This document shows positions 1-44,795 of a stretch of DNA of 44,795 nucleotides, one piece after another. The position numbers and the translations under genes are program-made. The DNA comes from Gemmatimonadota bacterium (lineage in GTDB: Bacteria; JAAXHH01), in assembly GCA_026706345.1 (NCBI GenBank), contig JAPOYX010000015.1, positions 1 through 44,795 of the forward strand. The letters run 5' to 3'. How positions within the stretch are numbered: position 1 is the stretch's first letter; each line of letters starts with the position of its first letter. A model generated the notes under the pieces. It had not been told where the DNA came from, did not search any database, and saw nothing but the letters and a program-made list of their open reading frames with translations.

Positions 1-2
1 CC

Positions 3-266
3 CTCGTGGTCTTCGACCAGGCGGGAAACCTCCTCTGGGGCACCAGTTTCTCGCACATCGTCCTAGTCCTGGGCGTGATCTGCGGCCTCGTGTACTTCTT
101 CTTTTCACTGGAACACAAGGGTATGCTGGGACGCGTCTCCCGGGCGGGCATCTGGGTGTTGATGGTGACCTTCGGCGCCGCCTTCGGGTACACGGTCATG
201 GCGCGCATATCCCTGCTCACCGGCAGAATGGAAGCCCTGGGCGCGTGGATCGGCACGATCTTCTAG
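3..266 (+). CDS. C-terminal fragment of an integral membrane protein (partial)
   Basis: The reading frame is open to the left edge of the window, so this is almost certainly the end of a longer gene; a GTG at 6 exists but has no visible ribosome site because the upstream sequence is missing. The 86 visible residues contain two clear hydrophobic segments, roughly residues 14-33 and 45-65, and a third short one at the C-terminus (GAWIGTIF). Short basic stretches (RVSRAG, LLTGR) lie between them. No family motif is recognisable in this fragment, so no function is proposed. It ends 168 bases before the next gene on the same strand. Confidence 0.55.
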   Translation, partial: LVVFDQAGNLLWGTSFSHIVLVLGVICGLVYFFFSLEHKGMLGRVSRAGIWVLMVTFGAAFGYTVMARISLLTGRMEALGAWIGTIF

Positions 267-434
267 CCGATGCCGTTCGATCGGCGATTCGTCTGCGCGA
301 TTTTCCGGGACGAGACCGATGTCGACGCCTATGATTTCTGTTGCGCACGGCCATGCCCCCCTGTTTCTTACAGAACCGTTCAATTCGGTCCCGGCGCGCT
401 CCGCCGGGAGAGGGCGCACACGCAAGGGAGTTTC

Positions 435-1412
435 ATGAAAGCCATTATTCCCGTCGCCGGCAGCGGCAGCCGATTGCGCCCGATCACGCTCGAAACCCCC
501 AAGGCCATGGTCCCCGTCGCGGGGAAGCCGGTACTCGAATACATCCTCGACCAGGTTGCGGGCCTGGGGATCCGCGAGGTCGTGCTGGTCATCTCCCCCT
601 CGGGAGACGCCATCCGCCGGTTCGTCGATCAGCGCGAAGACCTCGAAGCCCGGTACGTCGTGCAACAAGAGCCCCTTGGAATCGGCCACGCGGTGTACCA
701 GTGCCGGACTCTCGTGGATGACGCGCCCGTCCTGATCGTGCTGGGCGACGTCATCTACCTCTCGGATTACGCCTTCCTGGGCAGGAAACCGCCGGGCAAC
801 GCGATCGGCGTCAAAAAGGTCGCGGGGGACCTGAGCCGCTACGGACTGGTGGAAGTCGCGGGAGACCGCATCACTCGGCTGGTGGAAAAACCCGACCGTC
901 CGGTTTCAGATCTCGCGATCGCCGGGATCTACTATTTCTCCCGGGCCGCGCCGCTTATGGCGGGACTGGAAAGCCTGGTGCGATCCAGCCGGAAGACCCG
1001 TAACGAGTATCAACTGACGGACGCGTTGCAGTGGATGGTGGAACAGGGCGAGCACCTGTCGCCTTTCGAAGTCGACGACTGGTATGACTGCGGCACGCCG
1101 GACCGGCTGCTGGAGGCCAACAGGCGGCTCCTCGACCTGAACGGCGGGGCCTGCAGCATACCCGGCAGCGTGATCATCCCGCCCGTCGACATCGCGTCGG
1201 ACGCCCAGGTCCACCGGTCCGTCGTCGGTCCCCACGTCGCCGTCTCGTCCCGGGCCTCCATCGCGCGCACTATCGTCCGTGACGCCACCATCGGAACTCA
1301 CGCCCGGATCGAAAACTGCGATCTCCGGGGATCCATCGTCACGCCGCACGCCGTCCTGGCCGACCGGGTGCAACGGGAGACCGCCGGCGCGCACTGCGAG
1401 GTTTTCGTCTGA
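435..1412 (+). CDS. Sugar-nucleotide nucleotidyltransferase (NTP_transferase, RmlA/GlmU-like)
   Basis: Predicted to join a sugar-1-phosphate to an NTP, giving a nucleotide sugar and pyrophosphate in the cytoplasm. The protein (325 aa) opens with the family signature: a glycine-rich NTP loop (PVAGSGSRLRPIT, residues 6-18) followed by PKAMVPVAGKPVLEY. The middle carries LVLGDVIYL-like and VEKPDRP motifs of the same Rossmann-like domain. The last 80 or so residues (S-V-I-I-P-P-V-D-I onward) look like irregular hexapeptide repeats of a left-handed beta-helix. The frame is open upstream to 270, but ATG 435 is chosen because AAGGGAG sits just before it and homology begins there. The exact sugar cannot be told: glucose-1-phosphate thymidylyl-, uridylyl- and mannose guanylyltransferases share these motifs. 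metK follows after 69 bases. Confidence 0.85.
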   Translation: MKAIIPVAGSGSRLRPITLETPKAMVPVAGKPVLEYILDQVAGLGIREVVLVISPSGDAIRRFVDQREDLEARYVVQQEPLGIGHAVYQCRTLVDDAPVLIVLGDVIYLSDYAFLGRKPPGNAIGVKKVAGDLSRYGLVEVAGDRITRLVEKPDRPVSDLAIAGIYYFSRAAPLMAGLESLVRSSRKTRNEYQLTDALQWMVEQGEHLSPFEVDDWYDCGTPDRLLEANRRLLDLNGGACSIPGSVIIPPVDIASDAQVHRSVVGPHVAVSSRASIARTIVRDATIGTHARIENCDLRGSIVTPHAVLADRVQRETAGAHCEVFV

Positions 1413-1481
1413 CCGTACATCTGACCATATACCGGAATCGATCGTTTCCGATCCGCATGTAGTTCGTTAGGAGCATGACGC

Positions 1482-2624
1482 ATGACACCTGGTTACCTCT
1501 TTACTTCCGAATCCGTTACCGAAGGCCATCCCGACAAGGTCGCCGACCAGATTTCCGACGCCGTGCTGGACGCCGTCATCGAACAGGACCCCTATTCCCG
1601 CGTGGCCTGCGAGACTTTCGTCACCACGGGCCTGGTGCTCGTCGGCGGCGAAATCACGACGGCGGGTTCCGTGGACGTCCAGAGCGTGGCACGGGAGACG
1701 GTCAAGTCCATCGGATATACCGATGCGGGCTTCGGTCTGGACTGGGAATCCTGCGGCGTGATCGTCTCCCTCGACCAGCAGTCGGCCGATATCGCCATGG
1801 GCGTGGACCGGCAGGGCGCGGGCGACCAGGGCATGATGTTCGGCTACGCGACCGACGAGACCCCCGAAATGATGCCCCTGCCCATCACCCTGGCCCACAG
1901 GCTGACCAGGAACCTCGCGGCGATCCGGAAGAACGGCGTCGCGCCTTACCTGCGCCCGGACGGCAAATCCCAGGTCACGGTGGAATACGTGGATGGCCGT
2001 CCCGGCCGGATCGACACGGTGGTGATCGCCGCCCAGCACGATCCGGACGTCTCAAACGACCGGATCAGGGAGGATGTCGTCAACGAGGTGATCGCCCCCG
2101 CGCTGCCGGCGGAGCTGATCGATCCGGGCCGGATCAAGTACCACGTCAACGCGACCGGCCGTTTCGTCACCGGGGGGCCGCAGGGCGACGCCGGTCTGAC
2201 GGGCCGGAAGATCATCGTGGACACCTACGGCGGGTATTGCCGCCACGGCGGCGGCGCGTACTCGGGCAAGGACCCGACCAAGGTGGACCGCTCGGCTTCC
2301 TACGCCGCGCGCTACGTGGCCAAGAACGTCGTAGCCGCGGGGCTGGCCGGGAAATGCGAGATCCAGCTCGCCTACGTCATCGGCGTGGCCGAACCCGTCT
2401 CGGTAAACGTCAACACCTACGGCACCGGCACAGTCGAAGATCTGGAAATCACGCGCCTGATCCGCAAGCACTTCGACCTGACGCCCCAGGGAATCATCGA
2501 AAGCCTGGACCTGCGCCGGCCCATCTACGGTCCCACGGCGTCTTACGGCCACTTCGGCCGGAACGAGGCGGGTTTTACCTGGGAAAACTGCGACAAGGCG
2601 GAGGAACTCCGGAACCACGCCTGA
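1482..2624 (+). CDS. metK: S-adenosylmethionine synthetase
   Basis: Makes S-adenosylmethionine from methionine and ATP with release of phosphate and pyrophosphate. The 380-residue length is normal for bacterial MetK. HPDK at residues 16-19 supplies the ATP-contacting histidine and aspartate, [11 protein letters not shown] begins at 112 and is the first MetK signature, and [16 protein letters not shown] at 256-271 is the second, a glycine-rich loop with a phosphate-binding lysine. The start is an ATG preceded by TAGGAG; another ATG at 1475 is out of frame. It lies 69 bases after the nucleotidyltransferase and may be co-transcribed. The 69-base gap has no room for a SAM riboswitch. It converges on lptG with a hairpin between them. 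Confidence 0.97.
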
Positions 2625-2646
2625 GCCGAATGGGGCTGCTCCGGCC

Positions 2647-2668
2647 GGTCAGCCTGGTCAGGCTGACC
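2647..2668. terminator. Perfect inverted repeat between convergent metK and lptG
   Basis: GGTCAGCCTG at 2647-2656 is followed after two bases by its exact reverse complement at 2659-2668. The hairpin lies 22 bases after the metK stop and 29 bases beyond the lptG stop, where a bidirectional terminator would be expected. There is no T tract on either side, so it may stall or protect transcripts rather than act as a classical intrinsic terminator. Confidence 0.4.
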
Positions 2669-2697
2669 AGCGAACGCGGTCCAGCCCAGCACCGGTC

Positions 2698-3780
2698 TCA
2701 TTTCGGCGCCCTGACCAGCAGGACAAGCGCCAGTAATCCGAACAGAGCATTGGCACCCCATGCCGCCGCCATGGGCGGCAGTAAGCCGGCGTGTCCGAAA
2801 GCTTGCGCAAAGCGCAGCAGCCCCCAGTAGACGAAACAGATCCCAATGCTCAGGGCGAATCCCACCGCTACGCCTCCGCGTCTCAGGTGGGAGGCCAGCG
2901 CGCCTCCCAGGAGCACGATGATCAGGCCCGCGGAGGGGAAGGCGATCTTCAGGTTGAGGTCCACCAGGTAGCCCTGCACGTCTCCTCCACCGCGCCGCAC
3001 GTTCTGTATCAACTGAGCGAGTTCGCCGTAGCTCATCTCTTCCGGGCGCTTTTGTCCTCGTAGAAAGTCCTCCGGCGTTTCCGCCCATCCGTCGGGTTCC
3101 AACGAGGCGAATGAGGTGAATCCGGATAGGCCGCCTCCGATCTGAAACCGTCGTTCCACTCCGTTGGAAAGCAGCCATCGCCCGTCCGTCCAGGCGGCGC
3201 TTTCCGCCGTCAGCACGCTGGAAACAGAGCCGCCTCGGAACTCGGTGACGCATATTCCGGTGCCTTCCGCGCTGTGTCCGTCGAATACGCGCATGTAGAA
3301 CTGTCGTCCACCCTCTCCCCTGAAATACACGTCGTACCGGACGTGCTGTCCTTCGCCACCCTGCATGTCCACGTGTTCCGATTGGATTTCCGCCCTTTTC
3401 ATACTCGTATGGGGCACGAGCCATTCACCGGCCCAGAACAGGCACGCACTGATCACGGCGCTCACGAGGAGCAGGGGCCGCAGCAGCCGGTACAGACTCA
3501 GTCCCGACGCTTTCATGGCCGTCAATTCGCCCAGCCTGGTCAGCTGGCCGAAGGTATAGAGGCTGGCGAGCAGCAGACTGACGGGAATTGTGAGTACGAA
3601 GATATAGGGCAGGTAATAGACGTAATAGAGCGCGATGTATCCCGGCGCTACGTTGCGGTCCAGGAAACGGTCCAGCTGCTCGATGAGATCGACGACAAAG
3701 AAAATGCTGACGAAGGCGACCAGGCTGACGGCGATCGCGGTCATGAACAGGCGGAGCACGTACCGGGTGATCAGGGACAT
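2698..3780 (-). CDS. lptG: LPS export ABC transporter permease LptG (YjgP/YjgQ family)
   Basis: Inner-membrane permease that, with LptF and the LptB ATPase, pulls lipopolysaccharide out of the membrane toward the LptA/C bridge. At 360 aa the length is typical. It has the family plan: an N-terminal membrane segment (residues 10-32), a second and third around 55-120 that include the cytoplasmic coupling sequence LGELTAMKASGLSLYRLL, a periplasmic beta-jellyroll region, and three C-terminal membrane segments (GLIIVLLGGALASH onward). The start ATG has AAAGGAT about 10 bases upstream. It lies 37 bases downstream of lptF on the same strand. LptG is chosen over LptF from its position and shorter form; both belong to one family. 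Confidence 0.88.
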   Translation of the reverse strand: MSLITRYVLRLFMTAIAVSLVAFVSIFFVVDLIEQLDRFLDRNVAPGYIALYYVYYLPYIFVLTIPVSLLLASLYTFGQLTRLGELTAMKASGLSLYRLLRPLLLVSAVISACLFWAGEWLVPHTSMKRAEIQSEHVDMQGGEGQHVRYDVYFRGEGGRQFYMRVFDGHSAEGTGICVTEFRGGSVSSVLTAESAAWTDGRWLLSNGVERRFQIGGGLSGFTSFASLEPDGWAETPEDFLRGQKRPEEMSYGELAQLIQNVRRGGGDVQGYLVDLNLKIAFPSAGLIIVLLGGALASHLRRGGVAVGFALSIGICFVYWGLLRFAQAFGHAGLLPPMAAAWGANALFGLLALVLLVRAPK

Positions 3781-3817
3781 GAAACGGCAATCCTTTGATG
3801 ATTAGGAGGCATATTCG

Positions 3818-5044
3818 TCAGACGCGGTCTCTCCCGACAATCCAGACCAGGAAGGCTCCGGGCACGCCGATGACGATATTCGCCGCCCACATCGCCCAGA
3901 CCGGATCGAACAGGTCGCGGTCCGCCAGTTCTTCACCGCCGAGCAGACATGCCCAGTAGAGCAGGAAGAAGCACAGGCTGACGCCGACGCTCACACCCAT
4001 GCCGCTCCGGCGGATACGCACACCCAGCGGTGCGCCGATCAGCACGAAGACGAGACACGCCGCCGAAATGGCGTACTTCTTGTGGATTTCCACGATATAG
4101 CTGTTCTTCTGGCGCTGCTTCAGCGAGATCGTCCGCTGCGCCTTGGCCCTGGCTGCTTCGATGGAATCCGTCTTCGCCTCCGAGGGGACCGGTCCGGGTT
4201 CAAGATTCGCCGCGACCTCGTCGATCTCCCGTTGCCAGTCATCGATCTTCTCACGCATCATTTCGATGTTCAACTCGCGGTCGCCCCGGGTTCCCGCCTC
4301 CGACCGCTGCACGCCGCTCGGCGTGGTGCGAATCGAAAACCGCTGCCGCTCGAAGACTTCTTTGAAATAGCGCCCCGAAGCTTCGTTCTGTTGCAGCAGT
4401 TCCCCGTCGTAAAGCATGAGATCGAGCCGGCTGCCCGTCTCGTTGACGTGAAATACACCCGACTTCGCCGTCATGAGGCGCGGGTAGCGCATGTTCTCCG
4501 TCTCGTAGATGGTAATACGGGAAATCTCGTTGTTTCTCGGATTGACCCGGTCGATCAAGATACTGTATCCCGGAATGTCCTTCATGAATATGCCCCCGGT
4601 GAAGAGCAACGTGGGCCGCGCCCGGTGGATATCGTTCATGAGTGACCGCGCCCGGTAATTGGCTTCGGGCAGTATGACGTCCATGAAGTACAGATGGCAG
4701 GTCCCCAGAAGGATTCCCGACACCAGGACCGGTGAGACCATCTGGAAGAAACTGACGCCTCCCGCCTTGAACGCCGTGACTTCGTTATCGGCCGAAAGGC
4801 GGCCGAAGGCCATGAGCGTGGCGACCAGTACGGACATGGGAATCGAAACGGCGACGATCCAGGCCAAGTTGAGCACAAACACCTCGAGCACGATAAACAG
4901 GTCGAGGTTCTTTCCGATGATGAGGTCGGCAATCTGGAATATGATGTCCATCACGAGGATGAACGTGATGATCACGAAGGCAAACAGAAATGGCCCGATA
5001 TGCGCTCTTAAAACGTATCGGTAGAGGTGAACCGGGAGGGTCAT
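3818..5044 (-). CDS. lptF: LPS export ABC transporter permease LptF (YjgP/YjgQ family)
   Basis: Partner permease of LptG in the lipopolysaccharide exporter. The protein has 408 residues, with N-terminal membrane segments (about 15-38, 55-80, 100-120), the coupling motif LSADNEVTAFKAGGVSFFQM, a long periplasmic section and three C-terminal membrane helices. A charged, helix-prone insert (about residues 260-310, rich in Glu, Lys and Arg) precedes the C-terminal helices. This is common in LptF of non-proteobacterial diderms. The pair lptF-lptG without lptB or lptA here suggests the ATPase and bridge are encoded elsewhere. A minus-strand promoter candidate lies about 115 bases upstream. Confidence 0.88.
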   Translation of the reverse strand: MTLPVHLYRYVLRAHIGPFLFAFVIITFILVMDIIFQIADLIIGKNLDLFIVLEVFVLNLAWIVAVSIPMSVLVATLMAFGRLSADNEVTAFKAGGVSFFQMVSPVLVSGILLGTCHLYFMDVILPEANYRARSLMNDIHRARPTLLFTGGIFMKDIPGYSILIDRVNPRNNEISRITIYETENMRYPRLMTAKSGVFHVNETGSRLDLMLYDGELLQQNEASGRYFKEVFERQRFSIRTTPSGVQRSEAGTRGDRELNIEMMREKIDDWQREIDEVAANLEPGPVPSEAKTDSIEAARAKAQRTISLKQRQKNSYIVEIHKKYAISAACLVFVLIGAPLGVRIRRSGMGVSVGVSLCFFLLYWACLLGGEELADRDLFDPVWAMWAANIVIGVPGAFLVWIVGRDRV

Positions 5045-5160
5045 GGGCCAATCCGGCGGATAACGGACCGGGCGGGGCGTTCCGGCGGGTCCGATTACGG
5101 GTCCCGTCGACGAAAGTTCGATGTTTTCTACGATGTTTTCAAGGGCCCCTCGACTAACGG

Positions 5161-5190
5161 AATATACCGCGCGGCATCAAGGTGAGGCAA
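5161..5190 (-). promoter_or_regulatory. Candidate minus-strand promoter for lptFG
   Basis: On the minus strand TTGCCT (5185-5190) is followed by 18 bases and then TATATT (5161-5166). The 10 bases after the -10 box, CCGTTAGTCG, are nearly identical to those after an equally spaced candidate at 17941-17970, which lies upstream of another minus-strand gene. The -35 box is only a moderate match, so this rests partly on the shared layout. Confidence 0.4.
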
Positions 5191-5236
5191 GCTGTTTTGT
5201 CCTGCGCGACAGTCCGGATATACAGGGTGAATTCGC

Positions 5237-5265
5237 TTGACTTGCCATACGTACCGCGCTATACT
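5237..5265 (+). promoter_or_regulatory. Sigma-70-type promoter of ssb
   Basis: TTGACT (5237-5242), a 17-base spacer and TATACT (5260-5265) give a near-consensus housekeeping promoter. The expected start of transcription is near 5272, about 27 bases before the ssb ATG, leaving just enough leader for the AAGGAG ribosome site at 5285-5290. Confidence 0.75.
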
Positions 5266-5298
5266 CATTTCTACCATTTTCTATAAGGAGTAACCTTG

Positions 5299-5739
5299 AT
5301 GGCCAGTTTAAACAAAGTCATACTTATCGGCAATCTGGGCGCGGACCCCGAGTTGAGGTACACGCCTTCCGGCCGGGCCGTGGTCAACTTCCGCATGGCC
5401 ACCACGCGCCAGTGGAACACGCAGGACGGAGAACGGCGGGAAGAAACGGAATGGCACCGGATCGTAGCGTTTTCGAAACTGGCGGAGATCTGCGGCCAAT
5501 ATCTTAAGAAAGGCGCTCCGGTGTATGTTGAAGGGCGGCTTCAAACCCGTTCCTGGGAGGACCAGAACGGGATGAAACGATACACGACCGAGATCGTGGC
5601 GAACGAGATGCAAATGCTGAGTGCCCGCCAGCAGAATGAACCTGCATCCGACGTGCCGCCCGGAGGAATCGGCAGTACGGTGCCGGAAGCGCCGCCTTCC
5701 GCGCCGGCGTCCGAGGCCGACGACGACCTCCCGTTTTGA
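5299..5739 (+). CDS. ssb: Single-stranded DNA-binding protein
   Basis: Binds and protects single-stranded DNA in replication, repair and recombination. The 146-residue protein has one N-terminal OB fold, recognisable from [17 protein letters not shown] at the start, then [14 protein letters not shown] and [10 protein letters not shown] low-complexity Pro/Ala/Glu linker leads to the acidic tip DDDLPF, the protein-docking tail of bacterial SSBs. ATG 5299 is preferred to the TTG three bases earlier because it lies 8 bases after AAGGAG. The neighbours are not the usual rpsF/rpsR pair, and the gene has its own strong promoter. Confidence 0.96.
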
Positions 5740-5808
5740 TTCCATTCGAGGTATAGTCCGTTCTTCGCACCGGTCGGTCCTTTCCACGTGGGCCTGTAGT
5801 GAGAACCC

Positions 5809-6507
5809 ATGACCGTTAGACTTAGCGGCAACGGGCTTCCTCGAATAACAATTCTGATTGCCCGGCAGGAACCCGTCGCACCGCTGATCAGATGGTTGAG
5901 CGGCGCAGGTTACCCGTTAACGGAACTGCATTACACCGCTGTTGAAGACCTCCACGCGCGTATTCCCGAATCGGATGTCCTGCTCGTCCATACTGACCGT
6001 CCAAGATCGGACATCCCTTTTGTGATGGACGAGTTGCAGTCGAGGCAGTTCCGGCAGGCCCCCGGAGTGATCGTCCTGACCGGCTGTGACGCCGTCGGTG
6101 ATCTCGACGTCACCCGGGGGATCGACGATTTCATATGCGCGCCATACAATCTCCGCGAGTTCGATCTCCGCATCAAGAACGTCCTCTGGCGCCGTCATAG
6201 CGTGCAGATTCAGGATATGATCGCCTGGGGCGACCTGCTGATCAATCTGGGCAACTACGAGGTTACGATCCGGGGCAAGGCGATCGACCTCACGCTCAAG
6301 GAATACGAGCTGCTCAAACACCTGGCCCGGCACCGGGGACGGGTGTTCACGCGGGATGAACTGCTGACCGCCGTCTGGGGATACGATTACTTCAGCGGTA
6401 CGAGGACCGTGGACGTGCACGTGAGGCGGCTGCGAATGAAGATCGAGCGCCACGGGGTGCATATCATCACGACCGTCCGGGGCGTCGGATACAAGTTCGG
6501 TGACTGA
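5809..6507 (+). CDS. OmpR/PhoB-type response regulator with a degenerate receiver
   Basis: DNA-binding regulator of 232 aa. The C-terminal half (about 136-232) is a canonical OmpR winged helix: LTLKEYELLKHLARHRGRVF, then TRDELLTAVWG, TVDVHVRRLRMKIE and the wing TVRGVGYKF. The N-terminal half keeps the receiver fold but not its chemistry. The acidic pair after strand 1 is Arg19-Gln20, the phospho-acceptor position is His61 (LLVHTDRP), and the lysine before the conserved proline is Ala111 (CAPY). Thr91 remains. It is therefore probably a phosphorylation-independent pseudo-receiver regulator. No histidine kinase is adjacent. Its stop is one base before the start of the TPR lipoprotein gene, which suggests joint expression. 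The DNA target is unknown. Confidence 0.88.
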   Translation: MTVRLSGNGLPRITILIARQEPVAPLIRWLSGAGYPLTELHYTAVEDLHARIPESDVLLVHTDRPRSDIPFVMDELQSRQFRQAPGVIVLTGCDAVGDLDVTRGIDDFICAPYNLREFDLRIKNVLWRRHSVQIQDMIAWGDLLINLGNYEVTIRGKAIDLTLKEYELLKHLARHRGRVFTRDELLTAVWGYDYFSGTRTVDVHVRRLRMKIERHGVHIITTVRGVGYKFGD

Positions 6508-6508
6508 C

Positions 6509-8251
6509 ATGCGCAAAACCTCATCGATCCTACTTGCTTTCGCGTGCGTGGTTTTCGGGTGCGCGTACTACAATACCTTTTACAACGCCAAGAAGGCGTT
6601 CAAGGAAGGGGAGCGTATACGTCTCAACCAGCAGACACCCGATGGCAGCATACACCCGATGGCCGTTGACTCCTACGAACTCGCGATCGAAAATGCGGGC
6701 CTTGTCCTGCGGGATCATCCCGGAAGCTCCCTGGTCGATGACGCGCTGGTTTTGATCGGCGACGCCCGGGCGATCCAGGGCCAGCACCTTCAGGCTATCA
6801 AACGGTATGAGCAAGTCCTCAGGCTGTTCCCCGACAGCGAGTTCGTTGCGCACTGTCTTTTTTCGCTGGGCAGAAGCCACTTCGAAGCAGGCAATCCCGT
6901 CCAGGCTGATGAACTGCTGGACCGTTTCATCCGGGAATACCCCGGCAGCGACCAGTCTCCCGACGCCTTCCTGCTCAGCGGTGAGATCGCCTTCGACGGC
7001 GGACGGTACGAGGAGGCCGTCACGCGTTTCGAAGTCTTTCTTACGACATATCCCGGTAACGATCGCGAGGCGGAGGCCCTGTTCTACATCGCGCGGTCCA
7101 GCCTCGAAATGAATCGTTTCGAAGGCGCGCGGGACCTTTTCGCGCGGGTCATCGGGCAGGCCCGCACGAAGACGTTGAGATACCGGGCGGGATTCATGAC
7201 GGGTGAGAGCCTTCGCCGCGAGGGCGAACATGACGCCGCGCTCGAGGTGTTCGAATCGTTGCTGGAACAGCGCGATTACGCCCGATACCGCCCCGAAGTC
7301 ATGCTGGCCATGGCCGAGTGCCAGGCTGGCCTGGGCGGCGTTGAAGGAGCCGTATCCCGCTACGTAACCATAATATCCGAATTCGAAACCGACCGCGATT
7401 ACGACGAGGAAGTATCGCAGGCCATGTACGAACTCGCCGAACTGTACAGAAACACCGGCAGGCTGGAATACGCGGAGCGGCATTACGCGGACGCGCTCCG
7501 CAAGAGTCCCCGGGAATACTGGGTGGGTAAAGAAGCGGAAAGTAAAAACTTTGCCATACGCGAGTTGCGTCGCTTAAACGGAAATCTGGACAATCTGTTG
7601 AACGCGCTGGCCGCGACGAAGGCGCGTGAAAACGATGGTCCGAACCATGCTTCGAATGTGGCGAGGCTCACGGAGAACGTGGCCGGGATTCGTTTTCAAC
7701 TGGCCGAGCACTACCTGTTCCAACTGGACATGGCCGATTCCGCGTTGAGTCGGTATCGTTCCATCGAAAACGAATCGGGCGACCCCTCCCTGGCCGCCAA
7801 GGCGGCCTTCGCAAGAGCCTGGGTCCTTGACGAAGTGATGGATGACCCGGCGCGGGCGAACGCCGTTTACGATACCATTGCGGAGCGGTACGCCGGGACG
7901 GATCACGCCGTGGAAGCGGCAATTATTCGTTCAAAACCGATCGAAGGCGAGCTTCCCGAGGAGAGGTTGTTTTCCGAGGCGGAGCGGTTGCTGTTCGAAG
8001 CGGATCGGCCCGACTCCGCACGCGGACTGTACGAACAGGTCCTCCATCGTTATCCGGACGGGGAATTCGCGCCGCGGGCGCTCTATGCCCTGGGCTGGCT
8101 CGCCGAGACGCGTTTCGGCGACCCGGAGACGGCACTCAAACGCTACAGGGATATCGTGGGCCGCTATCCCGGGTCGGACCAGGCGAAGTCGGTCCACGAC
8201 AAGATTCGCCTCATGGAAGAACTGCGCCAGGACACGGGACCCGACAAATGA
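6509..8251 (+). CDS. Tetratricopeptide-repeat lipoprotein
   Basis: Predicted outer-envelope lipoprotein of 580 aa. The first 17 residues form a lipoprotein signal (basic MRKT, hydrophobic core, VFG) ending before Cys18, the lipidation site. The mature start, C-A-Y-Y-N-T-F-Y-N-A-K-K, matches a class of TPR lipoproteins seen in FCB-related bacteria. The rest is helical TPR repeats of the YbgF/BamD style: several copies of A-x-x-x-Y-x-x-x-L-x-x-x-P-x-S/G, for example FPDSEF, YPGSDQS, YPGNDREA, YPDGEFAP and YPGSDQAK. Such repeats hold protein partners, often in envelope assembly. ATG 6509 is chosen over GTG 6500 because it starts the signal peptide. The pairing with the preceding regulator is unexplained. 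Confidence 0.8.
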   Translation: MRKTSSILLAFACVVFGCAYYNTFYNAKKAFKEGERIRLNQQTPDGSIHPMAVDSYELAIENAGLVLRDHPGSSLVDDALVLIGDARAIQGQHLQAIKRYEQVLRLFPDSEFVAHCLFSLGRSHFEAGNPVQADELLDRFIREYPGSDQSPDAFLLSGEIAFDGGRYEEAVTRFEVFLTTYPGNDREAEALFYIARSSLEMNRFEGARDLFARVIGQARTKTLRYRAGFMTGESLRREGEHDAALEVFESLLEQRDYARYRPEVMLAMAECQAGLGGVEGAVSRYVTIISEFETDRDYDEEVSQAMYELAELYRNTGRLEYAERHYADALRKSPREYWVGKEAESKNFAIRELRRLNGNLDNLLNALAATKARENDGPNHASNVARLTENVAGIRFQLAEHYLFQLDMADSALSRYRSIENESGDPSLAAKAAFARAWVLDEVMDDPARANAVYDTIAERYAGTDHAVEAAIIRSKPIEGELPEERLFSEAERLLFEADRPDSARGLYEQVLHRYPDGEFAPRALYALGWLAETRFGDPETALKRYRDIVGRYPGSDQAKSVHDKIRLMEELRQDTGPDK

Positions 8252-8255
8252 TGCG

Positions 8256-8284
8256 TTGACTTCCGGCCCCGTTGGCTGTATCGT
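8256..8284 (+). promoter_or_regulatory. Candidate promoter of the pyrKDF operon
   Basis: TTGACT (8256-8261), a 17-base spacer and TATCGT (8279-8284) lie in the 143-base gap before pyrK. The -35 box is good and the -10 box matches consensus at four of six bases. The leader would be about 100 bases long; I see no attenuator hairpin with a T tract in it. Confidence 0.4.
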
Positions 8285-8394
8285 AGTGGAGCGAAAGCTG
8301 GAAGGCCATGCGACCCGGAACGTCGCGGTACCGGACTGACTGACCCGCGGTTTCCGGATGTGAACCGAATCCCGTCCGCCTCACAGCAGCGAGC

Positions 8395-9255
8395 ATGTCG
8401 AACATCCCCATCTGCCAGTGTAACACCGAGGTCCTGTCCAACCGTGAAATCGGTCCCGGCCTTTACTGGATCGACCTGCTGGCGCCCGATATCACCCGCC
8501 ACGCCCTGCCTGGACATTTCGTACACCTGGTCGCTTCCGACGTTTCCGAGGACAGCAGCCGGCAGACCTGGCTCCGCCACACCCCTCTGCTCCGGCGTCC
8601 CTTCAGCATCGCCGAACGAGATCCGGAAAAAGGCGTTTTCGGGCTCATCTACCGGATCGTCGGCGGCGGCACCGAGATCCTTGCGATGCGGCGCCGCGGA
8701 GAACGGATCAACGTACTCGGTCCCCTGGGACGACCGCTGGAACCGGTGAGGGCCGGGCGGTCCGCGATCATGGTGGCGGGCGGCGTCGGCGTGGCGCCTT
8801 TTCTCTCGCTGGCGCAGGAGACGGTCAGGGACGGCCGGGCGGGCCCGGAAGAACTGGCCGTGTTGTTCGGCGCGGCGACGGCAGGCCTGCTGAGCGGGGA
8901 AGAGAAGTTCCGCAGGCTGGGCTTTGACGTCAAACTGGCGACCGATGATGGTTCGACCGGCTATCACGGCCTGGTGACGGCCCTGCTGGAGCGGGAACTG
9001 GCCCGGTCGCCCGGCCGCTGCGCCTACCTCTATGCCTGCGGACCGACGCCCATGATGCGGCGCTGCCAGCAGATCGCCCGGGATGCGGGCATCGCCGGAC
9101 AGGTCTCCCTGGAGGGGATCATGCCCTGCGGCGTGGGCGTCTGCATGGCCTGTGTCGTGCCATGTGTCGATCCCGCAGATCGATCGTCTCCCCGCCGCTA
9201 CGAGCGGGTGTGCGACACCGGTCCGGTGTTCGATATGCAGGAGGTGGTGTTGTGA
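8395..9255 (+). CDS. pyrK: Dihydroorotate dehydrogenase B, electron-transfer subunit
   Basis: Passes electrons from dihydroorotate oxidation in PyrD to NAD+ through FAD and a [2Fe-2S] cluster. The 286 residues follow the ferredoxin-reductase plan: a FAD-binding barrel with RRPFSI, then the nucleotide-binding GGVGVAPFLSLA and the YACGPTPMM motif. The C-terminus holds the cluster ligands, with cysteines spaced C-x4-C-x2-C (in PCGVGVCMAC) and a fourth in RVCDTGPVF, as in PyrK of Gram-positive bacteria. Its stop overlaps the GTG start of pyrD, so the two chains are translationally coupled. Presence of PyrK shows that the dehydrogenase is the NAD-linked class 1B type rather than the quinone-linked class 2 enzyme. 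Confidence 0.93.
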   Translation: MSNIPICQCNTEVLSNREIGPGLYWIDLLAPDITRHALPGHFVHLVASDVSEDSSRQTWLRHTPLLRRPFSIAERDPEKGVFGLIYRIVGGGTEILAMRRRGERINVLGPLGRPLEPVRAGRSAIMVAGGVGVAPFLSLAQETVRDGRAGPEELAVLFGAATAGLLSGEEKFRRLGFDVKLATDDGSTGYHGLVTALLERELARSPGRCAYLYACGPTPMMRRCQQIARDAGIAGQVSLEGIMPCGVGVCMACVVPCVDPADRSSPRRYERVCDTGPVFDMQEVVL

Positions 9256-10202
9256 GGACGCTTCCCGACTTAACCGTAAATATCGGATCGTGCGAACTGA
9301 AGAACCCGGTCCTCGCCGCCTCGGGCACCTTCGGATACGGATCCGAGTACGGCCGGTTCGTGGATCTATCCGATTTCGGCGGCATCGTGACGAAAACGCT
9401 CACGCCGGAGCCATGGCCTGGCAATCCCCCGCCCCGGGCCGCCGAAACAGCCGCCGGCATGCTCAATTCCATTGGATTGCAGAACGTGGGCGTGGGTGCC
9501 TTCGTCCGGGACAAGATGCCGTACCTGAGAGAATTGGATACCGCGTTGATCGTGAACGTGGGAGGCGGTCCCGTCGAAGAGTTCGTCCGCGTGACCGAAC
9601 GCCTGGCAGGCTGTGAAGGCATCGATGCCCTGGAAATCAACATGTCGTGCCCGAACGTTTCGGGCGGAATGGACTTCAGTACCGATCCCCGGCGCGCGGC
9701 CGAACTCCTTTCCGCGTTGCGCGGGATCACGGACCTGCCGATTATCGCGAAGCTGACACCGAACGTTACGGACATCGCGCAAATCGCCCGCAGCGTGGAA
9801 GATGCCGGCGCCGACGCGATTTCCGCCATCAACACCCTGCGAGGCATGGCGGTGGACGTCCGCACGCGCTGTCCCATGCTCGGGGCCGTCATGGGCGGTC
9901 TTTCCGGTCCGGCCATCAAGCCCGTGGCCGTGGCGGCCGTTTACCGGATCGCCCGCCAGGTGAGCATTCCGGTCATCGGAATCGGCGGCATCATGAGTGG
10001 CGAAGACGCCGTGGAGTTCCTCGTGGCCGGCGCCACCGCCGTGCAGGTCGGAACGGCCAGCTTCGTCGAGCCCCGCGCGGGCGCTTCGGTGGCGCGGGAG
10101 ATGGCCGACTGGTGCGCCGGGTCGGAAGTGCGCTCGGTCCGCGAACTCATTGGAAGCATACAGATTCCGTCACAAGAGGATGTGCCATGTCACCCTTCGT
10201 AG
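9252..10202 (+). CDS. pyrD: Dihydroorotate dehydrogenase B, catalytic subunit
   Basis: Oxidises dihydroorotate to orotate in pyrimidine synthesis, using FMN. The chain is 316 aa from GTG 9252, which overlaps the pyrK stop (GTGA). The frame is open further upstream to 9162, but homology begins at LPDLTVNIGSCELKNPV. Visible motifs are ASGTFGYGSEYG, TKTLTPEPWPGNPPPR (substrate loop), EINMSCPNVSGG with the class 1 catalytic cysteine, and the C-terminal phosphate-binding sequence IGIGGIMSGEDAVEFL followed by GATAVQVGTASF. Its end overlaps pyrF by 16 bases, making a tight pyrK-pyrD-pyrF unit. Confidence 0.94.
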   Translation: MRTLPDLTVNIGSCELKNPVLAASGTFGYGSEYGRFVDLSDFGGIVTKTLTPEPWPGNPPPRAAETAAGMLNSIGLQNVGVGAFVRDKMPYLRELDTALIVNVGGGPVEEFVRVTERLAGCEGIDALEINMSCPNVSGGMDFSTDPRRAAELLSALRGITDLPIIAKLTPNVTDIAQIARSVEDAGADAISAINTLRGMAVDVRTRCPMLGAVMGGLSGPAIKPVAVAAVYRIARQVSIPVIGIGGIMSGEDAVEFLVAGATAVQVGTASFVEPRAGASVAREMADWCAGSEVRSVRELIGSIQIPSQEDVPCHPS

Positions 10203-10999
10203 ATAGTCTGAACCGTGTACGCGTGTTGACGAACAGCCTGGTCTGCGTCGGGCTCGATCCGGACCTGGATCGATTCCCGGAGCACCTGAAAACGGAGCGC
10301 GACGCGGTATACGAGTTCAACCGGGCGATCATCGAGCACACCTCGGATCTCGTGTCGGCCTACAAGCTGAATATCGCATTTTTCGAGGTCATGGGCTCCA
10401 GGGGCTACGAAATACTCGAACGCACCCTCGAGATTATCCCGGATGGGGTGGTGGCCATATGCGACTGCAAGCGGGGAGACATGGGGAATAGCGCGCGCAT
10501 GTACGCGCGTGCGCTGTTCGAGCACTTCGACTTCGATGCAGTGACTGTAAATCCGTACCAGGGAAGGGATGCCGTCCAGCCCTTCCTGGACTATACCGAC
10601 CGGGGCGTTTTCATCCTTTGTCTGACCTCCAACGAGAGCGCGCGCGAGTTCCAGTACCTGCCTGTCAACGGACATCCGCTGTATCTGGAGGTGGCTAGTG
10701 TGGCCCAGTCCTGGAACACCGCGCGAAACGCGGGGCTGGTCGTAGGCGCGACGCAGGCGGAATCCTTGGCGGGCATCCGCGGCATCGCCCCTGAGATGCC
10801 CCTGCTGATACCCGGCATCGGAGCGCAGGGCGGCGATCTGGAAACGGTCGTCCGTGAGGGGGCCGACACCCATGGCGGCGGCCTGCTCATCAACTCTTCC
10901 CGCGGCATCCTGTACGCCTCCGACGGAACCGATTACGCCGAGGCCGCCCGGGCGGCGACGATACAGCTCAGGGATGAGATAAACGCCCTTCTGCCCTGA
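10187..10999 (+). CDS. pyrF: Orotidine 5'-phosphate decarboxylase (group 2 type)
   Basis: Decarboxylates OMP to UMP, the last step of de novo pyrimidine synthesis. The 270-residue chain starts at ATG 10187 inside the end of pyrD, behind AAGAGGA. It is the longer group 2 form found in mycobacteria and others: VCVGLDPDLDRFP near the N-terminus, KLNIAFFEVMGS, then ICDCKRGDMGNSA with the catalytic lysine and aspartates, TVNPYQGRD, and the phosphate loop LLIPGIGAQGGD with INSSRGILYA. It completes a three-gene operon in which consecutive products catalyse consecutive steps apart from PyrE, which is not in this window. Confidence 0.94.
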   Translation: MSPFVDSLNRVRVLTNSLVCVGLDPDLDRFPEHLKTERDAVYEFNRAIIEHTSDLVSAYKLNIAFFEVMGSRGYEILERTLEIIPDGVVAICDCKRGDMGNSARMYARALFEHFDFDAVTVNPYQGRDAVQPFLDYTDRGVFILCLTSNESAREFQYLPVNGHPLYLEVASVAQSWNTARNAGLVVGATQAESLAGIRGIAPEMPLLIPGIGAQGGDLETVVREGADTHGGGLLINSSRGILYASDGTDYAEAARAATIQLRDEINALLP

Positions 11000-11102
11000 G
11001 ATTACCGTGCAGTCCTGTTGCCGCGCATACGGCTTTACCGTTATGCGGCAATCCACGACGGCGGTGCGGGCGAGGTTTCTACTTTTTGAGGACCATTGTC
11101 CG

Positions 11103-11684
11103 ATGCGGAATCGCGCCAGGCGGACTGGTGACATGGAAACGAACTTCGAGGTCCGCAGTTTCGACACGGAGATTACGAAGGAAGCGTACGACAGGCTGCC
11201 CAAGCTGCCGCTTTATTTCATCCTGGACAACTTGCGCAGCGCCTTCAACGTAGGGTCTATTTTCCGGACCTGCGACATCCTGCGGGTGGCGGGTTTGTTC
11301 CTGTGCGGATACACCGCCTGTCCGCCCCATGCGAAGCTGGAAAAGACCGCCCTGGGCACCATCGATTACGTCCCGTGGCGTTACTTTGAAGCGGCCGCCG
11401 ATGCGGTCGGACACCTGCAGGACAAGGGCATAGCGGTTTGGGCTGCGGAAACGACCTCGGGTTCGGTTCCGTACGGCGACGCGGTGTTTCCGGACGAACT
11501 GGCGATCGTGCTCGGCAACGAGGCGCTGGGGGTGAGCCACGGCGTGCTGGATCGTTGCGACGGCGTCGTCGAGATCCCCACGCGTGGCTACAAGAATTCC
11601 CTCAACGTGGCGTCCGCCTGCGCCGTCCTGGGATTCAAGGCGCTGGAGGAAATGGAGGGCGTTCGGAAGGAATCATCCGGCTGA
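11103..11684 (+). CDS. SpoU/TrmH-family RNA 2'-O-methyltransferase
   Basis: Predicted to methylate a ribose 2'-OH in tRNA or rRNA using S-adenosylmethionine bound in a deep trefoil knot. The protein (193 aa) has the three SPOUT motifs in order: LDNLRSAFNVGSIFRTCD (motif 1), LAIVLGNEALGVS (motif 2) and IPTRGYKNSLNVASACAVLGF (motif 3). It has no N-terminal RNA-binding extension, so it resembles the short TrmH/TrmL class. ATG 11103 has GAGGA ten bases upstream; ATG 11133 is also possible and would remove ten residues. The gene follows pyrF by about 100 bases and converges on the HemQ-like gene. The modified nucleotide cannot be inferred. Confidence 0.87.
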   Translation: MRNRARRTGDMETNFEVRSFDTEITKEAYDRLPKLPLYFILDNLRSAFNVGSIFRTCDILRVAGLFLCGYTACPPHAKLEKTALGTIDYVPWRYFEAAADAVGHLQDKGIAVWAAETTSGSVPYGDAVFPDELAIVLGNEALGVSHGVLDRCDGVVEIPTRGYKNSLNVASACAVLGFKALEEMEGVRKESSG

Positions 11685-11699
11685 GCCGGTCGACCGTTT

Positions 11700-11753
11700 C
11701 GGGCTGCTCGACTGCAATGGGCCGCTCGACCGCTACGGGCCGCTCGACCAGGT
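11700..11753. repeat. Three imperfect 18-base tandem repeats
   Basis: Consecutive units at 11700-11717, 11718-11735 and 11736-11753 share the pattern (C/T)GGGC(C/T)GCTCGAC(T/C), with changes mainly in the last few bases. They fill the convergent junction, and the third overlaps the 3' end of the minus-strand HemQ-like gene, so its last residues (WSSGP) may be repeat-derived. Confidence 0.55.
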
Positions 11754-12554
11754 TTTCTTGCCGACGAAGAACGGTCCCAGCGAATCGATGTACAACGCCG
11801 TCTGCTGGGTCTTTCTCATGTCCTGGACGACGCGTGAAAGCGGGTAAAGCGCCTTGCCGAGCAGTCCGATGACGAAGTCGTTGTCCGCCTCGTCGAGCCC
11901 GTAGCAGGCCAGGCGGATGTCGTGGGCGAAGTCGGCGCGGCCGTAGGCCCGGCCTATGTGGGCGTGCTCCATCAGGATCTGGCGCTGTTCCTTATGTTCC
12001 AGACGGGCGAAGGCGCCGTTCCGCCGCAGCGGATACCAGATGGCCCAGGGCCAGTCGGGGTTGAGCACGGTGCGGCGCGGCCTGTGGATGAGAGAATCCC
12101 GCAAATCCGGTTCGTACCCCAGGGAGTAGGTCCTGCCGAACATCGTCATGTTCTCGCGGCGCTCCAGCGCGTCGAAGGGGCTTCCGGTCAACAGGTCCCG
12201 CACATCGGTTACGAAGGTATCGGGATCTTCGGCGAGGAACAACACGCCGACTCCATTGGGATCGTTGACATCCAGATAGACCGCGGACTCCAGTCCGGAG
12301 TTTTCGAGGGCGGTGGCGATATTCGCCATGATTTCCGGCAGCGCCGGCGCTTCGATCACGTCGCCGTCCGGATCGAAAATGGCGAAGTCGTCTTTTATCA
12401 CCCTGAACACGTTGAGCTGCATGTACAGCCGCTCTTCGCCGGTCTGCGGCTGCCCATCGACGGGCGCTCCATGTTCGAGTATGTCGGGGATCCGTCCGGT
12501 GTCTTCGGTCACGTCGCTTCCTTGTAGCGTCCTCGGTTGCTCCACGCGATGCAT
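11733..12554 (-). CDS. hemQ: Chlorite-dismutase-family heme protein, probable coproheme decarboxylase HemQ
   Basis: Probably converts iron-coproporphyrin III to heme b by two peroxide-dependent decarboxylations. The 273-residue protein carries the C-terminal Cld/HemQ core: AIWYPLRR with the tyrosine (Tyr174) that HemQ uses as a radical, LMEHAHIGRAY with the proximal heme histidine (His197), GLDEADNDFVIGL, then VVQDMRKT and GPFFVGKK. The distal glutamine of Firmicute HemQ has no clear equivalent, because the loop after His197 is two residues longer. The first 45 or so residues are poorly conserved and the start could be Met45. It is divergent from a coproporphyrin-type ferrochelatase, which strongly supports HemQ over a chlorite dismutase. 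Confidence 0.8.
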   Translation of the reverse strand: MHRVEQPRTLQGSDVTEDTGRIPDILEHGAPVDGQPQTGEERLYMQLNVFRVIKDDFAIFDPDGDVIEAPALPEIMANIATALENSGLESAVYLDVNDPNGVGVLFLAEDPDTFVTDVRDLLTGSPFDALERRENMTMFGRTYSLGYEPDLRDSLIHRPRRTVLNPDWPWAIWYPLRRNGAFARLEHKEQRQILMEHAHIGRAYGRADFAHDIRLACYGLDEADNDFVIGLLGKALYPLSRVVQDMRKTQQTALYIDSLGPFFVGKKTWSSGP

Positions 12555-12641
12555 ACAGTGAAAGACTTGGGTATATTACGGAGGAAGCGGTGGCATGGCA
12601 AGCAAATACAGGGTCGTATGTCCGCATAGGGAAAATGACCA

Positions 12642-13664
12642 TTGAACTACGACGCATTGCTCCTGGTATCCTTTGGGGGTCCCGAGGGAACCGACGACGT
12701 CATTCCCTTTCTTGAGCGCGTGCTCAAGGGCCGGCGCGTCCCCAGGGAACGCCTGATGGAAGTCGCGGAACACTACCATCACTTCGGCGGCATCAGCCCG
12801 ATCAACGGGCAGACCCGCGCGCTGATCGCGGCACTCGAAAAGGAGTTGGAAACCCGCAACCTGTCGTTGCCGGTTTACTGGGGAAACCGGAACTGGCATC
12901 CCCTTTTGACTGATACGGTCCGACGGATGGCCGGGGACGGGATAAAGCGGGCGCTGGCTCTCGTCACCTCCGCCTACAGCTCCTACTCCAACTGCAGGCA
13001 ATACCTGGAAAACATTGACGAAGCCCGGCGGAAAGCGGGCAACGGCGCCCCGGCGATCGACAAGATCAGACCCTTTTCCCATCATCCGGGATTTATCGAA
13101 ACGATGACGGCCCGGGTTAGCGACGCCCTGGATCGCCTGCCGGAGAAACGGCGTGCGTCGGCCCATCTCGTGTATACCGCCCACAGCATACCCCTGGCCA
13201 TGGCCCGGGAATGCGCCTACGAAGCCCAACTCCGGGAAGTGTCCCGGCTGATCAGCGAACGCTCGGGCGCACCCTCCTGGGCGCTGGCCTTTCAAAGCCG
13301 CAGCGGCCCGCCGGCGCAACCCTGGCTGGAGCCCGATGTCTGCGACTACATCAGGTCGTTTCACGCATCGGGCGGCGGCCGGGCGGGCCGGGCGGGCCGG
13401 GATATCGTGGTGGTCCCCGTGGGATTCATATCGGATCACATGGAGGTGGTATACGACCTGGACGTGGAAGCGCGGGCGTGCTGCGATGAACTCGGGGTTC
13501 GTATGGTCCGGGCGGAAACGGCGGGAACCCATCCCCGCTTCGTGAAAATGATCGCGGAGCTCGTCGAGGAGCGCCTGTCCGCTTCGACGGCCCGGCCTGC
13601 CGTGGGTGTCCTGGATCCCTTGCCCGATAGCTGTCCGCCCGGCTGCTGTCCTTCAGGCAGGTGA
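12642..13664 (+). CDS. hemH: Ferrochelatase, coproporphyrin type (HemH/CpfC)
   Basis: Inserts ferrous iron into a porphyrin, here probably coproporphyrin III. The 340 residues include LLLVSFGGPEG, HYHHFGGISPINGQT, SAYSSYSNCRQYLENI, TAHSIP with the metal-site histidine (His181), QSRSGPPAQPWLEPDV and GFISDHMEVVYDLD with the conserved glutamate (Glu268). These sequences resemble actinobacterial CpfC more than proteobacterial HemH. Cys118 and a C-terminal cluster (Cys331, Cys335, Cys336 in SCPPGCCPSGR) resemble the ligands of [2Fe-2S]-containing ferrochelatases. The start appears to be TTG 12642: the nearby ATG at 12635 is out of frame. Residues 244-253 are a Gly/Arg-rich loop encoded by a GC-only repeat. 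Divergent from the HemQ-like gene across 87 bases. Confidence 0.92.
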   Translation: MNYDALLLVSFGGPEGTDDVIPFLERVLKGRRVPRERLMEVAEHYHHFGGISPINGQTRALIAALEKELETRNLSLPVYWGNRNWHPLLTDTVRRMAGDGIKRALALVTSAYSSYSNCRQYLENIDEARRKAGNGAPAIDKIRPFSHHPGFIETMTARVSDALDRLPEKRRASAHLVYTAHSIPLAMARECAYEAQLREVSRLISERSGAPSWALAFQSRSGPPAQPWLEPDVCDYIRSFHASGGGRAGRAGRDIVVVPVGFISDHMEVVYDLDVEARACCDELGVRMVRAETAGTHPRFVKMIAELVEERLSASTARPAVGVLDPLPDSCPPGCCPSGR

Positions 13665-13689
13665 GGCACCGGGAAGGAGTTGGGCGATC

Positions 13690-14724
13690 CTAGCCGCGGA
13701 TACCCCACCGCTCCATGGGCTCGGCGGAACGCACCAGGCGCATGCCGGCCTGAGCGAACCGCCGGAACGCCTCCTCCGCCTCATCGGTAAAATCGATTAC
13801 ATCGGGGACGACGACCGGCGAGGTACAGTCCTCCAACAGCAGTATCCTGCCGGCGAGAGAGGGGTCCCGCGCCTGGATTTCCGTCCGGAGATCGTCCACC
13901 GTCCACGCCACGCAGTGACTCTTGGCCTGCCCGGCCACGATCACGGCGTCGAAGGTCAGCAGGTGGTCGACCAGTGACGTGTTCTTCACGCCGACCGCCT
14001 GGCCGTCGGGGTCTTCCATGACCTCGGGACGTAACACGGAGTAGTTCTCGGTGAGGGCATGGTTTCCCTTGATCTCGAAGCGCGTCTGCCGGACCCGGAC
14101 GATGCTGTGAAAGAACACCGCTTCCTCGACCGCGGATACCAGAGCGTGGCCGATGCCTCCGAGCATGGCGTGGTACGGCCAGATCATGAGGGGATACTTG
14201 CCCTCCCGGGTGAGGCGCCGGACATAGTGCAGCGCATAGGCGGAAAGATCGACCCGGGTGCTGTAAAGGGCCTCCACGGCCGGATTGACGCGCCAGTTTC
14301 CCTGTTCCACGTCCTTCGGGGCAATGACCGTTTCGCCGCCTGTGGGATGTCCGCCTTCACCATCGACCCAGAACATGGGGTGGAAGATCTGCAGCGCCGT
14401 ATGGGTGTCCATCGTGGAGATGATCTCCGTGATGGATTGGAGATTGCGGTAGATGAACGAGCAGAGGCGGATGTTGTCGTCCACGGCGCCCCGTCCGCTC
14501 CGTCCGCCCACGAAGAGCTCGAATCCGGGGAGACAGAAGGTGTTCTGGCAGTCTACGAGCAGCAGGGCGGTGCGGAAGTCATCGTCGGCGGAGGGACGAA
14601 TCCGGTGGGTTTCCGCCCATGCGCGGGCTTCCGCCGCCCTTTCTCCGTAGGGCACGCGCCAGAACATTTCGACGGACGCTGCGTTGAAGTGGGGCGGTAT
14701 TTCGCCGGGTGGTCTAAAGTTCAT
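13690..14724 (-). CDS. Isochorismatase-fold cysteine hydrolase, nicotinamidase-like
   Basis: Likely amidase of the PncA/isochorismatase fold; nicotinamide is the favoured substrate from context. The chain (344 aa) has the nucleophile cysteine at Cys271 (AGQAKSHCVAW), the acidic partner at Asp58 (ALLLVDCQNTF), a likely catalytic lysine at Lys176 before MIWPYHAMLGG, and metal-site residues Asp106, His108 and His115 (MDTHTALQIFHP). It is much longer than a typical 180-210 aa nicotinamidase because of insertions between these motifs. ATG 14724 lies 11 bases inside the nadE stop region, so it is translationally coupled to nadE. That placement supports recycling of nicotinamide to NAD. An in-frame ATG at 14769 is less likely. 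Confidence 0.75.
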   Translation of the reverse strand: MNFRPPGEIPPHFNAASVEMFWRVPYGERAAEARAWAETHRIRPSADDDFRTALLLVDCQNTFCLPGFELFVGGRSGRGAVDDNIRLCSFIYRNLQSITEIISTMDTHTALQIFHPMFWVDGEGGHPTGGETVIAPKDVEQGNWRVNPAVEALYSTRVDLSAYALHYVRRLTREGKYPLMIWPYHAMLGGIGHALVSAVEEAVFFHSIVRVRQTRFEIKGNHALTENYSVLRPEVMEDPDGQAVGVKNTSLVDHLLTFDAVIVAGQAKSHCVAWTVDDLRTEIQARDPSLAGRILLLEDCTSPVVVPDVIDFTDEAEEAFRRFAQAGMRLVRSAEPMERWGIRG

Positions 14725-16756
14725 CGGGGATGCGATCCAGGTCCGACAGCCAGACTGCCGGTGAAGCATCGGAAGGCATCCGCCAGTCGCCGCGGGGAGA
14801 AATGCAGGTCATGCCGACTTTGGGCCCTTCCGGCAGGCAGTTCCGCTTGAACTGGTTCTGGAAGAACCGGACGATGAACACGCGGAGCCAGGTCTTTATC
14901 TCCTGGAGGTCGTACTTCCCCTCGAAGGCATGCAGCGCCATCCGGGCGATCCGGGAAGGCGAAAATCCGAAGCGCATGAAGTAGTAGATGAAGAAGTCAT
15001 GCAGTTCGTACGGACCGATCTTTTCTTCGGTTTTCTGCGCGATTACCCGCGCGTTCGGGGGCAGCAGTTCCGGTGAAATAGGCGTGTCGAGGATATCCAG
15101 CAACACGTCGCGAACCGTCTTCTCCCGCTCGAAGACCACGTCGGCCGTCCATCGGATCAGGTAGGATATGAGTGTCTTGGGAATGCCGGCGTTGACGCCG
15201 TAGTGGCTGGCATGGTCGCCGAACATGGTGCACCAGCCGAGCGCCAGTTCCGAGAGATCGCCCGTACCGAGGACGATGCCCCTGACCTGGGCGGCGGTAG
15301 CGAGCTCTTCCAGCTTCCGGGTCCATGCCTGGGTGTTCTCGTAGACGAGGTCCTTCTTGTCTTCCGAATGCCCGATGTCCCCGAAGAACTGCCGCACGGC
15401 GGGCTTGATATCGATCTCGCGGAAAGTGGCGCCGACCGCTCGTATCAGCGCACAGGCGTTCTCGTACGTACGCTCCGTGGTACCCAGTCCCGGCATCGTC
15501 AGGGCCACGATCTGGGATCTTGGCAGCCCGAGCAGGTCCATGGTGTGCACCGCCACGTTCAGGGCGTGGGTCGAATCCTGGCCCCCGGAAACCGCCACGA
15601 CGACCTTTCGGGCATCCTCGGGCAGCGATCTCAACTTGGTCGCCAGTCCGGTGGCCTGGATCATGAACACCTCGCGGCACCGCTGGCTTCGTTCCGCCGG
15701 GTTCTGGGGGACGAAGGGATGGGAAGGGATGTCCCGGAGGAAGGTCCGGTGTACCCCTTCCTTCGGCTGACCGGAGGCGTTCGAAGCGTCTTCTCCGGCC
15801 GGCTCGGGCCGGAAGCCCGTCAGCGACACGGACCGCCAGGATGACTTGTAGTCCATGGCGTTCTGCCGGAAGGAGCCCTGGACGCCGCGCTCCAGCGTCA
15901 GCGCCTCCACGTCGACGTCCGCCACGATGCAGGCTCCGTCCAGGTGAAAGCGCTCCGTTTTCGCCTGCATGTAGCCCCGTTCGGCGATAAACCCGTGTCC
16001 GTCCCAGACCACGTCCATGGTCGATTCCCCGAACCCCGCCGCGGCATACATGTGCACGGCCTCGTTGCGTCCCGAGGACGTCAGGATGAGGTCTTCGCGG
16101 TACTGCGCCTTGCCGATGACGATGTTGGACGCGGACAGGTTCGCCAGAATGCTCGCGCCCGCCAGCGCGGCCCTGCTGCTTGGCGGCACCGGCACCCAGT
16201 CGTCTTCGCAGATGGTCGGATAAATCACAACCCTCGGGTCGTCGGTCCGCAGCAGTACGTCGGGTCCGAGCGGCACCTCCGTGCCGCACAGGGTAACCGT
16301 ATCAGCCTGGGCTTCGGCCGCGCGGGCGAAGTACCGGGTCTCGTAAAACTCGCGGTATTGCGGCAGGTAGGTCTTGGGCGTAACCGAGAGGACGTTCCCG
16401 CGGGTGCAGGTCACCGCGACGTTGAACACCGCGTGATCGATCCGCAGGGGCATGCCGAAACTGAAGGCCGTGTCGAGCCCCCGGGTCCTGTCCAGCAACT
16501 CCCCGAGGGCATCAAGCGCTCCGTCAAGCAGCGCCTGGGAGTGAAACAGATCGGCGCAGGTATAGCCTGTGAGACTCAGTTCGGGGAAGAGTGCGTAGGA
16601 AGCGCCCCGCCCGTCGGCCGCCTCAATCTGTTCGAGGTGATGCGTCACGTTCGCGGCGGGATCGCCTACCCGTATGCGAGGCACGGCGATGGCCAGCCGC
16701 ACGAAGCCGTGACTGCGCACATCAAGGAACTGATCGGGCGAGCATGTCGGGTCCAT
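14714..16756 (-). CDS. nadE: Glutamine-dependent NAD+ synthetase
   Basis: Amidates nicotinic acid adenine dinucleotide to NAD+ using ammonia released from glutamine. The 680-residue chain fuses two domains. The N-terminal nitrilase-fold glutaminase (1-290) has the Glu-Lys-Cys triad at Glu59 (FPELSLTGY), Lys128 (PKTYLPQYREFYE) and Cys183 (TICEDDW). The C-terminal synthetase (about 360-680) has the PP-loop VAVSGGQDSTHA (SGGQDS at 390-395) and LGTGDLSELALGWCT. The length and the QDSTHA form of the loop match the mycobacterial type rather than the short ammonia-dependent NadE. A nitrilase-family gene lies 163 bases upstream on the same strand and the nicotinamidase-like gene overlaps its end. Confidence 0.95.
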   Translation of the reverse strand: MDPTCSPDQFLDVRSHGFVRLAIAVPRIRVGDPAANVTHHLEQIEAADGRGASYALFPELSLTGYTCADLFHSQALLDGALDALGELLDRTRGLDTAFSFGMPLRIDHAVFNVAVTCTRGNVLSVTPKTYLPQYREFYETRYFARAAEAQADTVTLCGTEVPLGPDVLLRTDDPRVVIYPTICEDDWVPVPPSSRAALAGASILANLSASNIVIGKAQYREDLILTSSGRNEAVHMYAAAGFGESTMDVVWDGHGFIAERGYMQAKTERFHLDGACIVADVDVEALTLERGVQGSFRQNAMDYKSSWRSVSLTGFRPEPAGEDASNASGQPKEGVHRTFLRDIPSHPFVPQNPAERSQRCREVFMIQATGLATKLRSLPEDARKVVVAVSGGQDSTHALNVAVHTMDLLGLPRSQIVALTMPGLGTTERTYENACALIRAVGATFREIDIKPAVRQFFGDIGHSEDKKDLVYENTQAWTRKLEELATAAQVRGIVLGTGDLSELALGWCTMFGDHASHYGVNAGIPKTLISYLIRWTADVVFEREKTVRDVLLDILDTPISPELLPPNARVIAQKTEEKIGPYELHDFFIYYFMRFGFSPSRIARMALHAFEGKYDLQEIKTWLRVFIVRFFQNQFKRNCLPEGPKVGMTCISPRGDWRMPSDASPAVWLSDLDRIPDEL

Positions 16757-16919
16757 GGTCTCTGAACTCCGGTACGACGAACGACGCGCCGTTTCGATCC
16801 GGTCTTTTCAACGCTGCTCCCCGCCATATGCCGGCAGGCTGACGTCACGGAAAAGATAAGGGATAGGCGATGGGACAGGCAAGACGCAATTTCCAGTGCG
16901 CCAGCGGGTTCGGGGACGG

Positions 16920-17804
16920 TCAGTCCACCTCGATCAGCCGGCCCTTCGAGTCATGACCGACCTCCGTGGCGTCGCGGCCCTGCCGTTTTCTCCGCATCCG
17001 GTCGCGGTATCGTACCGGCATTTCGCGGCTGCGCCAGGCAAGGAATCCCCGTTCATGCCGGTCCCTGTTCTTAAGCGATGGAGTCGCCGGTACGGAGATG
17101 GTCCCATGGGTGATGGCGGTCATCTTGCGGGACAGGGCAACGATTTCGCCTTTGTTCACGATCAGAGTGACGCCTACGTTGGCTTCTACGATGGGCACGC
17201 CGTTCTCCCTCGCACGCGCAAGCACCGCCCGATCCTGCGACCGGGCTGTCGACCCGAAGGAGGGAATGAGCAGGTAACGGGCGCCGTCGAGTACCGGAAT
17301 GCGGGCGATATCCGGGTTCCAGCGGTCATTGCAGATGACCATGCCGGCCCGGCCGAAAGGCGTGTCGAAGGCGCGGCTGTTCTTGCCCAGGCGGTTGAAC
17401 CACCAGGAACGGTGATGGCCCTCGGCCAGCTGCATTTTGTGGTACTTGCCGCGAAGGCGTCCCCGGTGATCGAGGAACACGGCGCAGTTGTAAATCTCGC
17501 CGTCGATCCGTTCCGCCAGGCCGAACGCAAGGCACATGTTCAGCGTCCTTGCGAGTTCCCGGAACCGCCCGATGGTCCGGCTCCGCATGGTGAGGGCTAC
17601 CCGGTTCATTTCCTCCGGCGGGATCTCGCCGTCGATGATCTCGTTGACTACATACCCCTCCAGCACGCCTTCCGGCGCGACAGCCAATTCGGCCCCATCG
17701 GCCGCGGCATCCCGGAACATCTTTTCCAGTCGGTCTGCGTTCCCCTTCAGATCGAGTTTAACCGGTTTGAACGAAATCGCCGCCACGCGCACATCGCGAA
17801 ACAT
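16920..17804 (-). CDS. Carbon-nitrogen hydrolase (nitrilase superfamily)
   Basis: Predicted amidase or carbamoylase of the nitrilase fold, 294 aa. The catalytic triad is complete: Glu45 (VAPEGVLEGY), Lys123 (GKYHKMQLAEGHH) and Cys158 (MVICNDRWNP). The C-terminal 50 residues are unusually basic (RYRDRMRRKRQGRD) and unlike the catalytic core. It is the first gene of a minus-strand set with NAD synthetase and a nicotinamidase-like hydrolase, so a role in amide recycling for NAD metabolism is plausible, but the substrate cannot be read from the sequence. A promoter candidate lies 136 bases upstream of its ATG. Confidence 0.82.
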   Translation of the reverse strand: MFRDVRVAAISFKPVKLDLKGNADRLEKMFRDAAADGAELAVAPEGVLEGYVVNEIIDGEIPPEEMNRVALTMRSRTIGRFRELARTLNMCLAFGLAERIDGEIYNCAVFLDHRGRLRGKYHKMQLAEGHHRSWWFNRLGKNSRAFDTPFGRAGMVICNDRWNPDIARIPVLDGARYLLIPSFGSTARSQDRAVLARARENGVPIVEANVGVTLIVNKGEIVALSRKMTAITHGTISVPATPSLKNRDRHERGFLAWRSREMPVRYRDRMRRKRQGRDATEVGHDSKGRLIEVD

Positions 17805-17940
17805 GGTCCGCCTCCAGGAATCCAGGCCCGGTTCTCCGTGATCATCCTACTATGCCGAAACATGTATTCAGACCTGAGCATCTTCAGGTAAATGTTCTTG
17901 AATAAAAGCACCAGAAATATTGCGGCTCTACGACTAATGG

Positions 17941-17970
17941 AATATATTGCCGCCGTTCACGAATGCGCAA
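17941..17970 (-). promoter_or_regulatory. Candidate minus-strand promoter for the amidohydrolase-nadE set
   Basis: On the minus strand TTGCGC (17965-17970), an 18-base spacer and TATATT (17941-17946) are followed by CCATTAGTCG. The same geometry and nearly the same downstream bases occur at 5161-5190 upstream of lptF. The rest of the 281-base gap between the divergent genes shows no gene or other structure I can name. Confidence 0.4.
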
Positions 17971-18085
17971 CAGCGGCATAACAGGCCCTGGGTGTTTGGA
18001 CTATAACCGGGGTATGTTTCGTCAGCCCGATTGATTTTCAATAGCGCTTAAAAGATCGCGGTTTGTGAACAACGGGAGGTTTCCC

Positions 18086-18322
18086 ATGCCGTCACCTGAT
18101 ACGAGTAAGCCTCAAATCGAATACGTGACAAAGACCGACCTGGATGCCGCAATCGTCTCCCTGAAGGAACTCATGGACGCCCGGTTCGACACAATGAGCA
18201 CCCGATTTTCCGCGATGGACCACAAAATCGATTCGCGGATATCCGCCGCCGCCAACAAGATCATGGTGGCACTGGTTGTTATCGCCGGTTCTATTATCGC
18301 CAGTCTCCTCTACACTTCCTGA
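18086..18322 (+). CDS. Small coiled-coil protein with a C-terminal membrane anchor
   Basis: A 78-residue protein not assigned to a named family. Residues 15-55 form a probable amphipathic coiled coil ([20 protein letters not shown] and on), and residues 60-75 are a hydrophobic anchor ([18 protein letters not shown]), giving a tail-anchored layout resembling small phage-derived or CCDC90-like proteins. ATG 18086 is chosen because GGGAGG ends 6 bases before it; an upstream GTG at 18065 is less likely. Its TGA overlaps an ATG of the queC frame (TGATG at 18320), so coupling to queC is possible. A role in queuosine synthesis is not implied by the sequence. Confidence 0.65.
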
Positions 18323-18336
18323 TGGATGGAACCACC

Positions 18337-19043
18337 ATGAAGGCTGCCGTCGTTCTGCTCAGTGGAGGGGTCGATTCGGCGACGACGCTCGCCATCGCCC
18401 GGGACGAGGGCTTCGACTGCCACGCGATCACCTTCGATTACGGCCAGCGCCACAGGTTCGAGCTCGAATCCGCAAGAAGGGTCGCCGACTCCCTGGGCGT
18501 CGCCCGCCACGTAACCATTCCCTTTGACCTTCGGGCCATCGGCGGGTCGGCGCTGACGGACGACATCCCGGTTCCCAGGGATCAGGATCCGGATTCCATG
18601 GGCGGGCAGATACCGGTCACCTACGTACCGGCGCGCAATACCATCTTCCTTTCCTTCGCCCTGGGCTGGTCCGAGGTGCTCGGTGCTTTCGACCTGTACA
18701 TCGGAGCCAATGCCATCGATTACAGTGGATATCCAGACTGCCGCCCCGAGTACATCGCGGCCTACGAGAACCTGGCGAACCTGGCGACCCGGGCCGGGGT
18801 GACCGGCCAGGGCAGGTTCAGCATCCACGCGCCGCTCATTGAAATGTCCAAGGCGGCAGCGACGGAGCCGGTCATCAGACCGCTGACGATGTGGGACGCC
18901 AGGCCGCGGACTACGCCCTCACGTCTAGTTGTTACGACACGGCGGACGACGGGGCGGCCTGCGGAGGCTGCGACGCCTGCGTCCTGCGGCGCAGGGGTTT
19001 CGCCGAAGCCGGAATCCCCGATCCGACGCGATACGTCTCATGA
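18337..19043 (+). pseudogene. queC: 7-cyano-7-deazaguanine synthase QueC, frame broken by one missing base
   Basis: QueC makes preQ0 from 7-carboxy-7-deazaguanine, ATP and ammonia in the queuosine pathway. The first frame reads cleanly from [19 protein letters not shown] (PP-loop SGGVDS) through [37 protein letters not shown] to APLIEMSKA. Around 18879 homology moves to another frame: [17 protein letters not shown], then the zinc cysteines of C-G-G-C-D-A-C and [16 protein letters not shown], ending at TGA 19041-19043. Adding one base near 18879 restores a 235-aa protein of normal length with all motifs. This is either a sequencing or assembly error or a recent mutation; the intact downstream half favours an error. 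ATG 18322 is an alternative start. The end overlaps the hrpA end by 6 bases. Confidence 0.85.
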
Positions 19044-22000
19044 CGTCTCCGGTCCGCGGGAATCCGCTTCGATCTGGTCCAACAACCCCTGCAGTCGTTT
19101 CGAAGAAACGGTCCGCCCGGTCCCAAGCTCCTGGGCGAACACCGAGACACGGTACTCCTCGAGCATCCACCTGAATTCGTTCAGCAGGGCGGGATTTACG
19201 TCGTCCCTGCTATGCAACGCCCTTAGCGCATCGTCGAAGGGTTTGACCAGTTCTGCCTTCTTCTGGTCCTTCGTCCGGTCTTCCCGCGCCCGGCGGGACC
19301 TCGTTTCAACGGCCTTCAGGTATCGAACCAGGTTGGGCAGTTCGACAGCCGGCGTCTTGCGCAGAAAATCGGACGGAATCAGCCGTTGGAGGTCGTCTTC
19401 CATGTCAGGATAACCGGGGGCCGTCCGGATATCTCCTCCGAGAACCCGTTCCAGGGGCCGCATCTGCTGCTGGAACCAGTTGGGTAGTTTTTTCAGCAGC
19501 CCGCGCGCCTGTTCCACGTCTTCCTCGAAACGGTCGGCCGTCAGGGGATACAGCGGCTCTCGGGTGAAAAGAGCGTCAAGCAGGTGGTCGTAAGCCGAGT
19601 TCTGAAGTGCTTCGAGGCCGCCGGCGTGGTCTGTCAGGGCGGGAAGATCCCGCAGAAACGCCAGGTCGCGCCGCAACCAGGCCATTTCCTCGCTCATCCG
19701 CCGTTCGAGCAGGCGGACTAGTCCCATGCGGGTTTCCTGATGCGCTTCGTGCCGGTCCCGGAACAGGCGCAGGTCGACCACGTCATCGGCCGCCTGCAGA
19801 CCGGGCCAGGCGTACAGGGGCACGGTCCCCGACAGGCCGATTTCGACGCGGTCCGGCAGGTCGCCGATCGACCAGTCCCGCAGGTCGTATCGTTCCCAGC
19901 GCTCCGCCGCCTTCCGCCAGCTTTCCGATTCGACGGCCACGGCGCGGCCGACGATTTCAGCGCGGATACGTTCTGGGTCGCGAGTCGAAAGCACGGCGCC
20001 TCCGTCCTCATCGGTCACCAGGACACGCATTCTCAGGTGATCGGGGACGGATCCGACCGGCCATTCCGACGGGTCGATTTCGAGACCATGCCGCCTTGCG
20101 ATAAATTCCGCGAGCGCCCCGGTAAGGGAGGTGCCGGCAGGGTCTAGATCCTCCACGATCATCCGCGCCGTTTCCGGAATGGGTACGAGCCGCTTGCGTT
20201 TCCTGCCCGGCAGCCCTCTGAGCAACGCTTCGATCTTCTCGCATAACAGGCCGGGGACGAGCCAGTCCAGCGACTCGAGGGGAAGCTGGTGCACCTTGCT
20301 GCGGGGCAGCGAAAGGGTGACGCCGTCCTCCTCCCGGCCCGGCCGGCAGGCGTACCGTAATGGCAGCCGTTCGCCTTCCAGCGTGAAATGCTCCGGGAAG
20401 TCCTCCGGGTGGTGCCGCGCGTCATCGGTCCCCGTGAGGTCCCTGGTTTCCATGCGCAGGAAAAGATCCTTCCCCGCCCCTTCCGTTTTAATGATCCGGT
20501 TCAGGTCGTGTGCCGAAAACACATGGGAAATCCGTTCCGCATAGAATTGAAAAGCGGCTTCGTCGAGATCGACGCGGTAGGCGTTGCGGTGTTGCAGCAG
20601 CCAGGTCTCGGCATCCCGTCTGGTCCTCCGGTTGTGATCCATGAAGGCGTACCGGGTCCTCAAATCGTCGTTCACCAGCGCACCGCGGATGAAAATCCGC
20701 GTCGCCTCTGCCGGATTAGCCTTCCCGTAATCAATCGTCCGACGAGAGACCAATAGGCCGTGCAGGAGCAGCGTTTCGTCGACGAGCACCCGCCCGGCGG
20801 CCGTTTCCCACCTGGGATTTGTATAGGAGGCCCGGCATAGATGGCGGCCCAGTTCAGCGGCCCACTCGGGTTGAACCCGAGCCACCGTGCGCGCATAGAG
20901 CCGGTTGGTTTCGACCATCTCCGCGGCGACGATCCAGGGCGCCGACGCCGTTCCGCCTCTTTGCCCGTCCTCGCCTTCCTTCCCGGGCCTTTCGTCCCGC
21001 TTTCCATGCCTGTTGTTCTTGCCGGAATCTTTGCCGGGTCTCCTTTGAAAAAGACCGGATCCGGGGAAGATCATGGCGGTCCGGTTTCTGGATCCGGTAT
21101 AGAGATTGCCTTCCCGGTGTTCGGCGACCTGGCTCAGCAGGCCGCTCAGGATCGACCGGTGGACCGCGTCGTAGTGGGCGCTTCCGGTTCGTTCCGGGCG
21201 GCCGCGAAAGCCGTCGGATTCCCGGAGCGCGCGGCGGAGCTGCACATAGATGTCGCGCCATTCGCGCATACGGTTGTAGGAAAGGTAGTGTCTCCGGCAG
21301 AACCTGCGCATGGCAGCCTGGGTTTTCAGGTGCTCGAAGGTATTGTGGAAAGCCTCCCAGATATTGAGCAGGGTCAGGAAATCCGAGGACGCGTTCCTGA
21401 ACTTCCGGTGCTCCTGGTCCGCCTGTTCCTGCTGGTCGAGGGGCCTGACGCGGGGATCCTGGATGCTGATGGCCGCCGCGATGACGAGGACCTCCTGCAG
21501 GGCGTTTTCCTGCCGGGCCTGCAGGAGCATGCGCGACACTGTGGGCGACACCGGCAGTCTCGCCATGGCCCGGCCCCGATCGGTCAGACGCCGTTCCCCG
21601 TCGATGGCCCCCAGTTCGGTGAGCAGTTGGAAACCGTCCCTTATAGCCTGGGGAGTGGGCCGGTCGAGAAAGGGAAAGGCGTGGACGTCGCCCAGTTTCA
21701 ACGCCAGCATGCGCAGAATGACCTCGGCGAGATTGGCGCGTTGCAGTTCGGGCGTGGTAAACTCCGGCCGGTTCGTCAGGTCGGACTCGCTGTAGAGTCT
21801 GAGGCAGACGCCCCCGGACACCCGCCCGCAGCGTCCGGCCCGCTGTCGGGCGCTGCTTTGCGCGATGGGCTCGATCGGCAACCGTTGGGTTCGGGTCCGC
21901 GGCGCGTAGCGGCTGATCCGGGCGAGACCGGTATCGACGACGTACTTGATTCGCGGGATGGTCAGCGAAGTCTCGGCGACATTCGTGGCGACGACGATGC

Positions 22001-23054
22001 GGCGGTTGTTCCGCGGTTGAAAGACCCGCTGCTGGTCCGCGCTGGTCAGGCGGCCGAAGAGCGGAAGGACGTCGGTGTGCCGGTAGGATCTTCCATCCAG
22101 CCGTCTGCGCGTCTCGTGGATGTCCTTCTCCGAAGGAAGAAAAACCAGGATGTCGCCACGGCCGGGTTCTTCCATGATCCGGTCGACCGCGTCGACGGCT
22201 CCGTCGACATAGGTATAGTCGTCGGCGTCGCCCCGCGTTTCCTCGAGGGGCAGATACCGGATCTCCACCGGATGCAGGCGTCCCGACACCTCGATCACCG
22301 GCGCGTCGTCGAAAGCGTCCGAGAAGGCGGCGGTGTCGATGGTCGCCGAGGTAATCACGACTTTCAGATCCTTCCTGCGCCTGATCAGCAACCGGAGGTA
22401 TCCCAGCAGGAAATCTATATTCAGACTGCGTTCGTGGGCCTCGTCGATGATGATCGTGTCGTATTCAAGCAGGTTCGGATCGTGCTGTATCTCGGCAAGC
22501 AACATGCCGTCGGTCATCATCTTGACCCGGGTCTCGGGCACGGTCTCGTCCGTGAAGCGTATTTTGCATCCGACTTCCCGGCCCCAGGTCGCATCGAGTT
22601 CCTCGGCAATACGGCGCGACACCGACAGCGCCGCGACACGCCGGGGCTGCGTGCACGCGATACGGCCGTACACGCCCCTGCCCGCCTCGAGGCAGATTTT
22701 GGGCAGATGCGTCGTCTTGCCCGATCCGGTTTCCCCCGTCACGATCACGACCGGATGGCTGCGCAGGGTTTCGAGTATTGCCTTCCGCCGGGCGGAAATG
22801 GGCAGCTGGCTGTCAATGGTGACTGATGTATTCGACCCGAGGCGCTGCTCCACGAGCGCTGCCGAGGCGGACGCCTGCTCCACCAGTCTTTCAAGCCGGC
22901 CGTGGTCCCCTCGCTCCGTGCCGCGTAACTTCTTCAACCGGCGCTGGATGTCCCGCCGGTCCTTCAGCGTGCATCGCGGCAGGAGCGCCCTTATCCCGGT
23001 CGCCAGCCCTTGATCCATGGAGGGCTTTTGCGTTTCGGTATGCTTATCGTTCAT
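19038..23054 (-). CDS. hrpA: ATP-dependent RNA helicase HrpA
   Basis: DEAH-box RNA helicase of 1338 aa, close to the usual length of about 1300. In E. coli HrpA acts in mRNA processing and rescue of collided ribosomes. Motifs in order: GETGSGKT (107-114), TQPRR, DEAH (204-207), SAT (VVITSATID), [11 protein letters not shown] and QRAGRCGR, followed by the HA2/OB region and the long HrpA-specific C-terminal domain. Between GSGLFQRRP and WIVAAEM there is a roughly 35-residue Lys/Arg/Gly/Glu-rich insert that E. coli HrpA lacks. The gene starts 10 bases after the CNT transporter stop on the same strand and ends overlapping queC. Confidence 0.94.
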
Positions 23055-23064
23055 GAAAATCCAA

Positions 23065-24264
23065 CTACATCAGCAGGCCCGCCACGGTGGCGGTCATGTT
23101 GGCGGCCAGGGCGCCGCCGATCATGGACCGGATGCCGAACCGGGCGATGTCCTTCCGCCTCTCCGGCACCAATCCGCCGATCCCCCCGATCATGATCGCG
23201 ATGGTCCCGAAGTTTGCGAAGCTGCACAGCGCGTAGGTGGCGATGGTGAAAGAACGCTCCGATAGCTGTTCCCGCATCGTGCTCAGGTCCTGGTAGGCCA
23301 GGAATTCGTTCAGGATGGTCTTCTTGCCGATCAGCATGCCCACCGCCTGGGCGTCTTCCCAGGACACGCCCATCAGCAGGGCCAGCGGCGCGCAGGCCCA
23401 ACCCAGGATACGCTCGAGGGACAGTGGCGCGCCGCCCAGGTGGGGAGCTAGCCCTACCGCCCAGTTGAACAGGCTGACGAAAGCAATCGCCACGATGAGC
23501 ATGGCCGCCACGTTCAAGGCCAGTCTCAACCCGTCCGACGCGCCGCTGCAGGCCGCGTCGACGAAGTTGACTCCCGGTTTCGGAACGTCTACGGTCACCA
23601 CGCCCAGGGTGCGGGAAGTCTCGGTCTCGGGCGTCATGATCTTGGCGACGACCAGCGCGGCCGGCGCCGACATGAGCGATGCGGCCAGGAGGTGGCCCGC
23701 GTCGGCGCCCAGGGCTACATAGGCGGCCAGTACCGAGCCGGCCACGGTCGCCATGCCGGAAGTCATCATGGCCATGATCTCCGAGCGGGTCATGGTCTTC
23801 AGGTAGGGAAGAATGACAAGCGGCGCCGTCGAGGCGCCGAGATAGACGTTCGCCGCGGCCGCCATGGACTCCGACCCCGATGCGCCCATGACGCGTACCA
23901 TGACTCTCGCCATCTGCCGGACGATCCACTGGATGCAGCCCAGGTAGAACAGGATCGAAGTGATGGAGGACACGAATATGATCATCGGCAGCACGGAAAA
24001 CCCGAACAGCGCGGTTTCCACCAGGTCGCCGAAGACGAAGCGGGCCCCTTCGTTGGAGAAGGCGATCACCTTGTTGATGGCCAGGCGGGCCAGGTCGAAT
24101 ACCAGCTGGCCCGGCGCGGTGTGCAGGAGGAGCAGGGCCAGCAGGGCCTGCAGGCCCAGGCCGCTTCCGATGAGCCGCCAGTTCAGACGGCGCCGGTTCT
24201 CCGACAGCAGCCAGGCTATAGCCACGAGAACAAACAACCCGAAGACACCAATCACGCGTTCCAT
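23065..24264 (-). CDS. Concentrative nucleoside transporter (CNT/NupC family)
   Basis: Predicted inner-membrane symporter taking up nucleosides with H+ or Na+. The 399-residue chain is mostly hydrophobic, with about ten membrane segments. It has the three CNT blocks: an N-terminal transport region, a gate-type core (VLPMIIFVSSITSILFYLG, then GASGSESMAAAANVYLGASTAP with the G-S-E-S-x-x-A-x-A-N substrate loop), and the C-terminal domain with GKKTILNEFLAY and ALCSFANFGTIAI. It sits 3 bases after the GT2 gene and 10 bases before hrpA, so the three are probably one transcript although their roles are unrelated. Confidence 0.9.
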   Translation of the reverse strand: MERVIGVFGLFVLVAIAWLLSENRRRLNWRLIGSGLGLQALLALLLLHTAPGQLVFDLARLAINKVIAFSNEGARFVFGDLVETALFGFSVLPMIIFVSSITSILFYLGCIQWIVRQMARVMVRVMGASGSESMAAAANVYLGASTAPLVILPYLKTMTRSEIMAMMTSGMATVAGSVLAAYVALGADAGHLLAASLMSAPAALVVAKIMTPETETSRTLGVVTVDVPKPGVNFVDAACSGASDGLRLALNVAAMLIVAIAFVSLFNWAVGLAPHLGGAPLSLERILGWACAPLALLMGVSWEDAQAVGMLIGKKTILNEFLAYQDLSTMREQLSERSFTIATYALCSFANFGTIAIMIGGIGGLVPERRKDIARFGIRSMIGGALAANMTATVAGLLM

Positions 24265-24267
24265 GGG

Positions 24268-25749
24268 TTATCCTTGACTCGCTGTCCGCGGCCACAGGGA
24301 GGCCACGCCGACATAAAGGTAACCTGCGAAAAACAGGAAGAGGAAGGGGATGGAGGGGTAGATTCCGTTGATGGCCGTGTAGTAGATCAACAGGCCGAAG
24401 TGCAGGGCGAACAGCAGTTCCAGCGCCGGGAGCCAGGTACGGATTCCCCTGTAGCGCAACCGGCGCCACCGGTCCGTCTGGTCCGCTCCGCCGAGGATGC
24501 CGTACTTGGGCGTGCGCTGGAAACCCGACTTGCGGTTCAGCAGCGCCTCCAGGACGGCCCGCGTGTTGTTCAGGCAGATGCCGATGCCGATGGACATGAG
24601 CGCGGGCAGGAAAAAGAGGCACCGCTTCCATCGGTCCCGGTTGATCTCGAACTGCGCGAACAGGTAGAAGAGGGAAACGGAAACCGTGGCCGCGCACAGA
24701 AAAGGCAGGTCTATCCAGAAGGAATTTATCCAGCCGGCCTGCACCCGGATTACGATCGACGGGAAAATCAGCACCGAAAGCAACAGCATGAGCATATAGG
24801 CCATGTTGTTGGTGAGATGGTAGGTCGCTTCGAGCTTGTAGCGGAAGGGCAGCGCGCTGCACCACACCTTCGGAAGCATCTTCTTCGCGGTCTGTATGGA
24901 CCCCTTGGACCAACGGTGCTGCTGGGTCTTGAATGCGTTCATTTCCACGGGGAGCTCGGAGGGCGTGGAAACGTCTTCGAGGAATACGAAGTGCTGGCCC
25001 TTGAGTTGCGCCCGGTAGCTCAGGTCGAGGTCCTCGGTCAGGGTGTCATGCTGCCAGCCGCCCGCGGCCTCGATGCTCTCGCGGCGCCAGATGCCCGCCG
25101 TTCCGTTGAAGTTGAAAAACCTGCCCGAGCGGTTCCGCGCGCCGTGTTCCATGACGAAATGGCCGTCCAGCATGATCGCCTGGACCCGGGTCAGGAGCGA
25201 GTAGCCCCGGTTGAGGTAGGACCACCGGGTCTGAACCAGGCCCACCCGTTTGTCGCGGAACAGGTGCATGGTGTTCTTGAGGAAATCCGGCGGCGGGATG
25301 AAGTCGGCGTCGAAAATCGCGATGAAGGCGCCCCGGGCTACGTCCAGCCCTTCCTGCAGCGCGCCCGCCTTGTATCCGGTGCGCGCCGTCCGGTGCAGGT
25401 AGTGAATGTCGAACCCGGCTTCCCGGTAGCGTTCGACGCAGCGGGCCGCCAGGTCCCGGGTTTCGTCGGTGGAGTCGTCCAGTACCTGGATCTCAAGGCG
25501 ATCGCGGGGATACTCGATCCGGCAGACGGCGTCGATCAGCCTTTCCACTACGTATTGCTCGTTGTAGAGGGGCAATTGCACGGTAACCGCGGGGGCAGCG
25601 TCTCCCGGGAGTTCCGGCTTTACAGGCCGTGCCCGGTCCTTATATTTGTAGTACAGATACACCATCAGGTAACGGTGCACGCCGTAGACCGCGAGCAGGA
25701 ACAGGACCAGGAAATACAGGAGAATGAATATCAGCGAAAGATAGCTCAT
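24268..25749 (-). CDS. Processive family 2 glycosyltransferase (cellulose-synthase-like)
   Basis: Membrane glycosyltransferase of 493 aa with the GT-A signature of family 2 synthases: PLYNEQYVVERL, the first aspartates VLDDSTDET (91-95), DAD at 147-149 for the metal and UDP-sugar, TED at 238-240 as catalytic base, and QxxRW (QQHRW, 276-280), the acceptor motif of processive enzymes. One membrane segment precedes the catalytic domain (3-30) and at least four follow it (about 305-340, 345-370, 440-490). It lacks a PilZ domain. The product could be a polysaccharide or glycolipid. It diverges from a GT-C-like gene with only 2 bases between start codons, which hints at a shared pathway. Confidence 0.88.
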   Translation of the reverse strand: MSYLSLIFILLYFLVLFLLAVYGVHRYLMVYLYYKYKDRARPVKPELPGDAAPAVTVQLPLYNEQYVVERLIDAVCRIEYPRDRLEIQVLDDSTDETRDLAARCVERYREAGFDIHYLHRTARTGYKAGALQEGLDVARGAFIAIFDADFIPPPDFLKNTMHLFRDKRVGLVQTRWSYLNRGYSLLTRVQAIMLDGHFVMEHGARNRSGRFFNFNGTAGIWRRESIEAAGGWQHDTLTEDLDLSYRAQLKGQHFVFLEDVSTPSELPVEMNAFKTQQHRWSKGSIQTAKKMLPKVWCSALPFRYKLEATYHLTNNMAYMLMLLLSVLIFPSIVIRVQAGWINSFWIDLPFLCAATVSVSLFYLFAQFEINRDRWKRCLFFLPALMSIGIGICLNNTRAVLEALLNRKSGFQRTPKYGILGGADQTDRWRRLRYRGIRTWLPALELLFALHFGLLIYYTAINGIYPSIPFLFLFFAGYLYVGVASLWPRTASQG

Positions 25750-25751
25750 AC

Positions 25752-27140
25752 ATGTCCGATTCTGCTTACAGATTCCCTTCCGGATTCCCCGGCCGGATCG
25801 CGATTACAGGACTTCTGCTTATCGCGGCCTGCATCGGCATAGCCTCCATCGGAGACCTGAGATCCGGCCTGTTCGACCCCAACGAGATCCTGCCCGATCC
25901 CCTGTCCGTGTGGGTGGCCCTGCCCGACGCCCTGCTGCTTTTCTGGGTCCCCTTCGTCGCGGCCTTCATCGTCTACGCCGTCGCCGTCGCACGCCAGGTA
26001 GGATCCGACACACCGCCGGATCGGAGACTGCTCTGGTTCATCCTCGCCGTGGCCGTCTTCTGCCGTGTCATCCTCCAGTTCAGTCCCCCGACCCTTTCCG
26101 ATGACATCCACCGGTACCTGTGGGACGCCAAGATGCAGTTTCAGGGCGTCAATCCCTATGTGTACGCCCCGGAAAGCGAAGAGATCGCCCACCTTCGCGA
26201 TGAATTCCACTTGGGAATCAACAACAAGGACGTCCCTACGGTCTATCCGCCCCTGATGCAGGCGGCCTTTGCGGTGGCCGCATACCTGTGGTACAGTCCC
26301 GCTTCGATGAAACTGCTCTTCACCCTGTGCGACGTGGGCGTAATCGTGCTCACGATCCTGATGCTCCGCCGTCGAAGCCTTCCGGAAGAGCGTGTGCTCA
26401 TCTACGCCTGGAATCCCTTGGTCCTCGTCGAAATCGCGGGCAGCGGACACAACGATTCACTGCCCGTGGTGCTCATGCTCGCCGCGTTGCTGGCGATCGA
26501 CGGACATCGTCCCACCCGCGCGGTAGCCTGGCTTTCCCTTTCCATGCTCGCCAAGTGGTTCACTGTCATGCTTGTCCCGGCCTTTTACCGCCGGATTCGC
26601 CGTATCAGGCCGTTCTGGCTGCTTCCGGTCCTGCTCCTGGCCTTCTACCTGCCCTACATGGACGCCGGACCACGCCTCTTCAGCGGACTGCTTGTCTACG
26701 GCGACAAGTGGCGGTTCAACGACAGCGTCTTCTCGATCTTCTTCTTCCTGACCGATTCGCTGAACGTGTCCAAGGTCATCGTGGCCGCGCTTTTCGCCGG
26801 ATTAGTCGCCTTCTGCGCGTTCAGGATAACGGACCCGTTCCGGTCCGCCTTCATCCTGCTTGGCGGCTATCTCCTGCTCACGCCCACGGTACAGCCCTGG
26901 TACCTGGTCTGGGTCATTCCCTTCCTCTGCCTGTATCCCAATCCGGCGTGGGTCCTGCTCTCGGGCCTGGCCGCCCTGTCATACCATGTCGCGATCGGGT
27001 TCGTACTCACCGAAACCTGGGAAGAGGAGATCTGGGTCCGTTTCGTGCAGTACGTCCCTTTCTATGGTCTGTTGATCGCGCATTCCTTGAGGAACGGAAC
27101 ATGGCGGAACCTATTCAAACCGGCTTCCCGAACCCACTGA
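25752..27140 (+). CDS. Polytopic GT-C-fold glycosyltransferase-like membrane protein
   Basis: A 462-residue protein with about ten hydrophobic segments. The main motif is SDDIHRYLWDAKMQFQGVNPY at 116-136, whose aspartate pair after the first membrane segments and R-Y-x-W-D-x-x-x-x-x-x-G-x-N-P-Y form are typical of lipid-linked-sugar mannosyl- and related GT-C enzymes (DUF2029/GT87-like). YPPLMQAAF and LTPTVQPWYLVWVIPF are further conserved family stretches. It would transfer a sugar from a polyprenyl phosphate on the outer face of the membrane. It faces the GT2 gene head to head. The donor and acceptor are unknown. Confidence 0.75.
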   Translation: MSDSAYRFPSGFPGRIAITGLLLIAACIGIASIGDLRSGLFDPNEILPDPLSVWVALPDALLLFWVPFVAAFIVYAVAVARQVGSDTPPDRRLLWFILAVAVFCRVILQFSPPTLSDDIHRYLWDAKMQFQGVNPYVYAPESEEIAHLRDEFHLGINNKDVPTVYPPLMQAAFAVAAYLWYSPASMKLLFTLCDVGVIVLTILMLRRRSLPEERVLIYAWNPLVLVEIAGSGHNDSLPVVLMLAALLAIDGHRPTRAVAWLSLSMLAKWFTVMLVPAFYRRIRRIRPFWLLPVLLLAFYLPYMDAGPRLFSGLLVYGDKWRFNDSVFSIFFFLTDSLNVSKVIVAALFAGLVAFCAFRITDPFRSAFILLGGYLLLTPTVQPWYLVWVIPFLCLYPNPAWVLLSGLAALSYHVAIGFVLTETWEEEIWVRFVQYVPFYGLLIAHSLRNGTWRNLFKPASRTH

Positions 27141-27260
27141 ACCGGCCGCCGTGACCCTGGCTGAAGGCATGTCCTGCCACGCCGGCTCAAGTTAACCGGC
27201 GCGGGGGTCGGATGCAAGGGCAAACGCGCCGCCCCGTTGTCCCGGAACGGCTGAATTCGA

Positions 27261-27289
27261 TTGACGAAATTCCGTCCCGGATATACACT
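27261..27289 (+). promoter_or_regulatory. Candidate promoter of the SDR dehydrogenase gene
   Basis: TTGACG (27261-27266), a 17-base spacer and TACACT (27284-27289) lie about 95 bases before the chosen ATG. The rest of the 243-base gap after the GT-C gene shows no gene. The -10 match is moderate. Confidence 0.35.
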
Positions 27290-27383
27290 TCACCGCCGTG
27301 TGCGAGTCATCGCCCGGAAACCCGCCGGTCATCGCCCGGACACCGTTTGCATGCCTGTCGACCCCCGTGTCATGGAGGATGCT

Positions 27384-28151
27384 ATGCCGGATACATCCCT
27401 GTTTTCCCTGGAAGGTAAGACCATGATCGTCACCGGTGCGAGCAAGGGCATCGGCAAGGCCGTCGCGCTGGCGGGCGCCCGCGCTGGCGCCGACGTGGTG
27501 ATCGGCAGCCGGACCCGGGCCGACCTGGAACCAGTGGCTTCCGAAGTCCGCTCGATGGGTCGCCGCTGCGTCGTTCAGACGGTGGACGTAGGCAAGGTAG
27601 GCTCGATCCGCGCGTTCGTGGAGCAGGTCCTGGCCGAGACGGGGCATATCGACGTCCTGGTCAACAATGCCGGATGCAACCGGATCATGCCCGTGCTGGA
27701 AGTCACCGAAGAAGTATACGACGAGATCATCGACGTGAACCTGAAAAGCGTCTTCTTCCTCAGCCAGGCCCTCGCCGCGCACATGATCGAAGCGGGCAAA
27801 GGCGGACGCATCATCAACGTATCTTCGCAGGTGGGCGTGGTCGGCGGTCCGTTGCGGGCGGCCTATACCGCGGCCAAGGGCGGCGTGTGCACGCTGACCA
27901 AGTCCATGGCGGCCGAATGGGCGGAGCACGGCGTTACCGTAAACGCGGTGGCGCCGACTATGACACGCACGCCCATGGTGGAAAAGGCTATGGAGAACCC
28001 GGGATTCCGGGCCAATATCAAGAAGATCCTGCTGGGCCGGCTCGCCGAACCGGACGAGATCGCCAGTTCGATCATCTACCTCGCGTCCGATGCCAGCGCC
28101 ATGGTAACCGGTCACACCATGCTCGTCGACGGAGGATACACGGCGGTCTGA
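27384..28151 (+). CDS. SDR-family NAD(P)-dependent oxidoreductase
   Basis: Classical short-chain dehydrogenase of 255 aa. The cofactor loop TGASKGIG is at 17-24, NNAG is in VLVNNAGCN at 94-97, and the catalytic Ser-Tyr-Lys set is Ser147 or Ser148, Tyr161 and Lys165 (AAYTAAKGG). The C-terminus LVDGGYTAV is standard. It resembles gluconate 5-dehydrogenase, KduD and FabG-like enzymes, but there are no sugar-catabolism neighbours to choose among them. ATG 27384 is 5 bases after GGAGG; the open frame extends to 27261 but upstream residues are not SDR-like. Transcribed alone, it converges on mltG across a 129-base gap of degenerate GC-rich repeats. Confidence 0.88.
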   Translation: MPDTSLFSLEGKTMIVTGASKGIGKAVALAGARAGADVVIGSRTRADLEPVASEVRSMGRRCVVQTVDVGKVGSIRAFVEQVLAETGHIDVLVNNAGCNRIMPVLEVTEEVYDEIIDVNLKSVFFLSQALAAHMIEAGKGGRIINVSSQVGVVGGPLRAAYTAAKGGVCTLTKSMAAEWAEHGVTVNAVAPTMTRTPMVEKAMENPGFRANIKKILLGRLAEPDEIASSIIYLASDASAMVTGHTMLVDGGYTAV

Positions 28152-28280
28152 CGACCGGGTTCGTCCAGCCGGGTGCGTGTCGAACCGGCGTCGTTCGGCC
28201 TGGTGTCATCCCACCAGACGGTACCCAACCAAGCGTCATTTCGCCGGGTCTCTCTTCGGCGGGTCCATCCCTGCTCAGGG

Positions 28281-29276
28281 CTATCTCTGCTGACGTTTGA
28301 CCCGGGCTCTCGCGCGGTTGTGTTCCCGGTTGGTAATGGAAAAGATGTGGCTGCCGTCTCCCCTGGCCACGAAGAAGAGGTAGGCCACTTCCACGGGATA
28401 CAACGCGGCGTGTATGGACGCTTCTCCGGGGCTGCAGATCGGTCCGGGAGGCAGGCCCGCGTGTACGTAGGTGTTGTAGGGCGAAGGATGGGAGAGGTGT
28501 TTTTCGTATAGCCTCATGTCAGGCCTCCCGATGCCGAACTTCACCGTGGGATCGGCCTCCAGCAGCATGCCCCTTTGCAGCCGGTTGTGAAACACCCCCG
28601 AAATCGTGTCTCGCTCCGCGGCAACCCGCGCTTCCTGCTCCACGATGGAGGCCAGGGTCATGATCTCGTGGACGGTATAACCCAGTTCGTCCGCCCGGGT
28701 ACGGTACGCCTCCGTGATGGTGCTTCGGAAGCGATCCGTCATCGCCTTCAGGACTTCCTCCGCAGACATTTCCGGGTAGAAGCGGTAGGTTGCCGGGAAC
28801 AGGTACCCCTCGAGCGTATTCGCCTCGACCCCCAGCGCAAGGCCGACCGCCGAATCGCCGGCAAGGCCGACGAAGGCGGTGGAATCGATGCCGATGCCGG
28901 CCTGCAGGATGCGGGCCGTCTCCTGGATGGTCAAGCCCTCGGGGATGGTAACGCGGTCCGTCGTAATCCGGCCCGAAACCAGCATGTCCAGGATCTCGGC
29001 GGCGTCCATGCCGGGCTCGATCTCGTACCGGCCGGCGTTGATCCCGCGATCGGCGCCGTTGAGCCGGGCCAGGATCTTGAAAAGCCCGGCGTGCCGGATG
29101 ACCCCCTCCTCCTCCAACCGCGCGGCGACTTCGGACAGGGTCGTGCCGGGTTCGATGATGTACAGCACGGTGTCGTCACGGGCAACCGCGGAGGTGAGGT
29201 ACCGGTAGGCCGTCACGAGCGCAGCCGCTCCGGCTAAAACGGCAAGGACGACGACAGCGAGAAGTAGTTTCTTCAA
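28281..29276 (-). CDS. mltG: Endolytic murein transglycosylase MltG
   Basis: Cleaves nascent peptidoglycan strands near the inner membrane and so sets glycan chain length. It has 331 aa, with an N-terminal membrane anchor (residues 4-24), a LysM-like subdomain (IEPGTTLSEVAARLEEEGVI) and the YceG catalytic domain. The catalytic glutamate is Glu213 in LASIVEQEA; other family sequences are GYLFPATY, GVFHNRL, DPTVKFGIG, SPYNTYVHAGLPPGPICSPG and YLFFVARGDGSHIFS. It overlaps the yqgF end by 4 bases (29273-29276), the common mltG-ruvX neighbourhood, and reads in the same direction. Confidence 0.94.
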   Translation of the reverse strand: MKKLLLAVVVLAVLAGAAALVTAYRYLTSAVARDDTVLYIIEPGTTLSEVAARLEEEGVIRHAGLFKILARLNGADRGINAGRYEIEPGMDAAEILDMLVSGRITTDRVTIPEGLTIQETARILQAGIGIDSTAFVGLAGDSAVGLALGVEANTLEGYLFPATYRFYPEMSAEEVLKAMTDRFRSTITEAYRTRADELGYTVHEIMTLASIVEQEARVAAERDTISGVFHNRLQRGMLLEADPTVKFGIGRPDMRLYEKHLSHPSPYNTYVHAGLPPGPICSPGEASIHAALYPVEVAYLFFVARGDGSHIFSITNREHNRARARVKRQQR

Positions 29277-29875
29277 TCGCGGGATTCCGTTTCGTCCGCC
29301 GCCCCGCGGCGGTAGTCCAGGTAGTTCTGCAACAGGAGCGTAGCAGCGATCCGGTCCAGGCTGCCCTTGTTTCCCCGCGTCCCCATGCCCATTTCGTTCA
29401 TGGCGCGCCGGGCCGAGATGCTGGTCATCCGCTCATCCCAGGTCCGTACCGCACAGGATACCCGGTTCTGCAACTGGCCGGCGAAGGTTTCGACCTTCTC
29501 GGCTATTTCTCCCTTCGTCCCATCCATGTTGACCGGCAGGCCCAGGACGATTTCGAGGACCTGCTCCGCCTCCACAATCGACGCGATGGACGCCAGAGAT
29601 TCGCTGGTGTTCTTCACTTCTATCGTTTCCAGGCCCTGGGCGATCAACCCGGCGGGATCGCTCACGGCGACTCCGACCCGCCGCTCACCGAAATCGATGC
29701 CGAGTATCCGTCCCTCTGGGGGCTGGCGGCCCCCGACGCCCTGGACAGGAACGATATGCGTGAGATCGCCCGGAATCCCGTCCACCTGTTTTGGCGGCGC
29801 CCCGTGGCGGCGCTTGCGTGACGCCCGCCGTCTGTCTTCTTTCAGGGTGTTGTCCGGCTTGTTTTTTCTCGGCAT
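29273..29875 (-). CDS. ruvX: YqgF/RuvX-family putative pre-16S rRNA nuclease
   Basis: RNase H-fold nuclease linked to 16S rRNA 5' end maturation, formerly called a Holliday junction resolvase. The core runs from ILGIDFGERRVGVAVSDP, with the first metal aspartate, through LGLPVNMDGTKG, WDERMTSISAR with the acidic residue, and LDRIAATLLLQNYLD. The 200-residue chain is long for the family (usually about 140). The first 55 residues are a basic, low-complexity extension (KNKPDNTLKEDRRRASRKRR) with no ATG nearer the core. Whether this extension is translated or the gene starts at an internal GTG is uncertain. It is coupled to mltG. Confidence 0.9.
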   Translation of the reverse strand: MPRKNKPDNTLKEDRRRASRKRRHGAPPKQVDGIPGDLTHIVPVQGVGGRQPPEGRILGIDFGERRVGVAVSDPAGLIAQGLETIEVKNTSESLASIASIVEAEQVLEIVLGLPVNMDGTKGEIAEKVETFAGQLQNRVSCAVRTWDERMTSISARRAMNEMGMGTRGNKGSLDRIAATLLLQNYLDYRRGAADETESRD

Positions 29876-29919
29876 GCGGCTAATCCCACTCGTGCTCGTT
29901 ACAGACCCGAAGGTGACTT

Positions 29920-30816
29920 TCAGTTCTTCGCCGCCCGCTCCCGTTCGATCACCGGGGGCAGGCCGGTCACGCTGATTCGCCAGAGCAGGCGGCTGTCCCG
30001 GGGACCGGTGGCCGGCTGCAGTACCGTGGCCTTGTGCAGGGTCGAAAAGGTATCCCAGGCCCCGGCGTCGCCCACAAGGAAGTCGTACTCCGCCAGGTAA
30101 TCTGGCTTCGTCGCGTGGGCGGCCAGTTCATCCAGCAGTTCGCAGGCCTCGTCATCCGGCATGCCCACAATGCCGAAGGAACTGCCGCAGACGCCGTAGA
30201 GCGCCTTGCGTCCGGTCACCGGGTGGCGCTTGACCAGGGGATGGTAGACGTTCTCGACCCGGTCCTTCTGGTCGAGGGTCAGTTTTTCCGCCGAGGTTGC
30301 GGATTCCTCGTTCGTGTCCGCTCGATTGCCGTAGTGATGAAGGACGGTCAGGTGATCGATGGTGTCTTTCATCTTCGCGGGCAGATCGTCGTAGGCCGCC
30401 ATCTGGTTGGCGAAGTAGGTCGGACAGCCGCCTTCCGGCCACTGGCGGCCGTACACGACCGTGGAGCTGTTGGGCGGGTCCTGGTAGGCCACGTCCGTGT
30501 GCCAGAAGGCCGCGCCCTCGTAAACGCCAATGGGTCGCTCCTCTTCGAAAATATTGGAGAGGTTGAGTATGGCCGGGTGGTTTTCGTGGCGCAAATGGTC
30601 CAGAAAATGGGGTTTCTGCCTGCCGAATTCCCTGGTGAACGCGTCGTAACGGCCGAAGGTCATTTCCTGGTGGGGGATCACGATCAGTCCATGGGCATGA
30701 AACACTTGGAGGATCTCCCGCATGACGGCCGGTTCCAGCGGTACAGACAGATCGACCCCGGAGATCTCCATGCCGAATCCGGGCAGGGGTTTCGTGGAAA
30801 CACGCATGACGGTCAT
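29920..30816 (-). CDS. TauD/TfdA-family Fe(II)/2-oxoglutarate dioxygenase
   Basis: Predicted to hydroxylate a small substrate with O2 and 2-oxoglutarate. The 298-residue chain has the family start GMEISGVDLSVPL, the iron ligands His106 and Asp108 (FWHTDVAYQDPP), the distal histidine His261 (GAWDTFSTLHKAT) and a 2-oxoglutarate-binding arginine at Arg276 or Arg280 (DSRLLWRISV). Taurine, 2,4-D-like ethers and alkyl sulfates are known family substrates; nothing here selects one. The neighbours (M20 peptidase, unknown anchored protein) do not form a recognised pathway. Confidence 0.87.
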   Translation of the reverse strand: MTVMRVSTKPLPGFGMEISGVDLSVPLEPAVMREILQVFHAHGLIVIPHQEMTFGRYDAFTREFGRQKPHFLDHLRHENHPAILNLSNIFEEERPIGVYEGAAFWHTDVAYQDPPNSSTVVYGRQWPEGGCPTYFANQMAAYDDLPAKMKDTIDHLTVLHHYGNRADTNEESATSAEKLTLDQKDRVENVYHPLVKRHPVTGRKALYGVCGSSFGIVGMPDDEACELLDELAAHATKPDYLAEYDFLVGDAGAWDTFSTLHKATVLQPATGPRDSRLLWRISVTGLPPVIERERAAKN

Positions 30817-30866
30817 CTCCCGTCCTTCATGGCGCCGTCGTAATCATCGCTACGCTGTCCGCCCGC

Positions 30867-31850
30867 CTACGCGGGCGCGCCATAGGGACTGTCTCCGAAC
30901 ACTGCCTTGAGGTCTTGCGCCCATCCCGCGTCAGGCAGAAAGCGGACGCTGTCGTTCCAACCCGATTCGAGGGCCGCGCGAAACAGCGGTTCCGCGGATG
31001 ACCGGGGCCATGTACCGATCAGCCGGAACAGCGCGGGCGAATAGGCGGTGGGTCTATCCGTTTTAGTCGATTCCGGCCGGATCATGCAGTGGACGGCCGC
31101 CGCGTAAAGCCGTTCGCCGTACCGGGCCAGAAGCTCTTCTACCGGGGTTCCGTCGTCCTGCGCCGGTTCGCCTTCCGTTTCGTACAACAACCGCAACAGG
31201 GGCAGCATGGCGCCACCGGGGAGCGATTCGACCGGACATTCGAGCAGGGAGACATACGCCACGTCGTGGACGTATTCCGCTCCCAGGCTGCCAAGGTGGT
31301 GGTATCGGTCGTCGATATCCGGCGGCGTACCATACGAAACCGGTGCCAGGGTCCTTTCCGGGGGCAGGTCCGTTCCGGCGTCCTTTGGGAAGATCTCCCG
31401 GTAGGCCGCCAGCGTGATCCGCTTGACCTCGTAAGAATACATATCGGGATGGACGTCCTGGACGCGGTCCGCCGCGTACAGCAGCCATCCGGGCGCATGG
31501 ACGGCCTCGTCCCGGTAGAGCCCGGCGCGAATGGGCTCTGATGCCTCGTCGGCCAGGGGCCGCAGCTCGGCGGGGTCCAGGGAAAGATCCCGGACGGCCC
31601 GGTGCGCCACGTCGAACAGCACCGCCACCTTTCGCAGTTCATCCTCCTCTTCCAGCCGCAACGTGGATTTCATGGTTCTGTCGGCGGCCCGCCCGAGCCT
31701 ACCCAGCGGTTCGACCACCTCCCAGTTGCCCCGGATCTCCGTCTGTCCCCGGCCGATCCACCCGCCCCGGTTGAACCAGTTCGCGATCGTCCGGACAAGC
31801 AGGATCGCGATCACGACGATCAGGGCGAGGGCGAGCAGGCGTTGAAACAT
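30867..31850 (-). CDS. Protein of unknown function with an N-terminal membrane anchor
   Basis: I do not recognise this 327-residue protein. Residues 4-24 form one membrane segment (LLALALIVVIAILLVRTIANW), followed by a basic turn and a mostly helical, acidic region. Notable stretches are LGRLGRAADRTMKSTLRLEEEDELRKVAVLFDVAHRAVRDL, which could be a coiled coil, and later PDMYSYEVKRITLAAYREIFP, DDRYHHLGSLGAEYVHDVAYVSL and GERLYAAAVHCMI. It has no enzyme motif or repeat that I can name. It starts 6 bases after the M20 peptidase stop and ends 50 bases before the dioxygenase, so it is probably co-transcribed with the peptidase. Confidence 0.65.
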   Translation of the reverse strand: MFQRLLALALIVVIAILLVRTIANWFNRGGWIGRGQTEIRGNWEVVEPLGRLGRAADRTMKSTLRLEEEDELRKVAVLFDVAHRAVRDLSLDPAELRPLADEASEPIRAGLYRDEAVHAPGWLLYAADRVQDVHPDMYSYEVKRITLAAYREIFPKDAGTDLPPERTLAPVSYGTPPDIDDRYHHLGSLGAEYVHDVAYVSLLECPVESLPGGAMLPLLRLLYETEGEPAQDDGTPVEELLARYGERLYAAAVHCMIRPESTKTDRPTAYSPALFRLIGTWPRSSAEPLFRAALESGWNDSVRFLPDAGWAQDLKAVFGDSPYGAPA

Positions 31851-31856
31851 GATGTC

Positions 31857-33086
31857 CTAACGGGCAAGACCCAGCATGTCAACGACGATGCCGCAGTAGG
31901 CCCGTGCGACACGGAGGGTGGATTCTATGCTGACATACTCGTTGGCCTGGCACGTGTTTCCCCCTTCGGGCCCGTACACCAGCGTCGGGATGCCTCCGGT
32001 CACCGCAAAGTGGTTCGTGTCGGCCACGCTTCGCGCCAGGGCGTAACGCACCGGTCGGCCGAGCTGCTCCTCGACCCGCTTCCGGGTGGACTGGACGAAC
32101 TTCGAATCGGGATCCACGATGTATGGCGCCGGAGCGGGCGTGGGCCGGTCATCCCACGTGACGCGCCACTGCGACTCGATCGACAGGGACCGGATCAGTG
32201 CTTCGAGGTCCCGAGCGGCCTGGTCGATCGATTGTCCGGGCAGAATGTGCCTGTCGAGAACGACCTGCGCGTGTTCCGGCACGAGGATGAGGTTCCTCCC
32301 CCCGCTGATTTCGATGACGCATATCGTGCCGCCGAGTTCGTATTCCTCGTTCCAGCCCAGTTCGATCCGGTTCAGCGCCGTGATGATCGTCGCGGCGTCA
32401 TGGACCGCGTTGACGCCCTCGCCCGTGTACGCGGCGTGGGCCGTCCTGCCCGCCAGGTCGACCTTGATGACGTGCCGCCCCCGCGAACCGACGCGCAGTC
32501 GCCCTGGCGGCGTGGGTTCGGGGATGAGGCATCCCGCGCACCCCGCGAGCAGCCCGCTGCCGATCAGCGCATGGGCGCCCCGCGACCAGTTTTCCTCGTC
32601 CGTCGTGGCGGAAACGATCAAGTCGCCGGCCAGCTCCACGCCGGATCGGACGATGGCCTCCACCGCGGCGAGTACGGCCGCGGCCCCCGCCTTCATGTCG
32701 TGGGCGCCGAGCCCGTACACGCATCCGTCTCTGACCACGGGCGACCACGGGTCCGTTTCCCACCCGTCACACGCATCGAAGGTGTCCTGGTGGAAATTCA
32801 GCATGAAGGCGCGGCCGTGTCCGCGGCCATTTCCGCGGCCGGGAATCCGCACGGCCAGGCTGTCGCCCGAATCCTCCACCGGAATCCGGCGAACGTCGGA
32901 AAGACCGATCTCCTCGAAATGCCCGTGGAGCATGTCACCCAGCGCCTGTTCGCTTCCCGTGACCGATGGAATGGAAACCAGTCCCGAGATCAGTTCGGTG
33001 ACACGCCCGGAGGTAATGGACGTGGAAATGGCGTCTGGGGTCATATGGCCGGCTGCCGTATCGCGTGGTCTGTGGCCCGTCTCCAT
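31857..33086 (-). CDS. M20-family metallopeptidase (ArgE/DapE/carboxypeptidase G2-like)
   Basis: Predicted zinc amidohydrolase or dipeptidase of 409 aa. It has the M20 metal and catalytic residues: His99 and Asp101 (NFHQDTFD), Asp130 (GAHDMKAG), the Glu164-Glu165 pair (TTDEENWSRGAHAL) and a later metal histidine in SVADTNHFAVTGGIPTLVYGPEG. The lid or dimerisation domain lies between about 200 and 310 (AGRTAHAAYTGEGVNAVH). ATG 33086 is preferred: AAAAGGAG lies 10 bases upstream, while longer in-frame starts at 33107 and 33134 have none. Substrates in this family range from N-acetylornithine to peptides; none is assigned. It is the first gene of a five-gene minus-strand run. Confidence 0.87.
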   Translation of the reverse strand: METGHRPRDTAAGHMTPDAISTSITSGRVTELISGLVSIPSVTGSEQALGDMLHGHFEEIGLSDVRRIPVEDSGDSLAVRIPGRGNGRGHGRAFMLNFHQDTFDACDGWETDPWSPVVRDGCVYGLGAHDMKAGAAAVLAAVEAIVRSGVELAGDLIVSATTDEENWSRGAHALIGSGLLAGCAGCLIPEPTPPGRLRVGSRGRHVIKVDLAGRTAHAAYTGEGVNAVHDAATIITALNRIELGWNEEYELGGTICVIEISGGRNLILVPEHAQVVLDRHILPGQSIDQAARDLEALIRSLSIESQWRVTWDDRPTPAPAPYIVDPDSKFVQSTRKRVEEQLGRPVRYALARSVADTNHFAVTGGIPTLVYGPEGGNTCQANEYVSIESTLRVARAYCGIVVDMLGLAR

Positions 33087-33223
33087 CGGTCTTTCGCTCC
33101 TTTTCATGATACAACGTAAAGTCATGGCAGACAAGAGAATTATCTTGACATGCAGGCCCTTGAACGTTAGTTATACCAGCGCTTTCGGGGCAGTTGGAAT
33201 CCATTCATTTTCCGGAGTAAGAC

Positions 33224-34618
33224 ATGGCATCAGATATCTACGACGTGGCAGTGGTCGGCGGCGGGCCCGGCGGGTATGTTTCGGCGATTCGGGCGGCCCA
33301 GCTCGGCTTGAAGCCGGTTGTGATTGAAAAGGACAAACCCGGCGGCGTGTGCCTGAACTGGGGCTGCATTCCCACCAAGGCGCTGCTGAAGAACGCCGAA
33401 CTCGTCCTGACCATGCGCCACGGTGAAGACTACGGCATCTCCTGCGACAACCTCCAGTTCGACATGGGCAAGGCCGTGCAGCGCAGCCGCAAGGCCGCCG
33501 ACACCCTCGCCGGAGGTATAAAGTTCCTCCTCAAGAAGAACAAGGTGGATCTCGTCAGCGGCCACGGCCGCCTTGCTTCGGCCACTTCCGTCGATGTGAC
33601 GATCGGCAAGGGCGAAACGCAGACCGTAAACGCCCGTTCGATTATCCTTGCGACGGGTTCGCGCTCCAAGGCGATCCCGGCTGTTCCGGTGGACGGAAAG
33701 CGGATCATCACCAGTACCGAGGCCATGCTGATCGAAGAGCCGCCGGGATCGATGACCATCATCGGCGGGGGGGCGATCGGCGTGGAGTTCGCCTACTATT
33801 ACGCGGCCTACGGAACCGAGGTCACGATCGTCGAGATGCTGCCCCACCTGCTGCCCGTGGAAGACGAGGAAATCAGCGAAACGCTGGAGAAGAGCTTCGC
33901 GAAACTGGGTATCGGGATCAAGACCGGGGCGCGCGTCGAGTCGGCTGAATCGGATTCGGACGGCACATCGGTAACCGTAACCGTCGACGGAAAAGAAGAG
34001 ACGTTGAAAGCCGACGTCACGCTCCTGGCCATCGGGCGCGACGCGAATATCGAGGATATCGGCCTGGAGGAACTCGGCGTCGAGACCGACCGGGCCTTCA
34101 TCAAGGTGAATGAGCAGTGCCAGACCACGGTGTCCGGCGTCTACGCCATCGGCGACGTCACGGGGCCGCCCCTCCTCGCCCACAAGGCCTCCGCGGAAGG
34201 GATCAACCTGGTGGAACGGCTCGCGGGCCATCCTTCGCCGCCCATCGATCGAGAAAACATACCCGCGTGCACCTATTGCCAGCCCCAGGTCGCCAGCGTC
34301 GGCCTTACAGAGACCCAGGCCGCGGAAGGGCGTGAAATCCAGGTGTTCCGGATGCCTTATCGCTCCAGCGGCAAGGCCGTGGCCGTCGGCCAGACGGACG
34401 GCATGGTGAAACTGATCGCGGACGCGAAGTACGGCGAGATACTCGGCGCGCACATCATCGGGGCGGACGCCACCGAACTGATCGCGGAGATCTGCACCGC
34501 GCGCACGCTGGAATCGACCACCCGGGAACTGCACAAGACCATACACGCACACCCCACGCTGTCGGAACTGGTCATGGAGGCCGCCGCCGGAGTGGAGGGC
34601 GCGGCGATCCACATCTAG
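33224..34618 (+). CDS. lpdA: Dihydrolipoyl dehydrogenase (E3)
   Basis: FAD enzyme that reoxidises dihydrolipoamide in 2-oxoacid dehydrogenase or glycine cleavage complexes, giving NADH. The 464-residue chain has the FAD fold VVGGGPGGYVSA at 10-21, the redox disulfide Cys43-Cys48 in GGVCLNWGCIPTK, the NAD fold IIGGGAIGVEFAY, the second FAD motif YAIGDVTGPPLLAHKASAEG and the catalytic C-terminal HAHPTLSEL with the histidine base. No E1, E2 or glycine-cleavage genes adjoin it. A TTGACA box occurs at 33145-33150, but no well-spaced -10 follows. Confidence 0.94.
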   Translation: MASDIYDVAVVGGGPGGYVSAIRAAQLGLKPVVIEKDKPGGVCLNWGCIPTKALLKNAELVLTMRHGEDYGISCDNLQFDMGKAVQRSRKAADTLAGGIKFLLKKNKVDLVSGHGRLASATSVDVTIGKGETQTVNARSIILATGSRSKAIPAVPVDGKRIITSTEAMLIEEPPGSMTIIGGGAIGVEFAYYYAAYGTEVTIVEMLPHLLPVEDEEISETLEKSFAKLGIGIKTGARVESAESDSDGTSVTVTVDGKEETLKADVTLLAIGRDANIEDIGLEELGVETDRAFIKVNEQCQTTVSGVYAIGDVTGPPLLAHKASAEGINLVERLAGHPSPPIDRENIPACTYCQPQVASVGLTETQAAEGREIQVFRMPYRSSGKAVAVGQTDGMVKLIADAKYGEILGAHIIGADATELIAEICTARTLESTTRELHKTIHAHPTLSELVMEAAAGVEGAAIHI

Positions 34619-34735
34619 GGATTCCCGCTTTTCCGTCTTTCGGCAGACCTTCCGAGATCCGTCCGTTTGCGTACACCCCGGTGCGTGGCGCATCGCCCGG
34701 TTATTACTACTCAGCAGACCAGGGCGGGTTTATCC

Positions 34736-37276
34736 ATGATGCTCGGAATACCGCCATACACGGCCCGGATTCGCTGTGTTTCCTCCATCCCCGCTTGCGC
34801 CATCCTCGTCGTATGCATCCTTCTCGCCGGACTGTCGGGACCGGGTTGCGGTTCGGGGTCGGACCGGCCAGACCAATCCGACCCTTACCGGAACCGGCTG
34901 GCCGATGAGATAAGCCCGTATCTTCAAAGCCACGCCAACAATCCGGTGGACTGGTATCCCTGGGGCAGGGAAGCGATCGAACGCGCGCGGCGGGAGGAAA
35001 AACCCATCTTCCTCTCCGTCGGCTACTCGACCTGCTACTGGTGTCACGTCATGGAACGCGAGGTGTTCTCCGACCCGGATATCGCGGCCGTCATGAACGC
35101 CCATTTCGTGAACGTCAAGGTGGACCGCGAGGAACGTCCGGACATCGACGAGATCTACATGACGGCCACGCAGCTCGTCACGGGCAGCGGGGGGTGGCCC
35201 AATTCGGTATTTCTCACACCCGACCTGGAACCCTTCTTCGCAGGCACGTACTTTCCTCCCGAGGACCTGCCGGGCCGGCCGGGTTTCCCGCGCGTACTGA
35301 ACCTGTTGAACGAGGCCTGGAACACCAGGCGGGGCGACCTCGTCGAACAGGCCGTCCGGATCGCCGAGGCGATCCGGACGCTCCAGCAGGACCTGGTTGC
35401 CGGGGACGGGTCCACGATCATCGACGGATCCGCCGCCGTCGACGAGGAAATCGTGGCCGGCGCCCTGACCTATATGAGGACCCGTTACGACGTCGAAAAC
35501 GGGGGATTCGGCCCCGCGCCCAAGTTCCCGCCGCCCATGCGCCTCGAACTGTTGCTGAACGAATACGAACGGACGGGCGACGAAACCCTGCTGTCCATGG
35601 CCACCCACACTCTGGATGTCATGATGAACGGCGGCGTGTACGACCATGTCGGTGGCGGATTTCACCGGTACGCCACGGATTCGGACTGGCGCATCCCCCA
35701 CTTCGAGAAGATGCTGTACAACCAGGCGGATCTCGCTCGCGTTTACCTGCTGGCCTACGACGTTACCGGAAGGGACGTCTACCGGGCTGTCGCCGAAGAC
35801 GTGCTCAATTTCCTGGGACGGGAGATGACGGGCGACGAAGGCGCGTTTTACTCGGCCGTGGATTCCGAGACAGCTGCCGTGGAAGGCAGATACTACCTGT
35901 GGTCCGAGGCGGAAATCAGGAAAACGCTGGGCGCGGACTCAGACGCCTTTCTGGCGAACTACGGCCTGGCGCCCATGCCCGACGCAGTTGCCGGGAGCAC
36001 CGGGCAGGGGAACCCGGAAAGGGCGTCCACAGGTCCCGCAGAAGACGCGGCGGAAGGCCCCACAGAAGACGCAGCGAAAGGTGCTGTCCTTTACATCCGG
36101 GGAGAGGCGGATTCCGTCCGGCTCCGTTCCGATCTCGAGCTTATGCGGTCCGAACTCAGGACGGTACGCGCGAAACGCAGCCCTCCGATGGTCGACGCCA
36201 AGGTGATCACCGCCTGGAACGGACAGATGATCGACGCGTACGCCTATGCGTGGCTGGTGACGGGAGAACGGGAGTATCTGGATAGGGCGACGCGCGCCGC
36301 GGAATTCATCCTCGAACGGCTGCGCGACGGCGAGGGCCGCCTGCGTCGTATCTATCTGGGGGGCGAGACGCGACGGGAAGCGTTCCAGGAGGATTATGCC
36401 TACCTTGCCCGGGGATTGACGCGGCTGTTCGAGGCCACCGAGGACGACCGCTGGCTGGCCGAAGCTCGGTCACTCGCGGACCGGATGAACGGCCTCTTCT
36501 GGGATTCTGCCGCGGGTGGATACTATTTCACCAGCGACGAGCAGGATCTCATCGTCCGTACCCGTAATCCCTACGACGGTGCCCGGGCTTCCGGCAATGC
36601 CATGGCCGCCCATGCGCTGCTTGCACTGGCGGGCCACACGGGGGAAACCCGCTATCGCGCCCGGGCTGCCCGTCTGTTCGAAGCCTTCGCCCCGTCGATG
36701 GAAGAGAACCCCGGCCGTTTCACCTCCATGATCCTGGCCCTGCGGAATCATCTCTACGGCGAGCGGGAATTCAGCCGGCGACGTGCCGTCCACGATGGAC
36801 GAGATGCCACCGCGGATGTGTTAATGCAGGAGACGGTCACGGGAACCGGCGTAGCGCGGACTGGAGCGGATTTCAACGATAGCGCCAAGGTCGAGGCGCA
36901 TCTCGAGGCAGCCGCCGCGGGTGGGGACGCCTTCGATGCGACTGTATCGATCCGCATCGCGGACGGCTGGCATATCAACGCCAACCCGGCCTCTTTGCCC
37001 GGACTGGTCCCCACGGCCGTGACCTTCAACGCGGACGTGCCTATTCAGGTAGACGCGCTCACGTATCCCGAAGGGGAGGCTATTCGGTTCTCCTTCGCCG
37101 ATGGTCCGCTGGAGGTTTATCGAGGGGCGATACGCCTGCGCGCCCGGCTCGTCGTCGAGGCGGTTCCTGTACCGGAAGACACGCGGCTGTACGCGACCCT
37201 GTACTACCAGGCCTGTAATGACACGGTCTGCCTGGAGCCCGGAGAGGTCGCCCTTTCGGTCCGGCTCGGCCGGTGA
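34736..37276 (+). CDS. Exported DUF255/YyaL thioredoxin-like protein fused to a DsbD-alpha-like domain
   Basis: A large protein (846 aa) in three parts. Residues 12-40 look like a signal or anchor ending near Cys38 ([14 protein letters not shown]), which could be lipidated although the lipobox is atypical. Residues 58-200 are the DUF255 thioredoxin-like domain ([32 protein letters not shown] with C-x-x-C at 100-103, [10 protein letters not shown]). A six-hairpin toroid follows to about 680 ([25 protein letters not shown] and beyond). The last 130 or so residues resemble the N-terminal alpha domain of Dsb[20 protein letters not shown], then [13 protein letters not shown] with Cys827 and Cys832 at the redox positions. 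A 24-base tandem duplication (36035-36082) encodes PAEDAAEG and PTEDAAKG in a linker. Substrates are unknown; a periplasmic redox role is inferred. Confidence 0.8.
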
Positions 37277-37389
37277 GCAGGGTCTGGAGGGTCGACACCT
37301 CGACGGTCGATGGCGTCGATGGCGTCGGTAAAAGGGAAAAAAGGAGCTGCAACCGCTTGTCCCGGTGAAAGTGTACCGGAAAGACCGCA

Positions 37390-37412
37390 GCGTATATACA
37401 TTGTGTATACGC
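37390..37412. promoter_or_regulatory. Near-perfect 23-base palindrome upstream of the PcfJ-like gene
   Basis: GCGTATA at 37390-37396 and TATACGC at 37406-37412 are arms of a 23-base palindrome in which ten of eleven base pairs match around the centre at 37401. A second related site, GCGTATACG, lies at 37440-37448. Both are in the 252-base gap before the PcfJ-like start. The arrangement is typical of paired operator sites for a dimeric repressor, but no repressor gene adjoins. Confidence 0.5.
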
Positions 37413-37528
37413 CGGTATGCTGAAGCCATTCGAGACATTGCGTATACGTCCCTAAACTGAACCCTTCGGGAATACGATACGGTAAAATGCGGCCTTTACC
37501 GGCCGGTTCGCGAACCACTGGACTGATC

Positions 37529-39232
37529 ATGCCTGCAACAAGTCTCCATTCCGATCCTCGCCTCAGCGCGCCCATGCGCCGGCATATTCGATCGCTCCAA
37601 ATGGACACGGTGGAAGCCTACATGTCCTGGTGCCGCGAGAACGGGTTCAACGCCCGCCTGAACAAGACTCTGCTCCAGCGCCGGCAGGAACTGGCCGAGG
37701 CGCGGAAGACCTCGGACCGGCACCGGAAGGACGCCGAACTCAAGGCCCACATTGCCGCTCTCGGTCTGGGTTCGGTAGCGGCTTACCGGGCCTGGTGCCG
37801 GGAGAACGGCGTCGGGGACGGCCTGCAGAAGAGCAAGACGCAGCGGCAGCAGGAGATCCGTCTCGACCGAGAGCTGCGTAACCGGAAGTTCGCCGCCAGG
37901 TCCACGGCCAGCCAGCACAAGCGAAGGCGCAGGGACACCCTGAAGCGAATCGCCGCGGGCCAGGCGGACGCGCGGGAACTGACCAGCCCCGTCCTGCTGC
38001 GCGTTCACCATCTGTTTCACCACGAGCTGAACGATCCATCCGCCCGTGCGGCCTTTCTTGAACTCCTCCTGCACGTAGAAAGAGATCGAAGGCTGTTTCA
38101 CCTGAAACCCGTCGTGCCCCGGTACGGACCGGTGCCCCGGAACAACTTTATGGACGCGCTGGCCGCGCTGGCCACGTGGCACGATCGGTGGAAGCGCAAG
38201 GCCGCGGACTGGCAGCCGGACAGTCATAACGGCCGCCGTCAATTCGGCGCGCTGGCCCGCCATCTTCTGGCAGAATACGATGTGCCCGAATGCATGGACA
38301 CCGCCTTCTTCATGGGCCTGGACGACGGGGCCAGGGTCCGGCAGCACTGGTTCGTGGAGGTAGGCACGGGCAAGAACATCCGGAAGGCCGGCATTCCGGT
38401 GCGTCTGACCAAGCGAATGGCCCATGTTTTCGCGCTTTCCGCGCCGTCCGAATACACCGTGGACGCGGCGCTCCGATGGGCGCAGGTGGTGGGAATGGGC
38501 GGCGATGACCTGCTGGCCGAAGCGGTCTGCGATTCGATGCTCGGCGAGCATTTCGACGAGGGATCGTTCTGGGAGACCGTGCTGCACTTCTTCGTGAACA
38601 ATCCCATGCTCGACGTGGCCCACGTCGGCCCCATTGTAGACTACATTCATCACCAGCGGTTCGTAAGGCAGGAGCGGCGGAATCCGGATGGGAGCGTCTC
38701 TCCCATCGACCCGCCCGAGCCGGGTTTCACGATGAAGGGACGGACGCCGGACTCCATATTGAGACGCGTGGAAGCCTGGCACAACGCGCTGTCGAAAGCG
38801 AAGGCAAAGACACCCAAAACCTGGCCGTCATCCGGTATCCGGGGCTTTGAATGGGTGGACGAGGACGAAAGCGCGGGCGAGATACGCAATTGGAAGATCG
38901 AGGAAATCCTCAACGACCGCGCCCTGATGGAAGAAGGCAAGTCCATGCGACACTGCGTGGCGTCCTACAAGACCTCGTGCGCCAACGGTCACAGGTCCAT
39001 CTGGTCCATGCAGGTAGGGTACCTGAGTTCGGGAAACACCCGCCGCGTCCTCACCATCGAACTGGTCAACAACAAGAGGTATATCCGCCAGGTACGCGGG
39101 CGGAGCAACACCCGGCCCCTGGACGCCCACAGCGGCCGCGCCCAGGACGGTTGGGACATACTGATGAAGTGGGCAAAACAGGAAGGCCTGACGCTGCCCG
39201 GCGCGAAGTCGGTTGCCATGCGAAGGATCTAG
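37529..39232 (+). CDS. PcfJ-like domain protein with duplicated N-terminal repeat
   Basis: A 567-residue protein whose last 105 or so residues match the PcfJ-like domain: MEEGKSMRHCVASYKTSC, then SIWSMQ, RVLTIELVNNKRYIRQVRGRSN and W-D-I-L-M-K-W-A. PcfJ was named from the conjugative plasmid pCF10; its biochemical function is not known. The N-terminus has two copies of a 41-residue unit (19-59 and 74-114), about 46 percent identical, each with A-Y-x-x-W-C-R-E-N-G followed by a basic helix. The basic KRRRRDTLKR at 131-140 suggests nucleic acid binding. The middle (150-460) is helical with no motif I recognise. ATG 37529 is preferred to 37487. No transfer genes or integrase are nearby. Confidence 0.72.
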   Translation: MPATSLHSDPRLSAPMRRHIRSLQMDTVEAYMSWCRENGFNARLNKTLLQRRQELAEARKTSDRHRKDAELKAHIAALGLGSVAAYRAWCRENGVGDGLQKSKTQRQQEIRLDRELRNRKFAARSTASQHKRRRRDTLKRIAAGQADARELTSPVLLRVHHLFHHELNDPSARAAFLELLLHVERDRRLFHLKPVVPRYGPVPRNNFMDALAALATWHDRWKRKAADWQPDSHNGRRQFGALARHLLAEYDVPECMDTAFFMGLDDGARVRQHWFVEVGTGKNIRKAGIPVRLTKRMAHVFALSAPSEYTVDAALRWAQVVGMGGDDLLAEAVCDSMLGEHFDEGSFWETVLHFFVNNPMLDVAHVGPIVDYIHHQRFVRQERRNPDGSVSPIDPPEPGFTMKGRTPDSILRRVEAWHNALSKAKAKTPKTWPSSGIRGFEWVDEDESAGEIRNWKIEEILNDRALMEEGKSMRHCVASYKTSCANGHRSIWSMQVGYLSSGNTRRVLTIELVNNKRYIRQVRGRSNTRPLDAHSGRAQDGWDILMKWAKQEGLTLPGAKSVAMRRI

Positions 39233-39272
39233 GTCACATGCGCAGGATCTGGGTCACATGCGCAGGATCTGG
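39217..39272. repeat. 20-base tandem repeat at the end of the PcfJ-like gene
   Basis: Units begin at 39217, 39237 and 39257 and share CATGCG(A/C)AGGATCT(A/G)GGTCA; the third is cut short after CATGCGCAGGATCTGG. The first unit contains the gene's own last codons and its TAG stop, so the array looks like repeated copying of the gene end. Confidence 0.7.
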
Positions 39273-39555
39273 AAAAAAGAAAAGCGACGGCATAAGGGCG
39301 ACCGCGTTGGAAGCGGCAAGGTATGCCGTCGCTGTATGATGGATATGCTCCCGCGGGACGCCGGAGTCATATCAATCCTATGACTATTGGCAGGCCATCG
39401 ATCATGGCCGTGATCTCGTCACGTGTTTCGATTCCTGCCTGTACTTACTCTATTAGACTCCGAACTGCTGAAAAAGATGCATTAAAAAGATGGGTTAAAT
39501 CGGTCATCGCATGCGTATTCCAGTTTCCGAAACCCCGTAGGCCAGGTCGCGAACA
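39233..39555. other. 323-base stretch without a convincing gene
   Basis: It holds the rest of the 20-base tandem repeat, a strong hairpin with an adjoining A tract at 39273-39333, and about 220 bases of mixed composition with an AT-rich part near 39440-39510. Reading frames here are short, lack ribosome sites and show no family resemblance. It may hold a small RNA, regulatory DNA or a decayed gene. Confidence 0.5.
39273..39333 (-). terminator. Intrinsic terminator on the minus strand, antisense to the PcfJ-like gene
   Basis: AGCGACGGCATA (39283-39294) and its exact reverse complement (39322-39333) form a 12-base-pair stem with a 27-base loop. On the plus strand it is preceded by GGAAAAAAGAAA, so on the minus strand the stem is followed by a T-rich tract, as in a rho-independent terminator. 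No minus-strand gene is seen upstream of it (toward higher coordinates), so the terminated transcript would be non-coding or unannotated. Confidence 0.5.
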
Positions 39556-40104
39556 GTGGATATCGAGGCAATCACCTTTCTTGCCGCCATCATCGGCTAT
39601 GCCGGGTTGACTGCGAACATGGTCCTGGTCGCGGCAAGCCGCCACCGACGGGTTTACATGCTGCCGGTCGCGCTGATCGTATTCGCCCACGTCCTGCTCG
39701 TCTGGCAATACAGGTACGAATGGGAGATCGCCCAGGCCACGAGAAATGGCTACGCGGGATTCCTTATCTTCCATACCGCGCTGCTCGGCATCCTGTACGC
39801 CCCGCTGGCGAGGGACCGGGACGCACGGCGGCTTGTGGCCTTCTCGTTCCTAGTTGCCGCCATGGGGGCCAGCGGCGCCGTACTCCGCTACGACGAGGTG
39901 GCGGTCTACCGCCTGCCCGTCTTTGTATGCGACCTCGTCGGCCTTGGCGCGTTTGCGCATTGGGTGTACGGACCGGCGAAAGGGTATCTAAACCGGTTTT
40001 CGGGACGGAACCGGCATGGTAGCGGTCGGCATGGTAGCGGTCGGCATGGCCGGCGCCGTCTCATCGTGACGGAAAACCGGCGGCAGAACGATCAGGACCG
40101 TTGA
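39556..40104 (+). CDS. Small integral membrane protein of unknown function
   Basis: A 182-residue protein with five hydrophobic segments (about 5-27, 34-51, 66-84, 92-108 and 120-136). It is not a family I can name; size and topology recall small transporter or sensor-type membrane proteins, but no motif supports either. The start is GTG 39556 without a clear ribosome site. The C-terminal tail contains a 15-base exact tandem repeat at 40015-40044 that encodes His-Gly-Ser-Gly-Arg units, giving a basic tail. The next gene starts 37 bases after its stop. Confidence 0.6.
   Translation: MDIEAITFLAAIIGYAGLTANMVLVAASRHRRVYMLPVALIVFAHVLLVWQYRYEWEIAQATRNGYAGFLIFHTALLGILYAPLARDRDARRLVAFSFLVAAMGASGAVLRYDEVAVYRLPVFVCDLVGLGAFAHWVYGPAKGYLNRFSGRNRHGSGRHGSGRHGRRRLIVTENRRQNDQDR
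40015..40044 (+). repeat. Exact 15-base tandem duplication inside the membrane-protein gene
   Basis: CATGGTAGCGGTCGG occurs twice in succession, with the start of a third copy (CATGG). Being a multiple of three it keeps frame and extends the basic C-terminal tail by one five-residue unit. Confidence 0.75.
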
Positions 40105-40140
40105 TTGAATCGATGGCAGGGATTTGACAGGAGAGGCACC

Positions 40141-40950
40141 ATGGCGAGTCTGGCTGAACAGAAGGCCTTTTTTGAGGAAGAGGGATATCTGATCGTCGAA
40201 GACGTGTTATCGGAAGACGAACTGGCCGAGTGCCGCGAGGAAATCGAACGCCTGCACCGGCTGTCCGCGGAACTCGAGACCGCCGGAGATCCGGGATTCG
40301 CGCGTTTTCAACGCGAGCCGTACGCCGATGGCGTCAACCGGCCGGACGGCCTGCCCGTGCTGAGGAAAATCGAAGATACACGGGAGGTCTCGGCGTTTTT
40401 TCGTAACCTCTCGGCCCACCCGAACCTGCTTCGGGTATTGGGTGAATTGCTCGGACCCGACCTGCTGCTGTTCCGAAGCACCTTGATGCTCAAGCCCGCC
40501 TTTCACGGCTCCGCCCACGCGCCCCATCAGGATTCGGCCTACTGGCCCATCGACCCGCCCGCGCTGGTGACGGTCAGCGTCGCCCTGAACGATGCCACGA
40601 CCGAGAACGGCTGTTTCAACGTCATCCCGCGGAGCCACAGGGGGGAGTTGAAAGACTGGGGACTCATCGCGCAGGCGCAGGACGCGAAATTGGTGTACGA
40701 AAACGGCTTGGAGGAAGCGCGGCAGGTCGATGTGCCGCTGAAGGCGGGCAGCGCGCTCTTCTTTCACTGCCTGATGGTACACGGATCCGGCCCCAACAAG
40801 TCCCCTCATCCGCGCAACACGGCGCTATACGCCTATTTCCCGCCCTACGTGCGCTACGTCCCGAAGAGCGGTAGTTCGCCCGTGAAGACCTACCCGGTGG
40901 TATCCGGCCTGGATGGCAGAGAGACCTTCACGCTGGAAGCGGCGACTTAG
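40141..40950 (+). CDS. Phytanoyl-CoA dioxygenase family protein (PhyH)
   Basis: Predicted Fe(II)/2-oxoglutarate-dependent hydroxylase of 269 aa. Iron ligands are His129 and Asp131 (HAPHQDSAYW) and His214 (FFHCLMVHGSGPN), with the 2-oxoglutarate arginine at Arg225 (SPHPRNTALY). The N-terminus F-F-E-E-E-G-Y-L-I-V-E-D-V-L is the common PhyH opening, and GCFNVIPRSHRGEL is the core strand. ATG 40141 follows AGGAG by 7 bases. This family hydroxylates varied substrates, including CoA thioesters, amino acids and natural products; the substrate here is unknown. Such genes are abundant in some uncultured marine phyla. Confidence 0.88.
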   Translation: MASLAEQKAFFEEEGYLIVEDVLSEDELAECREEIERLHRLSAELETAGDPGFARFQREPYADGVNRPDGLPVLRKIEDTREVSAFFRNLSAHPNLLRVLGELLGPDLLLFRSTLMLKPAFHGSAHAPHQDSAYWPIDPPALVTVSVALNDATTENGCFNVIPRSHRGELKDWGLIAQAQDAKLVYENGLEEARQVDVPLKAGSALFFHCLMVHGSGPNKSPHPRNTALYAYFPPYVRYVPKSGSSPVKTYPVVSGLDGRETFTLEAAT

Positions 40951-40997
40951 ACGAAGTGACGAAGTCCACGCGTCAAAAATAAATACATTGACTTATA

Positions 40998-41014
40998 TTT
41001 ATAGTAACTATAAA
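40998..41014. promoter_or_regulatory. AT-rich inverted repeat overlapping a possible promoter
   Basis: TTTATAG, three bases (TAA) and CTATAAA form a perfect 7-base-pair inverted repeat. TTGACT lies just before it at 40988-40993 and TATAAA falls in its right arm, so a regulator binding here could block a promoter for the small gene at 41099. The whole stretch 40975-41045 is far more AT-rich than its surroundings. Confidence 0.4.
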
Positions 41015-41098
41015 AATTCATCATATAGAAATTACAAGCTTCATTAATCGATGGATTCCGGGACTGAGTCAGGTTGCATCATCCGGTCAGGAGAGTTT

Positions 41099-41278
41099 AT
41101 GAGAAACGCCGAGGCGCAGCAGATTAACGCGTTACTGAATGAACTGCGCGGGGATCTTCGCGAGGTCGTGATACTGTTGTCCACAATAGCCAGGCATATT
41201 GACGATTTCAGATACGAGACGCACAAACTGAACAGATATTTGAAGAGAACCATCGGCGAGGAGGAGTCCGGCGTTTGA
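41099..41278 (+). CDS. Small coiled-coil protein, unknown function
   Basis: A 59-residue protein starting at ATG 41099, 5 bases after AGGAG; the longer frame from 41051 lacks such a site. It is one long charged helix (INALLNELRGDLREVVILLS, then HIDDFRYETHKLNRYLKR) with heptad-like hydrophobic spacing and no membrane segment. It resembles small adaptor or phage-like coiled-coil proteins, but I cannot name a family. It stands alone between a dioxygenase and the ComB-like gene, behind an AT-rich control region. Confidence 0.55.
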   Translation: MRNAEAQQINALLNELRGDLREVVILLSTIARHIDDFRYETHKLNRYLKRTIGEEESGV

Positions 41279-41422
41279 TCCCCGGTTTCGGGCAGGAATC
41301 AGCCCCCGGTTCTGGAACGAACTCTCTCTATAATCATTGATTCCCTTCAATGGTCTCCGTTAAATTGTCGGGTTTAGTGTTTCCCAAGTTAAAGGACGAT
41401 ACCAGATGGCCGAGCGCTCAAG

Positions 41423-42151
41423 ATGTACTATGACCAGAGTACGTTCGATATCCGATGCGAGTGGGGAGCCGAAGGGCTTTCGGCCCTGCTGCCCGGCAGC
41501 AGGGCCGTAGTCGTCGTCGATGTCCTGTCTTTTTCCACCAGCGTGGACATCGCCGTGGGCAATGGGGCTATAGTCTACCCTTACCGTACCAGGGACCATA
41601 CCGCCGCGGACTATGCCAGGTCGTATCACGCGCTCCTGGCCAACTCCACCCGGGAATTCGAGGGTGGAGGATATTCGCTGTCCCCTTCTTCCCTGGTAGA
41701 CATACCCGCCGGTACCGCCCTGGTCCTGCCCTCTCCCAACGGATCTACACTCTCCCTGTCGACCGGCGACATCCCGACATTCGCGGGATGCCTCAGAAAC
41801 GCAACCGTCCTTGCCGATGTCTTGCAGCAGTACGAAACCGGCATCAGTATCATCCCTGCGGGAGAACGCTGGAAGGAACAGCGGACCCTCAGGCCCGCGA
41901 TTGAAGACCTGGTCGGCGCGGGAGCCATCATTCATGCGCTGAAAGGCACCCGTTCACCGGAAGCCGAAACCGCGGCCGCCGTATTCGACAAGTTTAAAGG
42001 CAACCTGGCATCTCTCCTGAATGCATCGGGTTCCGGAAAAGAGTTAATCGGCAGGGGATACGAAGAAGACGTACGGCTCGCCGCGTCCCTGGACGTGAGC
42101 GGCAGCGTACCTGTGCTGGCCGGCGAGGCGTATCGGCTTCGGAAGAGTTAG
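41423..42151 (+). CDS. 2-phosphosulfolactate phosphatase family protein (ComB-like)
   Basis: A 242-residue member of the ComB family, whose archaeal founder removes phosphate from 2-phosphosulfolactate in coenzyme M synthesis. Family sequences are VVVVDVLSFSTSVDIAVGNGAIVYPY (residues 29-54, with the metal-site aspartate), LVLPSPNGSTLSLSTG, ISIIPAGERW and IEDLVGAGAII. No other coenzyme M genes (ComA, ComC) are here, and bacterial homologues have unproven roles, so only the family is called. No ribosome site precedes ATG 41423. A perfect TATAAT at 41329-41334 could serve as -10, but no -35 matches. An out-of-frame ATG at 41406 with AAAGGA before it could encode a 34-residue leader. Confidence 0.78.
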   Translation: MYYDQSTFDIRCEWGAEGLSALLPGSRAVVVVDVLSFSTSVDIAVGNGAIVYPYRTRDHTAADYARSYHALLANSTREFEGGGYSLSPSSLVDIPAGTALVLPSPNGSTLSLSTGDIPTFAGCLRNATVLADVLQQYETGISIIPAGERWKEQRTLRPAIEDLVGAGAIIHALKGTRSPEAETAAAVFDKFKGNLASLLNASGSGKELIGRGYEEDVRLAASLDVSGSVPVLAGEAYRLRKS

Positions 42152-42419
42152 ACTTCATACGCGGTCCACGCGTCCACGGCCAGGCCTCCGACCTCCTCCG
42201 GATTGACCTCCGTGGCAGTTAATCATGCTCATCTGTTTTACCCGACGGGGCCAGATCCGGCTTAGATACTAGTACCCTAATCCCTCAATTTATCGATATT
42301 GAACGACTGTTTGCGAAATGAGAAGCAGATGCTCAAGTCGTGGAGCAAGACGATAGCCGATCGGTTTTGAGTCATTAACCGGAACCGGCCGAAACTCGAC
42401 CAACTCGGATCAGAAACCG

Positions 42420-44795
42420 ATGAAGACCCTGATTTCGCGTTACGTCATTCTGAGTACGCTGATCATGTTGCTGTGTTTGCATCTCGGCTTAGTCGTATGG
42501 ACGCTGGTACGCTACGCGCAGATAGAGCACTGGTCGCCCGGCATTCGGTTCTTCGGAAACGAGATGATCCTGACCAAAGGATTGACCAGAAGTGCGGCGA
42601 GTAACCTGCAGGAGGGCACGTGGTTCCATCTCGTCAAGGTCCGCAAAGACGGCGGAATCTCCATAACCCAGGTGGTACCGGACAGCCCTGCCGACCGGGC
42701 CGGGCTGCGGCCGGGTGATGTGATCATATCCGTGAACGGCGTGAATCTGGGTTCGCATCCGCAGGCCTATTTCCAGGCGCGTCTGCGAAGCAGGCCCGGC
42801 GACGAACTCAAACTCGCCTGGCGTCGTGACGGCGTATCGCACACCGGGACCTTGACGCTCGAGGCCGAAGAACAGGTACGATATTCCCTCGCGGTTAACG
42901 GACAGAGTATCGAAATGGGCGCAGGGGCGATGACCTGGTTCCAGCGGGCCCCGTACCTGATCTACCCGAGCGTCCTGCTGTGCCTTGGAACGTGGATGGG
43001 TTTTCGAAGTCCGCACAATCCGGTCGCCTTCCTGTGTGCGTTGCTCTTTCTCGTTACGGCGCTTTCTTCCACACATGCTTTTCATCCGATGATCGCTGGA
43101 TGGCCGGACTGGATCCTGTCAGTCAGCATATTTGTCGTTACCTCGACAACGGCGCTTAAGGCCATGCTCATGTTTCGGATTCTGTCGGTCTTTCCAACTG
43201 CGACAATACTTGGGTTGTGGTTTCAAAAAAGAGCTTGGGTCGTATTGTCAGTTCTATTGACCGCTGCGTCATTTAGCCTCGTTTACGTGTACAGGCTGAC
43301 CTATGGATGGGACAACACAATGGTTCGATTGGTCTACAGTATCGTCGAGCCTATCCCGGAGCCTACGTATCCCCTTCTTATCATGGCCATTGCGGGATGC
43401 CTTCTTCTCGCCCAGGGATCCATTGCGCATCAACAGGAGAGGATGCGCCTGCATGTAATCGAGGTTGGTTTCCTGGCGGCCCTCGTCCTCGCACCGTTGT
43501 GGATAACAACCAAGCCGGGCACGCTTTTGGCTTCGTGGGGGCTTTTGCCACTACAGGGTCCGATGCTACCCGCGACTGTCTGGTTCCTCGACAGTATAAT
43601 CCGTATCGGACTGCAGTGTGCCTTGCCCCTTTCGTTTGCCTATGCGATTCTGGCTCATCGGGTTTTCGGCCTGAAATTCCTGTTCGGCAGGAGCCTGATG
43701 TATGTCGTCGCCAACCAGGGTGCGAATCTCATTCTGTGTTTCGGGATATTCATCGTGCTCCATGAAGCGGTTTCCGCAATACCGGTGGATCTGACGATGT
43801 CCGACCTCCTGGTCGCGTGTACTGCAGCGGGATTCACACTGGTCCTCCTTGGCGGATGGGTTTGGATAAAGCAACCCGTCGTCCTATTCATGGATCGACA
43901 TCTCTTCAGCAGGGAGTTTGAGAATAGACAACGTCTGTTCAGACTCGGAAGATCGCTATCGCGTTATCAAGATCGAAACGTGCTGGTCAGCAGGGTCGGA
44001 CAGGAGCTGCTGGACGGACTGGATCTCTCGTGCGCGGCCATCTACCTCGTCAACGGCGCTCGAGCATCATTGTCCGTTTCCTGGTACGGCATCAGCGACG
44101 TGCCCGGTCAGGTAAGGGTGGCCAGTGAATCACATATCAATTCGGCAACACCGAAAATCGAATGCGCGTTACGAAACGCGCCGGTTCCAAAGCCCTTAAT
44201 CGAAATCGACGAGGCAAAAGCCGAAGACTGCGTGAAAGAGTCCGGGTTTGAACTCATTACCGCTCTCCGTGGAAGCGCCGGCTGGCAGGGATGTATGGCC
44301 CTGGGCGCCAAACTGTCTGAAGAGCCGTTCAGCAACGAAGAGAAGGAACGACTGCTGATCCTGGCCGCCGAGGTGGAGTTGGCGCTGAAGAATGTCGAGA
44401 TGGCCGCATCGCTCAGGCAGCAGGCGCAAGGATTACGGAGACTTTCCAGACGCCTGATCGACGTGCAGGAAACGGAGAGGAGCCGGCTGGCTCGAGACCT
44501 CCATGACGATACCGGTCAAGCGCTTACGGCGCTCAAGATAAACCTGGAACTGACCCGGAGGGAGTTCGCCGGGATTTCCGGTCATGCGGATTCACGGCTG
44601 AAAGACGCCGTCGTCTTGACGGACGAGACCATGGGGAGACTGAGGGCGATCGCACATGGACTTCGCCCGCCCATCCTCGATACTGCCGGGCTGAACGCGG
44701 CGCTCGAAGCGCAGTGCGAGAGTTTCGGCCAGCTTACCCGGATACCGGTTGTATACCGTGGCCTGGATTTGCCGAACGTACCAGATAGAGCCAGC
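42420..44795 (+). CDS. Sensor histidine kinase with PDZ, multi-TM and GAF regions (partial)
   Basis: The frame runs open from ATG 42420 to the window edge (792 residues seen). Order of parts: one membrane segment (9-30); an extracytoplasmic PDZ domain (about 70-145; ITQVVPDSPADRAGLRPGDV at 82-101); about eight further hydrophobic segments (178-484); a GAF-like region (about 505-660); and a HisKA_3 dimerisation domain with the phospho-acceptor His695 in RLARDLHDDTGQALTALK. The HATPase domain lies beyond the edge. HisKA_3 kinases usually pair with NarL/LuxR-type regulators, not the OmpR-type regulator at 5.8 kb. The start has no clear ribosome site. The membrane part has somewhat lower GC than flanking genes. 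The 268-base gap before it has no gene. Confidence 0.87.
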   Translation, partial: MKTLISRYVILSTLIMLLCLHLGLVVWTLVRYAQIEHWSPGIRFFGNEMILTKGLTRSAASNLQEGTWFHLVKVRKDGGISITQVVPDSPADRAGLRPGDVIISVNGVNLGSHPQAYFQARLRSRPGDELKLAWRRDGVSHTGTLTLEAEEQVRYSLAVNGQSIEMGAGAMTWFQRAPYLIYPSVLLCLGTWMGFRSPHNPVAFLCALLFLVTALSSTHAFHPMIAGWPDWILSVSIFVVTSTTALKAMLMFRILSVFPTATILGLWFQKRAWVVLSVLLTAASFSLVYVYRLTYGWDNTMVRLVYSIVEPIPEPTYPLLIMAIAGCLLLAQGSIAHQQERMRLHVIEVGFLAALVLAPLWITTKPGTLLASWGLLPLQGPMLPATVWFLDSIIRIGLQCALPLSFAYAILAHRVFGLKFLFGRSLMYVVANQGANLILCFGIFIVLHEAVSAIPVDLTMSDLLVACTAAGFTLVLLGGWVWIKQPVVLFMDRHLFSREFENRQRLFRLGRSLSRYQDRNVLVSRVGQELLDGLDLSCAAIYLVNGARASLSVSWYGISDVPGQVRVASESHINSATPKIECALRNAPVPKPLIEIDEAKAEDCVKESGFELITALRGSAGWQGCMALGAKLSEEPFSNEEKERLLILAAEVELALKNVEMAASLRQQAQGLRRLSRRLIDVQETERSRLARDLHDDTGQALTALKINLELTRREFAGISGHADSRLKDAVVLTDETMGRLRAIAHGLRPPILDTAGLNAALEAQCESFGQLTRIPVVYRGLDLPNVPDRAS

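Follow-up and report, generated by a model that had tools for sequence, protein, structure and literature searches.

Trans-acting small RNAs of bacteria that carry C-rich loops and end in an intrinsic terminator are a known kind of RNA, and PcfJ-like proteins make up the family PF14284, the namesake of which is presumably PcfJ of plasmid pCF10. Here, we analysed a stretch of 44,795 nucleotides from a Gemmatimonadota bacterium (the window), in which a pcfJ-like gene is followed by a conserved structured element on the opposite strand. The element resembles trans-acting small RNAs in that it is stand-alone, short and structured, has C-rich unpaired loops and ends, in two genera, in a hairpin and a U-run; it differs from them in that it has no convincing Rfam family match and is known here from sequence alone. 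The PcfJ of the window shares with its PF14284 relatives the C-terminal domain with EG..HCV..Y and Q..G..N, whereas its two WCRENG repeats and its chromosomal, vertically kept setting without transfer genes set it apart. With moderate confidence, we read the locus as two neighbours and not as one module, namely pcfJ and an independent small non-coding RNA that lies past its stop on the opposite strand. Our literature search on RNA regulators of the lineage (Latescibacterota with small RNA or non-coding RNA) found no such study, and the one match, for ncRNA, concerns the Alba domain. Among the literature matches listed for PcfJ, none mentions the name in its title or abstract, and several have titles that do not concern bacteria; searches for PF14284, for 'PcfJ-like protein' and for PcfJ with jumbo phage found nothing, and the matches to 'PcfJ domain' are genome surveys.

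The pcfJ-like gene (37529–39232, plus strand) encodes 567 amino acids, and its ATG start aligns across the genus. The initial annotation had seen a PcfJ-domain protein on a chromosome-like segment without transfer genes, and both observations were borne out. The protein matches PF14284 with an E-value of 5.9e-10 (39.6 bits, curated cut-off 25), which is the single match to this family in the whole genome of the window. The neighbours are of the housekeeping type (LptF/G, OMP decarboxylase, NAD synthase, a DUF3418 helicase, a pyridine-nucleotide-disulphide oxidoreductase and a DUF255/DsbH-like protein), which rules out a plasmid or phage module; no transfer or phage genes were seen near pcfJ among the inspected window genes, and the window contains no tRNA. 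Directly upstream lies the DUF255/DsbH-like gene with a thioredoxin domain (34667–37276, plus strand), which is syntenic in eight of 11 loci of the genus. Downstream, a gene of 182 amino acids with a weak DUF6713 match below the cut-off (39556–40104, plus strand) precedes a PhyH gene, and this arrangement is syntenic in the genus to the contig limits.

The duplicated W-C-R-E-N-G unit that had been noticed at the N-terminus is also real. The first repeat unit (37568–37726, plus strand; residues 14–66 compared, WCRENG at residues 34–39) and the second (37733–37894, plus strand; residues 69–122 compared, WCRENG at residues 89–94) are 41% identical over 51 residues (E 3e-14 for that pair alone), and the W-C pair of each unit does not vary among 20 aligned relatives. 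The units are basic and predicted to be helical. The first unit also weakly resembles the Pfam family Pox_D5 (20.2 bits against a cut-off of 21.4; 37487–39232, residues 43–66 of the 581-amino-acid reading), which is a possible hint, at the level of sequence, of a nucleic-acid-binding origin.

We found PcfJ proteins in 13 of the 16 genomes searched in the phylum, including 11 of the 12 genomes of the same genus, where the ten other proteins have 72–91% identity to that of the window. In the twelfth genome of the genus (G007), the contig breaks off within the DsbH-like gene, directly ahead of the place of pcfJ, and thus the apparent absence of pcfJ and of the RNA from this genome is uninformative. 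The gene order in the genus is oxidoreductase, DsbH-like gene (8/11), pcfJ, RNA element, the gene at 39556, PhyH and a 2-phosphosulpholactate-phosphatase-like gene, as far as the contigs reach; three loci (L036, L038 and L039) have no DsbH-like gene here and keep the remaining order. No protein partner is kept beside pcfJ in all relatives, as the DsbH-like gene, a TPP enzyme or other genes occur by group. In a second genus (G001), pcfJ is split by an internal TAG (L034, 6726–8348) and the PcfJ domain forms a separate frame of 141 amino acids, which may reflect decay or recoding. Distant PcfJ relatives, with about 42–46% identity in the best segment, sit in other gene settings, and large phage contigs encode the PcfJ core without the N-terminal repeats. 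Four loci were left out of the protein alignments, namely L013 and L014 (stops in the translation), L016 (partial) and L028 (internal TAG). We conclude that pcfJ has been kept vertically as a chromosomal gene in the genus; its product has two predicted helical repeats at the N-terminus and a PcfJ domain at the C-terminus. Fifteen named records encode PcfJ relatives and are assigned to Latescibacterota/Latescibacteria, to Gemmatimonadetes/Gemmatimonadota or to no class; public records that match genomes of the same genus carry mixed labels, Gemmatimonadetes versus Latescibacterota (L004 and L005 versus L002 and L003).

Upstream of pcfJ, paired TATAC palindromes lie in a 37-nt tandem (37390–37468, unstranded). 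The first is a near-palindrome at 37390–37412 with arms of 11 that are 91% complementary, and a second CGTATACG core lies within the same tandem. Dinucleotide shuffling of the intergenic stretch gave an inverted repeat of equal quality in five of 1000 cases, and the window as a whole has ten places of this kind; the palindrome is thus uncommon, not exceptional. When 11 loci of the genus were aligned, the palindromes were complete in the window only: L018, whose protein is 91% identical, keeps only the first arm, L020 is partial and the others have none. The palindromes are therefore present as the initial annotation had described them, and the alignment rules out a role as a conserved operator. 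The 20-bp repeat of 2.8 copies that duplicates the last codons of pcfJ (39217–39272, plus strand) had likewise been seen correctly. It occurs in the window and L018 only (two of 11 loci), which rules it out as a conserved signal. From their distribution in the alignment, the palindromes and repeats around pcfJ appear to be recent and not conserved. Two more short tandem arrays were seen at or close to the ends of genes, one at 11685–11749, directly after the stop of the ORF 11007–11684, and one at 40012–40049, near the 3' end of the gene at 39556; gene-end repeats may thus be general in this genome.

The feature that led to our main result was the minus-strand terminator just past the end of pcfJ. 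It consists of a perfect 12-bp stem (39283–39294 with 39322–39333) and is followed on the minus strand by TTTTCTTTTTT; the terminator scanner, which accepts loops of 3–8 only, does not list it. The terminator, which had been reported as antisense, thus exists and points to an unannotated transcript; it appears to be the 3' hairpin of an uncatalogued structured RNA that is preserved in the lineage. The RNA element covers about 39273–39463 on the minus strand (about 150–190 nt; 39274–39463 as matched by covariance model R1 and 39281–39428 by model R2), and in the 11 loci of the genus its 3' end lies directly against the stop codon of pcfJ. Over the 188 columns past the stop, these loci have a mean pairwise identity of 87.6%, compared with 88.2% for codon positions 1 and 2 of pcfJ, 64.9% for fourfold sites and 33.8% upstream of the gene. 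The spacer from the element to the next gene has 62% identity (9 of the 11 loci, with L020 and L042 left out).

The element contains three hairpins on the minus strand. H1 (39409–39423) has the form GUGA...UCAC, with a closing pair that varies from C-G to U-A, and H2 (39342–39373) is largely replaced in sequence between genera with its pairing kept. H3 (39284–39332) has an inner C-rich loop and is followed by a U-run in two genera, as in an intrinsic terminator. Across 13 sequences from four genera, 96.3% of the cells pair, a fit that is favoured because the structure was drawn, partly to fit, on the alignment on which it was tested. Two-sided changes occur at 14 of 33 pairs, compared with 3.8 ± 1.4 in shuffled alignments (0 of 500 shuffles); the ten genus rows remain related to each other under this shuffling (L023, near L024, was left out of alignment A4). 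When the structure was slid along the alignment, the paired share dropped to 21.6–48.8%. Furthermore, most of the H2 sequence has been exchanged in G013 and G014, the representatives of the two most distant genera, and H2 still pairs.

Several observations concern the strand of the element. RNAalifold prefers the minus strand (SCI 0.794, z −15.2) to the plus strand (0.665, −8.4). Single-sequence folding in the window is significant on both strands, with z-scores of −3.96 (minus) and −2.87 (plus); two of four sequences folded alone were not significant (−0.40 and −0.48), both of them with a truncated H3. In two genera, 11 of 12 loci show a U-run (at least 7 T in 10) after H3 on the strand of the RNA, whereas the opposite strand has 4–6 T by the same test in 11 loci of the genus; no U-run follows H3 in G013 or G014 (0/2), which represent the other two genera. 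The count of G-U versus A-C cells (10 versus 5) gives a weak strand signal, and a helix outside the tested structure shows, by eye, A-C cells in two sequences. All six frames hold stops in four of 13 rows, including the window, and nine rows have at least one stop-free frame; a short coding frame is unlikely on account of stops in all frames of the window and three other rows only. A promoter-site scan found no consensus promoter near the element in the window, and reading of the sequence revealed TTGACA and TATAAT-like boxes upstream of the element in G001.

To which genomes is the element restricted? Next to pcfJ, model R1 detected it in the genus and the second genus; in two more genera, the model gave short H3 matches, and at these the full versions in G013 and G014 were recovered by reading the sequence. 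Model R2, which was built with both included, matches all four genera strongly, as expected for its own members. Strong R2 matches (E 8.4e-19 or better) occur in 14 of the 16 genomes of the phylum, at one place each except for one RNA that is split over two contigs; the supposed second copy in G012 is this same RNA spanning a contig break. The RNA lies within 1.5 kb of pcfJ in all 13 pcfJ-bearing genomes of the phylum, including G001, where it is intact beside the interrupted gene, and G014, where it lies 1.4 kb from pcfJ with an epimerase gene between them; there may thus be a link with pcfJ. In G013, pcfJ was not found and the RNA directly follows, and so adjoins, a DsbH-like gene. Among 64 genomes of a second phylum, some with pcfJ relatives, R2 with stricter filters gave one weak match (E 0.063); with laxer settings on 14 genomes, which included eight of these 64, the best E-value for those eight was 0.037. 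Isolated weak R2 matches also occur in G007, G009, G010, G012, G021, G022 and G062 (E 0.013 to 0.95), and the H3 pattern was found in no viral contig. The match in G007 (L068, about 1495–1604; E 0.013) is an isolated H3-like hairpin whose inner loop is similar; it may be a paralogue or a chance match.

Taken together, conservation, structure, strand preference, single copy and occurrence without pcfJ suggest an independent small RNA. The initial annotation had combined the gene, the palindromes, the repeat and the terminator into a self-contained, regulated module. This idea is not supported, since the palindromes and the repeat are not conserved, no partner is constant and the terminator belongs to an RNA that is also found without pcfJ or beside a broken one. 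Our comparison of related loci recovered a conserved terminator, and neither conserved palindromes nor a conserved partner; homologues without the palindromes and the terminator had been named beforehand as evidence against a distinct unit, and by this rule the unit largely fails. The result separates the conserved parts of the locus from the recent ones and provides an uncultured lineage with a strongly supported RNA family that had not been catalogued. The covariance model and the exact coordinates make the RNA testable in metatranscriptomes.

Judging from its sequence, the RNA probably acts in trans through C-rich loops. We infer that it would be transcribed from its own promoter near 39450–39480 and fold into three hairpins, of which the 3' hairpin H3 with the U-run would serve as the terminator. 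This fold would expose C-rich unpaired loops: a UUCCCAU-type loop in H3 with a run of CCC on its 3' side, and GCCCC or CUCCUC in H2. The H3 loops that we observed are short and pyrimidine-rich (UUCCCAU, UCCCUAU, UUUCCAU and AUCCCAU), with a CCC-containing stretch on the 3' side, and the apical loop of H2 is C-rich. Inspection of the sequences suggests that such loops could pair with the purine-rich ribosome-binding sites of target mRNAs.

An unlikely alternative, though the most probable of the rivals, is control of pcfJ in cis. The RNA is convergent with pcfJ and could act mainly through transcription collision or by base pairing to read-through mRNA of pcfJ at its 3' end. The abutting ends in 11 loci of the genus agree with this, as does the finding that no plus-strand terminator of pcfJ was detected there except for a weak 6-bp site. 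However, the RNA exists without pcfJ in G013, is separated from it by 1.4 kb and another gene in G014 and stands beside a broken pcfJ in G001; furthermore, an RNA that acts purely as antisense would have no need of a structure kept by compensatory changes.

It is quite unlikely that PcfJ, with its basic helical repeats at the N-terminus, binds or modifies the RNA. The basic, predicted helical units and the proximity in all 13 pcfJ-bearing genomes of the phylum would fit such a complex. However, pcfJ relatives in the second phylum (42–46% identical in best segments) come with no convincing RNA match in 64 genomes, the RNA survives without pcfJ in G013, and five phage PcfJ proteins that we compared do not have the N-terminal repeats.

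A more specific version of this idea depends on the fold of the PcfJ domain (residues 432–567; 38822–39229, plus strand), which has conserved EG..HC and Q..G..N motifs. We modelled the domain from 59 sequences, 52 of them from viral contigs (54 of 65 phage loci examined, 48 used in the 59-sequence alignment, plus four others); all 59 match PF14284 at E-values up to 0.1. The model (pLDDT 89.6, pTM 0.84) has the predicted order strand-strand-helix-helix-three strands-helix. In a structure comparison with this model, all 50 listed matches were acetyltransferases, other acyltransferases or proteins that we take to share their fold (best Z 7.4); with the full-length model, 49 of the 50 listed matches were of the acetyltransferase type, and the best Z over both models was 7.4–7.8. 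The order of strands and helices predicted for the domain is like that of GNAT proteins such as HAT1, RimL and RibT, and nearly every listed match is an acetyltransferase, but Z stays below 8, there is no profile similarity and the PcfJ chain ends soon after the last helix. The best E-value with Foldseek was 0.016, and profile searches against solved structures gave weak matches only. Homology by sequence is not supported, as hhalign of the domain against 14 GNAT proteins of relatives (17 loci inspected, 16 with a frame, 14 aligned) gave probabilities of 0.3 and 0.2 percent. In GNAT proteins, the acyl-CoA motif Q/R-x-x-G-x-G/A follows the fourth strand. The PcfJ domain does not contain this strict motif and has QVRGRSN instead, in which Q and G are kept in at least 90% of the 59 sequences, N is invariant and the last G/A is not kept. 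We regard the predicted GNAT-like core as a structural lead only. There is a slim chance that the RNA and PcfJ form a ribonucleoprotein, in which the WCRENG repeats would bind the RNA and the GNAT-like domain would act on it or use it as a guide or scaffold; if true, this would be the first biochemical role for PcfJ proteins, which are widespread in phages.

We consider it very improbable that the element is a plus-strand leader or riboswitch for the gene at 39556 and PhyH. Both in the genus and in G013, a plus-strand gene does lie downstream of it, and the plus strand folds too, but the RNAalifold preference and the U-runs both indicate the minus strand. In addition, the downstream gene varies between genera, and G014 has no gene start downstream on that strand, where the neighbouring frame is opposite. 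On the element's own strand, we found no common downstream gene either, as the element is followed by convergent pcfJ, by the convergent DsbH-like gene or by an epimerase gene about 250 nt away. The least probable reading is that a strong terminator or a DNA palindrome was retained for another reason, without a functional RNA upstream. It would explain why H3 is the best conserved part and why R1 found just H3 in the two most distant genera, but H1 and H2 are conserved and covary too, and the U-run is absent from two genera that keep H3.

The independent small RNA that we favour was also compared with known RNA families. None of 4227 Rfam models (release 15) matched the window at the gathering score, and relaxed thresholds gave weak matches only, far below the cut-off and none convincing. 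The element is similar to 6S RNA in length and in occurring once per genome, but a distinct 6S-like match below threshold lies elsewhere in 14 of 16 genomes. Identity with 6S RNA (RF00013) is thus ruled out, as the best 6S matches of the genomes lie elsewhere, in the genome of the window on contig C184. This candidate (G000:C184:22439–22624) is below threshold, with one such match per genome in 14 of 16 genomes, and these candidates may represent the divergent 6S RNA of the phylum.
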